64,000 nt of DNA from Desertivirga xinjiangensis (GTDB lineage Bacteria > Bacteroidota > Bacteroidia > Sphingobacteriales > Sphingobacteriaceae). Under the pieces are notes generated by a model. That model did not search any database, had not been told where the DNA came from, and worked only from the letters and a program-made list of their open reading frames with translations. The stretch is taken from NCBI RefSeq assembly GCF_024436435.1, contig NZ_JAFMZP010000001.1, forward strand, positions 124,001-188,000, written 5' to 3'. Numbering within the stretch: the stretch's first letter is position 1; every line of letters begins with the position of its first letter. Positions 1-64,000 of this stretch are shown one piece after another. Made by a program: the position numbers and the translations under genes.

Positions 1-251
1 GGGATAAAATAGTTTATTCTGATGTCGATCAATGGCGGGCAGCTGTCGGAGGAGACTCTAATTCATCTTCGGGGCTTGACCCTAAACTGATCAACTTAAA
101 TCTGCCTGATCTGGGGCTCCACCCCGCATCTTTAGCAAAGAATACGGGTGTCTTTATATCTGAAGCTATTAATGGGACTACAGACATCAACAACCGCCCG
201 CGGATTGCTGATGGTAAAATTGACCGGGGTGCCTATGAACTTAGTCATTAA
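1..251 (+). CDS. C-terminal fragment of a secreted parallel beta-helix (choice-of-anchor Q type) protein
   Basis: Only the last 82 codons lie in the window; the reading frame is open from base 3 and ends at TAA 249-251. The tail contains NNRPRIADGKIDRGAYEL, the usual ending of Bacteroidota right-handed beta-helix proteins with a choice-of-anchor Q domain, which are secreted and often act on or bind polysaccharides. Nothing can be said about the N-terminus or catalytic residues. The next gene follows 57 bases later on the same strand, so it may be the first visible member of a small operon with the DUF4832, T9SS-type and GH109-like genes. The family call rests on this short tail only. Confidence 0.6.
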   Translation, partial: DKIVYSDVDQWRAAVGGDSNSSSGLDPKLINLNLPDLGLHPASLAKNTGVFISEAINGTTDINNRPRIADGKIDRGAYELSH

Positions 252-308
252 GTGCATCTATAACAAATTAAATTGATCTGCAAGATCTAAAGTGTAAATC
301 TTAAGACG

Positions 309-1709
309 ATGATAAAAGAAAAGAAATTAAGGATTTTCGGTTTTAGTATGGTGCTGATATTTCTATTTTCAGCAGTGCTGGCATGCAAAAAAAGCTCACC
401 GAAAGCTGAACCGGAGCCGGAGATAGAGGTGCCGGTTGAGGAAGGGTTTTTGTATGAGCCATCAACGGCCATATTTCCTAACACTGAACGAGGTTTTACA
501 AGAACCTACTCGATCTACGCAGAGGGACAGCCATTAAACCTTGCCCAGCTAAAGCAGCTGCGGAATCAGAATGTTACTTTGATCGTTGTTGTGTTTTACT
601 TCAATACTTTCAAAGATAAGGCGCTTAGTCAGGCGGAGTTAAGTCTTATCCAGGCAAACCTCGATTACATACGCGAGGCCGGACTTAAAGGAGTGCTTCG
701 TTTTGCATATACCGATGCTATTGGAGTTGCGGATGCTTCTCTGGCGACTATAGAGCAACATTTGGACCAGCTGAAGCCGGTTTTTGATGCCAATAAGGAT
801 GTCATAGCATTTTTGCAGGCTGGCTTTATAGGTGCCTGGGGAGAATGGCATAGCTCTTCCAATGGACTCACAAGCGTGGAAAACCAAAAGATGGTGTTGA
901 CAAAGATCCTCAATACACTTCCTCCGGAGATCATGGTGCAGGTAAGGACTCCCTCTCAAAAACAACAGGTTTTTAACAGCACTATTCCGCTGGCCGAAAG
1001 TCAGGCATATACCAGCGAAAGCATTGCAAGGGTTGGTCACCATAACGATTGTTTCTTGTCAGGAGGAACTAATTATGGCACCTACATAAATATTGCAGCC
1101 GAAAAGCAGTACATCAGCAAGGAAGGCTTGTATGTGCCAGTAGGTGGTGAAACATGCCCGCCTGAGCCTGGCTATATCGCTACTTGTTTTGAAGGTCGTA
1201 CAGAGATGAAGCTCCTTAAATGGACATATTTGAATCTCGACTGGTACGTGCCCACCATCGATGCCTGGAAAAGCTCCGGGTGTTTTGACGAATTTCAGCG
1301 AAATCTTGGTTATCGCTTAGCTTTGGTAAGTGCCGTAATCCCGGAGGAGGTCAATAGTGAGAGTGATTTGAAACTGGCCATCAAGATAGTTAATAATGGC
1401 TATGCGCCGCTATATAACAGGAAGAACACCAGCCTGATATTAAAAAACAAGGCGAGCGGTACATTTACTGAACTCAAGCTTGCATTCGACATTAGGTCTT
1501 GTAAGCCTGGCAGCACAATTAAACTGGAAGAATCAGTCCGTCTTGCAAATGTTCCTGCCGGAGATTATGCTCTTTACTTACGGATCGCCGATCAGGCAGA
1601 GAGTTTGAAGAACAGGATCGAGTATGCGGTAAGACTGGCAAATAATAATGTATGGGTAGAAGAAAACGGCGGCATGAACGATCTGAAGTTAAGTCTGAAG
1701 ATTAAATAA
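309..1709 (+). CDS. DUF4874/DUF4832 domain lipoprotein
   Basis: A 466-residue protein with a lipoprotein signal: a hydrophobic stretch ending SAVLACKK (Cys at about 26), followed by a Pro/Glu-rich linker, so probably anchored to the outer membrane. The N-terminal half has the DUF4874 pattern (NTERGFTR, then a VTLIVVVFYF strand and FLQAGFIGAWGEWH), which resembles a TIM-barrel glycoside-hydrolase core. The second half fits DUF4832, ending in a beta-sandwich with LKLAIKIVNNGYAPLYN. The biochemical activity of the family is not known to me. It precedes a T9SS-type secreted protein by 32 bases and a GH109-like gene further on, which suggests a role in glycan processing at the cell surface. Confidence 0.75.
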   Translation: MIKEKKLRIFGFSMVLIFLFSAVLACKKSSPKAEPEPEIEVPVEEGFLYEPSTAIFPNTERGFTRTYSIYAEGQPLNLAQLKQLRNQNVTLIVVVFYFNTFKDKALSQAELSLIQANLDYIREAGLKGVLRFAYTDAIGVADASLATIEQHLDQLKPVFDANKDVIAFLQAGFIGAWGEWHSSSNGLTSVENQKMVLTKILNTLPPEIMVQVRTPSQKQQVFNSTIPLAESQAYTSESIARVGHHNDCFLSGGTNYGTYINIAAEKQYISKEGLYVPVGGETCPPEPGYIATCFEGRTEMKLLKWTYLNLDWYVPTIDAWKSSGCFDEFQRNLGYRLALVSAVIPEEVNSESDLKLAIKIVNNGYAPLYNRKNTSLILKNKASGTFTELKLAFDIRSCKPGSTIKLEESVRLANVPAGDYALYLRIADQAESLKNRIEYAVRLANNNVWVEENGGMNDLKLSLKIK

Positions 1710-1741
1710 TTCAAGTATTAATCCTACAAGAAAAGTACAAA

Positions 1742-2893
1742 ATGAAAAAAAGACTAATATTTTTATCAGCATTTGCATTTTTCATGCTGGCTGGTTTATT
1801 CGCTAAAGCAGACGGAATTGTTATAGACGGTTCGTTTACTGATTGGACAGCCATTCCACATTTGCATACTAACAACCAGGGTTCAAGTTCCCGGTATACA
1901 AGCTTGAAGGCCTTCGGTGATGCTGACAATATCTATTTTTACATAGAAGGTAATACTGAAATTTCGCCCGGGATTATCGACTTCTATATTGACGTGGATA
2001 ATAATCCCAATACAGGTTTTATTTCCGACCAATATGTCGCAGGGTCGGGGGCAGACATATTGTATGAGGGCGGTTTAACGGGTGGTACAATTTACAATCA
2101 TAACGGACCGGGCAATGGATGGAGCTGGACACCTTCCGCAACGGCCACTTATGCTAATTCCTTAAGTTTTTCTCCTATAGTGGATTTATCAGGTAAAAAG
2201 GCTTACGAGTTTTCGATTAAGAAGTCGGCACTCGGCATTATGAATACTTATGTGAATTTTGCGATCAATGACGGGAATCAGGGAACGATACCCGAAAATA
2301 ATCTCAATGATTCAAAGTTCATCCGGATACCTGTGACAGGAACACTTCCAGTGAAACTGATCTCATTCAATGCCAGCAATATGGCTCTAGGAGTTAAATT
2401 AAGCTGGTCGACAGCTACAGAAAAGAACAATTCTCATTTCGATCTTTATAGGTCGGCCGACGGTAGTACATTTGAAAAGATAGGTACAATAACTGGTCTG
2501 GTGAACTCAAACTCTAAACGATCTTACAGTTATACGGATAATAGACCCTTGCCCGGACTAAGCTATTACCAGCTGAAGCAGACAGATTTTAATGGAACTA
2601 CGGAGGTTTTAGATATTATTGAATACCGGTCAGAAACTAAACAAACTGAGTTTGTATTCTATAAGATGTCTGGCCAGGATCTCGTCGAGCTACGTATTTA
2701 CTCGGATACAATTACAGGCTCTTTATTTCAGCTGTCAGATTTGTCGGGTAAAATTTTGCTAAGCCGCCAGATAAACCTTGTTGCCGGCGATCAGAGTATG
2801 ATATTGCCATTTCGTGCAAGCGCTGGAATTAGTATAGCTACCTTAAGCACCCCTTCAAACTTCATTGTACATAAAATTATGATGGAACAGTAG
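1742..2893 (+). CDS. Secreted protein with DOMON/CBM9-like N-terminus and T9SS-type C-terminal region
   Basis: A 383-residue protein with a signal peptide (MKKRLIFLSAFAFFMLAGLF, then AKA). Residues of about 25-195 read IVIDGSFTDWTAIP and FYIDVDNNPNTGF, a pattern of CBM9-like or DOMON-like beta-sandwich domains. From about 200, LPVKLISFNA and LSWSTATEKNNSHFDLYRS form the Fn3-like module common just before type IX secretion sorting domains in Bacteroidota; the last 80 residues (LSDLSGKILLSRQ) fit a degenerate sorting domain. It is therefore probably exported through the T9SS. No catalytic residues are recognisable, so a binding role is more likely than an enzymatic one. Confidence 0.65.
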   Translation: MKKRLIFLSAFAFFMLAGLFAKADGIVIDGSFTDWTAIPHLHTNNQGSSSRYTSLKAFGDADNIYFYIEGNTEISPGIIDFYIDVDNNPNTGFISDQYVAGSGADILYEGGLTGGTIYNHNGPGNGWSWTPSATATYANSLSFSPIVDLSGKKAYEFSIKKSALGIMNTYVNFAINDGNQGTIPENNLNDSKFIRIPVTGTLPVKLISFNASNMALGVKLSWSTATEKNNSHFDLYRSADGSTFEKIGTITGLVNSNSKRSYSYTDNRPLPGLSYYQLKQTDFNGTTEVLDIIEYRSETKQTEFVFYKMSGQDLVELRIYSDTITGSLFQLSDLSGKILLSRQINLVAGDQSMILPFRASAGISIATLSTPSNFIVHKIMMEQ

Positions 2894-2933
2894 ATTATAA
2901 AAGCATATAGATTAAAACCCGGTAATTGAAAAT

Positions 2934-4286
2934 ATGAATAGAAGAGAATTTATTAAAAACGGTGCAGTAGTAACTGCCGGTATGACTATTTTACCCTCAG
3001 GAGTGTTGTTCGCAAAAGATAAATCAGTTGTCAAATTAGGTTATATAGGTGTAGGTCTGCGCGGGAGAAATCATATTCAGGAAGGCTTGCTGCGTGATGA
3101 TGTTGAAATTGTAGCCATCTGCGATACGCAGGAAAGTTCATTAAAGCTGTGCCGTGAGCAATTTGTTAAGGCAGAAAAAAAGCTTCCAAAGGAATATACC
3201 GGAGGTGTAGAGGCTTATAAAAGGCTTTTGGAAAGAAAGGACATCGCAGGGGTGATCATTTCTACCCCCTGGGTGTTTCATCATGACCAGGCTATTGATG
3301 CGTTGAAGGCCGGGAAATACGTAGGATGCGAGGTGATAGCAGGGCTGTCGGTTCAGGATCACTGGGATATTGTGAATGTTTCCGAACAAACCGGTATGCC
3401 TTATATGACGCTTGAGAATGTATGTTACAGGAGGGATGTGCTGGCTGTTCTGAACATGACTCGCCAAAACCTGTTTGGCGAGCTGGTACACCTGGAAGGA
3501 GGATACCAGCACGACCTGCGTCCGGTTTTATTTAACGACGGTAAGCAGTTTTATGGGAATGGTGTCGAATTCGGTCCGGAAAAGTCGATTGGCGAGGCGC
3601 AGTGGCGTACTCAGCACAATATCGATATGTCTGGTGATATTTACCCTACACATAGCGTGGGACCATTGATGCAATATATCGACATTAATCGTGGAAACAG
3701 GTTTACGAATCTAGTGTCTTTTTCATCGAAGTCTCGCGGACTTAACTCATACGTTGAAAAGTTGTCGCCGGGGCATCCTAATGGAAAGATAAAATATAAA
3801 AATGGCGACGTGACCACCACTATGCTTAACTGTGCAAACGGGGAAACGGTCAAGTTAAGTCATGATACGCACCTGCCGAGGCCTTATTCACTGGGCTTCA
3901 GGGTTCAGGGCACCAAGGGTTTATGGATGGATGTTGCCAAGTCGATCTACATCGAAGGAAAGTCGAAAACCTATGACGAATGGGATCCGGCTCAGGTATG
4001 GCTGGATAAATACGATCATCCTCTCTGGAAAAGATACGCTGCCAAAGCTGAAGGAGCAGGGCATGGGGGCATGGACTGGTTTGTATTTAATGCCTTTGTT
4101 GAAGCTGTTAAACAGAAAAAACAGACTCCTATCGATGTTTATGATTCAGTAACGATGAGTGTTATTCTGCCGCTTTCCGCAAAGTCGCTCGAGGATGGAA
4201 ATGCTTCACAGGAGTTTCCTGATTTTACCAAAGGAAATTGGAAAACCCGCAAAAATACGTTTGCTTTGGATGACAGCGGGTTTTAA
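2934..4286 (+). CDS. Gfo/Idh/MocA family enzyme, GH109-like (alpha-N-acetylgalactosaminidase type)
   Basis: A 450-residue protein starting MNRREFIKNGAVVTAGMT, a Tat-like signal without the classic RRxFLK. Residues of about 33-60 hold the Rossmann motif GYIGVGLRGRNH for NAD. GH109 enzymes use NAD in a redox-assisted hydrolysis of alpha-N-acetylgalactosamine. The sequence shows TLENVCYRRDV, YPTHSVGP (candidate catalytic His) and GAGHGGMDWF near the C-terminus, all typical of GH109-like members rather than of ordinary sugar dehydrogenases. The substrate is inferred from family only; many GH109-like proteins are uncharacterised. It closes the first operon, followed by two hairpins. Confidence 0.75.
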   Translation: MNRREFIKNGAVVTAGMTILPSGVLFAKDKSVVKLGYIGVGLRGRNHIQEGLLRDDVEIVAICDTQESSLKLCREQFVKAEKKLPKEYTGGVEAYKRLLERKDIAGVIISTPWVFHHDQAIDALKAGKYVGCEVIAGLSVQDHWDIVNVSEQTGMPYMTLENVCYRRDVLAVLNMTRQNLFGELVHLEGGYQHDLRPVLFNDGKQFYGNGVEFGPEKSIGEAQWRTQHNIDMSGDIYPTHSVGPLMQYIDINRGNRFTNLVSFSSKSRGLNSYVEKLSPGHPNGKIKYKNGDVTTTMLNCANGETVKLSHDTHLPRPYSLGFRVQGTKGLWMDVAKSIYIEGKSKTYDEWDPAQVWLDKYDHPLWKRYAAKAEGAGHGGMDWFVFNAFVEAVKQKKQTPIDVYDSVTMSVILPLSAKSLEDGNASQEFPDFTKGNWKTRKNTFALDDSGF

Positions 4287-4314
4287 TGATTATAATCCTT
4301 AACTATTTAACTGT

Positions 4315-4341
4315 CCAGAGAGTTCCGCAGGGGCTCTCTGG
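4315..4341. repeat. 8-bp inverted repeat after the GH109-like gene
   Basis: CCAGAGAG (4315-4322) and CTCTCTGG (4334-4341) form a perfect 8-bp stem with an 11-base loop. No T-run follows directly, so it is more likely an RNA 3'-end stabilising hairpin than a terminator on its own. Confidence 0.6.
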
Positions 4342-4351
4342 ATTCAGTAAT

Positions 4352-4417
4352 AAAAAAGAGTCTCCGACTTGCTAAAGCGCTATTCTTGTGCCTAACGAGT
4401 CGGAGACGCTTTTTTAT
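4352..4417. terminator. Bidirectional rho-independent terminator
   Basis: GTCTCCGACT (4360-4369) pairs perfectly with AGTCGGAGAC (4398-4407). An A-run lies before the stem and a T-run (4409-4415) after it, so it can end transcription of the plus-strand GH109-like gene and of the minus-strand thioesterase operon. The 28-base loop is unusually long. Confidence 0.8.
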
Positions 4418-4504
4418 TGGATAATCTGTAGTCTGCCGCCCCACTGGGCATCCCACAATACTATGGACAGCGCGGTGCACGCTGCCGGCGTGCCTAATAA
4501 GAGC

Positions 4505-4918
4505 TTACAAATTTACTCCCAGTTTTTCCAAATGCTTAACAATCGAAACAGGCCTCTTATTACTATCCAGGGCAACAAACGTTAAAACGCCTTGAATAGC
4601 TAGCTCCCTGTTTTCGGTATACATCTGTTCGATGTATACATCTACTCCAACCTTTACACTGGTTACACCCAGCTCAATTACTTTTGCTACTATTTCAACA
4701 ATAGTACCGGCAGGGATGGGCTTGTTGAAGTTTATCCTGTCGGATGAAACGGTAACAACAGGCAACTTTGTAAAACGGGTTGCAGCAATAAAAGCAGTGT
4801 CATCCATCATATGCATGGCAACGCCCCCATGCAAAGTGTTATAATGATTGGTATCCGAGGCGAAAACAGGTTTAAATATCCTGGTTTCGGATAACGCTTT
4901 TCGTTCTTCTATGTTCAT
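4505..4918 (-). CDS. Hotdog-fold acyl-CoA thioesterase, YciA-like
   Basis: A 137-residue cytosolic protein that hydrolyses acyl-CoA thioesters. The hotdog core is clear: DTNHYNTLHGGVAMHMMDD includes the N-x-LHGG helix start and the acidic residue of the active site, then VSSDRINFNKPIPAGTIVEI gives the central strands. Start at 4918 is preferred over an upstream ATG at 4981, because its ATG overlaps the stop of the upstream CWC gene as ATGA (4915-4918), a typical translational coupling, and because family members begin close to this point. It is the last gene before the bidirectional terminator. Chain-length specificity cannot be read from the sequence. Confidence 0.85.
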   Translation of the reverse strand: MNIEERKALSETRIFKPVFASDTNHYNTLHGGVAMHMMDDTAFIAATRFTKLPVVTVSSDRINFNKPIPAGTIVEIVAKVIELGVTSVKVGVDVYIEQMYTENRELAIQGVLTFVALDSNKRPVSIVKHLEKLGVNL

Positions 4919-5127
4919 GAGCCAGTGGGTTGAATAAACTGCAAATATTCCTGCTTTAATTGAAGTAAACAGCCGGCACATAAGCAGCCTTCGTACAGAT
5001 CACTAACATACTGAACCTCATTTAGGTTTAGCTGAACCTTGCTGCACTGGCATTTCGTGTAAGAATTAGCCTTACATTCTATGCGGCTGCCGCAACGCTC
5101 ACAAGGGATAACTTCGTGTTTAAGCAT
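4915..5127 (-). CDS. Cysteine-rich CWC family protein
   Basis: A 70-residue protein with eight cysteines. CERCGSRIECKA gives a Cys-x2-Cys pair, CQCSK corresponds to the CWC signature, and CLCAGCLLQL to the C-terminal knuckle, matching the small cysteine-rich CWC family; a zinc-binding role is inferred from the paired cysteines. Its function is unknown. The stop overlaps the thioesterase start by four bases, so the two are co-translated. It is separated from nrdA by a 62-base inverted-repeat element, so whether it belongs to the nrdBA transcript is uncertain. Confidence 0.75.
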   Translation of the reverse strand: MLKHEVIPCERCGSRIECKANSYTKCQCSKVQLNLNEVQYVSDLYEGCLCAGCLLQLKQEYLQFIQPTGS

Positions 5128-5138
5128 GTTTTAATTTT

Positions 5139-5200
5139 ACGAGTTACGACTTACGATTAGGCATGAGGCCGTAAATCGTAAGCCGTAAATCATAACTCGT
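5139..5200. repeat. Imperfect inverted/direct repeat between nrdA and the CWC gene
   Basis: ACGAGTTA (5139-5146) pairs with TAACTCGT (5193-5200), and inside it CTTACGATT (5150-5158) pairs with AATCGTAAG (5174-5182). The right arm also holds a near-direct repeat of CGTAAATC. It could be a transcript-processing hairpin or an intergenic repeat element dispersed in the genome; only one copy is in the window. Confidence 0.6.
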
Positions 5201-5201
5201 T

Positions 5202-7580
5202 TTATGCAGAACAAGTTACGCAACCTTCTTCCATTGAACAAACCGGACCTTCAGGAATTTCATCCGCGATCTGGTTGACGGTGTCTGGTATTACTGGTTC
5301 CATGTTCTTGCCCGCCTGGGTTTCAATGGTAAATTTAACCGCTTGTGAAGCTGCCTGTGTCCGCAAATAGTACATGCCAGTCTTTAACCCTTTTTTCCAG
5401 GCATAGAAATGCATAGATGTTAGTTTAGCTGCATTTGGAGAACTGACGAACAAGTTAAGCGATTGCGACTGGCATATATAAGCCCCGCGATCGGCCGCCA
5501 TGTCGATGATCGTCCGCATTTTGATTTCCCACACGGTTTTATATAGTTCTTTTATTGCAGCAGGGATTTCCGGGATATCCTGAACAGAACCGTTGGCCGT
5601 GATGATTTTGTTCTTCATGTCGTTATTCCATAGGCCAAGTTTTACAAGGTCGTGAAGGAGGAATTTATTCACGACAATAAACTCACCACTCAGCACCCGG
5701 CGAGTGTAAATGTTCGAAGTATAAGGCTCGAAACACTCATTGTTGCCAAGTATTTGTGAAGTTGAAGCTGTCGGCATTGGCGCCACTAACAAGGAATTAC
5801 GTACACCGTGAGTCATTACTTCGGTACGTAATGTATCCCAATCCCAACGATTGCTATCCGGTGTAACCCCCCACAGATCAAACTGGAACCTGCCTTCTGA
5901 AAGGGGAGACCCTTTAAAAGTTTCATAAACTCCTTCCTGGATTGCCAGGTCTTTTGATGCCGTCATCGCAGCAAAGTAGATCGTTTCAAAGATCTCTTTG
6001 TTGAGTTTCTTCGCTTCCTCAGATTCAAAAGGAAGGCGTAGAAGAATGAAGGTATCGGCAAGGCCCTGAACACCAAGTCCGATAGGTCGGTGACGCAGGT
6101 TTGAATTCTTCGCTTCGTCGACAGGATAATAGTTGTGGTCGATGATACGGTTCAGGTTGAGTGTTACCTGGTAAGTAACTTCATAAAGCTTGTCGTGGTC
6201 GAACACGCCGTTGATGACATAACGAGGCAGCGCCAGGCTGGCCAGATTACATACAGCAACTTCGTCGGCTGCGGTATACTCTATGATTTCGGTGCAAAGA
6301 TTGGAACTTTTGATAGTGCCAAGGTTCTGCTGGTTCGATTTTGCGTTTGCGGCATCTTTATAAAGGAGGTAAGGAGTGCCGGTTTCCACTTGAGAATCGA
6401 GGATAGCGAACCATAATTCCTGCGCTTTTATAGTTTTACGCGCTCTGCCTTCTTTTTCATACCGTTCGTACAGAGCTTCAAATTCTTTTCCAAAACACTC
6501 ATGTAATCCAGGTGCTTCATGAGGGCAGAATAGGCTCCAGCCTTCATTGGTTTCCACACGTTTCATAAACAGATCGCACATCCATAAAGCATAAAACAGG
6601 TCACGGGCACGCAATTCTTCTTTTCCATGGTTTTTGCGCAGATCCAGGAAATCAAATACATCTGCATGCCATGGTTCAAGATAGACCGCAAATGCACCTT
6701 TACGTTTTCCGCCTCCCTGATCAACATAACGGGCTGTATCATTAAATACGCGCAGCATAGGAATAATTCCGTTGCTAGTTCCGTTAGTTCCACTGATATA
6801 TGAGCCCGTTGCCCTTACATTATGGATGCTTAAGCCGATACCGCCTGCGCTTTGCGAAATTTTAGCGGTTTGTTTCAGAGTATCGTAGATGCCGTCAATG
6901 CTGTCGTCCTGCATGGTGAGCAGGAAACAGGAGGACATCTGAGGTTTAGGGGTTCCGGCATTAAACAGGGTGGGGGTTGCGTGGGTAAACCAGCGCTCGC
7001 TCATCAGGTTGTATGTTTTGAGAGCGCTGTCAATATCACTCTTGTGGATGCCAACAGCCACGCGCATGAACAAGTGTTGCGGGCGTTCTACAATTTTACC
7101 ATCTACCTTCAGCAAGTATGACTTTTCAAGCGTTTTGAATCCAAAGTAATCGAATCCAAAATCGCGATCGTAGATGATATGACTGTCAAGAACGTCTGCG
7201 TTTTCTTCGATTACTTTCCATACATCGTCGGCAATAAGCGGAACGGGTTTATCTATTTTTGGATCAACATAAAGGTATAGCTTTTTCATTGTTTCAGAAA
7301 AAGACTTGGTAGTGTTCTTATGAAGGTTTGATACCGCAATCCGTGAGGCAAGCAAAGCATAGTCTGGGTGCTTGGTGGTGAGGGATGCTGCGGTTTCAGC
7401 GGCAAGACTATCCAGCTCGGAGGTAGAAACACCGTCGTATAGGCCCTCGATCACTTTTTTTGCTACATCAATGGGATCAACCAGATCAGCATTTAAACCA
7501 TAGCAGAGTTTTTCGATGCGGGCAGTGATCTTATCAAATTTTACGGGCTCTTTGCGGCCGTTTCTTTTTATTACGAACAT
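5202..7580 (-). CDS. nrdA: Ribonucleoside-diphosphate reductase, class Ia, alpha subunit
   Basis: A 792-residue catalytic subunit that reduces ribonucleoside diphosphates to deoxy forms with the tyrosyl radical supplied by NrdB. An ATP-cone ([18 protein letters not shown] onward, about residues 1-90) predicts dATP inhibition. Then come SSCFLL (redox Cys, about 217), NLCTEIIE (Asn, thiyl Cys and Glu of the active site, about 428), [15 protein letters not shown], and the C-terminal GCVTCSA cysteine pair that takes electrons from thioredoxin. Length is normal. It follows nrdB by 27 bases on the same strand and shares its riboswitch-controlled transcript. Confidence 0.97.
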
Positions 7581-7607
7581 GTTTTTGTTTTTAAGGATTA
7601 GAATGAT

Positions 7608-8576
7608 TTAAAAGTCTTCGTCGAGTGAAAAGCCCTGTGTTTCTTTGTTTGACAGGACTCCGCTTTTTTGATAGTCGCCAACCCTTTTTTCGAAGAAATT
7701 GGTTTTGCCCTGCAGGGAGATCATCTCCATAAAATCAAAAGGATTGCTTGCGTGGTAGATCTTGTCGTAGCCTAATTCAGAAAGCCATCGGTCGGCTACA
7801 AATTCGATATACTGGCTCATTAGTTTGGCGTTCATGCCAATAAGTGCCACTGGTAATGCATCGGTGATGAACTCTTTTTCTATGGTAACCGCATCACTAA
7901 TGATCTCATGAACTTCTGTTTGAGAAAGCTTACTCTGAAGCATGCTGTAAAGCAGGCAGGCAAATTCACAATGTAATCCTTCGTCCCTTGAGATCAGTTC
8001 ATTACTAAAGGTAAGACCAGGCATAAGTCCCCGCTTTTTCAACCAGAAGATAGAACAAAAGCTTCCGCTGAAAAAGATTCCTTCTACGGCTGCAAATGCA
8101 ACTAATCGCTGTGCAAAAGTCCCATTTTCAATCCATTTTAATGCCCATTCTGCTTTTTTCTTTACGCAAGGCACGGTGTCAATGGCGTGAAACAGCCTGT
8201 CTTTTTCGGCCGCGTCTTTAATATATGAGTCAATTAAAAGTGCGTATGTTTCAGAGTGAATGTTTTCCATCATGATCTGAAAGCCATAGAAGCATCGGGC
8301 TTCGGGAACCTGTACCTCGCTCATAAAGTTAACCGCCAGGTTTTCGTTCACTATGCCGTCGCTGGCTGCAAAGAAGGCCAGGATATGAGAGATGAAATGC
8401 CTTTCGCCAGAGTTAAGGCTTTCCCAATCTTTTTGATCAGCAGAAAGATCTATCTCTTCTGCTGTCCAGAAGCTCGCTTCGTGTTTTTTGTACATCTCCC
8501 AGATAGCGGGATAATTGATGGGGAGGATAACAAAACGGTCTTTGTTTTCTTTTAATAATACTTCATCCTGTTGCAT
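7608..8576 (-). CDS. nrdB: Ribonucleoside-diphosphate reductase, class Ia, beta subunit
   Basis: A 322-residue ferritin-like protein that carries the di-iron centre and tyrosyl radical needed by NrdA. Visible ligands are the Glu and His of [15 protein letters not shown], in which the Tyr (about residue 110) corresponds to the radical Tyr122 of E. coli, and the second Glu-x2-His in [15 protein letters not shown] supplies another helix ligand. It is the first gene of the nrdBA operon. Between its start codon and the promoter lies a cobalamin riboswitch aptamer, so expression is expected to fall when vitamin B12 is available, usually because a B12-dependent class II enzyme can take over. Confidence 0.97.
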
Positions 8577-8691
8577 AGCATCTTATTTTAATGATAAACA
8601 GGGATTGACAAAAGGCAGGTGGTTCGATGGCAGCAGGTTGCGGCTTACGTTGACGGGCTTTCGCCAAAACCTTATTCGTGAAAGTTTTGAC

Positions 8692-8813
8692 AAATCAATT
8701 GGCAGGTGTCTGGCTCAAAGATCTTTCTTTTTACAGTTGCACGTCAGCCCGTGAATTGCACACGGTTACCTTTTAATTATAGGTGAATTCAACCTATAAA
8801 CCAAAAATGATTT
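8692..8813 (-). promoter_or_regulatory. Cobalamin riboswitch (short form) upstream of nrdBA
   Basis: Read on the minus strand, the segment has the AAAAGGTAA core, a GTGTGCAATTCACGG stem, GCTGACGTGCAACTGTAA and the B12 box GAGCCAGACACCTGCC (near 8701-8716). AAATCA plus TTGG at the 5' end pairs with CCAA plus TGATTT at the 3' end to form P1, and TATAGGT/ACCTATA forms P2. The arm usual between ACTGTAA and the B12 box is reduced to about 15 bases, as in short Cbl-II-like variants. Downstream, GCCCGT (8653-8658) can pair with ACGGGC in the aptamer (8747-8752), a possible switching or tertiary contact. No T-run precedes nrdB, so control may be translational. Confidence 0.85.
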
Positions 8814-9091
8814 ATGTTAAAGAACTTGTGGCAACAAAGATAGGGTTTGGAGTTAGAGGAGGTAGGGGTAAGTTTTAAACAAGGTGTTAGTTATGAACAA
8901 AAGGGCGTTGATGTGTGCCAGTTGCAAGCAATTAAGAAGTTTGATTAAAAAGCTGCTGAAGCTTTCCGGTTGATTCGAATGGAAGGTTCGGGCAATATGT
9001 GGTGCTTGTTATGTTTCAAAGTTCCTTCTTATGATTAACTCCAATCTTTTGGTACCAGGGGCAAACGAGGTTTTTTTAAAAAAAAATCTTT
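8814..9091. other. Intergenic region between divergent nrdB riboswitch and susC promoter
   Basis: About 280 bases without a convincing gene. It holds the nrdB promoter box (8835-8842, minus) and an AT-rich run with an A/T tract (9070-9095) leading to the susC promoter. A 26-codon ATG frame begins at 8893, but nothing supports it as a gene. Confidence 0.5.
8835..8842 (-). promoter_or_regulatory. Bacteroidota -7 box of nrdBA
   Basis: Minus-strand TATCTTTG matches the TAnnTTTG -7 consensus and lies 22 bases upstream of the riboswitch aptamer, which fits a transcript that includes the whole aptamer. I see no good -33 TTG partner at the usual distance. Confidence 0.5.
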
Positions 9092-9152
9092 TTTGATAGA
9101 TATTATTTTTCTATAATTGTCTATAATATAAAATATTATTTTATATTATAAA
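9092..9152 (+). promoter_or_regulatory. Promoter with tandem operator of the first SusCD operon
   Basis: A -33-like TTTG (9092-9095) and -7-like TATAATTG (9112-9119) are followed at once by TCTATAATATAAA (9120-9132) and, exactly 20 bp on, by the perfect palindrome TTTATATTATAAA (9140-9152). The start codon is 29 bases further. The transcription start would fall inside the first site, so a bound protein should block initiation. The same arrangement recurs at 15.4, 36.3, 37.4 and 42.3 kb. Confidence 0.7.
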
Positions 9153-9181
9153 ATAAATGTCTTAAACTAATCAATTTTAAT

Positions 9182-12100
9182 ATGTTTCCTAACAGTACTA
9201 TTTATGGCCATAAGATACATCTTTGTGGCCAACAATTAATTTACTACGGCTTCCTGACATTGTTTGCAATGTTTATATCTATCAGGACTAATGCTCAGGC
9301 GGATCCATTTGTAGTTTCGGGTACTATTGTCGACAACAAAGGGGAATCGCTACCCGGTGTGTCAGTGAAAGTTAAAGGGACAGGCAGAGCGACCACCAGT
9401 CGCAACGATGGCAAGTATTCAATTTCTGCAAAGACAGGTGAAATGCTGGTCTTCAGTTATCTGGGATTCGAGGTCAGAGAGATTCGCGTAGGTACAAGCC
9501 ACTTGCTAAATGTAACGCTCGCCGAGCAAATCAACGAGTTGAATGACGTGGTTGTCGTTGGTTACGGAACGATGAAGAGAGCGAGTCTTACAACGGCTCA
9601 AACCTCAATTAAGGCAGCAGATATCGAAAAAACGGTAAATACTACCTTCGATCAAGCTTTGCAGGGACGTGCTGCAGGCGTACTTGTTACTTCTAACTCG
9701 GCACAGCCAGGGGGAAGCCTTTCAGTTAATATCCGGGGCGTGAGTACTATTAACGGCACAAACGAGCCCTTATATGTGATTGATGGGGTACAGATACAGC
9801 CCGAGCTTAGCGACTTTGGAATCACCAGCTCTGCCAATCCTTTAGCGGGGCTAAATCCTTCAGATATTGAAACAATGGAAGTGCTCCAGGGTCCTTCCGC
9901 AACAGCGATCTTTGGCTCAAGGGGTACCAACGGTGTTGTAATGATCACTACCAAGCGCGGGAAGTCGGGCGAAACACGGGTGTCGTACGATCTTCTGTAT
10001 TCAGTGCAGGATCGTCCGGACCTCTTACCGGTAATGGACCTAAAGCAATACGCCACTATGATGAATGATGTGCGCGACGCCTTGGGTGACCCGCGGCTGC
10101 CCGAATTCAATAATCCTTCTATACTGGGCGTCGGTTCGGACTGGCAATCGTCTATGTACCGGCGGGTTCCGCTGGCGAAGCATCAGGTTACTGTAAGCGG
10201 AGGAACCGACAAAACGCGATTCTACCTGGCCGGGGAGTATTTTGACCAGGAGGGGATTGCTTACGGCTCGTCATTTAACAGGTATTCGATGCGATTAAAT
10301 CTTGATAACCAGACCAGGAAATGGTTGAAAATAGGAACTAATATAAGTTTTAATCAGACCCGGGAAGAGCTGGCAGCTACAGAGCAGAGCATCATCCGGG
10401 TGGGACTCTCACAGCCGCCTAATATGCCAATATTCAACGCTGATGGAACATGGGGCGGCCCGGCCGAAGGTGAGGCACCAGGGCAGGGATCAGAGAATAA
10501 CCCCATTGCTATGGCGAGTATCATTGACAACAACCAGCAGAAAAAGCAGTTGCTGGCGAGTGCAAACGCAACGATTTCAATTTTGAAAGGGTTGGAGTTT
10601 CGTACGAGTCTTAACGGAAATGCAGGGATGGGAAAGGTAATCAACTTTACTCCTACCTACAAGCTTGGAAATTATGCGAATACCGTCGCTGAGCTGAGTA
10701 AGCAATCTTCCGAGAATTTCTATTGGAACTGGAATCAGTTGCTCGAATACACAATGAAAGTGAAGCAGCATGGCATAACACTGATGATTAGTCATGAGGC
10801 GCAGGCAAGCACTTATGAAGGTATAGGTGGATTAAGGAGAGGGTTTGTTACAAACGATCTTCCGGAGCTAAATCTTGGTGATCCTCAGGGGATGACCAAT
10901 ACCAGCTATCGGGGACACTGGGCGATGGAGTCGTACTTCGGCCGGTTGAATTATTCTTTCAGGGATAAGTATTTTCTGCAGGCCGCATATCGTGCCGACG
11001 GATCTGTCAACTTCGGTCCTCAGAACCGCTGGGGGTATTTTCCTTCAGTATCTGCGGCCTGGCGGTTATCGAAAGAACCTTTTATGAAGAAATTAACATT
11101 CATCAGCGACCTTAAGCTTCGGTTAGAAACTGGTCTCACCGGTAACCAGGGTAGCGGAGCGGATGTTTATGCTCCTTTAAGTCCGGTGGAAACGCCCTGG
11201 GGCGCTGGATTTATCACCGTGAAGTATGGTAACGAGGATCTCCAGTGGGAAGAAACCCGGACGGATAATGTTGGCTTCAATATTGGTTTGCTAAAAAACC
11301 GGATCCAGATTGAAGGGGATTTTTATAAGCGCAAAACCGAAAACCTCCTGATGCCGAACCCGCTGCCGAACTATATGGGAACTGCGGGCTCAGGGGCTAT
11401 TGAGTCGCCCACGGTTAACATAGGTGCTCTCCAAAATCACGGATTTGCCTTCAGCCTTAATACGATCAACATCAATAACAGGAGATTTAAGTGGAGCACA
11501 AGCTTCAATATCTCGCGCAATGTCAATGAAGTGCTGAAGTTTTATTCGGATGCAGCTACTGCAGACCGTACTAATTGGGCTGCACCCGGCCTGATTCAGC
11601 GTTCTCAGCCAGGCAGTTCAGCATGGCTTTTTTATGGATATGTGTATGATGGTCTGTTCCAGAGTGTAGAAGAAATCCAAAATAGCGCCATTCCTGTACG
11701 AAATGGTGTAAAGATTCCTATCTCCACCTCTGGGGTATGGGTTGGCGATGTAAAATACAAGGACCTTAACGGCGATGGTATTATCGATACCCAGGATCAG
11801 ACCTTTATCGGTAATCCCTGGCCGAAATTTTCGATCGGATTCACCAACAATTTTAGTTACAAAAATCTGAGTGTATCTATGCTGATCACAGGTAGCTATG
11901 GCAATGATGTTTTCAATAACATCCGTTATACCAATCTTAACCCGGCAAAAGTCTATGCACGGCGTAATCTGTTGCAAGAAGCGTTCGGATATGCTCGTCT
12001 GGGCACAGACGATGCAGGCAATGTAGTACTGAAAAATCCTGGTACAACCGTTCCGCGCTACTCAGCCGGGGCTCTAAATGGAAACTTTGACAGAGCTACA

Positions 12101-12382
12101 GATTATTTTGTAGAAGACGGGTCTTTTCTCCGCATCAAAAATCTTACCGTAAATTATCAGTTACCTAAAAAGTTTCTTAGCCTGCAAAATGTAGTGCAGG
12201 CGGCAAGGATAGGTGCCGGTGTTCAGAACCTTCTCACCTTGACGAACTATTCAGGTTACGATCCTGAAGTAGGAGCTGATGTTGGTAAAAACTCTCAGCC
12301 TTCGAGAAGGACAATAGGGGTGGATGTAGGAAAGTATCCTTCCACCCGGATGTACAATTTCAATATAGGTGTTACCTTTTAA
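9182..12382 (+). CDS. SusC/RagA-family TonB-dependent outer-membrane transporter (first pair)
   Basis: A 1066-residue outer-membrane transporter that moves oligosaccharides into the periplasm with energy from TonB. After a long signal region (hydrophobic to about 38, ending TNAQA) comes the CarboxypepD-regulatory-like domain (VVSGTIVDNKGESLPGVSVKV, shortened here to its key GxV and LPGVSV), then the SusC signature NDVVVVGYGT, the plug (YVIDGVQI, ATAIFGSRGTNGVVMITTK) and a beta-barrel ending NFNIGVTF. It overlaps nothing; susD follows by 10 bases. It is preceded by the tandem operator module, so probably induced by a breakdown product of its glycan. Confidence 0.95.
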   Translation: MFPNSTIYGHKIHLCGQQLIYYGFLTLFAMFISIRTNAQADPFVVSGTIVDNKGESLPGVSVKVKGTGRATTSRNDGKYSISAKTGEMLVFSYLGFEVREIRVGTSHLLNVTLAEQINELNDVVVVGYGTMKRASLTTAQTSIKAADIEKTVNTTFDQALQGRAAGVLVTSNSAQPGGSLSVNIRGVSTINGTNEPLYVIDGVQIQPELSDFGITSSANPLAGLNPSDIETMEVLQGPSATAIFGSRGTNGVVMITTKRGKSGETRVSYDLLYSVQDRPDLLPVMDLKQYATMMNDVRDALGDPRLPEFNNPSILGVGSDWQSSMYRRVPLAKHQVTVSGGTDKTRFYLAGEYFDQEGIAYGSSFNRYSMRLNLDNQTRKWLKIGTNISFNQTREELAATEQSIIRVGLSQPPNMPIFNADGTWGGPAEGEAPGQGSENNPIAMASIIDNNQQKKQLLASANATISILKGLEFRTSLNGNAGMGKVINFTPTYKLGNYANTVAELSKQSSENFYWNWNQLLEYTMKVKQHGITLMISHEAQASTYEGIGGLRRGFVTNDLPELNLGDPQGMTNTSYRGHWAMESYFGRLNYSFRDKYFLQAAYRADGSVNFGPQNRWGYFPSVSAAWRLSKEPFMKKLTFISDLKLRLETGLTGNQGSGADVYAPLSPVETPWGAGFITVKYGNEDLQWEETRTDNVGFNIGLLKNRIQIEGDFYKRKTENLLMPNPLPNYMGTAGSGAIESPTVNIGALQNHGFAFSLNTININNRRFKWSTSFNISRNVNEVLKFYSDAATADRTNWAAPGLIQRSQPGSSAWLFYGYVYDGLFQSVEEIQNSAIPVRNGVKIPISTSGVWVGDVKYKDLNGDGIIDTQDQTFIGNPWPKFSIGFTNNFSYKNLSVSMLITGSYGNDVFNNIRYTNLNPAKVYARRNLLQEAFGYARLGTDDAGNVVLKNPGTTVPRYSAGALNGNFDRATDYFVEDGSFLRIKNLTVNYQLPKKFLSLQNVVQAARIGAGVQNLLTLTNYSGYDPEVGADVGKNSQPSRRTIGVDVGKYPSTRMYNFNIGVTF

Positions 12383-12392
12383 CATAAAGTTG

Positions 12393-14039
12393 ATGAAAAG
12401 CAATATATACCTGATTGCCCTGGTGCTGATGCTCATGGGCACAAGCTGCAAGAAAGATTTCCTTGAGAGAAAACCTCTCGACCAGATAGTTAACTCAAAT
12501 TATTACCAAAGTTCTGCGGAGGTGCTGATGGGGACAGCTCCTCTTTACAACATTATCTGGCACTCTTATAATGACAAAGCCGTGCACGGGCTTGGCGACG
12601 GACGTGCAGGAGTATTTTACTCCGGCGGCTATATGACGGAGTTTCAGCGCTTCCTGGTATCACCTACGTCGGCCGATATGGCGAACTCCTGGCGATGCTT
12701 TTACAACGTTGTGGGACAGGCAAATACAGTCATTAAAAATATTGAGACATACGCCTCGCCGAGCGTTCCCCGCGAAATCATTAATCATGCACTTGGAGAG
12801 GCCCGTTTCATGCGGGGACTGGCATACTGGTACCTTGTGGAAAACTGGCAGGCTGTGCCGGTCATTGCAGATAATAGCACACTATTAACGGATACAACGA
12901 TTTCCCGCAATACCGTTGAATCGGTGTGGGAGTTTATTCTGCGTGATTTCCGTTTTGCGGCCAATAATCTTCTCGAGAAGCCGACTCAGAAAGGACGGCT
13001 TACGAAGTATGCAGGTGAGGCAATGCTCGCTCGCATGTTTCTGACTCATGCCGGGGTGGGCACAGACGGTACAAGGCGACAGACCGACCTGGACAGTGCA
13101 GCTTATTATTGCCGTAGTGTGCTGGCGAACAGTGGGGCTCGCTTGATGGAGAATTATGAGGATCTTTTTTTAACGGCTAATAATAATAACGAGGAAAGCC
13201 TCTTTGCCTTGCAATGGGTATATAACGGCGTCTGGGGAACAAACAATACTTTGCAGGCACAGCTGGCATTCAGTAGCTCAATAACTGGTTTTGCCGATGG
13301 CTGGGGCGCTGGTCATGGTGCCGGAATCTATATTTTACAAATGTACGACCTAGCCAGAGACAAGCGGAGGAAAGCGACTTTTATGTTTCCGGGAGATGTA
13401 TATCGTGATATCAGCCAGGCAGTTCCGGATCCGGCCAATCCCAGTAATACCATTATCCAACCGCTGGTGGTGCCCACCAACCCATCTAATCCTGCTGCTG
13501 CGAAAGCAAGTACGGCTTACATCAAGAAATATGTTGTCGGGCGGCCTGAAGATAACAATGGCAAAGTTGCGTATATGCGCACTGAAAATAACACATATAT
13601 GCTGCGTCTGGCGGAAGTTTACCTTACCCTGGCTGAAGCTTTACTTGGCAATGCAGCTTCCACCACAGATAAAGAGGCGGTAAAGGCTTTCAATAAGGTT
13701 CATGAACGGGCAGGTCTTGATGCCGTCACAGAGATCACTTGGGAGGATATTTTTAAGGAGCGATATCTGGAATTCGCGATGGAAGGGCTGGCCTGGTACG
13801 ACTTTGTACGTCTTCACTATTACAATCCGCAAAAGGCTTATGAGATGCTGAATACTATGAATAAGGGAACCTACACAATCACTCCCCTGCCGAAAGATAA
13901 CCCGGTCACCTGGAATATTGAGGTGGTTACGCCGCGGAATTATCCCGTAAACAGTACAAGCTTTTTCCTGCCTTACCCCGCGGGTGAAGTTACCAAAGCG
14001 CCTAACCTGCTGAAGCCGCCAGTACCTTATCAATTTTAA
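12393..14039 (+). CDS. SusD/RagB-family outer-membrane glycan-binding lipoprotein (first pair)
   Basis: A 548-residue surface lipoprotein that caps the SusC barrel and binds glycan. The start at 12393 gives a clean lipoprotein signal, MKSNIYLIALVLMLMGTSC followed by KKDFLERKPLDQ; an upstream in-frame ATG at 12369 would overlap the SusC stop and is less likely. SusD features are seen in ARFMRGLAYWYLVENWQAVP (TPR helices), TYMLRLAEVYLTLAEALLG and FKERYLEFAMEGLAWYDFVR. It lies 10 bases after the SusC gene and 28 bases before the glycan-binding protein, forming a typical three-gene capture operon. Confidence 0.95.
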   Translation: MKSNIYLIALVLMLMGTSCKKDFLERKPLDQIVNSNYYQSSAEVLMGTAPLYNIIWHSYNDKAVHGLGDGRAGVFYSGGYMTEFQRFLVSPTSADMANSWRCFYNVVGQANTVIKNIETYASPSVPREIINHALGEARFMRGLAYWYLVENWQAVPVIADNSTLLTDTTISRNTVESVWEFILRDFRFAANNLLEKPTQKGRLTKYAGEAMLARMFLTHAGVGTDGTRRQTDLDSAAYYCRSVLANSGARLMENYEDLFLTANNNNEESLFALQWVYNGVWGTNNTLQAQLAFSSSITGFADGWGAGHGAGIYILQMYDLARDKRRKATFMFPGDVYRDISQAVPDPANPSNTIIQPLVVPTNPSNPAAAKASTAYIKKYVVGRPEDNNGKVAYMRTENNTYMLRLAEVYLTLAEALLGNAASTTDKEAVKAFNKVHERAGLDAVTEITWEDIFKERYLEFAMEGLAWYDFVRLHYYNPQKAYEMLNTMNKGTYTITPLPKDNPVTWNIEVVTPRNYPVNSTSFFLPYPAGEVTKAPNLLKPPVPYQF

Positions 14040-14067
14040 TTCTATCCACCAATTAAATTAAGCTGAC

Positions 14068-15330
14068 ATGAAGAATTTTTATACAGCTCTATCATTCAGA
14101 GCAATTGTTTTAAACACTTTCTTGTGCCTTGTATTTTTATTCGCTGCTTGCGACAAGGAGGAAGCAGGCCCTTCGGGCCCTCCGATAATTGAAGGTGTGA
14201 GCCTGGTGGATGAAGCCAAAGCAGACAGTTCGTTTGTTCAAGCTCTTCCGGGGACATTTGTCACCATCAATGGCCGGAACCTGCTAAATACGGAAAAAGT
14301 TTATTTTAACGATTTTAATGCACCGTTTAATCCAACGCTTAATACAAACACCCATTTAATCGTGATGATTCCCGCGGGGACGCCTACCCCTGTCACTGAC
14401 CCAAACGTTCCGAACAAGCTGCGGCTTGTTACGCCTAAGGGAGAGGTGTCTTTCGATTTTTCCATTGTGCCTCCTCCTCCGGTGATCTCCGCTGTCGTGA
14501 ATGAAAATACAATTCCCGGACAGGAAATGACTATCACAGGGGCGAACCTCCTATCTGTAAGCCAGGTGATCTTTCCGGGCGAACGACAGGTAACGCCTTC
14601 ATTTAAGAATGCAGCTGGCACAATCTTGAAAGTGATAATGCCGGCGGATCTGGGCGTGACTGAATCGGGTAAGGTCCGGCTTATTTCGGCTTATGGAAAC
14701 GCACAGTGGTCGGGGGAAATAAATAAGTTCACGGGAACTGGGGTGATAAGCAACCTTGAACAACCTTCGGAGGTAAGTTGGGGTGTATATAACTGGCAGG
14801 CTACAGGGGCAGTAAGAAAGAACGATCAGGCATTATTTCCAGGAAACACAGGCTACTATCTCCAGAGCACTTTTTCTGCCGCAGCCAATAATACTGCTTA
14901 CTCGACAGGAAGCCGTGCCGGAACATTTACCCTTCCAGGGCAATCGCTGCTTGCCGACCTGGCGCACCGCGACCTGCCAGCTGACACCTATGCACTTAAA
15001 TTCGAGGTTAACACGAAGGTCGGATGGGACGCTGCAACCATGATTCTTAAGCTAGGTACGCTCTATTCACACCGGTTTAAGCCTTATCTTACAGCCGAAG
15101 GCCAGGTGTTCCATACAAACAATTCCTGGCAGACTGTTACGGTGCCATTAAATCAATTCCGGCTTACCGCTAACAATTCGTCGGGTACAGGAGCACAAGC
15201 AGTGAAAGTGGGGGATATTATCAATGCTGAAGGAAAAGTGCAATGTATTTACTGGCTGGTAACAGAGAGCAAAGCTGTTGCCGCTTTCGACGCTGCTTTC
15301 GATAATTTCCGGATAGTGAAAATAAAATAA
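14068..15330 (+). CDS. IPT/TIG-domain surface glycan-binding lipoprotein (SGBP-B-like)
   Basis: A 420-residue lipoprotein (signal ends LVFLFAACDKEE, Cys about 28). Two IPT/TIG Ig-like domains follow: GTFVTINGRNLLNTEKVYF (about 60-125) and GQEMTITGANLLSVSQVIF (about 140-210). The C-terminal half, with DTYALKFEVNTKVGWDAATM and QTVTVPLNQF, resembles the terminal carbohydrate-binding domain of SusE-position, SGBP-B-type proteins. It has no enzymatic motif. As third gene after SusC and SusD it should hold polysaccharide on the cell surface. A strong terminator follows, which separates this operon from the second SusCD pair. Confidence 0.85.
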   Translation: MKNFYTALSFRAIVLNTFLCLVFLFAACDKEEAGPSGPPIIEGVSLVDEAKADSSFVQALPGTFVTINGRNLLNTEKVYFNDFNAPFNPTLNTNTHLIVMIPAGTPTPVTDPNVPNKLRLVTPKGEVSFDFSIVPPPPVISAVVNENTIPGQEMTITGANLLSVSQVIFPGERQVTPSFKNAAGTILKVIMPADLGVTESGKVRLISAYGNAQWSGEINKFTGTGVISNLEQPSEVSWGVYNWQATGAVRKNDQALFPGNTGYYLQSTFSAAANNTAYSTGSRAGTFTLPGQSLLADLAHRDLPADTYALKFEVNTKVGWDAATMILKLGTLYSHRFKPYLTAEGQVFHTNNSWQTVTVPLNQFRLTANNSSGTGAQAVKVGDIINAEGKVQCIYWLVTESKAVAAFDAAFDNFRIVKIK

Positions 15331-15368
15331 AAGACAAAAATAGTCTTAGTTGTAACTCAATGACACTT

Positions 15369-15391
15369 AGCCCCTCATGGGGCTTTTTTTT
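15369..15391 (+). terminator. Rho-independent terminator
   Basis: AGCCCC (15369-15374), loop TCAT and GGGGCT (15379-15384) form a perfect stem followed by a run of eight T. It ends the first SusCD operon. Confidence 0.9.
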
Positions 15392-15410
15392 AAAAAAAAA
15401 GCGGGAAGCA

Positions 15411-15474
15411 TTGGGAAATAACTAATAAATTACTAGATTTACATTTATTATAAAATTGTATTTTATAATATAAA
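15411..15474 (+). promoter_or_regulatory. Promoter with tandem operator of the second SusCD operon
   Basis: TTG (15411-15413) and TAGATTTA (15434-15441, seven of eight to TAnnTTTG) precede CATTTATTATAAA (15442-15454). The perfect palindrome TTTATAATATAAA (15462-15474) begins 20 bp after the first copy starts. The upstream copy keeps only the right arm TATAAA. The start codon of the SusC gene is 25 bases downstream. Confidence 0.7.
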
Positions 15475-15499
15475 GTTGTAAACCATCAAAATTCCTAAT

Positions 15500-18496
15500 A
15501 TGAAATCAATGAAGTTGTTGTTGATGTGTTTGCTGCAGGCCACGTTTCTATCGTATTCTGCACAGGCACAGGACAGAACAGTTACCGGTAAGGTAATCTC
15601 CTCAGACGATAGGTCGGGATTGCCAGGGGTAAGTATCCGGATTAAGGGGGAGGCGGTTTCGACCGTGTCCGATGCAAGTGGAAATTACCGTATAGGATCT
15701 GTAACCGATGCATCGGTTCTAGTCTTCAATTATGTAGGGTACGAAGGTCTGGAAGTGCTGGTTGGCGGCAGAACAGTGGTAGATGTCGAGCTGAATGTTG
15801 GCCAGAAGCAGCTCGATGACGTAGTCGTGATCGGCTATGGCACACAGCGGAAAAGCGATCTTACTGGTTCGGTATCCCAGGTAAAGGGAAAAGAACTTAA
15901 TGCTTATCCCTCTACAAGTGTACTTCAGGCACTGGCAGGCCGGGCATCGGGAGTGCAGGTACTGCAAAATACCGGCGCGCCAGGTGCAAATGTGAGCCTG
16001 CGTATTCGGGGAACCACTTCTATCCAGGGCAGTAACGAGCCTCTTTATGTCGTTGATGGCTTTCCTCTGTCGGGTGGTGCTAATCCTTCAGTAATCAATA
16101 ACTCCGACGTAGAATCTATTGAAATATTGAAGGACGCGTCAGCTACAGCTATTTATGGCTCCCGAGGAGCTAATGGAGTGGTAATCATCACTACAAAAAG
16201 GGGAAAGGCCGGCCGCACGAATGTTAATTTTGAAAGCGCTTATAGCTCTCAGTCCCTACGAAAGAAACTTGACCTGATGAATGCCCGGGAATATGCCATG
16301 TTTTATAACGAGCAGGCAAAGAATGATAATGTTGCACCTTATTTCACTCAGGAAAAAATTGATGCGTTAGGGGAGAGCTTTGATTGGCAGGACTTTACCT
16401 TCCGCAGGGCTCCGATGGTAAATACCTCTGTAAATGTCAATGGTGGTTCAGAAAAGACACAGTTTTCCGTTAGCGGAAGCGTATATGGCCAGGAGGGTAT
16501 TCTCCGTGCCAGCGACTATAACCGTTACTCTCTAGTAAGTAGCCTAAACACTGATATCAGTAAAGTATTTAGCCTTAACTTGACCAGCACTTTGAGCCGG
16601 GTAAAAAGCAACCGGCAGAATAATGGAGGTGGTAACCGAGGCGGCTCTCTGATTGCAGGCACTATTTCTGCGCCGCCGACACTAACACCTTTAAACGAGG
16701 ACGGGTCGTATCGCGTGTTAGCAACATCATATCCCTTTATCTCTAATGCACTCATTAATCCCATCAATCATATAAATGAACGGACTGATATTCTTGCTGC
16801 CGAACGGGTTTTGACTAATGCTGCGGTGCTGATAAAACCTGTTTCTGGTATGACGATCAAGCTTTCGGGCGGTATCGAACATAACGAAGACCGTATCGAT
16901 CAGTATATGACTCTTAACTATATTAACCAGCAGGGAAATGCCACCGTAAGCAACAATCGTTTCAATAGCTTGCTTACCGAAAATACAGTAAGCTACAACA
17001 AGGTCTTTGGCGGAAAACATAGTATTGCCGCCGTTGGAGGCTTTACTTATCAGGATTTCATTAATACGTATAACCAGGTTAGCGGATCGGGCTTTATGAG
17101 CGATGTTACGCAAACGTATGATATCGGTTCGGCCACAACCATTGGCGTACCTATTACAAGTTATACCAAGTCGAGCATCATGTCGATCCTGGGCCGCGTT
17201 AACTACACACTTAACGATAAATATTTAGCAACGGTAAGTTTCCGGGCGGATGGCTCATCCAAATACAGTCCGGGCAATAAGTGGGGATACTTCCCTTCCG
17301 CAGCTTTGGCCTGGAGAGTATCTAAAGAACCGTTCCTGAAAGATGTGAGAGCGATATCAGACCTAAAAATTCGAGCCGGCTGGGGGTATACGGGCAGCCA
17401 GGCGATAAACGCTTATGCTACCTTGAATCAACTGAGTGTAGGAAAGACAGTGTTCGGCGATGCGCTTTATAATGCTTACGCCCCGGGCACTCGGCTTCCG
17501 GGCAACCTGAAATGGGAAACAACCGAGCAGAAAGATATCGGTATAGATCTCTCATTGTTTAATAACAGATTCGTTTTGACAGCCGATTACTATGTGAAAA
17601 ATACGCGCGATTTGCTTAACACCGTTCAACTACCTGCTTCTCTCGGTTTTACCAGCACAATCAGGAACGTGGGCGAGATCAGGAACCGTGGACTCGAATT
17701 AAACCTGGATGCCGCAGTCTTTAAAGGCACTTTCAATTGGAATCTGACGCCAAATATATCCTTCAATAGGAACAGGGTTATCAAGCTTTACAATAACCAG
17801 GATATTTTAGGAGGCATGGTTACCGCTGCAATTATAAATGACAATGCCAATATTTTAAGGGAGGGTCGGCCCTTTGGGCAATTTTTCGGCTATGTGGAAG
17901 ATGGGTACGATTCAAATGGAAAAATAAAGTTCAAAGATCTGACAGGCGATGGAGCGATAACAGCAGCAGACAAAACCTATATAGGTGATCCCAATCCTGA
18001 TTTCATTTATGGCCTTAATTCCACCATGTCATTCCGCAACTTTGAATTCACTTTCTTCCTTCAGGGTAGTCAGGGTAACGACCTGTTTAATTCTAGTGCT
18101 ATTAATAATACGGTTGATTATGGTTTCGGACTGAATATGCCGAGGGAAGTCTTTCTTGATCATTGGACTCCCACGAATACCGATGCCAAATACCCGGTGA
18201 TCAGTCGAACTACTACGCCTATGGTTTCCGACCGTTTTGTTGAAGATGGCTCCTATATGCGTCTTCGTAACATTCAACTGGGTTACAATATTCCCGCGGC
18301 GAAACTAGGGGCAAAGTGGGTCCGAAGCGCACAGATATATATAAGCGGACAAAACCTGTTGACCTTCACTAAATATTCCTGGTGGGATCCGGATGTGAAT
18401 TCAAACGGAGGTGAAAACTCCACGGCGCAGGGCTTTGATTATTACACTTATCCGGTAGCGAAATCAATAACTTTCGGGATCAGGGCAGGCTTCTGA
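15500..18496 (+). CDS. SusC/RagA-family TonB-dependent outer-membrane transporter (second pair)
   Basis: A 998-residue importer of oligosaccharides. The signal peptide is MKSMKLLLMCLLQATFLSYS then AQAQ. The regulatory-like domain follows (TGKVISSDDRSGLPGVSIRI), then DDVVVIGYGT, plug motifs YVVDGFPL and ATAIYGSRGANGVVIITTK, and a barrel that ends SITFGIRAGF. It is clearly divergent from the first SusC, so the two pairs probably recognise different oligosaccharides or different parts of one polymer. It has its own operator-bearing promoter and is followed by its SusD after 11 bases. Confidence 0.95.
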   Translation: MKSMKLLLMCLLQATFLSYSAQAQDRTVTGKVISSDDRSGLPGVSIRIKGEAVSTVSDASGNYRIGSVTDASVLVFNYVGYEGLEVLVGGRTVVDVELNVGQKQLDDVVVIGYGTQRKSDLTGSVSQVKGKELNAYPSTSVLQALAGRASGVQVLQNTGAPGANVSLRIRGTTSIQGSNEPLYVVDGFPLSGGANPSVINNSDVESIEILKDASATAIYGSRGANGVVIITTKRGKAGRTNVNFESAYSSQSLRKKLDLMNAREYAMFYNEQAKNDNVAPYFTQEKIDALGESFDWQDFTFRRAPMVNTSVNVNGGSEKTQFSVSGSVYGQEGILRASDYNRYSLVSSLNTDISKVFSLNLTSTLSRVKSNRQNNGGGNRGGSLIAGTISAPPTLTPLNEDGSYRVLATSYPFISNALINPINHINERTDILAAERVLTNAAVLIKPVSGMTIKLSGGIEHNEDRIDQYMTLNYINQQGNATVSNNRFNSLLTENTVSYNKVFGGKHSIAAVGGFTYQDFINTYNQVSGSGFMSDVTQTYDIGSATTIGVPITSYTKSSIMSILGRVNYTLNDKYLATVSFRADGSSKYSPGNKWGYFPSAALAWRVSKEPFLKDVRAISDLKIRAGWGYTGSQAINAYATLNQLSVGKTVFGDALYNAYAPGTRLPGNLKWETTEQKDIGIDLSLFNNRFVLTADYYVKNTRDLLNTVQLPASLGFTSTIRNVGEIRNRGLELNLDAAVFKGTFNWNLTPNISFNRNRVIKLYNNQDILGGMVTAAIINDNANILREGRPFGQFFGYVEDGYDSNGKIKFKDLTGDGAITAADKTYIGDPNPDFIYGLNSTMSFRNFEFTFFLQGSQGNDLFNSSAINNTVDYGFGLNMPREVFLDHWTPTNTDAKYPVISRTTTPMVSDRFVEDGSYMRLRNIQLGYNIPAAKLGAKWVRSAQIYISGQNLLTFTKYSWWDPDVNSNGGENSTAQGFDYYTYPVAKSITFGIRAGF

Positions 18497-18507
18497 TAGT
18501 AATTAAA

Positions 18508-19989
18508 ATGAAGGATTATATGAAAACTAAAATAAACAAATACAGATTATGGGCTACTGCGGCAATCATTTTTACTTCCGCAACACTAGTCACATCCTGT
18601 AAAAATGCTCTCCTGGAAGCACCTAAATCATTAGCCGTTGAGACATTTTATAATACGCCGGCTGAAGTGGAGGCGGCAGTGAATGCATCGTACACACCGT
18701 TTCGCCATACCATTGTAATGGGGGATGGGTATATGGCGCAATTGGAGAGTTATGTAGATTATGGCCTTGGGCGCGGAAGTTATGCTGAGCTGAATGAGTT
18801 TCAGGGGCTTGGTGGCACAAACGTGAATCGGGTAGGACAGGCGTGGACGCAGTTTTACCAGAGCATCAGGAATTCCAACCTCGTGATTAAGAACGCTCCT
18901 AAGGGTAAAGCGATAGATAAAGCTGATATAGACAAATTTGTAGCAGAGGCGAAGTTTATGCGTGCTTTTGCTTATTTTCAGCTAGTGCGCAACTGGGGAG
19001 GCGTTCCTATCCGCACAGAAGCAAATATGAGTGAGATCGACGCGAAACGAAATTCGGAAGCAGAGGTATTCAGTTTGATCGAGTCAGACTTGATGGAGGC
19101 TGAGGTGAATTTGCCGGATGTAGCACCTATTGCTGGCAGGCCGACTAAATGGTCCGCCAAAACCCTCCTTGCAGACGCTTTGTTGTGGCAAAAGAAATAC
19201 GCTCTGGCTCGTGACAAAGCATATGAAGTGATACAATCTAATAAATACTCACTGGTGCGGGTTTCCAGTTCCGACGACTTTCAGAAGATCTTTGGACCGG
19301 ATGTGATAACCACAACAGAAGAGGTATTTTACATCAAATGTACCCGTTCGCCCAACCTTGGGAATTATTTCGTAATGTTTCTCAACCATCCGGGAACAAG
19401 GTTTCATAACAACGGTGGATTTTACGCGCAATACAGTCTGTCTACATTGCCTTTCTTTGTTTCCTGGGATAATAACGACCTTCGTAAGGGATTGTGGTAC
19501 CCTTACAACATTGGTGTTGACGCCAATACCATCCTTTCAAAAAAATATATCGATCCGCAGGCCGTTGCTCAGACTGGTGCAGGTAATGACGTTCCCTGGT
19601 ATCGGTATGCAGATGTGCTGCTGATTTATGCCGAGGCAGCTAACCAGGCGAGTTCTACTCCACCCGCTGCAGCGATGGAGGCACTAAACCATGTGCATAG
19701 ACGCGCTTACGGTTTGGATCCCACTGTTCCATCTTCTATAGATTTTAACGTTTCCAACTACGATAAAGAGAGTTTTTCAGAGCTGGTTAGCAAAGAGTAT
19801 GGCTATGAATTTCAATATGAAGGTAAGCGTTGGCTCGAACTTAAACGAACAGGTCGTGCGCAGAGTGTGATACAGCAAATGAAGGGAAAAACCATTGCAC
19901 AAAAACATTACCTGTGGCCTATTCCTATATTGGAGACGAATTTTAACAAGGCAATTGACCCTGTAAAGGACCAGAACCCGGGATATTGA
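18508..19989 (+). CDS. SusD/RagB-family outer-membrane glycan-binding lipoprotein (second pair)
   Basis: A 493-residue surface lipoprotein partner of the preceding SusC. The signal reads WATAAIIFTSATLVTSCKN, with Cys at about 31. SusD features include YNTPAEVEAAVNASY, VAEAKFMRAFAYFQLVRNWG, ADVLLIYAEAANQAS and KEYGYEFQYEGKRWLELKR. Two starts are possible, 18508 and 18520 (second ATG, MKTKINKY); both keep the whole signal. It lies 11 bases after SusC. A weak terminator follows, but the GH10 gene lies only 88 bases downstream and may be partly co-transcribed. Confidence 0.94.
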   Translation: MKDYMKTKINKYRLWATAAIIFTSATLVTSCKNALLEAPKSLAVETFYNTPAEVEAAVNASYTPFRHTIVMGDGYMAQLESYVDYGLGRGSYAELNEFQGLGGTNVNRVGQAWTQFYQSIRNSNLVIKNAPKGKAIDKADIDKFVAEAKFMRAFAYFQLVRNWGGVPIRTEANMSEIDAKRNSEAEVFSLIESDLMEAEVNLPDVAPIAGRPTKWSAKTLLADALLWQKKYALARDKAYEVIQSNKYSLVRVSSSDDFQKIFGPDVITTTEEVFYIKCTRSPNLGNYFVMFLNHPGTRFHNNGGFYAQYSLSTLPFFVSWDNNDLRKGLWYPYNIGVDANTILSKKYIDPQAVAQTGAGNDVPWYRYADVLLIYAEAANQASSTPPAAAMEALNHVHRRAYGLDPTVPSSIDFNVSNYDKESFSELVSKEYGYEFQYEGKRWLELKRTGRAQSVIQQMKGKTIAQKHYLWPIPILETNFNKAIDPVKDQNPGY

Positions 19990-19999
19990 TCTTATAGCT

Positions 20000-20034
20000 G
20001 GGCGGGAATACTGGTTAGGTGCCTGCCCTTTTTT
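20000..20034 (+). terminator. Weak rho-independent terminator or attenuator
   Basis: GGGCGGG (20000-20006) pairs with CCTGCCC (20022-20028) with one G-T wobble, followed by six T. It lies between the second SusD gene and GH10, with no clear promoter after it, so partial read-through is likely. Confidence 0.6.
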
Positions 20035-20077
20035 ATTAATAACGAATTTTATTTTAACCATTATTAATTACTCTATT

Positions 20078-21394
20078 TTGAAGAAACTGTTTTTTATACT
20101 GACGCTTGCCTATAGCGCGCAAGTGCAAGCTCAAACATCCCGATTGGATTCGCTGTGGTCGGATCCGTCAATAGAGCAAAGGATCCAAAACGGTATTGAG
20201 AAAAACCGGAAGGGAGATTTCAGGCTCCATATTCCCGGAAAGGGAAAGAAGAATGTGGAGATTCGGCAAATTAGTCATGATTTTGATTTCGGCGCGAATG
20301 GGTTCATGGTAAAGGAGTTTGACACTGAGGAGCGGAATGAGCGTTACGAAAAGGTATTCAGTTCTTTGTTTAATGTAGCAACAGTTCCTTTCTACTGGAA
20401 AACCACCGAGCCTGAGCAGGGAAAGCTGCGGTTTGATGCTAGTAGTCCAAAGAAATATCGCCGGCCGGCTCCCGACCTGGTGCTGGAGTTTTGCCGGAAA
20501 TATGGCATTAGCCCTAAAGGACACCCTTTAGTATGGAGTAATCCTGCCTTCGCAATACCTGACTGGCTTCCAAAGGACACTGCTGTAATGGCCAGATTGA
20601 TCGACAAGCGTATTCAACAAATAGCCGAGCGCTACGGAAATAAGATCGGTACCTGGGACGTGGTTAACGAAATGCTGAGTAAATCGGAGGTGGAAATGCC
20701 TGCCAATTATGTGTTGAACGCCTTTCTTTCGGCTCAAAAATACTTTCCAGCTTCAACTAGGTTGCTCATTAATGAACAGACATGGGTATGGCAACGTGAT
20801 CAGGGTGAATACAGTTCTTATAACCTGCTAATCGAGAACCTGTTGGCAAAGGGAGCGCGTATTGACGATATTGGACTTCAGTTTCATTTTTTTGGGGAGC
20901 AATTTTATAAAGATGTGCTGGCTGGCAACACTACTACTCCGCAGGAGGTATTCCGCGCACTTGACACGTATTCTAAATTTGGTATTCCGCTTCATGTTTC
21001 GGAGATCACGATACCTACTCTTCCTTATAACTCAGAAGGGATGGCGCACCAGGCGAAGCTTACCCGAAATTATTACCGCTTATGGTTTAGTCATCCATCA
21101 GTTTCAGCTATCATTTGGTGGAACCTAGTTGACGGTACGGCCGCAAAAGGAGAGGACAAATGGAACGGTGGACTTGTAAATAATGATTTCTCACAAAAGC
21201 CAGCATTCGCAGCCCTTGACCAATTGCTAAATAAGGAGTGGAAAACTTCCTTAAACCAAACAGTTTCAGGAAATGATTTAAACTTCAGAGGTTTTTATGG
21301 TGACTATCTAGTTCGCATAAAACAAGGAGGCAAAACGATAGAAAAGAAAGTGAACTTTCGGAAAAGCGGAAATCGAGAGGTAACACTTAATTAA
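20078..21394 (+). CDS. GH10 family endo-beta-1,4-xylanase-like enzyme
   Basis: A 438-residue secreted hydrolase (signal ending SAQVQAQ). GH10 enzymes cut beta-1,4-xylan with two glutamates. The acid/base is the Glu of TWDVVNEML (about residue 197) and the nucleophile that of LHVSEITIP (about 308); GHPLVWSN and IIWWNLVDG are also family signatures. The start codon is TTG at 20078: no in-frame ATG exists nearby and the first internal Met would remove the signal peptide. A C-terminal extension of about 60 residues (NFRGFYGDYLVRIKQGGK) may form a small beta domain. It ends at a shared convergent terminator. Confidence 0.9.
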   Translation: MKKLFFILTLAYSAQVQAQTSRLDSLWSDPSIEQRIQNGIEKNRKGDFRLHIPGKGKKNVEIRQISHDFDFGANGFMVKEFDTEERNERYEKVFSSLFNVATVPFYWKTTEPEQGKLRFDASSPKKYRRPAPDLVLEFCRKYGISPKGHPLVWSNPAFAIPDWLPKDTAVMARLIDKRIQQIAERYGNKIGTWDVVNEMLSKSEVEMPANYVLNAFLSAQKYFPASTRLLINEQTWVWQRDQGEYSSYNLLIENLLAKGARIDDIGLQFHFFGEQFYKDVLAGNTTTPQEVFRALDTYSKFGIPLHVSEITIPTLPYNSEGMAHQAKLTRNYYRLWFSHPSVSAIIWWNLVDGTAAKGEDKWNGGLVNNDFSQKPAFAALDQLLNKEWKTSLNQTVSGNDLNFRGFYGDYLVRIKQGGKTIEKKVNFRKSGNREVTLN

Positions 21395-21411
21395 TTTTTA
21401 GGCTATTACAG

Positions 21412-21462
21412 AAACAGAAATACCAGGCGGGTTTCAAATCCTGCCTGGTATTTCTGTTTTTT
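21412..21462. terminator. Strong bidirectional terminator between convergent GH operons
   Basis: CAGAAATACCAGGCGGG (21415-21431) pairs with CCTGCCTGGTATTTCTG (21440-21456), 17 bp with one G-T wobble, an 8-base loop, and a T-run to 21462 (A-rich on the other side). It separates the GH10 gene (+) from the last gene of the minus-strand hydrolase operon. Confidence 0.9.
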
Positions 21463-21499
21463 AAGATAGTATTTAGTGAATCTTCTGTTGTTGATGCCT

Positions 21500-23491
21500 T
21501 TAGTGTGCCAGATTATATTTATTTCCTTGAGTGAGGAACGGCAGCTCGTCATTGCGGAAAGGAGCGGCTGGCAATTCCTCCGAGTTGAAAACGTTTCCTT
21601 CAATTGCATCGTTTGCCCAGTTGTATCGCACGTAGACCGGTTGAGGCACGGAGTCTGAGGTAAGGATGATTTTTCCGTTCTGTAATCTTCCTTGCGCCCA
21701 ATGGAATTTGCGGTCACTTCCGGCCAGTTGAAACCCTTTCACATAGTCATATTTATTCCGGATTACAATATCAGAGCCTCCGGTGTCAAAAGATACAACC
21801 ATGGTCTTATCTTCGATAGACGCTGATCGAAAAGCGGGCCCCTGGTAAACAATTTTCTTTCCGTAGGTCCCATGAAGTGCTTGCAGTGCAAGTCTTAAGC
21901 CTACGTCTTGCTTATTAGTGGGGTGCACATCCTGAACGTTTCCTATATCAGTTGTTACTGCCATTCCCGTATTGGGAAGTTTCAATGCCTCGGTTTGCGC
22001 TTCCCGAAGCTCTGCCCATTTTGCTTCTTTAAGTGCGTCAGTATGTCTCGGGTCAAAGGATGATAGCTGAACGAAATAGAAAGGGAAGTCTCCAAGTCCC
22101 CAGCGCTGCCTCCAATCACTGATCATCAGCGGAAATTCGCTCCGGTATTGCTCTGCCCGGTCAACATTGGACTCTCCCTGATACCAAATTGCTCCCCGTA
22201 TTGTATAGGGAATTATGGGATTTAGCATAGCGTTAAACAGTAAAGAAGGGTAGACATTGGGTCCTCCCGTTACGAAGGCAATCGAGCCAGTGTCCACTTT
22301 CGCTTTCCACTGTCCCGACAAAGGAATGCGCGCTTTACCCGCAGTGATAATTTGCATACTGTCGCTCGTGCTGTAAATACCACCGCCAACGCCAGTATCA
22401 TTCACCTTTACCGCGATAGTATTTTCCCCCGGCTTCAACAGCCCTGCAGGCACTTTATACATGCGGGATACCTGATACATGTTCAAACTTTCGCCTAACT
22501 TTACACCATTTATCCAGGTAATGTCCGAATCATCGACCTTGCCTAATTCGAGTACCGCCTCTTTCCCGGCGTCGGCTGCGGAAACCTTGAATCTCTTCCG
22601 GTACCAAACCGTTCCGTCGAAATCAGGTAAACCCTGCGATTCCCAGAACTGCGGCGTAATGAGCGTACCCCAGCTTACATCGTTATAGTGTTGCTCCTGC
22701 CATTTGTTCTTGTCACTCGAGTTCAAGTCCCCTTGAAATTTGCGCACAACATCAAGTATCTTTTCCCGCTTGGCCAAATTGATGGCAGCGAAAGTCTTCG
22801 GAGCTGAATTCAGAGGCGCAAAATCCGGGTGTTTGGCCAAAGCCTCCCTGCTGGTCCAAGTTTCTATATTTGTTCCGCCCCAGCTTGAGTGAATTAATCC
22901 GACCGGTATTTTAAGTTCTTCCCATAGCTGTTTTGCAAAAAAATAAGCAACTGCGCTGAAGCTGCCCGCTGTTTGCGGACTGCAGGGTTTCCACTCAGTC
23001 GCCTCCATGTCATTAAGCGGAACCATGCTGATGTGCCGCGGAACAGTCAATTGGCGAATCATAGGATAATCGGCTGCGCTGATTTCTGTTTCGGCGTTCA
23101 TTGCTGACTTCAGTGGAAACTCCATATTGGACTGGCCCGAACATACCCAAACTTCCCCTACTAGTACATCAGAAAAAGAAACATTGTTCCGGCCGCTAAT
23201 GGCGAGGGTGAAGGGCCCGCCGGCCAATTCAGGCTGCAGTGCTACCATCCAGCGGCCATTTGATCCAGCTTTTGTAGTTACTTTCTGCTTCCGAAACGAC
23301 ACAGAAATCTTTTCTCCAGGATAGGCTGTTCCCCAAATAGGGATGGGTGCATCCCGTTGCAGTATCATGTGATCGGTAAATACTGCAGCAGGCTTAACAT
23401 CAGCTCTGGCAGAAGCCGACAGCAAAACCGTCATGGCAATAATGGGAATCCGCCGCGTAAAAGCGGATGAAATACAGTTATAAACTGACAT
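21500..23491 (-). CDS. Sialate O-acetylesterase family (SGNH) carbohydrate esterase
   Basis: A 663-residue secreted esterase expected to remove acetyl groups from sugars. The SGNH catalytic Ser is in VCSGQSNMEFPL, the oxyanion Gly/Asn in WYQGESNVDR, and the Asp-x2-His in VQDVHPTNKQDVG. Between them sits a beta-sandwich insert (WYRKRFKVSAADAGKEAVLE), as in GH2-like jelly rolls of this family. The start at 23491 (MSVYNCISSAF) is chosen because it gives a signal peptide and lies eight bases after the GH3 stop; a longer frame to 23554 would overlap GH3. It is the last gene of the operon. In a plant-glycan locus acetylated xylan or pectin is a likelier target than sialic acid. Confidence 0.88.
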   Translation of the reverse strand: MSVYNCISSAFTRRIPIIAMTVLLSASARADVKPAAVFTDHMILQRDAPIPIWGTAYPGEKISVSFRKQKVTTKAGSNGRWMVALQPELAGGPFTLAISGRNNVSFSDVLVGEVWVCSGQSNMEFPLKSAMNAETEISAADYPMIRQLTVPRHISMVPLNDMEATEWKPCSPQTAGSFSAVAYFFAKQLWEELKIPVGLIHSSWGGTNIETWTSREALAKHPDFAPLNSAPKTFAAINLAKREKILDVVRKFQGDLNSSDKNKWQEQHYNDVSWGTLITPQFWESQGLPDFDGTVWYRKRFKVSAADAGKEAVLELGKVDDSDITWINGVKLGESLNMYQVSRMYKVPAGLLKPGENTIAVKVNDTGVGGGIYSTSDSMQIITAGKARIPLSGQWKAKVDTGSIAFVTGGPNVYPSLLFNAMLNPIIPYTIRGAIWYQGESNVDRAEQYRSEFPLMISDWRQRWGLGDFPFYFVQLSSFDPRHTDALKEAKWAELREAQTEALKLPNTGMAVTTDIGNVQDVHPTNKQDVGLRLALQALHGTYGKKIVYQGPAFRSASIEDKTMVVSFDTGGSDIVIRNKYDYVKGFQLAGSDRKFHWAQGRLQNGKIILTSDSVPQPVYVRYNWANDAIEGNVFNSEELPAAPFRNDELPFLTQGNKYNLAH

Positions 23492-23498
23492 ATTATTA

Positions 23499-25727
23499 CT
23501 ACAAATGATAAGTGAACGTTTGTTTAAGACCACCAATGCTGATGATAAAATCACCAGGCTCAGTGATTCGCTGAAGCGAAGTGTTGATAAAGGACAGGTC
23601 GGAACCGCTAAGCGTGAATTTCACTGTTTGTGTTTGTCCTGACTGAATTTCTATCTTTTTGAAAGCCCGCAGCCTTTTGGCTTCAGGAGTAACAGATGCT
23701 ACAAGATCGCTTACAAAAAGTAAGACACTTTCTTTTCCCGCAATTTTTCCAGTGTTGCTAACATCAACTGAAACTGTGATTGTTCCTTTCTCTGACAACT
23801 TATCTGTATTTAAACGGAGGTTAGAGTAGCTGAATGTGGTATAGCTTAATCCAAAGCCGAACTCCCATTGAGGGTTGTATCCGGCAGTTGGATCCAGATC
23901 TTTTGATTCAGTATACTTGTAATAGTAGTTGTGAAGACTATTCCCATATCTGGGATAGGTGTAAGGCAACTTACCGCTGGGGTTTATTTTTCCTGCGATC
24001 ACATCCGCAATGGCATTTCCACCCTCGTTTCCGGGGAGATAAGCTTGTATCACCGCTGAAAAGAGCGGTTCAATGGACGAGACGACCCGGGGGCGTCCTT
24101 CTGTCAGTACAAGGATCATAGGTTTCCTGGCTTTGGCTAAGGTACGCGCAAGGTCAAGCTGAGCTGCAGGAAGAGTAAGGTCATCAAAGTTCCCTGGTGT
24201 TTCGGTATAGCTGTTCTCACCCAGGCAAACTACTATAGCATCTGCATTTGCTGCCTTGTTTAATGCTTCAGGAAAATTGGTGTTGCCATTGAAATCAGCG
24301 CCAGGTGCATAGTCAATGTTGCTGGCCCCAAAAGTATCTCTCATTGCTTCAAGAATAGTGTTTTTTGAGCTTTCTGTAGTGTCGCTGTTTGTACCCTGCC
24401 AGTTCCGGCTCCAGCCACCATTCAGGGCTCTCATAGAAGACGCCGCCGGCCCGGTAACCAATATCCGTTTCAAATTTTTTAGGGGTAGCGTTGAATTCAG
24501 GTTCTTTAAAAGCGTTATGCACTCGGCAGCAGTTTCGTAATTCGCCCGGTGGTGTGCCTCTCCGCTAAACTGAGGATAGTCGCTGGCTTTTCCTGTTGGC
24601 TCCTCAAATAGTCCCGCTAGCATTTTTACTTTCAGGATGCGGGACACTGCATCGTCTATCCTGCTCATGGGGATCTTTCCTTCTTTTACCAATTGGATCA
24701 GATCTGTTGTGAAGGTATAATTTAGCGGCACCATACTCATGTCTATGCCGGCATTGATGGCCAGAGCAATTGCTTCTTTGTTGTCGCGGGCCACCTTGTG
24801 TCGCTGCCAGAGATATTCGATGTCCTGCCAATCGCTGACAGCGAAGCCCTGAAAGCCAAGCTCGCCTTTCAAAATATCCGTAAGGATATGCTTGTTGGCA
24901 TGTACCGGGACACCGTTGATCTCGCCGCTATTGACCATCACTGTCATTGCTCCCGTTTTTACTGCTTCAGCAAATTGCGGAAGGAAATATTCCCGAAGTT
25001 CGCGTTCGGGAATCCAGGCTGGCGTGCGGTCGTGACCGCTCAGCGGCATGCTGTAACCCATGTAATGTTTCAGACAGGCCATTACGTGATACTTATCGGC
25101 TTGACCCTCACCCTGAAAGCCAAGAACTGTGGCCTTACCCATTTCTGAAACCAGGTGCGGATCTTCGCCAAAGGTCTCCCAGATACGTGGCCAAAGTGGT
25201 TGACGGCCAAGATCAAGGACGGGACTGAAAGTCCATGGGATGAATGATGCACGTGTTTCATAGGCTGAGATCTGGCCGATCCGCTTAGCGATATCAGGGT
25301 TAAAGGAAGCTGCCTGTGTGATTGGCTGTGGAAAAAGAACAGCTGCTGATGTGTAGTTATTGCCGTGAATTCCATCGATCCCATAAAGGACCGGGATTTT
25401 GAGACGTTGTTTCAATGCAATGTTTTGGATCTGTGTAATTAACGATTGCCAGTTTTCCCTCGTTTGAGCATTGCCACCTACGTTGAGTATTGAGCCGACT
25501 TTATACTTTCCTATGCATTCTTTAAGTTTTTCGGAATCCAGCTGATGCGGTTCTATAGGAACCCCATCTTTCGCTTTAAGTAATAGTTCTATCGATATCT
25601 GTGTCATTTGGCCGGCTTTTTCTTCAAGCGTCATTCTGGAGATGAGATTTTGGATGCGCTGTTCGTTTTGTGCATTCAAAGAACAGTAGCAGGAGAGACA
25701 CATAAGTAGCGTAAATAGTCGTTTCAT
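23499..25727 (-). CDS. GH3 family beta-glycosidase, BglX-like
   Basis: A 742-residue periplasmic or secreted exo-glycosidase (signal MKRLFTLLMCLSCYCSLNA). It has the GH3 N-terminal barrel (PVLYGIDGIHGNNYTSA, ACLKHYMGYSMPLSGHDR) with the catalytic nucleophile Asp in FAVSDWQDI (about 297), then the alpha/beta sandwich (VVCLGENSYTETPG) and a C-terminal Fn3-like domain (WEFGFGLSYTTFSYSNL). Substrates in the family include beta-glucosides and beta-xylosides; the sequence alone does not separate these. It is 20 bases after the GH28 gene and 7 bases before the esterase, in one operon. Confidence 0.93.
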   Translation of the reverse strand: MKRLFTLLMCLSCYCSLNAQNEQRIQNLISRMTLEEKAGQMTQISIELLLKAKDGVPIEPHQLDSEKLKECIGKYKVGSILNVGGNAQTRENWQSLITQIQNIALKQRLKIPVLYGIDGIHGNNYTSAAVLFPQPITQAASFNPDIAKRIGQISAYETRASFIPWTFSPVLDLGRQPLWPRIWETFGEDPHLVSEMGKATVLGFQGEGQADKYHVMACLKHYMGYSMPLSGHDRTPAWIPERELREYFLPQFAEAVKTGAMTVMVNSGEINGVPVHANKHILTDILKGELGFQGFAVSDWQDIEYLWQRHKVARDNKEAIALAINAGIDMSMVPLNYTFTTDLIQLVKEGKIPMSRIDDAVSRILKVKMLAGLFEEPTGKASDYPQFSGEAHHRANYETAAECITLLKNLNSTLPLKNLKRILVTGPAASSMRALNGGWSRNWQGTNSDTTESSKNTILEAMRDTFGASNIDYAPGADFNGNTNFPEALNKAANADAIVVCLGENSYTETPGNFDDLTLPAAQLDLARTLAKARKPMILVLTEGRPRVVSSIEPLFSAVIQAYLPGNEGGNAIADVIAGKINPSGKLPYTYPRYGNSLHNYYYKYTESKDLDPTAGYNPQWEFGFGLSYTTFSYSNLRLNTDKLSEKGTITVSVDVSNTGKIAGKESVLLFVSDLVASVTPEAKRLRAFKKIEIQSGQTQTVKFTLSGSDLSFINTSLQRITEPGDFIISIGGLKQTFTYHL

Positions 25728-25747
25728 TGGAAATCTAAAATTAGTTA

Positions 25748-27253
25748 TTAGTCAAGTTGTCTGATAAGTTTTGCCTTCTTGCCGAGTGAGCTTTCTAAGC
25801 GGATGTTGCTCGATTTTCCACCAATAAATGGCTGCGTACCAATCTCGTTGAAGGTGTTGACGGACAGAAAACTAATGTCGTGAACGTCCTCGAGATAGCA
25901 GACAGGCCTTTCATCAGCTTCCAGGGTGTATACATTGATATTGCTCAGTTTGAGATTTCGGGCATTGCGGATAAAGAAGGCATAAGCAGGCTGTATTCCG
26001 AAAAAAAATGGCTCAGGATAACCAGTTTCCATCCCAGGTATTTTACGAAGTGCATCAGTCGTTTTGCCGCCGCCCTTCACCCACATGCTGATGTTATCCA
26101 GTTCAATGTCTTCTACAGGATGACCAGGAACACCGCTGATTAGTATTCCCTGTCCCCCGCCAACATTGTAAGCTGTGAGGTTACTGATCCTTACCCTGCG
26201 AAGTTCGCCGACGGGTGTATTTGAGGGACCTCGCATCCTGCGTGCCAGGCGGAGAAATATGGGAGCATTGCCAACATCTTTCATTGTAATGTTCATAATA
26301 CTAATATTTTCAAGCAGAGCGCCGTCGACCGTTTCGAGCGCCAAGCCGCGGCTATATTCGAAGGTGCAGTTACTGACGACGATGTTACGGAATCCGCCGT
26401 TTGATTCTGTTCCAAACTTCAACCTTCCGTTGGGACCCCATTTATTTACATTTTTGAGGCGCTGACGGGTACCATCGAGCATAGTGCCCTCGTCGTAAGC
26501 ACTGAAGTGGCAGTTCGTAATAGTCACGTTTTCAGTTGCACGGGGTTCGTTTAAGGCAAACGAGCTCTTGAGCACGAGCGCGTCGTCTCCTGGCGCGTTC
26601 AGGCTACAGTTGGATATACGGACATTATGGCAACAATCGATATCAATCGCGTCACGGTTTGTATCCATCTTCACATTATCGATAGTAAGGTTGTCGGTGC
26701 CGGTAGCAAGAAGGCAGAACCATCCGCCGTGAAGGATGTTAATGTCACGAATGAGTACATTTCGGCATCGGTACAAGCCAATCGTTTTATTTGGCCTTTT
26801 ATCATTTTCATCGCTATTTTCCCGTTCAAGGCCTTTGCCCCAGATGGTGCCGTTTCCAACGATGGCGATGTTCTGAACATTCTCGCCCCAGATCAGGCTA
26901 TTGTGCCAATGGCGGTGGCCAAAGTCTTCATACTGATTATTTACCCTGTGTTCAGGTTCATCATACTCAGAAAGAGCCCCGGATGGAGCCGCGATTAACA
27001 GGGTGCCATTGTCGAGGTAGAGTGTTATATTGCTCTTCATCCGGATAGAGCCGCTTAAGTACTTTCCGGGCGGGAAATATATCGTCCCTCCGCCGTTTTT
27101 CGCGGCATGCTCTATTGCAGCGTTGATGGCTTTGGTATCGAACGACACACCATCGGCTATCGCGCCGAAGGAGCGTACATTCAGTACGTTTATCTGAGCA
27201 TGGATCTGAAAGCTGGTAAAAAAGGCGATAAAAATGATAAATCGGGTTAGCAT
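25748..27253 (-). CDS. GH28 family hydrolase (exo-polygalacturonase-like, with an altered RIK motif)
   Basis: A 501-residue secreted right-handed beta-helix enzyme (signal to about residue 19, FQIHAQ). GH28 enzymes hydrolyse alpha-linked galacturonic acid bonds in pectins. Visible motifs: VRSFGAIADGVSFDTKAI at the N-terminus, DTNRDAIDIDCC (the Asn-x-Asp position), APGDDALVLKSS (Asp pair), and FGTESNGGFRNI where exo-acting bacterial members often have GSEMSGG. The usual Arg-x-Lys near the next turn is replaced in RGLALETVDGALLENI, so the substrate subsite differs from standard polygalacturonases. It is between the DUF1593 and GH3 genes of the minus-strand operon. Confidence 0.85.
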   Translation of the reverse strand: MLTRFIIFIAFFTSFQIHAQINVLNVRSFGAIADGVSFDTKAINAAIEHAAKNGGGTIYFPPGKYLSGSIRMKSNITLYLDNGTLLIAAPSGALSEYDEPEHRVNNQYEDFGHRHWHNSLIWGENVQNIAIVGNGTIWGKGLERENSDENDKRPNKTIGLYRCRNVLIRDINILHGGWFCLLATGTDNLTIDNVKMDTNRDAIDIDCCHNVRISNCSLNAPGDDALVLKSSFALNEPRATENVTITNCHFSAYDEGTMLDGTRQRLKNVNKWGPNGRLKFGTESNGGFRNIVVSNCTFEYSRGLALETVDGALLENISIMNITMKDVGNAPIFLRLARRMRGPSNTPVGELRRVRISNLTAYNVGGGQGILISGVPGHPVEDIELDNISMWVKGGGKTTDALRKIPGMETGYPEPFFFGIQPAYAFFIRNARNLKLSNINVYTLEADERPVCYLEDVHDISFLSVNTFNEIGTQPFIGGKSSNIRLESSLGKKAKLIRQLD

Positions 27254-27264
27254 AGTATAAGTGT

Positions 27265-28224
27265 TTATCTGATTTTAGAAAGCCAGCTAAGTCTTTTTTG
27301 CCAGTCGCGCAAGTATGCCTCACGCCATTTGTTAACAGTTCTGGCTCCCGGATAGGGTCCTTCCTTCAGGTTGGCTGAGGTATCGTCTATCCACCAATGG
27401 CGGCCTGTGTCTAGGGGGCTAAATCTTCCGCCCCAGCTATCTTCTTCGGGGTTCTCAGGATTTCCGTAAAGCAGTCTGGCTACCGAAGGAGAATCTCCCA
27501 TCTTTATACTTCCTTGCTTGAGTGTGGCGAAGTAGCTTCCCATCGCGCCGGCTCTTGCAATGTGCTGTTCCACGAAGCTTTTGTTTCCGAGGTCTCCGGT
27601 TTGTATTCCGCCGCTGTACCAGCCTCTGAAAGTGCTGTTGTCCTGTATCATCCAGATGTCGGTATGATACTTTTCAATATACCGGAATGCTGCTGAATCT
27701 TGTCGTTGATTCCATGAGGCGATAAAATGAACCCGCAATTTTGGTTTAATATCGGGAGCGTCGTGCACTGCCTGCGCCAGGTCGGTAATCGATCCCCAAA
27801 CAAGAATGAATAAAGGCCTTGGATCCGGTTTTCTTGCACACCGGATCAGCCATTTCGAGCCCTCTGTGGGGGAACTGTGTCCGGCAGCGGGTGCAGGCTC
27901 AACAGCTCCCTGCTTGACTACCTTTTCAAGTATTCGAGGTGAGGGAAACGAACCATGTCTCTGGAGCTTAGAATAGTCTTTCCGGTAGAGATCAATCACC
28001 TCCCTAAAATCTTTTGCTCTTCCTTTGCCGGGAGGTGATGAGATCAAGCCTTCCGTGGCAAAGCAGTCGGCGTAGAAGAGATAGTGAATAAACGACTGAT
28101 CATCGTCCTCGTCGTAGCCACCAATGTCCGAAAGGATGATCACCCTGTGCTTTTTATCCTGGCCATATCCGCCAATGAAAGCTAGAATTAGGGAAAGAAG
28201 AACAATTAAAACTTTTCTCTGCAT
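27265..28224 (-). CDS. DUF1593 (Sde182-type nucleoside hydrolase-like) protein
   Basis: A 319-residue secreted protein (signal ending FIGGYGQ). The N-terminus reads RVIILSDIGGYDEDDDQSF, which is the acidic metal-binding start of the nucleoside-hydrolase-like fold seen in DUF1593 and cellulose-binding Sde182-type proteins. FILVWGSITDLAQAV and DIWMIQDNSTFRGWY are consistent with that fold. It is shorter than the longer family members, which carry an extra C-terminal beta domain that is missing here. Its role is unknown; placement among glycoside hydrolases suggests a ribosidase-like or furanosidase-like cleavage, which is inference. Its ATG overlaps the GH27 stop by one base. Confidence 0.8.
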   Translation of the reverse strand: MQRKVLIVLLSLILAFIGGYGQDKKHRVIILSDIGGYDEDDDQSFIHYLFYADCFATEGLISSPPGKGRAKDFREVIDLYRKDYSKLQRHGSFPSPRILEKVVKQGAVEPAPAAGHSSPTEGSKWLIRCARKPDPRPLFILVWGSITDLAQAVHDAPDIKPKLRVHFIASWNQRQDSAAFRYIEKYHTDIWMIQDNSTFRGWYSGGIQTGDLGNKSFVEQHIARAGAMGSYFATLKQGSIKMGDSPSVARLLYGNPENPEEDSWGGRFSPLDTGRHWWIDDTSANLKEGPYPGARTVNKWREAYLRDWQKRLSWLSKIR

Positions 28225-29654
28225 TATTTTAAAGGTGTGACCCTGAACAAACGAGCTCCGTGTGCGGGGATTGAGGTTTTTACTGCCGGGGAAGCGCCAG
28301 TGTTCTCCCGTTTCCAGAGGTCGCGTATGTTACAGGAGGATGTAAATCCAAGCTTCGCAAGTTCTATTGATACTTCCTGATGATGGTCATTCTGGTTGAA
28401 GACAGCCAGGTATTTGCTTTTTTGATCAGCAGCTATTGATTCCCATATTATTATCCCGTCTTTATTTAAGATTTCCCGTTGCTTATTGCCTTTCTGATTA
28501 ACTTCGATGACTTCGGGATTCGTGAGAAGGCTCAGAGTAAAGGGGTCGTTTTGCAGCAGGTCGTTACCGATAATCAGGGGTGAACGGGCAATACTCCAGA
28601 GCGTCATGACGGAGTATTGTTCGTCTTTCGTGAAATTGGTAAAACGTTCCCCTCCGGCATCGCCTGAGCGTGTGGCTACTTTGCCAAAGGGAAGCATATC
28701 CAGATCAGGCCAGCGTCCTGGAAAATTAACCGAATGAGTGGCCCATTGGGCGGCGAAATTAAATTGTTGCCTCAACTGAGACCTGTTATCCCAGAAATCG
28801 GACGAAATGCGGAACATATCTGCATTATTCATTACATGATATCTTGCAGTGATTGGAGTGGAGCCAGGAGATGTGCTGAAAATAATCTGCCTTCCGGTTC
28901 GCTCAATGGCTTTACGGATAGCTGTTATTTCGTCGGCGTGATAGGGCATAGAAAGGTCATCCACCTTCACAAAATCAATCCCCCACGATGCATAGAGTTC
29001 AAAAACCGAGTTGTAGTATTCCTGTGCACCTGTGACCGACATATCGATACCGTAAGTGGCGTTGAACCATTCACATATGTCTGCCGGATTAGCTATGTCT
29101 TTTGCTCTGCTGCGGTTGCCTTTGATAGGGAGATCCCGATCTACCGCCTGCCATGGAATACCCCGGTTAAGGTGAATGCCGAATTTCATACCTTTTGCAT
29201 GTACGTAGTCGGCCAGATACTTCAGCGATCCTTTTGCTGAAGGGAATTTATTGGCAGCAGGAAGAAGACGGCCAAATTCGTCTATGTTTGCGTCGTGACG
29301 TGCATACTTTGGGTGATGGAATGCGCTCCGCGGATCGGCGGAAACACTTGGCGAATACCATGATGCGTCGATCACCATATATTCGTAGCCATAGGGCCGG
29401 AGCTTTTCGGCGGCATAATCCACCTGCTTTTTGAATTCGTCTTCGGTGATGTCGAGACCAAAGTTGTTCCAGGAGTTCCAACCCATGGGCGGACTGGTTG
29501 CAACGATGGCTTTTGCTGTGTTATTGATACGATGAGTAGATTCCCCCTGAGGTAAAAAAGTGTTGGCAATTTTAGGAAGTGCATGTTGCCCAGAAGCCGA
29601 GAGTGTTAGCCCGGCCACCAGTGTATAAGTGAGAAGTGTGCGGATGTGGGTCAT
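28224..29654 (-). CDS. GH27 family alpha-galactosidase-like enzyme
   Basis: A 476-residue secreted hydrolase. GH27 enzymes retain configuration and release alpha-galactose (some act on alpha-N-acetylgalactosamine or beta-arabinopyranose). PPMGWNSWNNFG opens the barrel, the nucleophile Asp is in DFVKVDDLSMP (about 231) and the acid/base Asp in FRISSDFWDNR (about 285). A C-terminal beta-sandwich follows (YLAVFNQNDHHQEVSIEL). The start at 29654 (MTHIRTLLTYTLVAG) is chosen because it makes a signal peptide and overlaps the GH43 stop as ATGA; a longer frame to 29735 would lie inside the GH43 gene. Confidence 0.92.
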   Translation of the reverse strand: MTHIRTLLTYTLVAGLTLSASGQHALPKIANTFLPQGESTHRINNTAKAIVATSPPMGWNSWNNFGLDITEDEFKKQVDYAAEKLRPYGYEYMVIDASWYSPSVSADPRSAFHHPKYARHDANIDEFGRLLPAANKFPSAKGSLKYLADYVHAKGMKFGIHLNRGIPWQAVDRDLPIKGNRSRAKDIANPADICEWFNATYGIDMSVTGAQEYYNSVFELYASWGIDFVKVDDLSMPYHADEITAIRKAIERTGRQIIFSTSPGSTPITARYHVMNNADMFRISSDFWDNRSQLRQQFNFAAQWATHSVNFPGRWPDLDMLPFGKVATRSGDAGGERFTNFTKDEQYSVMTLWSIARSPLIIGNDLLQNDPFTLSLLTNPEVIEVNQKGNKQREILNKDGIIIWESIAADQKSKYLAVFNQNDHHQEVSIELAKLGFTSSCNIRDLWKRENTGASPAVKTSIPAHGARLFRVTPLK

Positions 29655-30682
29655 GGTGTAAATTCGGAAAGTTTCCATTCTTTTTTGTAATAGATCTCCA
29701 GGCTGCCATCTGGCTTGACTTGTAAGGGGAGCCAAACATAGGAAGAGTTTTTCAGCTCCTTATTCAGCCAGCGGTCTGCCATAAAGATGTAAGTGTTCGC
29801 TTTTCCCTGAACAGGAATTACAAAAGTGCCCTGGGCATTGAATGTTGTTTGGGCACCCTCGCCTTTGGCCGGGTTGCCTTTTACCTGCCATTCACCTAAA
29901 GGGGAGTCCGCAACTGCATATTCAGAAGGATTTGGAGCCCAGCCAGTGCAACCAGAGGTGATACAATAATATTTTTCATTATGTTTAAACACCGCCGGGG
30001 CTTCCCTGGATTGATCGATGAAAATTCGCTTATAACGGCCTGATGGTTTAAGGTAATCGGCTGTTAGCTCGCTAACAATCATTGTTTTGTTATCCTCGGA
30101 TGAGTAAAACTGATAGGCTTTGCCATCGTCGTCGGCAAAGAGTGTCATGTCGCGGGCCATTAAGCCGTTAGGGCGAAAGCTTCCCAGGTAGGTGAAAGGC
30201 CCTTCAGGTTTGTCTGCTATTGCTACACCAGAACGGGCCGCTTTGTAGTCCTCGGAGTCAATATGCAGCCACATGACAAATTTTTTTGTGATCCTGTTAT
30301 AGATCACCTTCGGCCGCTCGACTACTTTTTTAGGATGAAGATCACTTTCCGGATTATTTTTGGCGGCAGGTAATGCCAGACTTTCAAATTTCCAGTTGTA
30401 CATATCTTTGGATGAATAACACGAGACACCGATCACATCAACGCGGTCTACACTCCACCCTGGCAAGACTACCATCGGCGCGTTCACCGAATCTTTGTTC
30501 TCACCATACCAGTAGTATGTGCCTTCGTAGAATAAGATCCCCCCGCCGTGAGCTTGTATGGGATTGCCATTAGTGTCTGTCCATTTTTTGCCTGGACGAA
30601 ATGAAGTGTTCAAGGGCTGCGCTATGGCAGCCCTATGAATTGTTATAATTGCTATTGCAAGAAATAAAAGTATATGCGGCAT
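29651..30682 (-). CDS. GH43-like beta-propeller glycosidase (galactan-type subgroup)
   Basis: A 343-residue secreted five-bladed beta-propeller (signal to about residue 21). NPIQAHGGGILFYEGTYYWY and VVERPKVIYNRITKKFVMW are typical of the GH43 subgroups that contain exo-beta-1,3-galactanases (subfamily 24/34-like). LMARDMTLFADDDGKAYQFY supplies the middle-blade Asp and SREAPAVFKHNEKYYCITS the candidate acid Glu. The subgroup is inferred from pattern only. Its start overlaps the GH74-like stop by one base (TAATG) and its stop overlaps the GH27 start, so translation of the operon is tightly coupled. Confidence 0.85.
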   Translation of the reverse strand: MPHILLFLAIAIITIHRAAIAQPLNTSFRPGKKWTDTNGNPIQAHGGGILFYEGTYYWYGENKDSVNAPMVVLPGWSVDRVDVIGVSCYSSKDMYNWKFESLALPAAKNNPESDLHPKKVVERPKVIYNRITKKFVMWLHIDSEDYKAARSGVAIADKPEGPFTYLGSFRPNGLMARDMTLFADDDGKAYQFYSSEDNKTMIVSELTADYLKPSGRYKRIFIDQSREAPAVFKHNEKYYCITSGCTGWAPNPSEYAVADSPLGEWQVKGNPAKGEGAQTTFNAQGTFVIPVQGKANTYIFMADRWLNKELKNSSYVWLPLQVKPDGSLEIYYKKEWKLSEFTP

Positions 30683-33600
30683 TATCTAACTATTACTTTT
30701 GAATTAAAAACATCATTGCCGCTTATCACCTTCAGGTTATATGCGCCCTGCAAAAGAGGTGGAAGATCTATCGGGATATCTGTTGTTTCCTCTCCTGTAA
30801 GGTTTGCTTCGCTGCGGATGACGTCTTGTCCGGTACTGATGTTTATTAACACGAATCTGACCTTACGGCCTGACTCAAAGCCAGTAAGTCTTACATGCAA
30901 AGTCCGTTCAGAAACTGGATTAGGATATACTATCACTTTTTTCATGAGAGTAATTTCTTTTGCCGGTTTCAGATGATTTGGCACCAGTGCCGATGCTCTT
31001 GTCGTTGAAAGGGCTGAGGTGCTTAACAACATATTTTCAGAAGGAACCATAAAGACTTCAATTGCACTTATAATTGCATTGTCTTTGGAACGGGCGAAAC
31101 CAATATTCAGACGTCCAATAGAGTCGGCGGAGGCTGTAATTTCCCTCACAAGGGCGTGGTTCATGCCTCCTGTTTCGGCGAAGATATCAAGATTGTTGAT
31201 CTTAGCTATGCTGTTTACAGACACGCTGAACACTCGTTTGTTAGGGGCGTTCCAATAGGATTCCGTAAAATAAAGCCTGATTTTGTAATTAGCACCAGGA
31301 GTAAACCCGGTCAGCAGGTAACGAAAGTTCACGCCATAGCGCTTACTTTGATAAATTGAGGGGGGAACCTGAAGGGATGTGCCCGAAGTATCTACAAGGA
31401 TTGAAGAGGTGGATGTTGAAGTTGATCCTCCGCCATAATACTGATCGGCGGAAAATCCGTTGGTGGCGCTTGTAGCTCCCGCATCCACTGCCATTAGGCG
31501 GGTGCTAATAACTGTGTACGTTGCGGTGTCGGTAAAACCGCCGTCTTGGGTTGTAGCGACAATGTGTGCAATTCCTGCAGTTATTCCGGTGACCAGCCCG
31601 GTGGAGTCTACAGAAGCTATCGAAGGATTTAGTGATGACCAGTTTACCTTTTTGTTGATGGCGTTTGACGGTAATACGGCTGCAGTGAATTGTTTGGATA
31701 CCCCTTCATATTCGGAGGCCGATGCAGGGTCTATACTTATGCCGTTAACTGGAACGGATGTTGTAAGGCAAAAGTCATCAAGTAATAACCGGCCGCGCTG
31801 GTTTGACTTTGTAGCCCAGAAACCCAGCTTTGCCGTTCCCGCTGGCGCTGTGCCGGAAATAGTATATTCTGCATAATTCAGACGGTTCTCCGGCCTGTTG
31901 TGCAAAACGATCTGTTGGGCCGTTCCAGGAATTTTTGCGCCGGTGGAATCAAGGCAGTCTAAGCCAATGCCAGCCCAATCCGGAAATTCTGCTACGGCGG
32001 GGTTACTTGCGAGAGGTGTGCTGCCAATTTTTGCCCATACTTTCAGCGTGAAAGTGCTTCCTGCAGTTAAAGGCGGGTTAGTATAATAGTTTATGGAAGC
32101 CGAGGTGCCTCGAAGCTCAGCCGCGCGATAGCCGCTGTGCACTTCGCTCTGTGTAGTTGTTACCGCCGTTGAGCTAGGTGAGCCGTTTTGATAGCGGAGC
32201 CAATTGAAGAAACCACTCTCGAAGCCTTGGTTCGTCAAAATGCCGCATTGCTCCAGGGGCAGGATATTCAGACTATTGCTCGTTTCTGTTGCTCCTTCGT
32301 CGTCGGCCCTAGCCGAAATGATCACAGAGCCCGGCGCAATAGCGGTGACAAGTCCGTTTTGATTCACTTTCGCTTTTGTAGTGTCGGAAGAAAGCCATGT
32401 GAAGGTTTGGAGACTCGCATTAGTGGGCTGAACTTTTGCTCGGAAAGTAGTCGTATCGTTCACTCCGAGGGTAGATTGATACCTGGTAACGACGAGCGTG
32501 TCAACCAGTATATTTTCTGCACGAATGCTCGATGTTGCGGTCAGACCGAGATCTTCGGTAATAGCTGAAATCGAAGCAATTCCTGGCGAAACGCCAGTGA
32601 TAACGCCATTTTGGTTCACCTTAACGATTGTGGTATCCGAAGAATGCCATATCACTTTTTTGTTGGAAGCGTTCGAAGGGAGAACTGTAGCGGAAAGTGA
32701 TATCGTGTTTTTAACACCGACAGTGTCGGAAGTACGGTTCAGTGCTACTGATGAAACAGGAATATGAAAAGAATTAATTTTAATAGAATCAGTAAACTGG
32801 CTTTCTTGTGTAGTTGCATATATCCACGCGAGACCGGGAGCTTTGCCAGTGATTTTGCCGGCAGCATCGACAGTTACAATGGTATTGTCTGATGATCGCC
32901 AGTTCACAGCGGTGTTGGTTGCTCCTGCAGGGAGAATCGTTTTAGAAAGGGTTGTAGTGTCGTTTATTCCCACACCTGCCGAGTCCTGTCCGATATTTAT
33001 ACCTGCTACCGGGGTCATCAGCAGTTCCATGCCGTTGATCGCTGGATAGCTGGTCTTCTTCCGGAAGGTGAGCTTTAGAACGCCGCCTGCATCTGATTGC
33101 CGGACAAACTCTCTTACTATTGCTTTGTAACGACCGCCAGCTGCGGCATAAATGTCGAAATTTTTCAGAAGGGTATCGGTCGATAAGCCTGTTGTTACAT
33201 GAAATATTCTTGATCCAGTAATCATATTAGGTACAATCTCTGCAAAGTGCAGGCGAATGGTGTAATTTGCGCTGGGCACTAAGCCTGAATATGTGTAAGT
33301 AAAGTTGGCACCTCCAAGTCTTTGAGATTGATAAAGAGTCGCGGGGGCTGGATCAATGGCTCCCGCGGTACTAACGGCGGTGCCTGTTGTGGTAACCCAG
33401 ATACTGTTTGTAGTGTAGGGCTCGCCCGGGTTTTCAGGTGCAAACTTTCCTGTCGCCGGACCACCTGCATTCGTTGCCTTAGCGGTGTTGCTTATGATTA
33501 ATTCGGAGGAGGCAGTTTTGGCGCCATCCTGGGTAGTAGCAGTGATGATCGTCGTACCTGTTGCATTTGCTTTAATAAGCCCGGCGGAAGTTACCGAAGC

Positions 33601-36246
33601 AACAGCGGAGTTGGAAGACGTCCAGATAGTGGTTTTATTGGTAGTGTTTACCGGAAACACCCTCGCCTCGACGTTAGTGGTCATCCCTAAACCCAGATAC
33701 ATCACCGGGTCAACAACGACGCTGTCGGGGTGTACAACGGGTCTTACACGGATTGTATATTCGGCGTACACGTTGCTTGCAGCAGTTGCCCGGATCACAA
33801 CATTGCCTTCCGCAAGTGCATGAACAATGCCGTACGCATCCACAATAGCTTTGCTCGTGTCGGATGAGGACCATACGATGGTATTATCGTCTGGAAAGGC
33901 CGGGGTCAGGTTTGCTTTAAGTTTGAGAGAATCTGCTACTACAACAGAATCGGCTGGGCCGGTGATGTTTATGCCAGTTACAGGTCCGAGCGTGGGTTCC
34001 CCGACAAAAATTCCATTCCCGGTGACGCCAAGGAACAGTCGACCGTTTCTATCTGCAGCCATCGTTTTAATAACGCCGGGAGCAGGATTTGCAATGGTGG
34101 TCCAGGAGGCACCATCGTCATCGGAACGGAACAGAGCATAAAACTTGCCATCAATTGCTTTTGCTTCACTGCCAATGAAAAGAATATTATTGGCTGCAGT
34201 ACTATCTGCCTTACCGATAGCAAACCAATAAGGGTTAGTTACAAAAGATGTGTTTACCCGCGAAAAACTTTGTCCTCCATCGCTTGAGTGAAAAAGTCCA
34301 TGGTTAAAGGAGGAAAACCAAAGGTCATTGGCCTTGCCAGGGGTTGATTCAAGAGTGAAATAGCCTGCACCGGGACCAACGCTTGGAAGTACATTGGCGT
34401 ACTGCGTGAAGTTAGCGCCACCGTCTACACTTACATAGATTGCCCCCTGCTTATAGATGTAGAACTTATTTCCAATTACCTTATCTGCAGTGAGAGGGTT
34501 CTGTCCAGCATAAACATCGAATTGGTTGGCACCTTTAATCACTTCTGTAGGAGCACCTGCACATATAGTCCAACTCGTACCCCGGTTGGTACTGTACCGA
34601 GGAGCGCCAGATCCCATTGGAACCCAGACGATCGTTTCTGAGGTTGCTGACACAGCGACCCGTCCTCGAACCATGCTTGATGGAGGAGTAGGGAATTGTG
34701 TGTAACTGTCACCGCCGTTCGTTGAATATCCTCCTACTCCAGGGCCATCCCATCCATTGCTACCTACCCTGACTATAAAGTTCGGATTGGTTTCCTGGTA
34801 GGCGGATCCAGTGTTGTTAGCGCCTCTATTGGCGCTGATCCAGGTGTTGACACCTTTTTGCGGAGGTTCTGTCAATGAGCGGTGATCTGCTCCTCCTATA
34901 TCCGCTGTTGCGGATAGTAATAAATTTTTGCCTGAGGAGGGAGCGACCAGGGGACCTGTCACAACAAGTTCTTCCAGTCCAGCGTCACGCAATTTCCAGT
35001 TTACAATGGGGGCCCAAACATTGGTCGTCTGTCCCACGTCGAGCATATCTACAAACCAGACATGGCCGGGATTGTGCGGATCGAATACGAAGGTATTAAG
35101 GTTATGTCCGATATTACCGCTAGAAACATTGTCGTTTTTTGAGTGCGGTGCCTCTGAGTTATCACGGGTAATCGTCATACGGCTTCCCCATGAGCCTGCT
35201 GCCCCCCCTGCATTGGAGCGGTACGCAAAATCGGAATTCCATGAACCAGCGGTGCTAACAATAAGCTCCTGGCTGTTAAGCGGATTTACGGCGAATGCAG
35301 CCCATACGCTATCGGCAATTGGCGAAACTTCGCTCCAGTTGTTGCCATCCCACCTCCAGAGTCCTCGGCCTCCTGTCGAACGTACTGCTGAGGCCTTGAA
35401 TCGGTTTACGTACATTACGCCGTCGTTCGCTAAAGAAACGCGCCTGGGCTCGCCCGGGCTTCCCGACATTTTAGCGAAGTTATTTCCTCCATCGGTACTC
35501 AGATATACGCCATCAGGGCCACCAAGATAAACGTACTTGCTGCGGCCATTGATCATCCCTTTGGTCTTGTCAATTGCAATGAACCTGGTTTGGGGGAGAA
35601 TAACTGTTTCTCCTTTACTGTTGACGTAGCTAAATTTATCGGAAATGCCGGGCGTATTTAACTTGTGCCAGGCAGATCCGGGCACATTTGCTGAGTCGTT
35701 GCGGAAAGTGCCATTCTCCCGCGTCGTCAAATAAATAACATTACTATTTTGGGGATCTACAACCAGGCGGTCTGAAATAGATTGGTCTTCATTCGGTTTT
35801 ATCGATACTGCGAGTCCCATATCCACCCAGGTCTGACCACGATCTGCCGACCTCATGACGGTACCCTTTTTACTGTCGCCTTTTCCTGGGGCCACCCCGG
35901 CTCCGTTCTCGACAGTAGCGTACAGGATATTGCCTGTCGGATCATTTGGGTCGATGGCGAGGTCGCCACATCGCTGATTAAATTCCCAGTTCCAGTAAAC
36001 CAGTGGAATTTTATTAAATAGCATCATTTCTTCCCATCGCTGGGTATTATGGTTCCAGCGGTACGGAGTCCCTACATCCGTTGTAATGAAAAAAAGGTTA
36101 GGAACGAGCGGATGTGTTTTGAAGCTGGTGACATTGCCTCCCCCTCCAATGCGCACCTGATTCCAGTTGTAAGCCTGACTCCTCACTTGCTCGCAAACAA
36201 GCATCAGGCAAATCATCAGAAAATTTCCAAGTAAATACTTTTTCAT
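30682..36246 (-). CDS. Very large secreted GH74-like enzyme with Big_2, malectin and T9SS domains
   Basis: An 1854-residue protein, first in the minus-strand operon. After a signal peptide (about 1-23) comes a double beta-propeller region to about 770 with many BNR-like repeats (SADRGQTW, STDGGNNF, SSDGGQSF). Both catalytic Asp positions of GH74 xyloglucanases seem present: TTDVGTPYRW (about 55) and TADIGGADH (about 447). Then follow two Big_2 Ig-like domains, a malectin-like domain (ATNAGGPATGKFAPENPG), three more Big_2 domains, a CenC-like carbohydrate-binding module (LTNQGFESGFFNWLRYQNG), another Big_2, a second malectin-like domain, and a T9SS sorting domain from VIYPNPVSERTLHV. It should be exported and held on the cell surface, binding and cutting a beta-glucan-type backbone. 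The substrate is inferred. Confidence 0.85.
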   Translation of the reverse strand: MKKYLLGNFLMICLMLVCEQVRSQAYNWNQVRIGGGGNVTSFKTHPLVPNLFFITTDVGTPYRWNHNTQRWEEMMLFNKIPLVYWNWEFNQRCGDLAIDPNDPTGNILYATVENGAGVAPGKGDSKKGTVMRSADRGQTWVDMGLAVSIKPNEDQSISDRLVVDPQNSNVIYLTTRENGTFRNDSANVPGSAWHKLNTPGISDKFSYVNSKGETVILPQTRFIAIDKTKGMINGRSKYVYLGGPDGVYLSTDGGNNFAKMSGSPGEPRRVSLANDGVMYVNRFKASAVRSTGGRGLWRWDGNNWSEVSPIADSVWAAFAVNPLNSQELIVSTAGSWNSDFAYRSNAGGAAGSWGSRMTITRDNSEAPHSKNDNVSSGNIGHNLNTFVFDPHNPGHVWFVDMLDVGQTTNVWAPIVNWKLRDAGLEELVVTGPLVAPSSGKNLLLSATADIGGADHRSLTEPPQKGVNTWISANRGANNTGSAYQETNPNFIVRVGSNGWDGPGVGGYSTNGGDSYTQFPTPPSSMVRGRVAVSATSETIVWVPMGSGAPRYSTNRGTSWTICAGAPTEVIKGANQFDVYAGQNPLTADKVIGNKFYIYKQGAIYVSVDGGANFTQYANVLPSVGPGAGYFTLESTPGKANDLWFSSFNHGLFHSSDGGQSFSRVNTSFVTNPYWFAIGKADSTAANNILFIGSEAKAIDGKFYALFRSDDDGASWTTIANPAPGVIKTMAADRNGRLFLGVTGNGIFVGEPTLGPVTGINITGPADSVVVADSLKLKANLTPAFPDDNTIVWSSSDTSKAIVDAYGIVHALAEGNVVIRATAASNVYAEYTIRVRPVVHPDSVVVDPVMYLGLGMTTNVEARVFPVNTTNKTTIWTSSNSAVASVTSAGLIKANATGTTIITATTQDGAKTASSELIISNTAKATNAGGPATGKFAPENPGEPYTTNSIWVTTTGTAVSTAGAIDPAPATLYQSQRLGGANFTYTYSGLVPSANYTIRLHFAEIVPNMITGSRIFHVTTGLSTDTLLKNFDIYAAAGGRYKAIVREFVRQSDAGGVLKLTFRKKTSYPAINGMELLMTPVAGINIGQDSAGVGINDTTTLSKTILPAGATNTAVNWRSSDNTIVTVDAAGKITGKAPGLAWIYATTQESQFTDSIKINSFHIPVSSVALNRTSDTVGVKNTISLSATVLPSNASNKKVIWHSSDTTIVKVNQNGVITGVSPGIASISAITEDLGLTATSSIRAENILVDTLVVTRYQSTLGVNDTTTFRAKVQPTNASLQTFTWLSSDTTKAKVNQNGLVTAIAPGSVIISARADDEGATETSNSLNILPLEQCGILTNQGFESGFFNWLRYQNGSPSSTAVTTTQSEVHSGYRAAELRGTSASINYYTNPPLTAGSTFTLKVWAKIGSTPLASNPAVAEFPDWAGIGLDCLDSTGAKIPGTAQQIVLHNRPENRLNYAEYTISGTAPAGTAKLGFWATKSNQRGRLLLDDFCLTTSVPVNGISIDPASASEYEGVSKQFTAAVLPSNAINKKVNWSSLNPSIASVDSTGLVTGITAGIAHIVATTQDGGFTDTATYTVISTRLMAVDAGATSATNGFSADQYYGGGSTSTSTSSILVDTSGTSLQVPPSIYQSKRYGVNFRYLLTGFTPGANYKIRLYFTESYWNAPNKRVFSVSVNSIAKINNLDIFAETGGMNHALVREITASADSIGRLNIGFARSKDNAIISAIEVFMVPSENMLLSTSALSTTRASALVPNHLKPAKEITLMKKVIVYPNPVSERTLHVRLTGFESGRKVRFVLINISTGQDVIRSEANLTGEETTDIPIDLPPLLQGAYNLKVISGNDVFNSKVIVR

Positions 36247-36305
36247 AATTGGATTTTTTTTCCATCATTTTCATATGATCATGACAGAGGTTTAAAAATG
36301 GATAT

Positions 36306-36370
36306 TTTATAATATAAAATTAGACTTTATATTATTGTGTAAAAGTAATGAAAGGTTTAATATTGTCAAA
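36306..36370 (-). promoter_or_regulatory. Promoter with tandem operator of the minus-strand hydrolase operon
   Basis: Read on the minus strand: TTTG (36370-36367), then TACTTTTA (36347-36340) 22 bases after the TTG, then the half-site copy ACAATAATATAAA (36338-36326), and exactly 20 bp on the palindrome, which reads TTTATAATATAAA on the plus strand (36306-36318). The start codon of the GH74-like gene is 59 bases downstream. The layout matches the other operons of this locus. Confidence 0.7.
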
Positions 36371-36620
36371 TAAATTTTTTGTCTGGAAAGGATTTGCGAG
36401 TCACTTATCCTCTTTATGATCCTGTTGTTGGAGGGAGCTTGTTACTCGTCGAAACTGATTCTGGCTTAAATAATCAAACAATGAGTTGTCTAAAGTGTGG
36501 TCCATTGCCCCGCTGAAGGATGTGACCGATACGGCAACCGACTGACGCCTGCACTTTTATGGCAGGAGAGCAAGGAAGGGAGAAAATTAACTAGAGATTT
36601 GCAAGTATTTATTATCTTGC
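36371..36620. other. Intergenic region between the divergent hydrolase operon and the IclR gene
   Basis: I see no gene in these 250 bases. It separates the two divergent promoters; the middle (36411-36590) is less AT-rich than the flanks and has no clear hairpin or coding frame. It may carry a further regulatory site or a decayed gene. Confidence 0.4.
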
Positions 36621-36633
36621 TTTATAATATAAA
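36621..36633 (+). promoter_or_regulatory. Operator before the IclR-family gene
   Basis: A perfect TTTATAATATAAA palindrome, 12 bases before the ATG of the IclR gene. Unlike the other five promoters there is no clear second copy 20 bp upstream. It suggests that the regulator represses its own gene. Confidence 0.65.
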
Positions 36634-36645
36634 ATTAGATTTTGA

Positions 36646-37380
36646 ATGATACAAGTTATTAACCGCGCATTTGACATTTTAGAGTTTCTCGCAAAAGAGC
36701 CTGAAAGACATCGATCACTCACGGAGATCGCTGAGGCACTTAATCTTAATGCGGGGACCTGCGCCAACATCATTAAAACAATGGTTGGACGTAAGTACAT
36801 TGAGAAAGTGGATAAAAAGAAAGGTTATTGTCTTGGCCCCATGGCCTACGGACTCACAGGGAATGAATCGTACAAAAAAGATCTCACGACGGCTGCAAGA
36901 GACGAACTGGATCAGATCACGGCAAAACTAAATGAAAACTCCTTGCTGGCAGTTTTACATAATGAAATGCGATTGATACTGCTTCGTGCTGAAAGTACTC
37001 AGCCCCTTCAGGCAAGTACACCGGTAGAGAAGCGTGCATATGATGCTGCTACCGGGCGCCTTCTGGTTGCTATGCTGCCGGATGCAGAACTACAACGCTT
37101 TACAGACAAATATGGACTGCCCAAAGAGATGGAGTGGGAAGGGGTATCCGACGAAAAGACCTTTTTAAGTGCCGTCAAAAAGATCCGAAAGGAAGGGTTT
37201 GCCATTCAACTTACCAAACAAAATATTGTCGGGCTCGCAGTACCGGTTTACAGCGGAGAGAAGATTGTCGCCAGTATCAGTATTTATCTTCCTGAACTTC
37301 GCTACAATAAATCCGATAAAAAAGGGCTCGTAGAATTGCTTAAGGAGAGTAGTCGCAGGATTACGGCAAAAATGAGTTAA
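36646..37380 (+). CDS. IclR-family transcriptional regulator
   Basis: A 244-residue DNA-binding regulator. The N-terminal winged helix-turn-helix is VINRAFDILEFLAKEPERHRS to about residue 65, with SLTEIAEALNLNAGTCANII as the recognition region. The C-terminal effector domain, about 80-240, ends with LAVPVYSGEKIVASISIYLP, the ligand-binding core of IclR proteins. Several family members (KdgR, for example) respond to sugar-acid breakdown products. It sits at the centre of the locus and has the shared palindrome in its own promoter, so it is the best candidate for the protein that binds all six sites. The ligand is not known. Confidence 0.92.
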   Translation: MIQVINRAFDILEFLAKEPERHRSLTEIAEALNLNAGTCANIIKTMVGRKYIEKVDKKKGYCLGPMAYGLTGNESYKKDLTTAARDELDQITAKLNENSLLAVLHNEMRLILLRAESTQPLQASTPVEKRAYDAATGRLLVAMLPDAELQRFTDKYGLPKEMEWEGVSDEKTFLSAVKKIRKEGFAIQLTKQNIVGLAVPVYSGEKIVASISIYLPELRYNKSDKKGLVELLKESSRRITAKMS

Positions 37381-37420
37381 GCGAGATAAAAAAAAATCTT
37401 TCCAGTTTAAATGAATTTTA

Positions 37421-37461
37421 TACTTTTGAGATTATAATAAAACTTAATTTTATAATATAAA
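37421..37461 (+). promoter_or_regulatory. Promoter with tandem operator of the sugar-acid operon
   Basis: A perfect -7 box TACTTTTG (37421-37428) is followed directly by AGATTATAATAAA (37429-37441) and, 20 bp after that copy starts, by the perfect palindrome TTTATAATATAAA (37449-37461). The palindrome ends only three bases before the ATG at 37465, so binding would block both initiation and ribosome access. Confidence 0.75.
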
Positions 37462-37464
37462 GTA

Positions 37465-38655
37465 ATGAAAATTATTGACTTCCGCACGCGATGTGTCGCG
37501 ATACCTCTTAACGCTCAACTCAGGCATAATACCGGCGTGCATCCCGGATACTTTTTGCGCACTATTTTGGAGATCATAACCGATGAAGGGATCATTGGTC
37601 TAGGTGAAGTAGGGGGAGGTGATCAGCGTATGGCGCTGCAGAAGCTAAAGCCGAGGATACTCGGTATGGATCCGTTTCATCTTGAACTCATCAAACTTAA
37701 GGTGTTACGCAGTATCTATTATCTTTCAAATTCTCGTCTTTACGCTGCGATAGAGATGGCCTGTCTGGATATACAGGGCAAGGTTTTGAATCGGCCATTA
37801 AGCGACCTTTTAGGAGGGAGCGTTCGAACGGAAGTGCCGATGATAGGATATTTATTCTGGCGCTATGACAGACCGGGCGGTGGACATGACACCTGTGCTG
37901 AAGATCTGGCGGATTATTGTGTTGAACTTCATGAGACCCTGGGCATAAATGCTATGAAACTTAAGGCAGGTGTTCAGAAACCTATGGAAGAGGCACGCGT
38001 GCTGGAGCTCTGTCGAAAAAAGCTGGGAGACGATTTCGGCTTGAGGATAGACCCCAACGGCTTATGGTCAGTTGCCACGGCTGTTCGGGTAGGCCGGAAA
38101 CTTGAAGACCTGAATATCGAGTATTTTGAAGATCCCGCATGGGGACTTGAGGGTAACGCCGCTGTAAGAAAACAGGTTAGGGTTCCAATTGCCACCAATA
38201 TGTATCCCAATAAGTTCGATGATCTTGGTCCGGCCATTCGTCTTGGAGCAGTAGATATAGTACTTACTGATATTCATTACTGGGAAGGCCCACGCGGAGT
38301 AAAGGATCTTGCGGCAGTCTGCAACACGTTTAACCTCGGGCTTGCCATGCACAGCGGGGCAGAGTTTGGCATTGAACTGGCAGCAATGATCCATACCGCA
38401 TCAACGATACCGACCATGAATTTTGCAGGTGATGCACATTATCATTACCTCACCGACGATATCATTGAAGGCGGCCTGATGAAGTATGAAAATGGCTGTA
38501 TCAAAGTCCCTTCCGGGCCAGGTTTGGGTGTATCGCTGGATGAAGATAAGATGAAGCATTACGAAAAATACTACGAGCAAAAAGGCGACTATTATGCTCG
38601 TTTTCATCAGGATCCTTATCGCCCTGAGTGGCACCCAACAGTAGGTGGATTATGA
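37465..38655 (+). CDS. Enolase-superfamily sugar-acid dehydratase (glucarate/aldonate dehydratase-like)
   Basis: A 396-residue cytosolic enzyme of the mandelate racemase group, expected to dehydrate an aldonate or aldarate to a 2-keto-3-deoxy acid. Catalytic signatures are AMKLKAGV (Lys-x-Lys general base, about 165), RIDPNG (first Mg ligand, about 196), FEDPAWG (second, about 222), PIATNMY and the His of AMHSGAEFGIEL (about 296). The ATNM and DIHYWEG segments are closest to the glucarate dehydratase branch, but the specific acid cannot be fixed. The stop overlaps the SDR start as ATGA. The operator lies immediately upstream. Confidence 0.85.
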   Translation: MKIIDFRTRCVAIPLNAQLRHNTGVHPGYFLRTILEIITDEGIIGLGEVGGGDQRMALQKLKPRILGMDPFHLELIKLKVLRSIYYLSNSRLYAAIEMACLDIQGKVLNRPLSDLLGGSVRTEVPMIGYLFWRYDRPGGGHDTCAEDLADYCVELHETLGINAMKLKAGVQKPMEEARVLELCRKKLGDDFGLRIDPNGLWSVATAVRVGRKLEDLNIEYFEDPAWGLEGNAAVRKQVRVPIATNMYPNKFDDLGPAIRLGAVDIVLTDIHYWEGPRGVKDLAAVCNTFNLGLAMHSGAEFGIELAAMIHTASTIPTMNFAGDAHYHYLTDDIIEGGLMKYENGCIKVPSGPGLGVSLDEDKMKHYEKYYEQKGDYYARFHQDPYRPEWHPTVGGL

Positions 38656-39440
38656 GTTTGGATGGAAAGAAAGCTTTGGTTACGGGAGCCACATCGGCGA
38701 TCGGCAAAGCTATTGTTCTTGGATTAGCAAGGGCTGGTGTCAATATCGCCGCACATTATTACAATGAACAGGACGCTGCACAGGAGCTCGCTGAAGAAGT
38801 GAGAGCGGCAGGTGCAAAAATAGAACTCTTTTCTGCGGATTTTCGCGATAGCGAGGCAGCAGCACGTCTCGGTGTTGAGGCCTGGCGATGTATGAATGGT
38901 TTGGAGATTCTGATTAACAATGCCGGGGTGTCTTATAAAAGGCAATTTCTCGATGCTTCGACTGAGGATCTGGACCTGTTTACTTCAGTGAATTTTAAAA
39001 GCACGCTCTTATTAACCAGGCAGATTGCAGAAAAGATGGTGGCTGGCGGAACGAAGGGTAGTATTTATACCGTTACCTCGGTAAACGGAATTCAACCTTC
39101 TCCGGGCTTCAGTATATATGGAGCGACTAAGGGTGCCCTGGAGGTGTTGATGAAGGGAGCTGCTCTGGAACTTGCCCGGCATGGAATCAGGATTAACACC
39201 ATTGCTCCGGGTGCGGTTCAATCCGACAACAATATTGCCGTATGGCAGGATCCAGAGGCGCTCTCTGCATTAAATGAGTATATCCCATTAAACCGGATGG
39301 GACAGCCCGAAGAGGTGGCATCGGTGATCCTGGCTTTACTGTCTTCGGACAGCTACCTTACTGGCACAACAATACGTATAGACGGCGGCTGGCTCAACCG
39401 GGCAGGGTTTCAGGCGCCAAATAAATATTCGCAAAAATGA
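38652..39440 (+). CDS. Short-chain dehydrogenase/reductase
   Basis: A 262-residue NAD(P)-dependent oxidoreductase. The cofactor motif is ALVTGATSAIGKAI (residues about 8-21), NNAG follows near residue 88, and the catalytic set is the Ser of TVTSVNG with Tyr and Lys of YGATKGALEV. The start at 38652 is taken because the ATG overlaps the dehydratase stop (ATGA) and a longer frame to 38628 adds only an unsupported extension. The co-operon dehydratase and RraA-like genes suggest oxidation or reduction of a 2-keto-3-deoxy sugar acid, but the substrate is not shown by sequence. The stop overlaps the next start by four bases. Confidence 0.88.
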   Translation: MSLDGKKALVTGATSAIGKAIVLGLARAGVNIAAHYYNEQDAAQELAEEVRAAGAKIELFSADFRDSEAAARLGVEAWRCMNGLEILINNAGVSYKRQFLDASTEDLDLFTSVNFKSTLLLTRQIAEKMVAGGTKGSIYTVTSVNGIQPSPGFSIYGATKGALEVLMKGAALELARHGIRINTIAPGAVQSDNNIAVWQDPEALSALNEYIPLNRMGQPEEVASVILALLSSDSYLTGTTIRIDGGWLNRAGFQAPNKYSQK

Positions 39441-40897
39441 GAAAGGTGTTTAAAGTTTTTGTCCTTACGTTATTTCCTCTATTGGTGTTTTCACAGACAC
39501 GCAGAGCTCAGCTGCTGAACAGTCAGGACGATGGATACAGAGGGATATGGTATCAGATCGGACCGACAGGTAACGAATATGCCTATAAATATAGCGGCGG
39601 CTTAGGGACGTATCCATCTAACCACTATCCATTTTCAGTGTATGTAAAAGAAAAAGATAAAACCTTTTTCTGCTATGGTGGAACTGATTCGGCCGGGACC
39701 ACCCTTTACCATCAGGTTGGCTATTACGATCATCGTTCAGGAATGGTGTCGCGGCCAACCATCGTTATGGACAAAGCGACAGGCGATGCCCACGATAATC
39801 CGGTAATTCAGGTAGATAAGGATGGCTATATCTGGTTGTTTTCCACTTCTCATGGCACAGGCCGACCTTCTTTTATTCATAAAAGCCTTAAGCCATTTGA
39901 CATCAGCCAATTTGAAACGGTAAGGGCAACGAAACAGGAAAATGGCCGAACGGTAGCCATGGATAACTTCTCGTATTTGCAGGTCTACTACCATGCAGAA
40001 CGTGGTTTTTTGGGATTATTTACGTCCTACGAGAACCGGAAGCTTCGTTTTGGGAATAAGAATACCCGCAATATTGCGTGGATGACCAGTAAGGACGGTA
40101 TACATTGGTCTGACTGGAAGTTCATCGCCAAAATTGAAGAAGGTCACTATCAGACAAGCGGACAATGGAAAAATCGTGTCGGAACGTCGTTTAACTATCA
40201 CCCTAACCTGGCGGAGGGAGAAGGACTGGATCATCGTACGAACATATACTATCTATACACCGATGATAATGGCCAATCATGGAAAGCGGCGTCTGGTAAG
40301 AGTCCCGACATGCCTCTTACAACCATCTCTAATGAAGCGCTTGTTTATGATTATGCCGCCGAAGGCCTGAATGTTTATATAAACGACCTTAATTTTGACA
40401 GGAAAGGCAACCCTGTCATTCTTTATGAGACGGGGAAAGGATATGCTCCGGGCGTGCAAAATGGTCTTAAGCAATGGAATGTAGCCTATTGGACTGGTCA
40501 GAAATGGCGGATCTCGCGTGTTACTTCGTCAGATCATAACTACGACATGGGCTCACTCTACGTTGCGAAAGATGTCTGGAGAATAATTGCACCCACAGAA
40601 ACTGGTCCACAGTCTTATAATGCTGGAGGCGAGATTGTTATGTGGGAAAGTCGCGACAAAGGGGTGACATGGACGAAGCAAAAGCAGATGACCCGCAACA
40701 GCTTGTTCAATCACTCTTATCCCCGCAGGCCAGTCAACGCTGATAAGGGTTTTTATGCATTTTGGGCCGATGGTAACGCTCGCGAACGTTCTGCCTCATC
40801 ACTTTATTTTGCTGATAGTGACGGTAAGGTCTATAGGCTGCCGGCAAAAATGGATCGTGATTTTATGAAACCGGAACTTGTTTTTTCTAAACCCTGA
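39437..40897 (+). CDS. BNR_4 family secreted beta-propeller, candidate polysaccharide lyase
   Basis: A 486-residue protein with a signal peptide (FKVFVLTLFPLLVFSQ). The fold is a seven-bladed beta-propeller of the BNR_4 type, opening with DGYRGIWYQIGPTGNEYAYK. The segment GDAHDNPVIQVDKDGYIW and then FSTSHGTGRP places two His exactly 20 residues apart; as I recall, PL25-type ulvan lyases use two His with the same spacing, and the related PL24 enzymes also use a His pair. A beta-elimination enzyme would yield unsaturated uronates, which fits the GH88 gene in the same region. The lyase assignment is inference; a non-catalytic propeller is possible. Confidence 0.65.
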   Translation: MRKVFKVFVLTLFPLLVFSQTRRAQLLNSQDDGYRGIWYQIGPTGNEYAYKYSGGLGTYPSNHYPFSVYVKEKDKTFFCYGGTDSAGTTLYHQVGYYDHRSGMVSRPTIVMDKATGDAHDNPVIQVDKDGYIWLFSTSHGTGRPSFIHKSLKPFDISQFETVRATKQENGRTVAMDNFSYLQVYYHAERGFLGLFTSYENRKLRFGNKNTRNIAWMTSKDGIHWSDWKFIAKIEEGHYQTSGQWKNRVGTSFNYHPNLAEGEGLDHRTNIYYLYTDDNGQSWKAASGKSPDMPLTTISNEALVYDYAAEGLNVYINDLNFDRKGNPVILYETGKGYAPGVQNGLKQWNVAYWTGQKWRISRVTSSDHNYDMGSLYVAKDVWRIIAPTETGPQSYNAGGEIVMWESRDKGVTWTKQKQMTRNSLFNHSYPRRPVNADKGFYAFWADGNARERSASSLYFADSDGKVYRLPAKMDRDFMKPELVFSKP

Positions 40898-40922
40898 CCT
40901 TTCCCTCTAACCAGTAATAACC

Positions 40923-42179
40923 ATGTTTATCCCCGAAACAAATTCAACAGTTAAGTCCCCTGCAACAGTAAAGCCCGTATCTGCACGATATAAATGGGAA
41001 TTACTAGTCCTGTTATGGATTGCTTTTTTTCTTAATCAGGCCGATCGTCAGATCTTCAGCGTAGTGCTTCCCCTGGTGAAAGCTGATCTTGGTCTCAGTG
41101 ATTCGCAATTAGGACTAATTGCATCGTCGCTGGTATGGACGTACGGGGTCTTTGTCCCTATTGCTGGTTTTATCGGCGACCGCTGGAGCAGACGAAATAT
41201 TATCGGCTCAAGTTTGCTTTTCTGGAGCCTGGCCACCTTACTGACTGGTATGGGAAGTACGGTTGCACAGTTCGTACTGCTACGCGGGGTGGCGACTGGT
41301 GGAGGCGAAGCCTTTTATGCACCAGCAGCCAATGCGCTGATCAGCGAGGAGCACAAGAAAAAGCGTTCATTTGCACTTTCGGTTCATCAAACAGCCGTGT
41401 ATTTCGGTATTATTCTCAGCGGACTCATCGCGGGACTCATCGCTGAACGTTATGGATGGAGAAACGCTTTCTATTTATTTGGTGCGCTTGGGGTGCTGCT
41501 TGCTATAGTAATTTTTCTGCGGCTTCGCAAGGATGTTCCTGCACAAGAAGCAGAAAAAGCAAGTGTGCTTGCGACCGCCCGGGAAGTGGGAGGAAAGCCA
41601 ACCGCGATATTGCTTACTGTTGCATTTGCTTGTATGGTGTTTGTGAACGTTGGTTATCTTACCTGGATGCCTTCGTTAATGGTGGAAAAATTCGGGTTCT
41701 CACTCTCAAAGGCAGGTTTTTCGTCGATGGTATACCATCATGTAGGTGCTTTTCTGGGGGTTATTGGTGGTGGCATGATGGCTGATTACTACTCAAAGAA
41801 GAATCCACGGAACAGGTTGTTATTGCAGTCAGTGTCGCTTTTAGCCGGTGTTCCATTCATTTACTGGATGAGTACGGCAACAACTGTTGAAATGACCTAT
41901 TTGTCGCTTTTCTTTTTCGGGGTTTTCCGGGGTGCGTACGACTCGAATATTTTCGCGTCGCTCTTTGAGGTGGTCAGGCCATCTGTCCGTTCATCTTCCG
42001 CAGGCCTTATGCTGATGTGTGCATTTTTGGTAGGCGCGTTTTCGCCTTTTCTGCTGGGTGTGCTAAAACCATCATTAGGGCTTGCAACTGGGCTCTCTTG
42101 GCTGTGGATCAGCTACTTTATAGGATCTTCTGCAATTTTGACTGCTGTATTATTCTTCTTTAAGCGTGATCGGGTATAA
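40923..42179 (+). CDS. MFS transporter, hexuronate-type (ACS family-like)
   Basis: A 418-residue inner-membrane permease with about twelve hydrophobic segments. The region FLNQADRQIFSVVLPLVKAD and IAGFIGDRWSRRNIIG are the helix-1 and loop 2-3 signatures of the anion:cation symporter MFS group, which includes hexuronate and glucarate carriers. ATGGGEAFYAPAANALISEE marks helix 5. It is the last gene of the operon started by the dehydratase and should import the monomeric or small uronate released in the periplasm. Exact substrate inferred from neighbours. Confidence 0.85.
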   Translation: MFIPETNSTVKSPATVKPVSARYKWELLVLLWIAFFLNQADRQIFSVVLPLVKADLGLSDSQLGLIASSLVWTYGVFVPIAGFIGDRWSRRNIIGSSLLFWSLATLLTGMGSTVAQFVLLRGVATGGGEAFYAPAANALISEEHKKKRSFALSVHQTAVYFGIILSGLIAGLIAERYGWRNAFYLFGALGVLLAIVIFLRLRKDVPAQEAEKASVLATAREVGGKPTAILLTVAFACMVFVNVGYLTWMPSLMVEKFGFSLSKAGFSSMVYHHVGAFLGVIGGGMMADYYSKKNPRNRLLLQSVSLLAGVPFIYWMSTATTVEMTYLSLFFFGVFRGAYDSNIFASLFEVVRPSVRSSSAGLMLMCAFLVGAFSPFLLGVLKPSLGLATGLSWLWISYFIGSSAILTAVLFFFKRDRV

Positions 42180-42287
42180 TTCCCGGATCAGCAATCCTTT
42201 ATTTTATATCAATATATGTTGTTCCTCATATCCGGAAATTGGGAGATCAGATTATTTATTTTATTCGCCTCAATTTGCTAAAAAACG

Positions 42288-42351
42288 TTTGGAATTATTA
42301 AAATTTCAGCTATTTTTACTGATATTATAAAATACAATTTTATATAATAAA
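42288..42351 (+). promoter_or_regulatory. Promoter with tandem operator of the RraA-GH88 operon
   Basis: A -33 TTTG (42288-42291) and -7-like TATTTTTA (42311-42318) are followed directly by CTGATATTATAAA (42319-42331) and, 20 bp after that copy starts, by TTTATATAATAAA (42339-42351; one mismatch to the palindrome). The ATG is 14 bases downstream. Confidence 0.7.
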
Positions 42352-42365
42352 ACAAAATAGAAACG

Positions 42366-43109
42366 ATGAGTATCGATCAGTACAAAAAGGAAGTCGGGAT
42401 GATGAATCTCGAGCGTCTTATTGAATTAAGAGAAAGTAAGCCCGATACTCTTTTTCCGATTCCGGAAAAGGAGTTGCTGTTGCGGTTTGAGCGCCTGTAT
42501 ACAGGTGCCGTAAATGATGTGTTAAGAGAATTTTGCCTGCTTGATCAGGCTCTGCCGAACCATATTGTGCCTCTCCGTGAGTATCGTACTGTCGCTGGAT
42601 TCGCTTTCACTGTTAAAAGTGCTCCAAATACCCTTGTGACAGGCGAAATGGAGTTTCGGACACAAATGCTCGATGCCATGCACGAAGATTCTTTTGTTGT
42701 TTGGGATACGAGCAGCGACGAGAAGGCTACGCTGTGGGGAGGAGTGATGACAGCGACTGCAAAGGGCAAAAAGGTGCGGGCAGCATGTATTGATGGAGGT
42801 ATTCGTGATACTCATCAGATCCTTGAGTCTGATTTTCCGGTATTTTATAAATATCGAATATCGAATGGAAGCCTCGGACGGTGTTTGATCACACATTACC
42901 AGATTGCTTTACAGATTGGGTCTGTAACGGTTAGGCCCGGAGACATAATCCTGGGAGATATTGACGGAGTGTTGGTGGTTCCCCGGGAGATTGCTTACGA
43001 GGTGTTGCGTCGTGCCGAAGAAATCTTGGAGAATGAAAAAGTGATTTTCGGCTGGGTGAAGGAAGGTCAGACAGTTCGCGACATTACCGAAAAAGGTGGG
43101 TATTTTTAA
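42366..43109 (+). CDS. RraA-family protein (aldolase/decarboxylase-like)
   Basis: A 247-residue protein of the RraA fold, which in catabolic contexts includes the HMG/CHA-type aldolases and oxaloacetate decarboxylases. The active-site loop is GGVMTATAKGKKVRAACIDG followed by GIRDTHQILESDFPVF, which keeps the conserved Gly, Asp and Arg-Asp; GDIILGDIDGVLVVPREI is the second conserved block. The N-terminal extension of about 40 residues is longer than in small RraA proteins. It stands alone with GH88 behind its own operator, which places it in the sugar-acid catabolic set and makes a role as regulator of RNase E unlikely. The substrate is unknown. Confidence 0.85.
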   Translation: MSIDQYKKEVGMMNLERLIELRESKPDTLFPIPEKELLLRFERLYTGAVNDVLREFCLLDQALPNHIVPLREYRTVAGFAFTVKSAPNTLVTGEMEFRTQMLDAMHEDSFVVWDTSSDEKATLWGGVMTATAKGKKVRAACIDGGIRDTHQILESDFPVFYKYRISNGSLGRCLITHYQIALQIGSVTVRPGDIILGDIDGVLVVPREIAYEVLRRAEEILENEKVIFGWVKEGQTVRDITEKGGYF

Positions 43110-43153
43110 ATTTCTCGGGCATTCGCTCGTAAACGCTGTAATCATAAAAGGAG

Positions 43154-44374
43154 ATGAACTTTAAATTTTTTGTTACGCTGACTCTGGCAGTTAGCTTAAC
43201 TGTGTTTTCTGCAGATGCGCAAAGTGTTAATAACCTGCGGCCCAGAAAAAAAATACTGAAACTTGCAAGGGCGCGCCTTGAAGGAGCAAAATCGCAGTAT
43301 CGTTACTTTATGACGCAGGTACCTCAGGATAAGATGCCACGTACGCTGGACAAAGACGGCAAATTATTGCTGACTGATACCGGATGGTGGTGCAGCGGAT
43401 TTTATCCTGGGAGTTTGCTTTTATTGGTAAAAGCGACCGGAGATCAGGAATTATACCAGGAGTCGCTGAGGAGACTATCGCTACTCGAAAAAGAACAGTA
43501 CAACAAAGAGACTCACGACCTTGGTTTTATGATGTATTGCAGTTTTGGCCTGGCAGACAAACTTGCTCCATCTCAGCGTTATAAAGACATTATCGTTAAT
43601 AGTGCCAGGTCTTTAGCGTCGCGTTTTGACACAACGGTTGGATGTATACGGTCATGGAATTCAAAAACACCCGGCGAATTCCTTGTTATCATTGATAATA
43701 TGATGAACCTTGAGCTTCTTTTCGCCGCTTCACGACTCAGTGGGGATTCTACTTTCCACAAGATTGCGTTGCGCCATGCAAATACGACTCTGACCAATCA
43801 CTTTCGATCAGACAACAGTTCATGGCATGTGGTAAATTATGACTCTGAAACCGGTGCCGTTAGGCTAAAGCGGACTGATCAGGGAGCTGCAGACGCATCC
43901 GCCTGGGCTAGGGGGCAGGCGTGGGGCCTTTACGGATATACCATGGCCTATCGCGAAACGGGAAATGAGACATACCTCGACCAGGCGAATAAAATTGCTT
44001 CATTTATTCTCAGTCATTCCCGTTATCCAAAAGATGGTGTTCCTTATTGGGATTTTGATGCGCCTGGAATCCCCAATACTTTTCGGGACGCTTCGGCTGC
44101 TTCGGTCATCGCTTCTGTCTTAATCGAACTAGCGGGTTATACAAGCAAAAATACTGGTAAACAATACCTGAATGCGGCCGAAAACATCTTGCTTACTCTT
44201 TCGTCTCCTGCTTACACAGCCACTGAGAGAACCAACGGAGGATTTCTACTAAAGCATAGTGTCGGCAGCATTCCACATAAATCAGAAGTAGACGTTCCTT
44301 TGACCTATGCTGATTACTATTACCTCGAAGCACTGAGCAGGTATCGCGGTTTAGTGAAAACTGATAAAAGGTAG
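43154..44374 (+). CDS. GH88 family unsaturated glucuronyl hydrolase
   Basis: A 406-residue (alpha/alpha)6-barrel enzyme with a signal peptide (about residues 1-22, ending SADAQ). GH88 enzymes remove 4,5-unsaturated uronic acid from the ends of lyase products. Both catalytic Asp positions known from the Bacillus enzyme are visible: ETHDLGFMMYCSFG (about 120) and VIIDNMMNLELL (about 179). ASAWARGQAWGLYG and RDASAASVIASVLIEL are further barrel motifs. The activity implies a polysaccharide lyase upstream, for which the BNR_4 gene is the only candidate in the window. It is 44 bases after the RraA gene in the same short operon. Confidence 0.9.
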   Translation: MNFKFFVTLTLAVSLTVFSADAQSVNNLRPRKKILKLARARLEGAKSQYRYFMTQVPQDKMPRTLDKDGKLLLTDTGWWCSGFYPGSLLLLVKATGDQELYQESLRRLSLLEKEQYNKETHDLGFMMYCSFGLADKLAPSQRYKDIIVNSARSLASRFDTTVGCIRSWNSKTPGEFLVIIDNMMNLELLFAASRLSGDSTFHKIALRHANTTLTNHFRSDNSSWHVVNYDSETGAVRLKRTDQGAADASAWARGQAWGLYGYTMAYRETGNETYLDQANKIASFILSHSRYPKDGVPYWDFDAPGIPNTFRDASAASVIASVLIELAGYTSKNTGKQYLNAAENILLTLSSPAYTATERTNGGFLLKHSVGSIPHKSEVDVPLTYADYYYLEALSRYRGLVKTDKR

Positions 44375-44433
44375 GGATGAACGTATTTGTAATTTTAGAA
44401 TCCTGACCACGTTGGCATGTAGTGCGATATTGA

Positions 44434-44796
44434 CTATTTCTTCCTGTATTGAATTTTTACCGTTCCAACCCCCTGATTGATCATATCAATCTTACGGGCG
44501 GCTTTCCGGGAAAGGTCAATGATCCTGCCGGCGACAAAAGGACCGCGGTCATTGATCCTTACTTTCACTGACTTCCCATTCTTCATGTTCGTCACTTTTA
44601 CCTTAGTTCCAAAGGGAAGCGTTCTGTGTGCGGCGGTGCGTTTAGAACTTCTGAACTTTTCTCCGCTGGCAGTGCGTCTGCCATTAAATTTCTTAGCGTA
44701 AAAGGACGCTTTTCCGGTTTGTGTTGCCTTGGGAGCACATGAGCTAACTAAAAAAGCAGCGAACAGAAAAAAGATTGTAAAACGGATCATCATCAT
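44434..44796 (-). CDS. RlpA-like double-psi beta-barrel lipoprotein
   Basis: A 120-residue lipoprotein (signal [15 protein letters not shown]). It is a compact RlpA domain: [20 protein letters not shown] starts the barrel, and [18 protein letters not shown] carries the conserved Asp that is catalytic in septal lytic transglycosylases. The C-terminal SPOR domain of Proteobacterial RlpA is absent, as usual for Bacteroidota. Three ATG codons in a row (44796, 44793, 44790) could each start it. It is separated from the PUL by convergent orientation and from eno by its terminator. Confidence 0.9.
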
Positions 44797-44839
44797 TCAA
44801 AACTATAAATTTATTGAAAACAAGCTGTTGTAAAAGTAA

Positions 44840-44862
44840 AAAAGCCCGGCTAGCGGGCTTTT
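44840..44862 (-). terminator. Rho-independent terminator of eno
   Basis: AAAAGCCCG (44840-44848) pairs with CGGGCTTTT (44854-44862). On the minus strand the stem is followed by a T-run, so it ends eno. Confidence 0.85.
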
Positions 44863-44881
44863 AAATACTATTAACGCTAAA

Positions 44882-46189
<1,308 letters not shown>

Positions 46190-46341
46190 TTATTATTTAC
46201 CTTTTTGGATCGCCTGTTTTTAGGTCTGTTTTTAATAAACCTGTTAGTGTAATTGCGACACTAAGCAGCGAAGCGCTCCAAAAATACTCTTTTTAGAAGA
46301 ATGAAAAATGATTAATGTTATTTTTCTTTCTTTAAATTATA

Positions 46342-46378
46342 TAAAAAAACCCGGTTGTCTGCGAACACAAGCGGGTTT
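46342..46378 (-). terminator. Rho-independent terminator of carA
   Basis: On the minus strand AACCCG (46377-46372) and TTGT pair across a C-C mismatch with ACAA and CGGGTT (46353-46348), then a T-run of seven. It lies 12 bases past the carA stop. Confidence 0.8.
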
Positions 46379-46389
46379 TAAGTTATTTC

Positions 46390-47493
46390 CTAGTTTTTTT
46401 GCATGGAATCAACAAACTGGTCAAAAAGATAGCGTGAATCGTGCGGGCCAGGAGACGATTCAGGGTGATATTGCACCGAGAACGCTTTTTTACCCTTAAC
46501 GCGGATCCCTTCGATCGAGTTGTCGTTCAAATTGATGTGTGTAATTTCAACTTTATCAGAGTTCTTTACATCGTCAGGCACCACACCAAAGCCATGGTTC
46601 TGAGAGGTAACTTCGCAATGATCAATGATGATGTTTTTCACGGGATGGTTCAATCCACGGTGACCGTTGAACATCTTCATCGTACGGATGCCGTTAGCCT
46701 GCGCCAAAAGCTGGTGTCCCAAACATATTCCAAACAAAGGTTTATCTGCCTCAAGAACTTTTTTCACTGTTTCTATCGCGTAAGGCATGGCAGCCGGATC
46801 GCCCGGGCCGTTTGAAATAAAGTAGCCATCAGGAGCCCATTTTTCCATTTCCTCGAAAGTGGTAGTAGCAGGGAATACCTTTGCATACACATCACGGTGA
46901 TCGAAGTTGCGGAGAATGTTCTTCTTAACGCCCAGGTCTAATACAGCAATTTTATGTTCCGCATCTTCCTTGCCATAAAAGTAAGGCTCCTTGGTAGACA
47001 CTAAAGAAGATAGCTCCAGGCCAGCCATTGAGGGAACCTCAGCCAGTGTCTTTTTCAGTTCCTCAATATCGAGGACTTCCGAAGAGATAATAGCGTTCAT
47101 CGCTCCCTTATCACGGATGTGACGAACCAGTGAGCGGGTGTCTACATCAGAAATACCTACAATGTTTTCTTCCTGGAAGTAATCCTGGATTGATTTATCT
47201 GACATCTTACGGCTGTAAGTGATATTGAAGTTCTTACAAACCAAACCGGCAATTTTAATGTCGCCTGATTCTATTTCGTCGTCATTAACACCGTAATTAC
47301 CAATATGCGCATTGGTGGTCACCATTATTTGTCCGAAATATGAAGGGTCGGTAAACACTTCCTGGTAACCAGTCATGCCGGTATTAAAACAAATCTCACC
47401 TGTAGTTGTGCCAATTTTTCCGGCGGCTTTGCCGTGATACACAGTTCCATCCTCCAACAGCAGTACAGCAGGTAATTTGGTGTAATTAGTCAT
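46390..47493 (-). CDS. carA: Carbamoyl-phosphate synthase small subunit
   Basis: A 367-residue glutamine amidotransferase subunit that supplies ammonia to CarB for pyrimidine and arginine synthesis. The N-terminal CPSase domain has TGEICFNTGMTGYQEVFTDP; the class I amidotransferase domain has the nucleophile Cys in LFGICLGHQLLA and the His-x-Glu of VQYHPESSPGPHDS. The carB gene is not in the window. Upstream is a 326-base intergenic region shared with panB, so the transcript probably has a long leader. Confidence 0.97.
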   Translation of the reverse strand: MTNYTKLPAVLLLEDGTVYHGKAAGKIGTTTGEICFNTGMTGYQEVFTDPSYFGQIMVTTNAHIGNYGVNDDEIESGDIKIAGLVCKNFNITYSRKMSDKSIQDYFQEENIVGISDVDTRSLVRHIRDKGAMNAIISSEVLDIEELKKTLAEVPSMAGLELSSLVSTKEPYFYGKEDAEHKIAVLDLGVKKNILRNFDHRDVYAKVFPATTTFEEMEKWAPDGYFISNGPGDPAAMPYAIETVKKVLEADKPLFGICLGHQLLAQANGIRTMKMFNGHRGLNHPVKNIIIDHCEVTSQNHGFGVVPDDVKNSDKVEITHINLNDNSIEGIRVKGKKAFSVQYHPESSPGPHDSRYLFDQFVDSMQKN

Positions 47494-47686
47494 TTTTTAA
47501 ATTAAAGTTTTTTGTTTTGTTAAGTATAAGGTCACGCTCTGTTTTCAGTGTAGGGCAGTCTGCACTCTTGCCGTATTTCAGCCTTAGCGGTGTAAAAAAC
47601 GAATGAAAATACTTAAGATTCCCGGAAGGAATTCCGGCAGCAGGGTACAATAAACTGAAGCAGTTGACTTCAAAATTCACAAGAGA

Positions 47687-47694
47687 CAAAGGTA
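47687..47694 (-). promoter_or_regulatory. Bacteroidota -7 box for carA
   Basis: Minus-strand TACCTTTG matches TAnnTTTG; no good -33 TTG is seen. It lies upstream of the start of a 67-codon open frame, which argues against that frame being a gene. Confidence 0.45.
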
Positions 47695-47792
47695 TGAGTT
47701 TAGACTGATTTTTTAAAGCGATTTTTACACTTAATGCAATTTAATTCAGGAGATCCGAAAAATAACAGGTTTCATTGATGCGATTAACTTTC

Positions 47793-47800
47793 TACCTTTG
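47793..47800 (+). promoter_or_regulatory. Bacteroidota -7 box for panB
   Basis: TACCTTTG matches TAnnTTTG and lies 19 bases before the ATG at 47820. A transcript from it would exclude the earlier in-frame ATG at 47775, which supports the shorter panB start. Confidence 0.5.
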
Positions 47801-47819
47801 TCCTTCCTTAATTAATACC

Positions 47820-48635
47820 ATGTCAGTTAACAAAGAGATCAAGCGTATAACTACTAAAACGCTTCAGGAAATGAAGTTGGGCGGAGAAAAGATCGCCATG
47901 CTGACTTCGTATGACTATTCAATGGCCAGGATTGTGGATGAAGCGGGAATTGATGTGATACTGGTTGGAGACTCAGCTTCGAATGTGATGGCAGGACACG
48001 AAACTACGCTTCCCATTACGCTGGATCAAATGATCTACCATGCATCGTCAGTGGTCAGGGCAGCCAGTCGGAGTTTAGTGGTGGTAGATCTCCCATTCGG
48101 ATCATACCAGGGAAATTCAAAGGAAGCTTTAAACTCAGCTATCCGCATCATGAAAGAATCCGGAGCTCATGCCGTGAAGCTGGAAGGCGGAGAAGAGATC
48201 CGGGAATCAATTGAGCGTATTATCACAGCCGGAATTCCGGTGATGGGGCACCTGGGACTTACCCCCCAGTCGATCTACAAGTTCGGGACATATACGGTAA
48301 GGGCAAAGGAGGAAGCTGAAGCTGAAAAGCTGAAAAGCGACATCCAGGTTCTTCAACAGGCAGGGTGTTTTGCTGTGGTCCTGGAAAAGATTCCGGCCAA
48401 ACTGGCGCAGGAAGTTACTGCAAGCGTCAAAATCCCAACTATCGGCATTGGTGCCGGCTCAGGATGCGATGGTCAGGTGCTGGTGATACATGATATGCTT
48501 GGGTTAAACAAAGGATTTAAACCGAGATTTTTAAGACAGTACCTCAACTTATTTGAGGAAATTAACGGGGCTGTTAAAGGCTATGTGGCTGATGTGAAAG
48601 CTAACGACTTTCCGAACGAGAAAGAACAATATTAG
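47820..48635 (+). CDS. panB: 3-methyl-2-oxobutanoate hydroxymethyltransferase
   Basis: A 271-residue TIM-barrel enzyme that makes ketopantoate from 2-oxoisovalerate and methylene-tetrahydrofolate, the first step of pantothenate synthesis. [19 protein letters not shown] and [19 protein letters not shown] hold the Mg ligands; [19 protein letters not shown] and [20 protein letters not shown] are the other conserved blocks. The start at 47820 ([10 protein letters not shown]) is chosen over 47775 because the promoter box lies between them and homologues start here. It is followed by an RluA-type gene after 50 bases. Confidence 0.96.
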
Positions 48636-48685
48636 AAAAGAATTAAGATTGGACCTGAGCGCTGGCTCTGATTCAATTTCATATT

Positions 48686-49402
48686 ATGGATAAACTCAAA
48701 AGCGTTCATTTTGACATAACCGACAGGGATGTTTTATTTGAAGATAATCATTTAATTGCGGTTAATAAACGCGCAGGTGATATTGTGCAGGTTGACGAAA
48801 CCGGAGATGAGCCTCTTGATGAGAAGGTTAAGAAATATCTTGCCAAAAAATATAATAAGCCAAATGGAGCCTTCTTAGGCGTGGTTCACCGCCTGGACAG
48901 GCCGGTTAGCGGGGTTATCCTTTTTGCAAAAACCAGCAAAGCGCTCGACCGCATAAACGCCATGTTTAAGGGAAGGGAAATGAAGAAAACTTACTGGGCG
49001 GTAGTCAGGAACAGACCGGTACCTGAAAGCGGTAACCTCGTGCATTACCTGGTGAAGAATCCGCAGAAGAATGTCACAAAAGCCCATGATCAGGAGGTTA
49101 AGGGTAGTTTGCGTTCTGAATTAAATTACAAACTCATTGGTGAGTTAAACGGATACTATTTAATAGAGGTTGATCCGATCACCGGCAGGCCGCATCAGAT
49201 ACGCGTGCAGCTGTCTACTTTAGGCTGCCCCATTGTTGGCGATAACAAATATGGTTATCCACGGGGCAGCCTGAAAAGAAGCATTTGCTTACACGCTAAG
49301 CGGTTAAGGTTTTTGCATCCGGTAAAGAAGGAAGAGATAGATATCGCTGCTCCTCTGCCCCGGGATGGCTTTTGGGAAAAGTTTGAGCTATTTTACAAAT
49401 AG
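48686..49402 (+). CDS. RluA-family pseudouridine synthase
   Basis: A 238-residue RNA-modifying enzyme that isomerises uridine to pseudouridine in rRNA or tRNA. The catalytic Asp is in GVVHRLDRPVSGVILFAKT (about residue 71), and TGRPHQIRVQLSTLGCPIVG and LHAKRLRFLHP are the other conserved motifs. There is no S4 domain, so it belongs to the short single-domain subgroup. Position specificity cannot be told from sequence. It ends one base before the convergent carbonic anhydrase gene. Confidence 0.93.
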   Translation: MDKLKSVHFDITDRDVLFEDNHLIAVNKRAGDIVQVDETGDEPLDEKVKKYLAKKYNKPNGAFLGVVHRLDRPVSGVILFAKTSKALDRINAMFKGREMKKTYWAVVRNRPVPESGNLVHYLVKNPQKNVTKAHDQEVKGSLRSELNYKLIGELNGYYLIEVDPITGRPHQIRVQLSTLGCPIVGDNKYGYPRGSLKRSICLHAKRLRFLHPVKKEEIDIAAPLPRDGFWEKFELFYK

Positions 49403-49403
49403 C

Positions 49404-50048
49404 TCATGCTTTCTCATGAATGTTTTCTTCAAAAAAGTCAACGATGCCGGTTTCAACGTTATACATCGCTCCAACCAGTGCTATGTCGCCATTTTCAACC
49501 ATTTCAGCAATAATAGGACTCTGCTCTGTAATTTGCTGAAGTGTACGATGGACATTAATCATCGCGACATTTTCGACAAAAACAGAGTTTTTTGAGTTGC
49601 GGTTCTCTGTAGTGCTGGTTTCATCTTGAACTGCTGGTTGAATTTTATTAAGAAGGGTTGTAAGGTTGCCCATCTCTACATGATCACAGGCGCCTTTAAT
49701 AGCACCACACTTTGTATGGCCCAGCACCACTATTACTTTTGACCCGGCCAGTTTGCACGCAAACTCCATGCTGCCTAAAATGTCCTCGTTTAGCACATTG
49801 CCTGCGATACGGCAGCTGAATACGTCGCCCAGACCCTGGTCAAAAATAAGTTCGGCTGAGGTCCGGGAGTCGATGCAGCTTAAAATGAATGCAAATGGAA
49901 ATTGTCCGCTCGAAGTTTCGTTAACCTGCTGCAATAGATTGCGGTTGAATTTAAGATTGTTGACAAAACGTTTGTTTCCGGTTTCCAAAAGTTCAATAGC
50001 TTTTGCCGGTGTAAGTGCATTCCGGTCTGTTTCTGTTAAGGTTTTCAA
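49404..50048 (-). CDS. Beta-class carbonic anhydrase
   Basis: A 214-residue cytosolic zinc enzyme that interconverts CO2 and bicarbonate. Zinc ligands are the Cys of LSCIDSRTSAELIFDQG (about residue 56, with the Asp-Arg dyad), and the His and Cys of VLGHTKCGAIKGACD (about 112). FSCRIAGNVLNEDILGSMEF is the family signature. Its stop is one base from the RluA gene stop. It has no partner gene such as a bicarbonate transporter nearby. Confidence 0.95.
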   Translation of the reverse strand: MKTLTETDRNALTPAKAIELLETGNKRFVNNLKFNRNLLQQVNETSSGQFPFAFILSCIDSRTSAELIFDQGLGDVFSCRIAGNVLNEDILGSMEFACKLAGSKVIVVLGHTKCGAIKGACDHVEMGNLTTLLNKIQPAVQDETSTTENRNSKNSVFVENVAMINVHRTLQQITEQSPIIAEMVENGDIALVGAMYNVETGIVDFFEENIHEKA

Positions 50049-50257
50049 TTTCTTAGTTCAATTAAGGTTGATAATTAAATAATTCTTACCAGCACTGTGT
50101 TCAGTATCTGGCTGTGTGTTTTTCCTCACAAAACTAATTAAATGGATGTTGATTACAAGGCCTGAATAAATTTTTAAAAAGGCTGCCTCATAAAAAGAAA
50201 CATAAAACAAACCAGGGCTTCCAGCATTATTTAATTGAATATTAAATAAACATTAGC

Positions 50258-50512
50258 ATGAATAACATACAAAATGTAGATCCGGATAATAACGATCAGG
50301 AGAGCCAGAAGGATTCGGTAGAGGATAATACAGTAGACAACAGTAATCAGAGTGCAAATCAGGATGATTATGATTCCGACATGGAAAGGATCCAGCAAGC
50401 CACCGAAGCGTCAGAGGCCTCTTTTACTCTTGAAGCCGAAAAAGGTTTGACCCCAGATCCCGATACCCTAAATAAGCAAGAAGAACGAGACGGCAATAAT
50501 GTTAAAAAATGA
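50258..50512 (+). CDS. Small acidic hypothetical protein
   Basis: An 84-residue, very acidic, Asn/Gln/Asp-rich protein with no hydrophobic core and no recognised domain; it is likely disordered. It begins NNIQNVDPDNNDQESQKD and ends in a Lys-rich tail. It ends at a perfect bidirectional terminator, and opposite it lies another small acidic, Pro/Asn-rich protein, so both may be stress or envelope-linked proteins. No function can be assigned. Confidence 0.6.
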   Translation: MNNIQNVDPDNNDQESQKDSVEDNTVDNSNQSANQDDYDSDMERIQQATEASEASFTLEAEKGLTPDPDTLNKQEERDGNNVKK

Positions 50513-50549
50513 TAAAATGATTCAGGCATTTAATGCCTGAATCATTTTA
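50513..50549. terminator. Perfect palindromic bidirectional terminator
   Basis: TAAAATGATTCAGGCAT and its complement meet around position 50531, a stem of up to 17 bp with flanking A/T runs. It sits exactly between the two convergent small genes, touching both stop codons. Confidence 0.9.
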
Positions 50550-50792
50550 TTAGTCATCTCCCCCATAATCAATATCTTGTGAGGGTGGAGAGCCAAGTTT
50601 ATTAGGCGCTTTATCGGCTTCATCGTCCGGCTGCAGTTTATCGATCTGATCTTCCTGCTTTGCACCTTCATTTATGTTTTCATTTTCTTCACCCGGTAAA
50701 CGGGGTTCAGAACTGTTTCCTTTTGGGGTATTGTCAGGATTACTGTACTGATCTGCATCTTGAGGTATCATAACTTTTTTCCTGAACAACAA
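50550..50792 (-). CDS. Small acidic hypothetical protein
   Basis: An 80-residue protein with a short basic start (MLFRKKVMIPQDADQYSNPD) and then a disordered Pro/Asn/Asp/Glu-rich body that ends DIDYGGDD. It is convergent with the acidic 84-residue gene and shares its terminator. I recognise no domain. Composition suggests a flexible, soluble protein; a coding role is supported by the clean frame that ends at the terminator but nothing else. Confidence 0.5.
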   Translation of the reverse strand: MLFRKKVMIPQDADQYSNPDNTPKGNSSEPRLPGEENENINEGAKQEDQIDKLQPDDEADKAPNKLGSPPSQDIDYGGDD

Positions 50793-50888
50793 GCTGGAGC
50801 TTTTGAATGTTTCAATTTTTAGGGCTTATGGAACGCCTTGTTCTCTTTAATTTAAGAAAAAAGCTCAAATTAGCAATTTGTAGACAAT

Positions 50889-51437
50889 ATGGCTGTGGTT
50901 CTTCATAAATTCAGGGAGCATAAAGTGGAGCCCCTGACCGAGATACTCATTATTGGAATATTTGTTCCGGATACCGAACCGTCCGACTTTTTCTATGGGC
51001 GGTCAAGAAACTTCTTATGGCATCTATTACCTCAGTGCTGGGGCATGGCGCCATTAAAAGAGGCATCATTAGCCGAAAAGAAAAAGTTTATGGCCTCCCG
51101 GAAGATAGACTTTGCTGATCTGATCTATGCGCTTGATGCTGATGAGGAAAATGGGGATGCTACTGAAGATGCATCTGTGGACAGTCATGTGCACCAGTGG
51201 ACGGATCTAACCGGTATTATTGATACTTTGCCAAACTTGAAAGCGGTCTATTTTACGAGAAAAACCTTTGCGGGGATTCCAAACATGCGGGCCCAAATGA
51301 CCAAGGTGGCCGGGCATTGTGCCTCAAAAAATATAAGGGTTTGCAAGCTGGATACTCCTGCGCGTTTTTATAGCGTGGAAAAATTGCAGCAATGGAAAGA
51401 TACAATTGTCGGGCAAACAACCTGTTTGCGCGTTTAG
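50889..51437 (+). CDS. Uracil-DNA-glycosylase superfamily protein
   Basis: A 182-residue protein. The opening EILIIGIFVPDTEPSDFFYG followed by GRSRNFLWHLLPQCWG is the pattern of the UDG-fold family that includes DNA-deoxyinosine glycosylases (a glycine-rich strand, then YGxxxNxFW). The later LPNLKAVYFTRKTFAG would be the second core strand. The catalytic Asp/Asn of classical enzymes at the first motif is replaced here by VPDTE, so activity is uncertain. It stands beside an unknown acidic gene. Confident for fold, less for activity. Confidence 0.65.
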   Translation: MAVVLHKFREHKVEPLTEILIIGIFVPDTEPSDFFYGRSRNFLWHLLPQCWGMAPLKEASLAEKKKFMASRKIDFADLIYALDADEENGDATEDASVDSHVHQWTDLTGIIDTLPNLKAVYFTRKTFAGIPNMRAQMTKVAGHCASKNIRVCKLDTPARFYSVEKLQQWKDTIVGQTTCLRV

Positions 51438-51491
51438 ATTTTGCAAGTATTTCTTAATTTAGGATTTTAACAAAATAGGTTAGCAGTCTCT

Positions 51492-52091
51492 ATGGATAGT
51501 ACAGAGTTCAACTATCGTCAACACGTAATATACCTCTATGTCTTATGTCATTACACCAGCAGGGAACTATACATCTGCGGCTTGAATTTTGGCATCCAGA
51601 ACGAACTGAAAGATATGTTCGAGGTATTCGGAAGCGAGTCTGAAATTCCAGTTGATATGGCTATTTTGGAGGCATTGGACAATCCCTCTGTGAAAATACT
51701 GATCAAGATGATCGAAGCTTTGACGGAAACAATGAATTCTTTGGCCAATATCAACTCCTTAACTGATGAAGAGCTGGAACAGGCGATTGAAAACTGGGAA
51801 GGTCTGGAGCATAGCGGTGAAATTGAACCACCGGAAGAAAATACGTATTCAGAGCTGCTTTCGAAGCTGCCGGTATTCATTTACGCTACTATGTGTTCCT
51901 TTTACATAAGGGCCTGGCAACTTGTTCATTACAGGGCTGATGTCCCCGATGATCTCTATGACTCTTTTCAATATCCCTATGTAGATAACATAAAATTTCT
52001 TGAAGGTCCTGATTCAAATATGCAGCTGCTGTGCGAACTGTTTCAAAAGATGCATGATTTGGATAATGAGATATTAAATGAAATAGGATAA
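51492..52091 (+). CDS. Hypothetical protein, acidic and helical
   Basis: A 199-residue acidic protein that I do not recognise. It appears mostly alpha-helical, with a Leu/Ile-rich stretch (SVKILIKMIEALTETMNSLA) and an acidic middle (EELEQAIENWEGLEHSGEIE). There is no signal peptide or membrane segment. It lies 54 bases after the UDG-like gene on the same strand and may share its transcript; it ends just before the convergent PAS kinase gene. Confidence 0.55.
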   Translation: MDSTEFNYRQHVIYLYVLCHYTSRELYICGLNFGIQNELKDMFEVFGSESEIPVDMAILEALDNPSVKILIKMIEALTETMNSLANINSLTDEELEQAIENWEGLEHSGEIEPPEENTYSELLSKLPVFIYATMCSFYIRAWQLVHYRADVPDDLYDSFQYPYVDNIKFLEGPDSNMQLLCELFQKMHDLDNEILNEIG

Positions 52092-52105
52092 TGAATGACG
52101 AATAA

Positions 52106-53995
52106 CTATACTTCATCCTTGTCGAGACCCAGAGGAATTTCAAACCAGAAGGTACTCCCTTTGCCAGTTTCGCTTTCAACGCCTATTTTTCCGTCGTGCT
52201 TTTTTATAATTTCTGAGGATATATAAAGGCCGAGTCCCAGCCCGGCGTATGGCTGCCCATTTTCGTTAGCCCTGTAGTACCGGTCGAATAAATGAGCTTG
52301 CTTTTCTTTAGGAATTCCCGGCCCCTTATCAATAACAGATACCTTTGCCTGGTTATCGGCTTTTTTGATCTTTATCACCACCAGTTTTGATTGCGGAGCA
52401 TATTTTATAGCATTATTTACAAGATTAATTAAAACCTGGTCCAGCCGGTTAGAGTCGGCGTATACTTCCAGATCCAGGTCGCCTTCTGCCACAATATCGT
52501 GCGTTCCAAGGGCCCGCACATGCTGACAGCAATCATTAATCAGTTTTGAAAGAACAAACTTTGTTTTTTTCAATTCCAGCTGCCCCTCTTTCATACGGGT
52601 GGTGTTCAGCAGATCTTCAATGAGAACGGTCACCTTCTTTAAACTTGAGTTTGCCTGGTCGATCAAAGCAGGGAGCTTGGGAGAGGCAGGATTGTTTTTC
52701 AAGCGCTCCAGCAATTGTAGAGATGCCTTCAGCGATGTAATAGGTGTTTTTAACTCGTGACTGGCAATACCGATAAAATCGTCTTTTTGCTGCTGCAAGA
52801 GCTTTTGCTCTGTGATATCCTGCGATACCCCGGAAATAATCCTTTCTCCCAGTTCATTCTGAATGGTGTTTCCTGAGACGAGCACCCAGTGTATGGTGCC
52901 ATCAGGCCATTTCACAGGGAATTCGATATTATATACAACATCGTCTTTTTCAAACTGCGATTGTACTTCAGTAACTTTGGCCAAATACTCGGGTAATATA
53001 CCTTCCATAATGTCGTTCACAGACACATCTCTATTTGGGGGAAATCCAAAGTTTGCTTTAAACTGGCTGCTGCTAAGCATTTTTCCTGTGTTGAGGTTTC
53101 GTTCATAGGTGCCCAGCCGGCCCGCCTGTAAGGCTAAAGCGAGACGCAGCTGAGTTTTTTCAAGCTGTTTATTGGCTTCTTCAACCCTTTGTCTGCCAAG
53201 TACCTGGTCTGTAACATCAACAGCAGCTGCCATCACACCTGTAATGGTGCGGTCTATTTCATAATAAGGCGCGTAAACAAAGTTGATCGCTTTTCTTTCG
53301 GTGCCACCGTTCTTGGGCAAGTCTACATATCTCTCCTCCTCTAAAATAACCTCACCGGTGGTATAAACCTCATGCAGAAGACTTTCCAAACCTTGCCCCT
53401 TTGCTTCAGGTATGCCTTCGAACAAGGGCTTGTTCAGAACCTGCTCCTCCAGTACGCCCCAGATCTCCAGAACCTCTGCATTTGCAACTTCAACGATGTA
53501 CTCGGGCCCTTTAAGCACGCATAAGGCCACGGGCGCTTGTAAGATCAAACTTTTAAACCTGGATTCACTTTCTTCGGCTCTTTTGTTAGCTAAAACGAGG
53601 TCAGTGACGTCTGTGGCGATACAAAGAACGCCCCAGATTGCACCGTCTCTAGATCTGAGAGGCTGATAGCTGAATTTGAAATAGAAGGTCTGCATCCGAT
53701 CGTCCATCAGGAAATCAGCCCGATCATTTTCCGTATGATAAGCAACACCTGTGGTATAAACGCGGGTTAACAGGTCAAAGAATGGCTGATCTGCCATTTC
53801 AGGAAGAGCATCCCTGAACTTCCTTCCAATTACCGATTTATCTTTACCCCAGGCCTTCAGGGTAGCCTTGTTCGCAACAATGACGGTCATGTCCTTGCCA
53901 GCACATACATAAACCGGCAGAGGAGAGAGTTCGACGATCGTACTGTAAATGTTCTCTGCATAGCCTTCGTTAAATTCTGATGTATCAAAACTCAT
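52106..53995 (-). CDS. Soluble multi-PAS sensor histidine kinase
   Basis: A 629-residue cytosolic kinase. Two PAS domains of one subtype (about 15-135 and 150-275), each with an ATLKAWGKDKSVIG-like and FKFSYQPLR-like signature, are followed by a third PAS (about 290-395, ending SQDITEQKLLQQQK). The HisKA phosphoacceptor is the His of IGIASHELKTPITSLK (about 405), and the HATPase has LVNNAIKYAP, DKGPGIPKEK and YAGLGLGLYIS. No membrane segment is seen, so it senses an intracellular ligand. It is divergent from a related 933-residue kinase; its response-regulator partner is unknown. Confidence 0.92.
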   Translation of the reverse strand: MSFDTSEFNEGYAENIYSTIVELSPLPVYVCAGKDMTVIVANKATLKAWGKDKSVIGRKFRDALPEMADQPFFDLLTRVYTTGVAYHTENDRADFLMDDRMQTFYFKFSYQPLRSRDGAIWGVLCIATDVTDLVLANKRAEESESRFKSLILQAPVALCVLKGPEYIVEVANAEVLEIWGVLEEQVLNKPLFEGIPEAKGQGLESLLHEVYTTGEVILEEERYVDLPKNGGTERKAINFVYAPYYEIDRTITGVMAAAVDVTDQVLGRQRVEEANKQLEKTQLRLALALQAGRLGTYERNLNTGKMLSSSQFKANFGFPPNRDVSVNDIMEGILPEYLAKVTEVQSQFEKDDVVYNIEFPVKWPDGTIHWVLVSGNTIQNELGERIISGVSQDITEQKLLQQQKDDFIGIASHELKTPITSLKASLQLLERLKNNPASPKLPALIDQANSSLKKVTVLIEDLLNTTRMKEGQLELKKTKFVLSKLINDCCQHVRALGTHDIVAEGDLDLEVYADSNRLDQVLINLVNNAIKYAPQSKLVVIKIKKADNQAKVSVIDKGPGIPKEKQAHLFDRYYRANENGQPYAGLGLGLYISSEIIKKHDGKIGVESETGKGSTFWFEIPLGLDKDEV

Positions 53996-54181
53996 AGCCC
54001 GTAAAGTAGAAAAACTAGATCAGGATAGATAACGCTTAAAGGAGTTAAAAAGTTCTGGACTAGAGTTCTGTGTGAAACGAGTGGAGCAGGAGCAGTTAAT
54101 ATTCAGGCTGGACGGGCTCTGCAGGTTTCGCTAAATCGCTTTAACACTTTAATGATCTTAATCTTACTCGCTTAAATATCA

Positions 54182-54189
54182 TATATTTG
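54182..54189 (+). promoter_or_regulatory. Bacteroidota -7 box of the 933-residue kinase
   Basis: TATATTTG matches TAnnTTTG and lies 32 bases before the ATG at 54222. A clear -33 element is not seen. Confidence 0.4.
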
Positions 54190-54221
54190 CCGCCTCAACC
54201 CAATAAAAAGGACTCATCGAA

Positions 54222-57023
54222 ATGTCAGATCCATCTTCTATAGAATTGTCAGTAGGTATAAAACAACTTTTCAGCCAGGCACCGGTGGCCATTGGACTCC
54301 TTGCAGGCTCCGATATGATTATACAAAATGCGAACGAATGGATGCTGGAATTATGGGGCAAAGATTCTTCTGTTATTGGTTTGCCTGTTATTGAAGCTCT
54401 TCCCGAAATTGAAGGCCAGCCATTTCCCGACATCTTAAAGAATGTGTATGAAACAGGGGTTGAACACCGGGGTTATGAGACGCTGGCAAAGCTCATAAGA
54501 AATGGTGTTTTGGAAACATGTTATTTCAATTATGTTTATTCGCCTATCCGCAATTCTATAGGAGAAATCAATGGTATCAGTGTTATTGCGAATGAGGTCA
54601 CGGAGCAAGTAAAAGCCAAAAAAGAGCTGGAAGCAAGTGAAAATCGCTTTAAAGGCCTGGTGCTGAATGCAGATGTTGCAACCGGCGTCTACACTGGCAG
54701 GGAAATGAAGATCGAAATCGCGAATGATGCGATGATAAAAGTATGGGGTAAAGATGTATCAGTAATTGGTAAGACACTGCACGAAGCCCTGCCTGAACTT
54801 GAAGGGCAGCCTTTTCATGATCTATTGCAGGAAGTGTATACAACTGGAGTTAGCTACAGAGCCACTGAAGATAGGGTGAATTTAGTGGTCGACGGACAGC
54901 TTCAGACGTTTTATTTTAATTTTAGCTACAAAGCCTTACGCAACACAGAGGGTGAGGTCTATGCTATATTGAATATGGCGGTAGATGTTACTGAACAGGT
55001 TTTAGCAAGACAAGCGGTAGAAAATAGTTTCGGGCAACAACAGGAACTGAATGAAGAATTGGCTGCTACAAACGAGGAATTAGCTGCTGCCAGCGAAGAA
55101 ATAGCAGCTACAAACGATGAACTTTTAGAAGTGCAAGAATACCTCAATAAAACGGTTAGTGATCTGGAATACAGCGAGTCAAGATTGAAGTATATTATGC
55201 AGGAGGCGCCCGTAGCTATCGCAGTAATGCATGGCCGCGAGCTGTTGATCGATTCAGCTAATAAGAATATATTGCAAATATGGGGTAAGACACCTGCAGT
55301 TATTGGTAAAACTATCCCCGAGGCTTTACCAGAAATCGAAGGTCAGCCGTTTTTGGAATTACTCGACAATGTGTTTACGTCGGGTAATGCCTATGCTGCA
55401 AGCGAGGCGAAGGTGATGCTTGAACATCAGGGCGAGTTGAAAGAGATCTTTTGCAATTTCGTTTACCAGCCGATAAAAAACGGTGCAGGGGAAACCACAG
55501 ATATTATTGCAGTCGCAGTGGATGTTACCGAACAGGTAAGATCCAGACAAATAGCCGAAGCAAGCGAAGCAAAATTCAGAAACCTGGTTAAGCAGGCACC
55601 TGTTGCCACTGCTTTGTTTAAAGGGGAGAATATGGTGCTCGAACTGGTGAACGATGCCATGTTGCATATCTGGGGCAGAGACAGAAGTATTCTTAACCGC
55701 GAATTACTTGATTTTATGCCTGAACTTAAGGGTCAGGAGTACCCGGAATTACTTGCAGAGGTGTATCATACCGGGGTAGAATACAAGAACAATGAAAGCC
55801 GGGCCGAGATAATGGTAAACGGTGAGCTCAAAACATATTATTTCAACTTCACATATAAACCTATAAGTGATGGTAATACCAATATTGGAATACTGGTAAT
55901 GTGTATTGATGTTACTGAGCAGGTAATATCCAGGCGGCGAATAGAGCAAAACGAACTAGCTTTAAGGTTGAGTCAAAATCGACTTAAAGAGCTTGCCGAC
56001 TCCATGCCTCAGATGGTATGGACAGCAACACCAGACGGGTACCTGGATTATTATAATAAGCAGTGGTACGACTATACAGGGTTTGATGAGAATACCTTTG
56101 GCGATCAAAGCTGGGAGCCTGTGCTGCATCCTGATGATCTTCTAAGAGTTAAAGAGATTTGGTATGACTGCGTAAAATCAGGAAAAATTTACCAGATAGA
56201 ATATAGGTTTAAGGACTTTAAAAAGCCGGGCGAATACCGCTGGTTTTTAGGCAGAGCAGTGCCTATAAGGGATGAGCAAGGAAATATAGTGAGATGGATC
56301 GGAACGAATACCGATATTCATGAATCTAAAGTGCTAGAAAAACAAAAAGACAATTTCCTTGGAATAGCCAGTCATGAGTTGAAAACGCCTGTCACCAGTA
56401 TCAAGGCCTATACGCAGGTGCTCGAAGCAATGTTGAGAAAAGAGGGGGACGACAGAAAAGCCGGACTGGTGTATAAAATGGATGTTCAGCTGAATAAACT
56501 GACTTCTTTGATAGGTGATTTGTTAGACGTTACCAAAATCCAGACAGGGAGAATGCAGTTTAATGATGATTACTTTGAATTTAACAACCTGGTTGAAGAA
56601 ATTATCGAAGAACTTCAACGCACCACTGCAAAACATATCATTGTGCCTAATCTGGAACCAACTGGAAACGTTTTTGCCGATAAGGACCGGGTAGGTCAGG
56701 TCATTACCAACCTGATCACCAATGCCATAAAATACTCTCCTGATGCAGACAAAATTGTGGTATATACCCGGCTTGAGAATGAAAACGTAAAGTTATGTGT
56801 GCAGGATTTTGGTATTGGTATCCCGAACGATAGAAAAGATAAGGTTTTCGAGCAATTCTACCGGGTTAGCGGCACTAAAGAACATACTTTCCCCGGTTTA
56901 GGCTTGGGGCTTTACATTTCTTCAGAAATTATTAAGCGCGAAGGCGGAGAGATTTGGGTAAACAGTGCAGTAGGAAAAGGGTCTACTTTTTGCTTTTCTC
57001 TTCCGCAAAAAAATGCCAGTTAA
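54222..57023 (+). CDS. Soluble sensor histidine kinase with five PAS domains
   Basis: A 933-residue cytosolic kinase. Four PAS domains of the same subtype (about 10-137, 142-270, 315-445, 447-580), each with the pattern NxxxxxxWGKD..VIG and a closing VIANEVTEQV or AVDVTEQV, are copies from internal duplication. A coiled-coil linker (QELNEELAATNEELAAASEE) separates the second and third. A canonical PAS_3 (about 590-715) is next, then HisKA (GIASHELKTPVTSIK, about 722) and HATPase (LITNAIKYSP, DFGIGIPNDR, PGLGLGLYIS). No membrane segment. The receiver gene follows four bases downstream and is its likely partner. Confidence 0.93.
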   Translation: MSDPSSIELSVGIKQLFSQAPVAIGLLAGSDMIIQNANEWMLELWGKDSSVIGLPVIEALPEIEGQPFPDILKNVYETGVEHRGYETLAKLIRNGVLETCYFNYVYSPIRNSIGEINGISVIANEVTEQVKAKKELEASENRFKGLVLNADVATGVYTGREMKIEIANDAMIKVWGKDVSVIGKTLHEALPELEGQPFHDLLQEVYTTGVSYRATEDRVNLVVDGQLQTFYFNFSYKALRNTEGEVYAILNMAVDVTEQVLARQAVENSFGQQQELNEELAATNEELAAASEEIAATNDELLEVQEYLNKTVSDLEYSESRLKYIMQEAPVAIAVMHGRELLIDSANKNILQIWGKTPAVIGKTIPEALPEIEGQPFLELLDNVFTSGNAYAASEAKVMLEHQGELKEIFCNFVYQPIKNGAGETTDIIAVAVDVTEQVRSRQIAEASEAKFRNLVKQAPVATALFKGENMVLELVNDAMLHIWGRDRSILNRELLDFMPELKGQEYPELLAEVYHTGVEYKNNESRAEIMVNGELKTYYFNFTYKPISDGNTNIGILVMCIDVTEQVISRRRIEQNELALRLSQNRLKELADSMPQMVWTATPDGYLDYYNKQWYDYTGFDENTFGDQSWEPVLHPDDLLRVKEIWYDCVKSGKIYQIEYRFKDFKKPGEYRWFLGRAVPIRDEQGNIVRWIGTNTDIHESKVLEKQKDNFLGIASHELKTPVTSIKAYTQVLEAMLRKEGDDRKAGLVYKMDVQLNKLTSLIGDLLDVTKIQTGRMQFNDDYFEFNNLVEEIIEELQRTTAKHIIVPNLEPTGNVFADKDRVGQVITNLITNAIKYSPDADKIVVYTRLENENVKLCVQDFGIGIPNDRKDKVFEQFYRVSGTKEHTFPGLGLGLYISSEIIKREGGEIWVNSAVGKGSTFCFSLPQKNAS

Positions 57024-57027
57024 GTCA

Positions 57028-57393
57028 ATGAATACAAAGAAAATATTAGTCGTGGATGATGACCCGGCCATTTTGGACTCCGTAGAAGTAATGCTGGATT
57101 TCGAAGGCTTCGGCGTATCCAAATTAAGTAAAGGATCGGATGTTTTAGCACTTACTGACGACCTTCCGGACCTTATCCTCCTGGATATCTGGTTATCTGG
57201 AGAAGACGGGAAAGAAATTTGTAAGCAGCTAAAGGCCAAGCCGCAAACCCGTGGTATACCCATTATACTGGTATCCGCAAGTCGTGAACTCGAGAAGTCG
57301 GCGAAAGAAGCGGGTGCTGACGATTTCCTTGCCAAGCCCTTCGAGATGAATGTATTAATTAGTAAAATTAATTTGCTTACAGGTAATTATTGA
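57028..57393 (+). CDS. Single-domain response regulator (CheY-like receiver)
   Basis: A 121-residue receiver with no output domain. It has the acidic pair of KKILVVDDDPAILD, the phosphoacceptor Asp of LPDLILLDIWLSGEDGKEI (about residue 52), the Ser of IILVSAS and the Lys of FLAKPFEM. An earlier in-frame ATG at 57013 overlaps the kinase stop; the later one is chosen as more usual, but either is possible. It is coupled to the five-PAS kinase and may pass phosphate to a further protein or act through protein binding. Confidence 0.9.
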   Translation: MNTKKILVVDDDPAILDSVEVMLDFEGFGVSKLSKGSDVLALTDDLPDLILLDIWLSGEDGKEICKQLKAKPQTRGIPIILVSASRELEKSAKEAGADDFLAKPFEMNVLISKINLLTGNY

Positions 57394-57443
57394 AAACTGG
57401 AGCCCGGGAAGCCTGAATGGCTTTGTTACTTTCTTACGTTAGC

Positions 57444-58577
57444 TCAGAAATAACTCAGGCCGTAGCCTGTAAGCGCTCCACCAAGGATGATATAAGCGGT
57501 ATTAAATTTTTTAAAGTAGAAGGAGATGACGAAGCTGAGAGCGGCAATCGAGACCGTTCTCCAATCAGAAAGAGCATTTTTTCCAATCTCTACTACAACA
57601 GCTAAGATAATAGCAACAGAAACCATATTTACTGCATCCAGGAAGGTTCTAAAAATAGCAGAACTCCTCAGTTTTGGCAACAGAGGATTTAACAGTGCTA
57701 CAAAAAGAAAGGATGGAAGAAATATCCCGATAGTAGCTGCTATGGCACCATACATCCCTCCAATCTGCCAGCCAATAAACGTGGCTGAAGAGAATACCGG
57801 ACCGGGCGTAAATTGTCCGACAGCAATGGCATCAACCAGTTGCTGATGGCTTAACAACCCTCTTGCTACCAATTCAGAATCAAGAAATGCGAACAGGACA
57901 TATCCGCTTCCATAAAGGATTGAGCCTATCTTCAGGAATATAAAGAACAATTTCAGGCAGCCATGATCATTCCACCAGCTACTGTTTTGCAGCAAAACAA
58001 GCGGTATGATACTTTCAAGCGTTTTTTTAGGTTGCCTTATTTTACTTATAAGAACTGCAAGAATGCCACCGGCAAAAAGAACATAGACCTCATTAAAGCC
58101 GGCAATAACAGCGAGTGCAGCAAGGATTCCAATGACGCCTAGTTCGACACTCTTCAGGGCTTTCTTCCCGAGGCCGATCATCAGGGAAACAATGACGGCC
58201 AGGATGGCCGGTTTTATTCCATAAATAAAAGGTTGCACCTGCGGCAGTTGTCCGTATTTCTGATACAGCCAGGCAAAAAGTCCGGTGATCACCACAGCCG
58301 GAAAAATAAAGCAGGCACCCGCAAAAAAAAGTCCCTTGCGGCCCGCTCTTTCATAACCGATATGCATGGTTAATTCGGTTGAGTTGGGACCGGGTATCAA
58401 ATTTGTCGCCCCCACCAGATCAAGAAAATGCTGTTGCGAGAACCACTGCTTCTTCCTAACCACCTCTTCTTCCATCATCGCGATGTGAACAGCCGGCCCT
58501 CCAAAGCCAAGACACCCTAAACGAAGGAATAGCTTCGCCAGGACTTTTAGTTCATCCGGGTTATTTGGCTTATTCAT
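57444..58577 (-). CDS. chrA: Chromate transporter family protein (long, two CHR domains)
   Basis: A 377-residue inner-membrane protein of the CHR family, which exports chromate. The two halves are duplicated: LGCLGFGGPAVHIAMMEEEV with NLIPGPNSTELTMHIGYERA in the first, and GSGYVLFAFLDSELVARGLL with VGQFTPGPVFSSATFIGWQI in the second. Around ten membrane segments can be seen. It has no regulator gene nearby. Some family members probably move anions other than chromate, so the substrate is by family only. Confidence 0.88.
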   Translation of the reverse strand: MNKPNNPDELKVLAKLFLRLGCLGFGGPAVHIAMMEEEVVRKKQWFSQQHFLDLVGATNLIPGPNSTELTMHIGYERAGRKGLFFAGACFIFPAVVITGLFAWLYQKYGQLPQVQPFIYGIKPAILAVIVSLMIGLGKKALKSVELGVIGILAALAVIAGFNEVYVLFAGGILAVLISKIRQPKKTLESIIPLVLLQNSSWWNDHGCLKLFFIFLKIGSILYGSGYVLFAFLDSELVARGLLSHQQLVDAIAVGQFTPGPVFSSATFIGWQIGGMYGAIAATIGIFLPSFLFVALLNPLLPKLRSSAIFRTFLDAVNMVSVAIILAVVVEIGKNALSDWRTVSIAALSFVISFYFKKFNTAYIILGGALTGYGLSYF

Positions 58578-58784
58578 GTAAGATTATCCCGGTAAAAGCT
58601 TGTTATCAGCGCTTACAAAGGCTTGAGCAAAGTTTTGAATTGCGGTGTCCATATGGCACAAGTTTAACAAAAGTTTGGTCAGGTTTCACTGTAAAATTAG
58701 AATCCTTTAGGATGGCTTGGAGACTATATACACCTTTAGAAGCTAGTCTAGCAATAAGAGGGACAGCCCGCTTTTTCATTAGTT

Positions 58785-59141
58785 TTAAGCTCCGTAAGCG
58801 CTGGCAATGCTTTCGCGGAGGAACAGTAACTCATTGCTGTCGGGTGGTAATTGCTTACGCAGTTCACGTATGCGGTTTCCGATATCCTGTTGTTTTATTT
58901 GAAGAAAGCGTTTCTGGTATTGTTTTACATGCGCTTCGAGCGCTGCCAACATCGCCTGGTATTGTTCATAACTTTCTTCCAGTTCCTTGCGTCTGGCTTC
59001 GATCTCTGCGGATGCGGGAATTACTTTGAGACGTTTGCCTGTTTGCTGATCCAGCTTTTGCTCTATACGGCTAAATACACGCTCTAACTGAAGCAGTGCT
59101 TCTGTGAGATGCTGGTGCTGCCTTTTACTGATGCCTTGCAT
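58785..59141 (-). CDS. Hypothetical coiled-coil protein
   Basis: A 118-residue charged protein starting MQGISKRQHQHLTEALLQLE. It is nearly all helical with heptad-like Leu/Ile spacing (EARRKELEESYEQYQAML, ALEAHVKQYQKRFLQIKQ), so it should be an elongated coiled coil. No family is recognised. It lies 11 bases after a frameshifted partial relative with the same first residues, so the pair looks like an old tandem duplication. A function linked to a missing third gene is possible but not visible. Confidence 0.65.
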   Translation of the reverse strand: MQGISKRQHQHLTEALLQLERVFSRIEQKLDQQTGKRLKVIPASAEIEARRKELEESYEQYQAMLAALEAHVKQYQKRFLQIKQQDIGNRIRELRKQLPPDSNELLFLRESIASAYGA

Positions 59142-59152
59142 ATTTCGAGTAG

Positions 59153-59357
59153 TTAAAATTTCTGATAGCGGAAGGCGTTATCAAGTAATGTCAGTTCCTG
59201 AATAAGGGGATGGTTTCCGGCCATATATTTGCTGTCGACACCCCGCGCAAGAACAGAGCCCGCCATATCCAGTATCAACCGTGTAATAATAGCTATATGT
59301 GCTTGAAAGCAGGGCATCAGCCAGATGCTGATGCGTCGCGGTACTGATGCCCTGCAT
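59153..59357 (-). pseudogene. Frameshifted relative of the coiled-coil gene
   Basis: From 59357 the minus strand reads MQGISTATHQHLADALLSS, which matches MQGISKRQHQHLTEALL of the next gene, then goes into low-quality sequence and a stop. In the next frame a coherent segment reads AHIAIITRLILDMAGSVLAR and continues to LTLLDNAFRYQKF with a stop at 59153. One frameshift near 59307-59317 would join the two into a protein of about 67 residues. The second part alone could also be a 54-residue gene from ATG 59317. I take it as a decayed or sequencing-error copy, since the shared head is at the true start. Confidence 0.55.
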
Positions 59358-59377
59358 AAATAAATTATTGAGCTAAA

Positions 59378-60880
59378 TTATTCCGCCCAGAACGGCTTTT
59401 GAGTATACTCAAAAATAATTTTGTCGATCACGATAGGAGATCCAAACACAGCTGTGAATGCTCCGTTTCGTCCAATGGCCGCCGTTCCGCGCTGATTGAT
59501 CGTACTTCCAAACGAAATACGTAAATCCCGCTTATTACCGGTCAGCGCGGATAACTTCTCATGTATACCGTCAAATTTTACCGTCTGCCATTCACCTTGA
59601 TTACGGAAAACGGGAGATTCATCGATTTTCTCCAGCTCATTGGTATACAAACAGACCACAAAGCCATCTTTGGCAGCATCGAAGTTGCTAAACTCTGACG
59701 CATTGGTTGTTATCAGCCCGTCAGGGTCGAAATCAGCAGTTTTCATCTTGCTCCCGGCCAACACAACTGTGATGCTTTTGATATTTTCCAATGTATTTGT
59801 TGATCCCGCTCCCGCAAATACTGAAAGCGTACTCGCGAACCGGCTATAGCCTGAGTTATACCATGAGTCCTCTGGATTTGTTAGGCGGGCATAGGTTGTG
59901 GTCAGTGCATAAGGCAAAACAGAATAGTAATTTCTGCCGGGGGTAAGAAAGGAAGCGTCGGCATCTGTGCTGCCTGCTGACAGATTCTTGATAATCTGGG
60001 TGCCAGATCCGGAAACCTGGTTCGCCGTCCAATAATCCCCGCGAAAGTTCGGATATGCTGCCGTCAGTGTCGTTGAAATATTTGCATTGTATACTGCTTG
60101 ATTAGTAGCGACGGTCCTTAAACTAGAGTAGACTGTCGATGTCGCGCCTGAGAAATCTTCTACATACAAGAACGTTTCCGGGCTTTTCACATCGGAGGTA
60201 TTCCGGATGTTCAGGAGAACTTCTTCCCCGGAAATTCTGACGACGCCTGTCAAGCCATTTGTCATTACCGGATAGTCCGTATCTTCAAAGGAAGCACCAG
60301 TCAGCACCGGCGTTTTGATGGTTCCGCTCTCAACAGAATAAGTAAGGGAGGCACTGTATTTACCATTACCATTGAACATACCGCCTCCGATTGTTACCAG
60401 TGTACCATTCCATTCGCTTTTGTTGCTGACAATCTCGGCAATGCTGGTTTCCCTTGCAGTAATGCTGCCGGTACCCGTTTTGCTGGCGCTATCCACCGGT
60501 ACCGCATTCAGTACAATTTCACCGTTTACCAGCTCCAGCTTCTGGTTGGATACGCCCACTTGTACCTCATCGCCTAAAGCAAAATTATGGTTGGCTGCAA
60601 AGTTGACAACGATGCCCTGTTTGTTGTTCCCTCCCTGCAGCACCACTGTTTTGGCGTCGATGTTCCTGCCATCCTTGTCTGAGATGACAAAACCTTTGAT
60701 CCGGAAAACTTTGTTCTCCTCGCTAATTGTACCGGTACTGCGTTTTTTGAGATCCTCTATGCTGAGGTTCACCGCTTCAACGGGAGTTGGAGCAGGAGCT
60801 GGATCATCCTTTTTGCAAGCTGTAAAGCCTAATACAGCAACAGCAAGAACTGCATACTTTTTTAATGTAGTCGTTTTCAT
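59378..60880 (-). CDS. DUF5689-domain lipoprotein
   Basis: A 500-residue lipoprotein (signal ending VLGFTACKKDD, then a Pro/Ala linker). Residues of about 40-240 fit DUF5689, an OB-fold-like domain: ENKVFRIKGFVISDKDGRNI, VVLQGGNNKQGIVVNF and FALGDEVQVGVSNQKLELVN. The C-terminal half (about 245-500) is a jelly-roll-like beta-sandwich without enzyme motifs. It is probably exposed on the outer membrane. It is the last gene of a minus-strand series with two other lipoproteins and a TonB receptor; the series may take up a common substrate. Confidence 0.75.
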   Translation of the reverse strand: MKTTTLKKYAVLAVAVLGFTACKKDDPAPAPTPVEAVNLSIEDLKKRSTGTISEENKVFRIKGFVISDKDGRNIDAKTVVLQGGNNKQGIVVNFAANHNFALGDEVQVGVSNQKLELVNGEIVLNAVPVDSASKTGTGSITARETSIAEIVSNKSEWNGTLVTIGGGMFNGNGKYSASLTYSVESGTIKTPVLTGASFEDTDYPVMTNGLTGVVRISGEEVLLNIRNTSDVKSPETFLYVEDFSGATSTVYSSLRTVATNQAVYNANISTTLTAAYPNFRGDYWTANQVSGSGTQIIKNLSAGSTDADASFLTPGRNYYSVLPYALTTTYARLTNPEDSWYNSGYSRFASTLSVFAGAGSTNTLENIKSITVVLAGSKMKTADFDPDGLITTNASEFSNFDAAKDGFVVCLYTNELEKIDESPVFRNQGEWQTVKFDGIHEKLSALTGNKRDLRISFGSTINQRGTAAIGRNGAFTAVFGSPIVIDKIIFEYTQKPFWAE

Positions 60881-60940
60881 TATTTTTTAATTGTTTGCTT
60901 ATTTAATTATTGTCGATTTCTGTTATTGAGTATCTGAGGT

Positions 60941-61804
60941 TTAAAAGACCCGTCTGACTTTCACCCGTAGGTTAGGGGCAACAATCGCCTGTTCATATTC
61001 TCCATCACCCGTTTTAATACGGCGGGGCGTTTCCCTTTCAAATCCCTGGAATACGATGGTATGGGAACTTTTAGGTATGGCATCAATAGCTGCGGTCAAA
61101 ACGGTTTCGCTGCTGCCGCTTTTACGGAACTGAAGCACCAGCTTTCCATAGGTCTCCGAACTGCCGGCAGTATCCAGTTCCGCATAGGGACTATAGCTGC
61201 CGAAGGAAAGATCTCCTGGAAGGTCGGTAGCTATCTGGCGACCTTCCTGACCCACGCGAACTACTTCCAGATTGCCAAAGTCGGGCGACAAATTAACCAC
61301 CTGTACACGCACCTTGCCGGCTATCCCTTTCCGTTCCACAGGAACGGTCAGGATACGATAGGCCTCTTCTGCTTCGGGACTTTCCACCAGGTACTGTGTG
61401 GTGAAAGTCTTGGGCAACAGGGTTACCGCGGTATCCACCAGGTAGTTTTTGTTTACGGACGTATAGGTAAAACGGTAGGTATCAGCCATCATCGGCAGCC
61501 AGTAGATATCGCCGGCGGGCCCATCGATTACCGCATCGGTACCGGTTAAATGCCTTGGAAACTGCCTGAAATCATCCGTACTGGAAAATTGAGGCCGGTT
61601 CCTGGCGCCGGGGACACTGTCGTTTATGATGATCTGGTTCTGTTCAGAGTAACTACGGTACTGCTGCAAGACCTCGGAGGCATTGTAGAAATTGATGTAG
61701 GTATCCTGTCCCTCGCCGGCAATCTGTTCCGTTTTCTGGCAGGCTGCGGAACAAAGCAGCAGCCCAAGGATCAAATAATAATAACTTGTTATTTTCCTTC
61801 TCAT
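60941..61804 (-). CDS. DUF4397-like lipoprotein
   Basis: A 287-residue lipoprotein (signal LLLCSAACQKTEQ). The body consists of beta-rich repeats: TYINFYNASEVLQQYRSYSE, VRVQVVNLSPDFGNLEVVRV and TVLTAAIDAIPKSSHTIVFQ, resembling DUF4397 repeats (VRVVNLSPDA pattern). No catalytic residues are seen. Its ATG overlaps the stop of the preceding lipoprotein gene (61801-61804), so the two are translationally coupled. Role unknown; probably a surface accessory protein of the neighbouring TonB receptor. Confidence 0.65.
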   Translation of the reverse strand: MRRKITSYYYLILGLLLCSAACQKTEQIAGEGQDTYINFYNASEVLQQYRSYSEQNQIIINDSVPGARNRPQFSSTDDFRQFPRHLTGTDAVIDGPAGDIYWLPMMADTYRFTYTSVNKNYLVDTAVTLLPKTFTTQYLVESPEAEEAYRILTVPVERKGIAGKVRVQVVNLSPDFGNLEVVRVGQEGRQIATDLPGDLSFGSYSPYAELDTAGSSETYGKLVLQFRKSGSSETVLTAAIDAIPKSSHTIVFQGFERETPRRIKTGDGEYEQAIVAPNLRVKVRRVF

Positions 61805-63360
61805 CGTGTTTGGGTTTTTATGATTACGCTGCCATTATTGGCCGTCATATAGATCATGCCTTCCTCGTCGTAGTTGAGCATGATATCAGCCCCGCGGTTC
61901 ATCATCCGGTAGTTGTTTCGGACAACCTTTCCCGGGCTATACCTGCGCCCTGCCTTTTCTTTAAAATTCAAGGTAGCCAGCGCCGGAAATGTATCGCTAT
62001 TAAGTTCCTGATAATACAGGATCAGCACTTTGGCATCCGGCAGGGGCATGTATCCGAAAAGTGGATCCGGAGTACCCGCAATTCCCCTCCCGGGATCTGC
62101 ATTCAGGATATCAAATGAGCCGGTAATGTAGAGAGGCTCGTTTCTGCTTATGGAAGCATATTCCGGGCTTACACTGTGTAACACTGCTGCATTGGTCAGA
62201 TCGATCTGAGTTACCTCTGCTGCAATATTACCGGTCCGCGCAAAGAGCAGGTTCTCATCCGGAAGTACTCCGCGGACGAGAGTGTTAATGGAAGTACTGA
62301 TATTGGTTCCGGGCAACATGAGCCGGATTTCGTTTGTGGTATAATTACGTCCTGTAGTTGGATTATAGATTGGAGGCACAGATGCACCGAGACGGAAGAG
62401 GTAGGTCAGCCTACCGGATGCATCCAACCTGCCGATGGTGCTGGACTGCGGCAGCCACAGGAAAACGTTTCCATTGCTGGCCGGGTAGATGCCATCGGCA
62501 GCGAACAGTTTGGCTACGCCGATGTTTCCTTCAAACGGTTGGAAGACTTCGAGCGTACGTTCATTCTGTGTTTTCGGATAAGACGATCTGTTCAAGGTGG
62601 TAAACACTCGATTCTGCATATCATATCGGCACAGACGATAGATCTCGTTGCTGCCATTGTCCGCTTTTCCGTCAGTCGTCGTGGCCGAGAAATAAACATA
62701 ACGCTCCTGCGGATCAACGCCTCCTGCATGGAAGGTGGTTACAATGAAGCTGCCCTCATTATCCGACAGTACGCCTGGTTCCAGCACGGTGCTGCTGCTG
62801 CCATCTTTATCGATCCGGACAAGGCCTTTGCCGGACAAACTCCAGTAGAACACCGTCCCCTTTCCGTTCTGGCAGAACAGCGGAATGTCTATTGGAGAAA
62901 GCCGGGCATGCTGCACAAGCTGAACGGGATCGGACAAATAACCGCTGTTGATACCTTCGATAATCTCAATGGCAGGGCATTGTACGGTAAATCCTGCAGA
63001 GGTGACCGCCACTTTTCTGTTCCGGCCAATGCCCATTCCTTCCGTAATGACGATGTTAACCTGTTCAATCGAATCGAAAACCGCATTGCTTGCATCACTT
63101 CGCTTATACGTTATGCTGCGAATGTCGGATACATCCGCCTCTACATCTCCGATTCGGACAGTTAAGCCATTTTTGGGATTCAAGCGGCCCTGCAGCACCA
63201 GCGTGTCGCCAACGCCGTACACTGATCTGTAATTGGTGATCACTTCCGGCTGCGCATCCAGCTTTTCGTAGTAGTTTTCGGCTTTGTCGCAAGCCTGAAG
63301 TAGGAAAGCTGTTATGACCGTCAACGCTAACCAGCTGATGTTATTCTTGTTCTTTCTCAT
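61801..63360 (-). CDS. Lipoprotein with IPT-like and beta-propeller region
   Basis: A 519-residue lipoprotein (signal ending TAFLLQACDKAEN). Residues of about 40-130 form an IPT/TIG-like Ig domain (VYGVGDTLVLQGRLNPKNG, VRIGDVEADVSDIR). From about 150 the chain shows propeller-like repeats (GKGLVRIDKDGSSSTVLEPG, YRLCRYDMQNRVFTTLNRSS, STIGRLDASGRLTYLFRLGA), as in substrate-binding lipoproteins next to TonB receptors. No SusD-type helices are present. It lies 12 bases after the receptor gene, so it may take the role of the surface partner of that receptor. Confidence 0.65.
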   Translation of the reverse strand: MRKNKNNISWLALTVITAFLLQACDKAENYYEKLDAQPEVITNYRSVYGVGDTLVLQGRLNPKNGLTVRIGDVEADVSDIRSITYKRSDASNAVFDSIEQVNIVITEGMGIGRNRKVAVTSAGFTVQCPAIEIIEGINSGYLSDPVQLVQHARLSPIDIPLFCQNGKGTVFYWSLSGKGLVRIDKDGSSSTVLEPGVLSDNEGSFIVTTFHAGGVDPQERYVYFSATTTDGKADNGSNEIYRLCRYDMQNRVFTTLNRSSYPKTQNERTLEVFQPFEGNIGVAKLFAADGIYPASNGNVFLWLPQSSTIGRLDASGRLTYLFRLGASVPPIYNPTTGRNYTTNEIRLMLPGTNISTSINTLVRGVLPDENLLFARTGNIAAEVTQIDLTNAAVLHSVSPEYASISRNEPLYITGSFDILNADPGRGIAGTPDPLFGYMPLPDAKVLILYYQELNSDTFPALATLNFKEKAGRRYSPGKVVRNNYRMMNRGADIMLNYDEEGMIYMTANNGSVIIKTQTR

Positions 63361-63372
63361 GATTCCTTGTCG

Positions 63373-64000
63373 TTAAAATGAATAGGACAGGTTAAGTACC
63401 ACATGTCTGCCGGGGTGGAAACTGGAGGCGATATTGTCGCCGTCCATTACCGGCCTTCCTTCAACTTCGCCCATTTCACCCGTAGCACGCAAGGGTTCAT
63501 ACTTATTAGAAAAATTGAAGTCCTCTGCTATTCGTACAGACTGATCCAGTAAATTCTGTATGCTTAGCTTGGCCTGCAGGCTGCCGGCAAGACGCTGTGT
63601 AACGGATATATCGAGCACATGCCGGGGCAGTTCGATCAGACTGCTCCGGTACTCCGGTCCGGAGATAAAATCGTTGTACCGGTATCCGCGTCCGGCGGCG
63701 TAGATGTTTTCTCCCGACGTATTGTAAATAGCTGCAATTCGGGTACCCCATGCCGCATTATCATAGTATAGCCCTGCATTGATGATATAAGGCGACTGCC
63801 CCTGTAAGGGACGTTTGTCTGTCGTAAACGAGAGCGTGGATGCATTGGTAGTATCATTCTGCGTTTCGCTTTTAATAAGCGAGACATTGGCGATGACCGA
63901 GAGATTACGGAACAGCTTACCAGGAATGAAGTCCAGCTTTTTGTTCATTTCAATCTCCAGTCCTTTGATGGTTGCAGAGGCCGAGTTTTGGTAAGAAATG
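63373..64000 (-). CDS. TonB-dependent receptor, C-terminal part
   Basis: Only the last 209 codons are in the window; the frame is open to the right edge. The visible part is beta-barrel (GLEIEMNKKLDFIPGKLFRN, SPYIINAGLYYDNAAWGTRI, AKLSIQNLLDQSVRIAEDFN), ending in the aromatic terminus HVVLNLSYSF needed for outer-membrane insertion. The NLLDQ motif is common in TonB receptor C-termini. The SusC signature would be outside the window, so a SusC type cannot be confirmed or excluded; absence of SusD after it argues for a different kind of transporter. Confidence 0.85.
   Translation of the reverse strand, partial: ISYQNSASATIKGLEIEMNKKLDFIPGKLFRNLSVIANVSLIKSETQNDTTNASTLSFTTDKRPLQGQSPYIINAGLYYDNAAWGTRIAAIYNTSGENIYAAGRGYRYNDFISGPEYRSSLIELPRHVLDISVTQRLAGSLQAKLSIQNLLDQSVRIAEDFNFSNKYEPLRATGEMGEVEGRPVMDGDNIASSFHPGRHVVLNLSYSF

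Follow-up and report, generated by a model that had tools for sequence, protein, structure and literature searches.

The window, a 64,000-nucleotide stretch of the Desertivirga xinjiangensis genome, carries on its minus strand the gene nrdB (7608..8576), which encodes the 322-residue small subunit of a ribonucleotide reductase, followed downstream by nrdA (5202..7580), which encodes the 792-residue large subunit with an ATP cone. NrdB matches PF00268 at 394 bits, over the Pfam cut-off, and passes none of the NCBIfam cut-offs; NrdA contains the PF02867 barrel, the PF00317 all-alpha domain, and the PF03477 ATP cone, and exceeds the cut-off for TIGR02506. The nearest solved structures to NrdB are mouse and human R2 (mouse R2 1h0n, E 4.5e-152), and NrdB keeps a tyrosine aligned to mouse Tyr177, the radical tyrosine. 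The assignment of NrdBA to class Ia is a reading of these family and structure matches. Divergent from nrdBA, a long TonB-receptor-like frame and a second frame behind it (9182-14039, plus strand) resemble a SusC/SusD pair by eye.

Ahead of nrdB on the same strand is a short-form cobalamin riboswitch aptamer (8684..8820), which aligns end to end with RF00174 (model positions 1-189; 60.2 bits against a gathering score of 31.5; E 2.1e-12) and ends 107 nt before the nrdB start. RF00174 is the match kept by cmscan, which reports the best model of each clan, and no other Rfam family reaches its gathering score anywhere in the 64-kb window. A preliminary description of this DNA had placed, without naming a strand, a cobalamin riboswitch before nrdBA at 8692-8813, a span that falls inside the Rfam match, and had called the core and B12 box clear, P1 and P2 paired, and one peripheral arm nearly absent. 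The RF00174 alignment agrees on the core, with P2, P4, P5, and the B12 box (GCCAGACACCTGCC, 8701..8714, minus strand, located by the Rfam and family alignments) all present, and on the arm, where 57 model positions are replaced by 2 nt; P2 pairs as described, and P1 does so only in part, with five flagged positions on its 5' side. Since family members differ in this arm and a sequence lacking it still scores over the Rfam cut-off, a full arm is not counted as defining.

The short form is genuine and is not unique to this genome. The 24 aptamers found upstream of nrdB in the family (RF00174 scores of 36.8 to 84.1 bits) share the conserved core and fall into 12 that are equally short (134-150 nt) and 12 of 191-280 nt; seven of the longer ones, all from genus g16, have a long arm and the usual B12 box GCCAGGAGACC, and the remaining five have what appears by eye to be a long hairpin.

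NrdJ, B12 use, and co-occurrence with the aptamer

The class II reductase NrdJ predicted by the preliminary description is encoded elsewhere in the D. xinjiangensis genome (5.5 Mb in 26 contigs). PF02867 occurs there in two genes, nrdA and nrdJ; the 1100-residue NrdJ (C20:218625-221924) carries PF08471, the N-terminal domain of class II enzymes (122.5 bits), and matches TIGR02504 at 582.5 bits against a cut-off of 400. B12 use by the organism is likewise supported by its gene content. The genome has three RF00174 copies, one in the nrdBA leader and two before BtuB-like receptor genes (C11:878607-878808, minus strand, and C24:363-553), together with a PF01923 cobalamin adenosyltransferase (C22:40183-40674). 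The receptor frames score 49 and 71 bits with TIGR01779, far under its cut-off of 600, and because both are truncated by the ends of the loci they are labeled only BtuB-like. An initial assignment of the riboswitch at locus L001 to a TolC-like gene was rejected, as this riboswitch lies on the minus strand before a BtuB-like gene.

The relation between aptamer and NrdJ was followed in 121 Sphingobacteriaceae genomes, evenly drawn from a larger group and including Paradesertivirga, Pedobacter, Mucilaginibacter, and Solitalea. RF00174 occurs somewhere in 94 of the 121 genomes (under a strict filter that loses weak matches), a close NrdB relative (at least 82% identity) in 71, and an NrdJ match over 700 bits in 52, three of these partial or split. 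Genomes counted as lacking NrdJ have no match over 700 bits, and at least four of them (G007, G045, G065, and G109) carry a distant homologue of the large subunit, about 860 residues long and scoring 42-52 bits. The Rfam scan of nrdB upstream regions covered all 71 genomes with a close nrdB: 24 have both the aptamer and NrdJ, none has the aptamer without NrdJ, 11 have NrdJ without an aptamer hit, and 36 have neither (Fisher p ~8e-11, for genomes that are not independent of one another). NrdJ is thus present in 24/24 aptamer genomes, and the aptamer in 0/36 genomes without a close NrdJ. The rule holds inside two mixed genera, where the same four classes, in the same order, number 7, 0, 2, and 4 in g16 and 2, 0, 4, and 9 in g12.

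Among the 11 genomes with NrdJ but no aptamer hit, L017 has just 172 nt before the contig end, and L029 (genome G080) contains a decayed aptamer whose start (CTTTAACAAGGCTTGTTCAGGT) is recognizable together with the platform, the pairing elements between aptamer and start codon described below; model R1 scores it at 19 bits (E 0.046), and Rfam gives no hit in this nrdB leader. Six loci of genus g11 without NrdJ (L042, L045, L053, L054, L056, and L057) have leaders that keep the promoter, a boxA-like motif, and pieces of P13 and the distal platform; the sequence at the aptamer position looks unrelated and may be a vestige or a different RNA. An Rfam search to E 1 on four of these six leaders found nothing.

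A wider set of 50 genomes was chosen from the best 80 named NrdB loci with model-R1 candidates favored, so its proportions are not random, and at least three of its members (G121, G166, and G170) are also in the family set. Linkage was judged from coordinates relative to nrdA (for G128 from locus L129) under a strict filter that loses weak matches. In 17 of the 50 genomes a same-strand RF00174 match lies upstream of nrdB, 16 over the cut-off and G137 below it at 28.3 bits; names among the 17 include Flavihumibacter, Paraflavitalea, Pseudoflavitalea, Chitinophaga, and Mucilaginibacter. The nrdB-linked riboswitch also occurs in Chitinophagaceae. NrdJ is present in 16 of these 17 genomes and in 17 of the other 33. 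The one exception is G132, a 2.6 Mb MAG with a linked aptamer in which no NrdJ was found; the gene may be missing from the assembly. Model R1 is poor on long-armed forms (L100 scores 17.1 bits with R1 versus 92.3 with RF00174), so the 30 named loci beyond the 50, which have no firm R1 flag, may still hide aptamers. Two wider-set genomes have a second cobalamin riboswitch near the 3' side of nrdA (G133:C1:7074789-7074974 and G134:C78:35520-35710).

Promoter and boxA-like motif

The Bacteroidota -7 promoter consensus is TAnnTTTG, and a -7 box of this type, TATCTTTG, lies at 8835..8842 (minus strand). Just 3' of the promoter and overlapping the 5' edge of the aptamer is the boxA-like sequence AGTTCTTTAACA (8815..8826, minus strand). 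Within it, GTTCTTTAACA matches the boxA consensus GYTCTTTAANA, which was derived for gamma-proteobacteria (PMC5725501); Nus binding here is predicted from this sequence match. GYTCTTT occurs in 20 of the 24 riboswitch leaders, the window included, and the exact consensus in 11/24, with a background of GYTCTTT in 51 of 1623 50-nt windows from all upstream regions; TAnnTTT precedes the GTTCTT motif or its counterpart by 8-30 nt in 22/24. The motif is also found within 400 nt in 27 of the 46 aptamer-less nrdB leaders with enough sequence, where a TAnnTTT box stands before 27 of 28 instances, against a background of 15%; many of these leaders come from closely related genomes, and the 27 do not amount to as many independent cases.

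AGTTCTTTAACA is one base off AGTTCTTTGACA, found in three 16S-23S spacers of the relative G102, in which three of eight motif matches lie 1,414 nt after the 16S primer site (the 23S start being placed by eye); in G060, none of three motif matches is at such a position. The motif was rejected as an rRNA-operon marker for the D. xinjiangensis genome, since none of its seven exact matches has a 16S site in the 3-kb locus; at a guess, the rRNA operons of this assembly are poorly assembled. Promoter plus GTTCTTT is mildly enriched genome-wide (99 versus 66 reversed-pattern matches in eight genomes) and falls under the control in G077. No paper on boxA in Bacteroidota was found by title.

TGTTTAAAACTT lies at 8870-8881 (minus strand), about 60 nt 5' of the aptamer and about 30 nt before the -7 box; it recurs as GTTTAAAAC in 18 of the 24 riboswitch loci and is a possible conserved operator. 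Two G060 loci (L177 and L193) have near-identical promoter-boxA-like sites followed by TGTAGGGTGGTGAAAC; their interpretation as tRNA leaders was rejected after ARAGORN and Rfam returned nothing. A promoter/GTTCTTT-like unit is repeated four times, about 368 nt apart, at G028:C14:260350-261473.

Platform between aptamer and start codon

All platform elements lie on the minus strand. The P13 core (8663..8691) consists of GUCAAAAC (8691..8684), a loop with CACG (8683..8671), and GUUUUGGC (8670..8663); the segment UUUGUCAAAAC-UUUCACGNNUAAG-GUUUUGACRAAAG corresponds to P13, which has 14 bp in the minimum-free-energy fold of the window. A centre strand, UUGGCGAAAG (8658..8667), is common to P13 and P14. 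The distal strand CUUUUGUCAA (8605..8614), preceded by a spacing of 29 to 50 nt in family loci, duplicates the 5' strand of P13 and is able to form P14 with the centre strand. Next to it is the 5' side of P15, UCCCUGUU (8597..8604), whose CCUGUU is complementary to codons 2-4 of nrdB; the 3' side, AACAGGAU (8565..8572), lies inside these codons. P15 pairs CCUGUU with AACAGG in the window, the strand is UUCCUGUU in most relatives, and L024 pairs UUCUUGU with ACAAGAA. A simple CUUUC/GAAAG platform pairing was dropped, since L014 has AGAAG, which breaks this pairing but spares P14.

Across the 24 relatives, P13 pairs in 91.8% of cells (62.3% for the best slid 3' strand) with one double-sided cell, P14 in 95.2% (60.4% for the best slide) with two, and P15 in 82.0% with two; for P15, whose strands are partly fixed by the protein sequence MQQE, a slide of +3 gives 83.2% on fewer cells. 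The observed covariation scores are reached by 0, 4, and 78 of 500 shuffles for P13, P14, and P15, although kinship can beat shuffles without any structure, and the double-sided pair counts of all three are within the shuffle range. With so few double-sided changes, the platform could also be an element recognized by its sequence. Between -60..-6 and the first codons, the longest complementary stretch averages 7.5 in the 24 riboswitch leaders and 6.0 in 47 others.

Loop L5 of the aptamer (UGACGU, 8741..8746, minus strand) is the proposed kissing partner of L13. In all 24 loci, L5 (GACGU) and the loop CACG(U) have 3-4 complementary bases, allowing CGU/ACG, ACG/CGU, or ACGU/ACGU pairs; in 17/24 the search reported an equally long UGA/UCA match instead. 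A BtuB riboswitch of the same genome has UCCC/GGGA as its L5/L13 match, and exchanging partners between the nrdB and BtuB riboswitches leaves a match of only 2 bases in 22/24 and 20/24 loci.

These elements suggest a mechanism for control of the start codon. Ligand binding would allow L5 to kiss L13 and so fix P13; fixed P13 would hold the centre strand, leaving the distal duplicate of the P13 5' strand free to lengthen a hairpin that covers the nrdB start, in which UUCCUGUU pairs with codons 2-4. This hairpin would hinder translation initiation with no involvement of a Shine-Dalgarno sequence. Without ligand, the distal copy and the centre strand would form P14, and the start region would open more easily.

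The leader fold is no better than many shuffles (z -1.34; 22/200 as good), and ViennaRNA without ligand gives mean probabilities of 0.78 for P13 and 0.15 for P14. The start region is on average about as accessible in one state as in the other (0.36 vs 0.38). In the P13 state, opening -10..+15 takes 3.2 kcal/mol more on average than in the P14 state, the difference being above 0.5 in 16 of 19 loci and below -0.5 in two; the sample is 19 of the 24 loci, L022, L027, L031, L034, and L067 having been set aside for a misplaced distal strand or start codon in alignment A1. Part of this difference is generic, as controls with shuffled downstream sequence and with aptamer-less nrdB starts give 1.05 and 2.09 kcal/mol (p 6e-5 and 0.016, respectively, for loci that are not independent). 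As modeled, folding alone predicts no balanced switch, and covariation is modest. Confidence in the riboswitch itself is high. Start-codon locking through P13, P14, and P15 is put forward as the mechanism tentatively, at slightly under even odds; the dominance of P13 without ligand and the unchanged mean accessibility count against it.

Interpretation and relation to known systems

The reading favored here, at a probability of roughly 85%, is that the leader riboswitch shuts down the class I enzyme NrdBA when coenzyme B12 is plentiful and the AdoCbl-dependent NrdJ takes over. It draws on what is observed of the aptamer, its gene context, NrdJ, the B12-uptake-type genes, the adenosyltransferase, and the co-occurrence with NrdJ; from these we infer AdoCbl as the ligand and repression as the sign of regulation. 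The opposite sign, activation of nrdBA when B12 is present, has a counterpart in a known activating corrinoid riboswitch (PMC10653944), but the B12-free enzyme would then be made just when the B12 enzyme can work, and in Streptomyces NrdAB is proposed to step in where AdoCbl is lacking (PMC4991794); activation is considered highly improbable. Hardly more credible is the view that the short aptamer has lost its function and is in decay. G080, an NrdJ genome whose leader retains the 5' edge and platform but gives no Rfam hit, and the six g11 genomes with promoter, boxA-like motif, and platform pieces but no aptamer hit do indicate that such decay occurs; against a remnant in the window are the 60.2 bits of its aptamer and the conservation of core, B12 box, L5, and L13 across several short-form genera with very different arm lengths.

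A more serious competitor, although still unlikely, concerns the level of control. The ligand-bound leader might be exposed to Rho, with NusB/S10 loading at the boxA-like motif carrying RNA polymerase through when ligand is absent. The position of the motif right after the -7 box, with GYTCTTT in 20/24 riboswitch leaders (11 exact), and the near-identical motif in the G102 16S-23S spacers fit this proposal. No intrinsic-terminator-like site was found on the transcribed minus strand of the leader (8540-8900), so attenuation would need to be of another kind. Yet the same motif is present in 27/46 aptamer-less nrdBA leaders and is therefore not tied to B12, and transcriptional action leaves the strand complementary to codons 2-4 unexplained. 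It is also conceivable, with about the same modest likelihood, that in Sphingobacteriaceae the nrdBA mRNA begins with a boxA-type antitermination site right behind its promoter and that the riboswitch is an add-on kept only beside NrdJ, the aptamer eroding after NrdJ loss and the promoter, boxA, and platform pieces persisting. If true, the boxA start would couple the supply of DNA precursors to the Nus machinery used for ribosomal RNA.

Repression of nrdBA by B12 would add Bacteroidota to the groups in which B12 decides between two ribonucleotide reductases. The family offers a natural experiment in which the aptamer tracks NrdJ and decayed copies are available, and the platform could serve as a conserved model for a riboswitch that closes a start codon in bacteria that seldom rely on Shine-Dalgarno pairing. 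A search of titles and the starts of abstracts, with two early surveys outside its reach, returned no earlier report of a riboswitch before nrdBA in Bacteroidota.

The principle of a B12 riboswitch on a B12-independent reductase beside NrdJ is already published for other phyla, in one case for NrdDG, the class III reductase. Streptomyces nrdABS is described as regulated by AdoCbl through a riboswitch, with NrdAB proposed for conditions in which AdoCbl is absent (PMC4991794). The S. coelicolor operon resembles the present locus in having a cobalamin riboswitch before a class Ia reductase and NrdJ in the genome (PMC4991794, citing Borovok 2006); it differs in belonging to an actinomycete, in its nrdABS gene order, and in its reported transcriptional action, whereas the locus described here is from Bacteroidota and has the order nrdBA, a short aptamer, and proposed action on translation start. 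B12-elements before nrdDG were proposed in 2004 for Desulfovibrio vulgaris and Desulfuromonas, with earlier work cited (PMC545781); there, too, a B12-element stands on a B12-independent reductase, NrdJ is present, and B12 repression is proposed, but the enzyme is NrdDG instead of class I and the phylum is another.

The E. coli suhB leader is similar in having a boxA-type sequence in a protein-coding mRNA; Nus-complex association is shown for suhB, and the text of that paper does not mention a riboswitch, whereas here there is a sequence match alone (PMC5725501). The kissing-loop/P13 logic is also known (PMC10653944, PMC9600662). In the Priestia megaterium metE corrinoid riboswitch, as proposed here, L5-L13 kissing stabilizes P13, and the 3' side of unbound P13 re-pairs; its alternative partner is an antiterminator acting against an intrinsic terminator (PMC10653944), unlike the partner in the nrdBA leader, which is a second copy of the P13 5' strand adjoining a strand complementary to codons 2-4. 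Relative to these systems, what is new to us is the occurrence in this taxonomic group, the loss of the aptamer along with NrdJ, a platform with two copies of one strand, and a leader that opens with a boxA-like motif.
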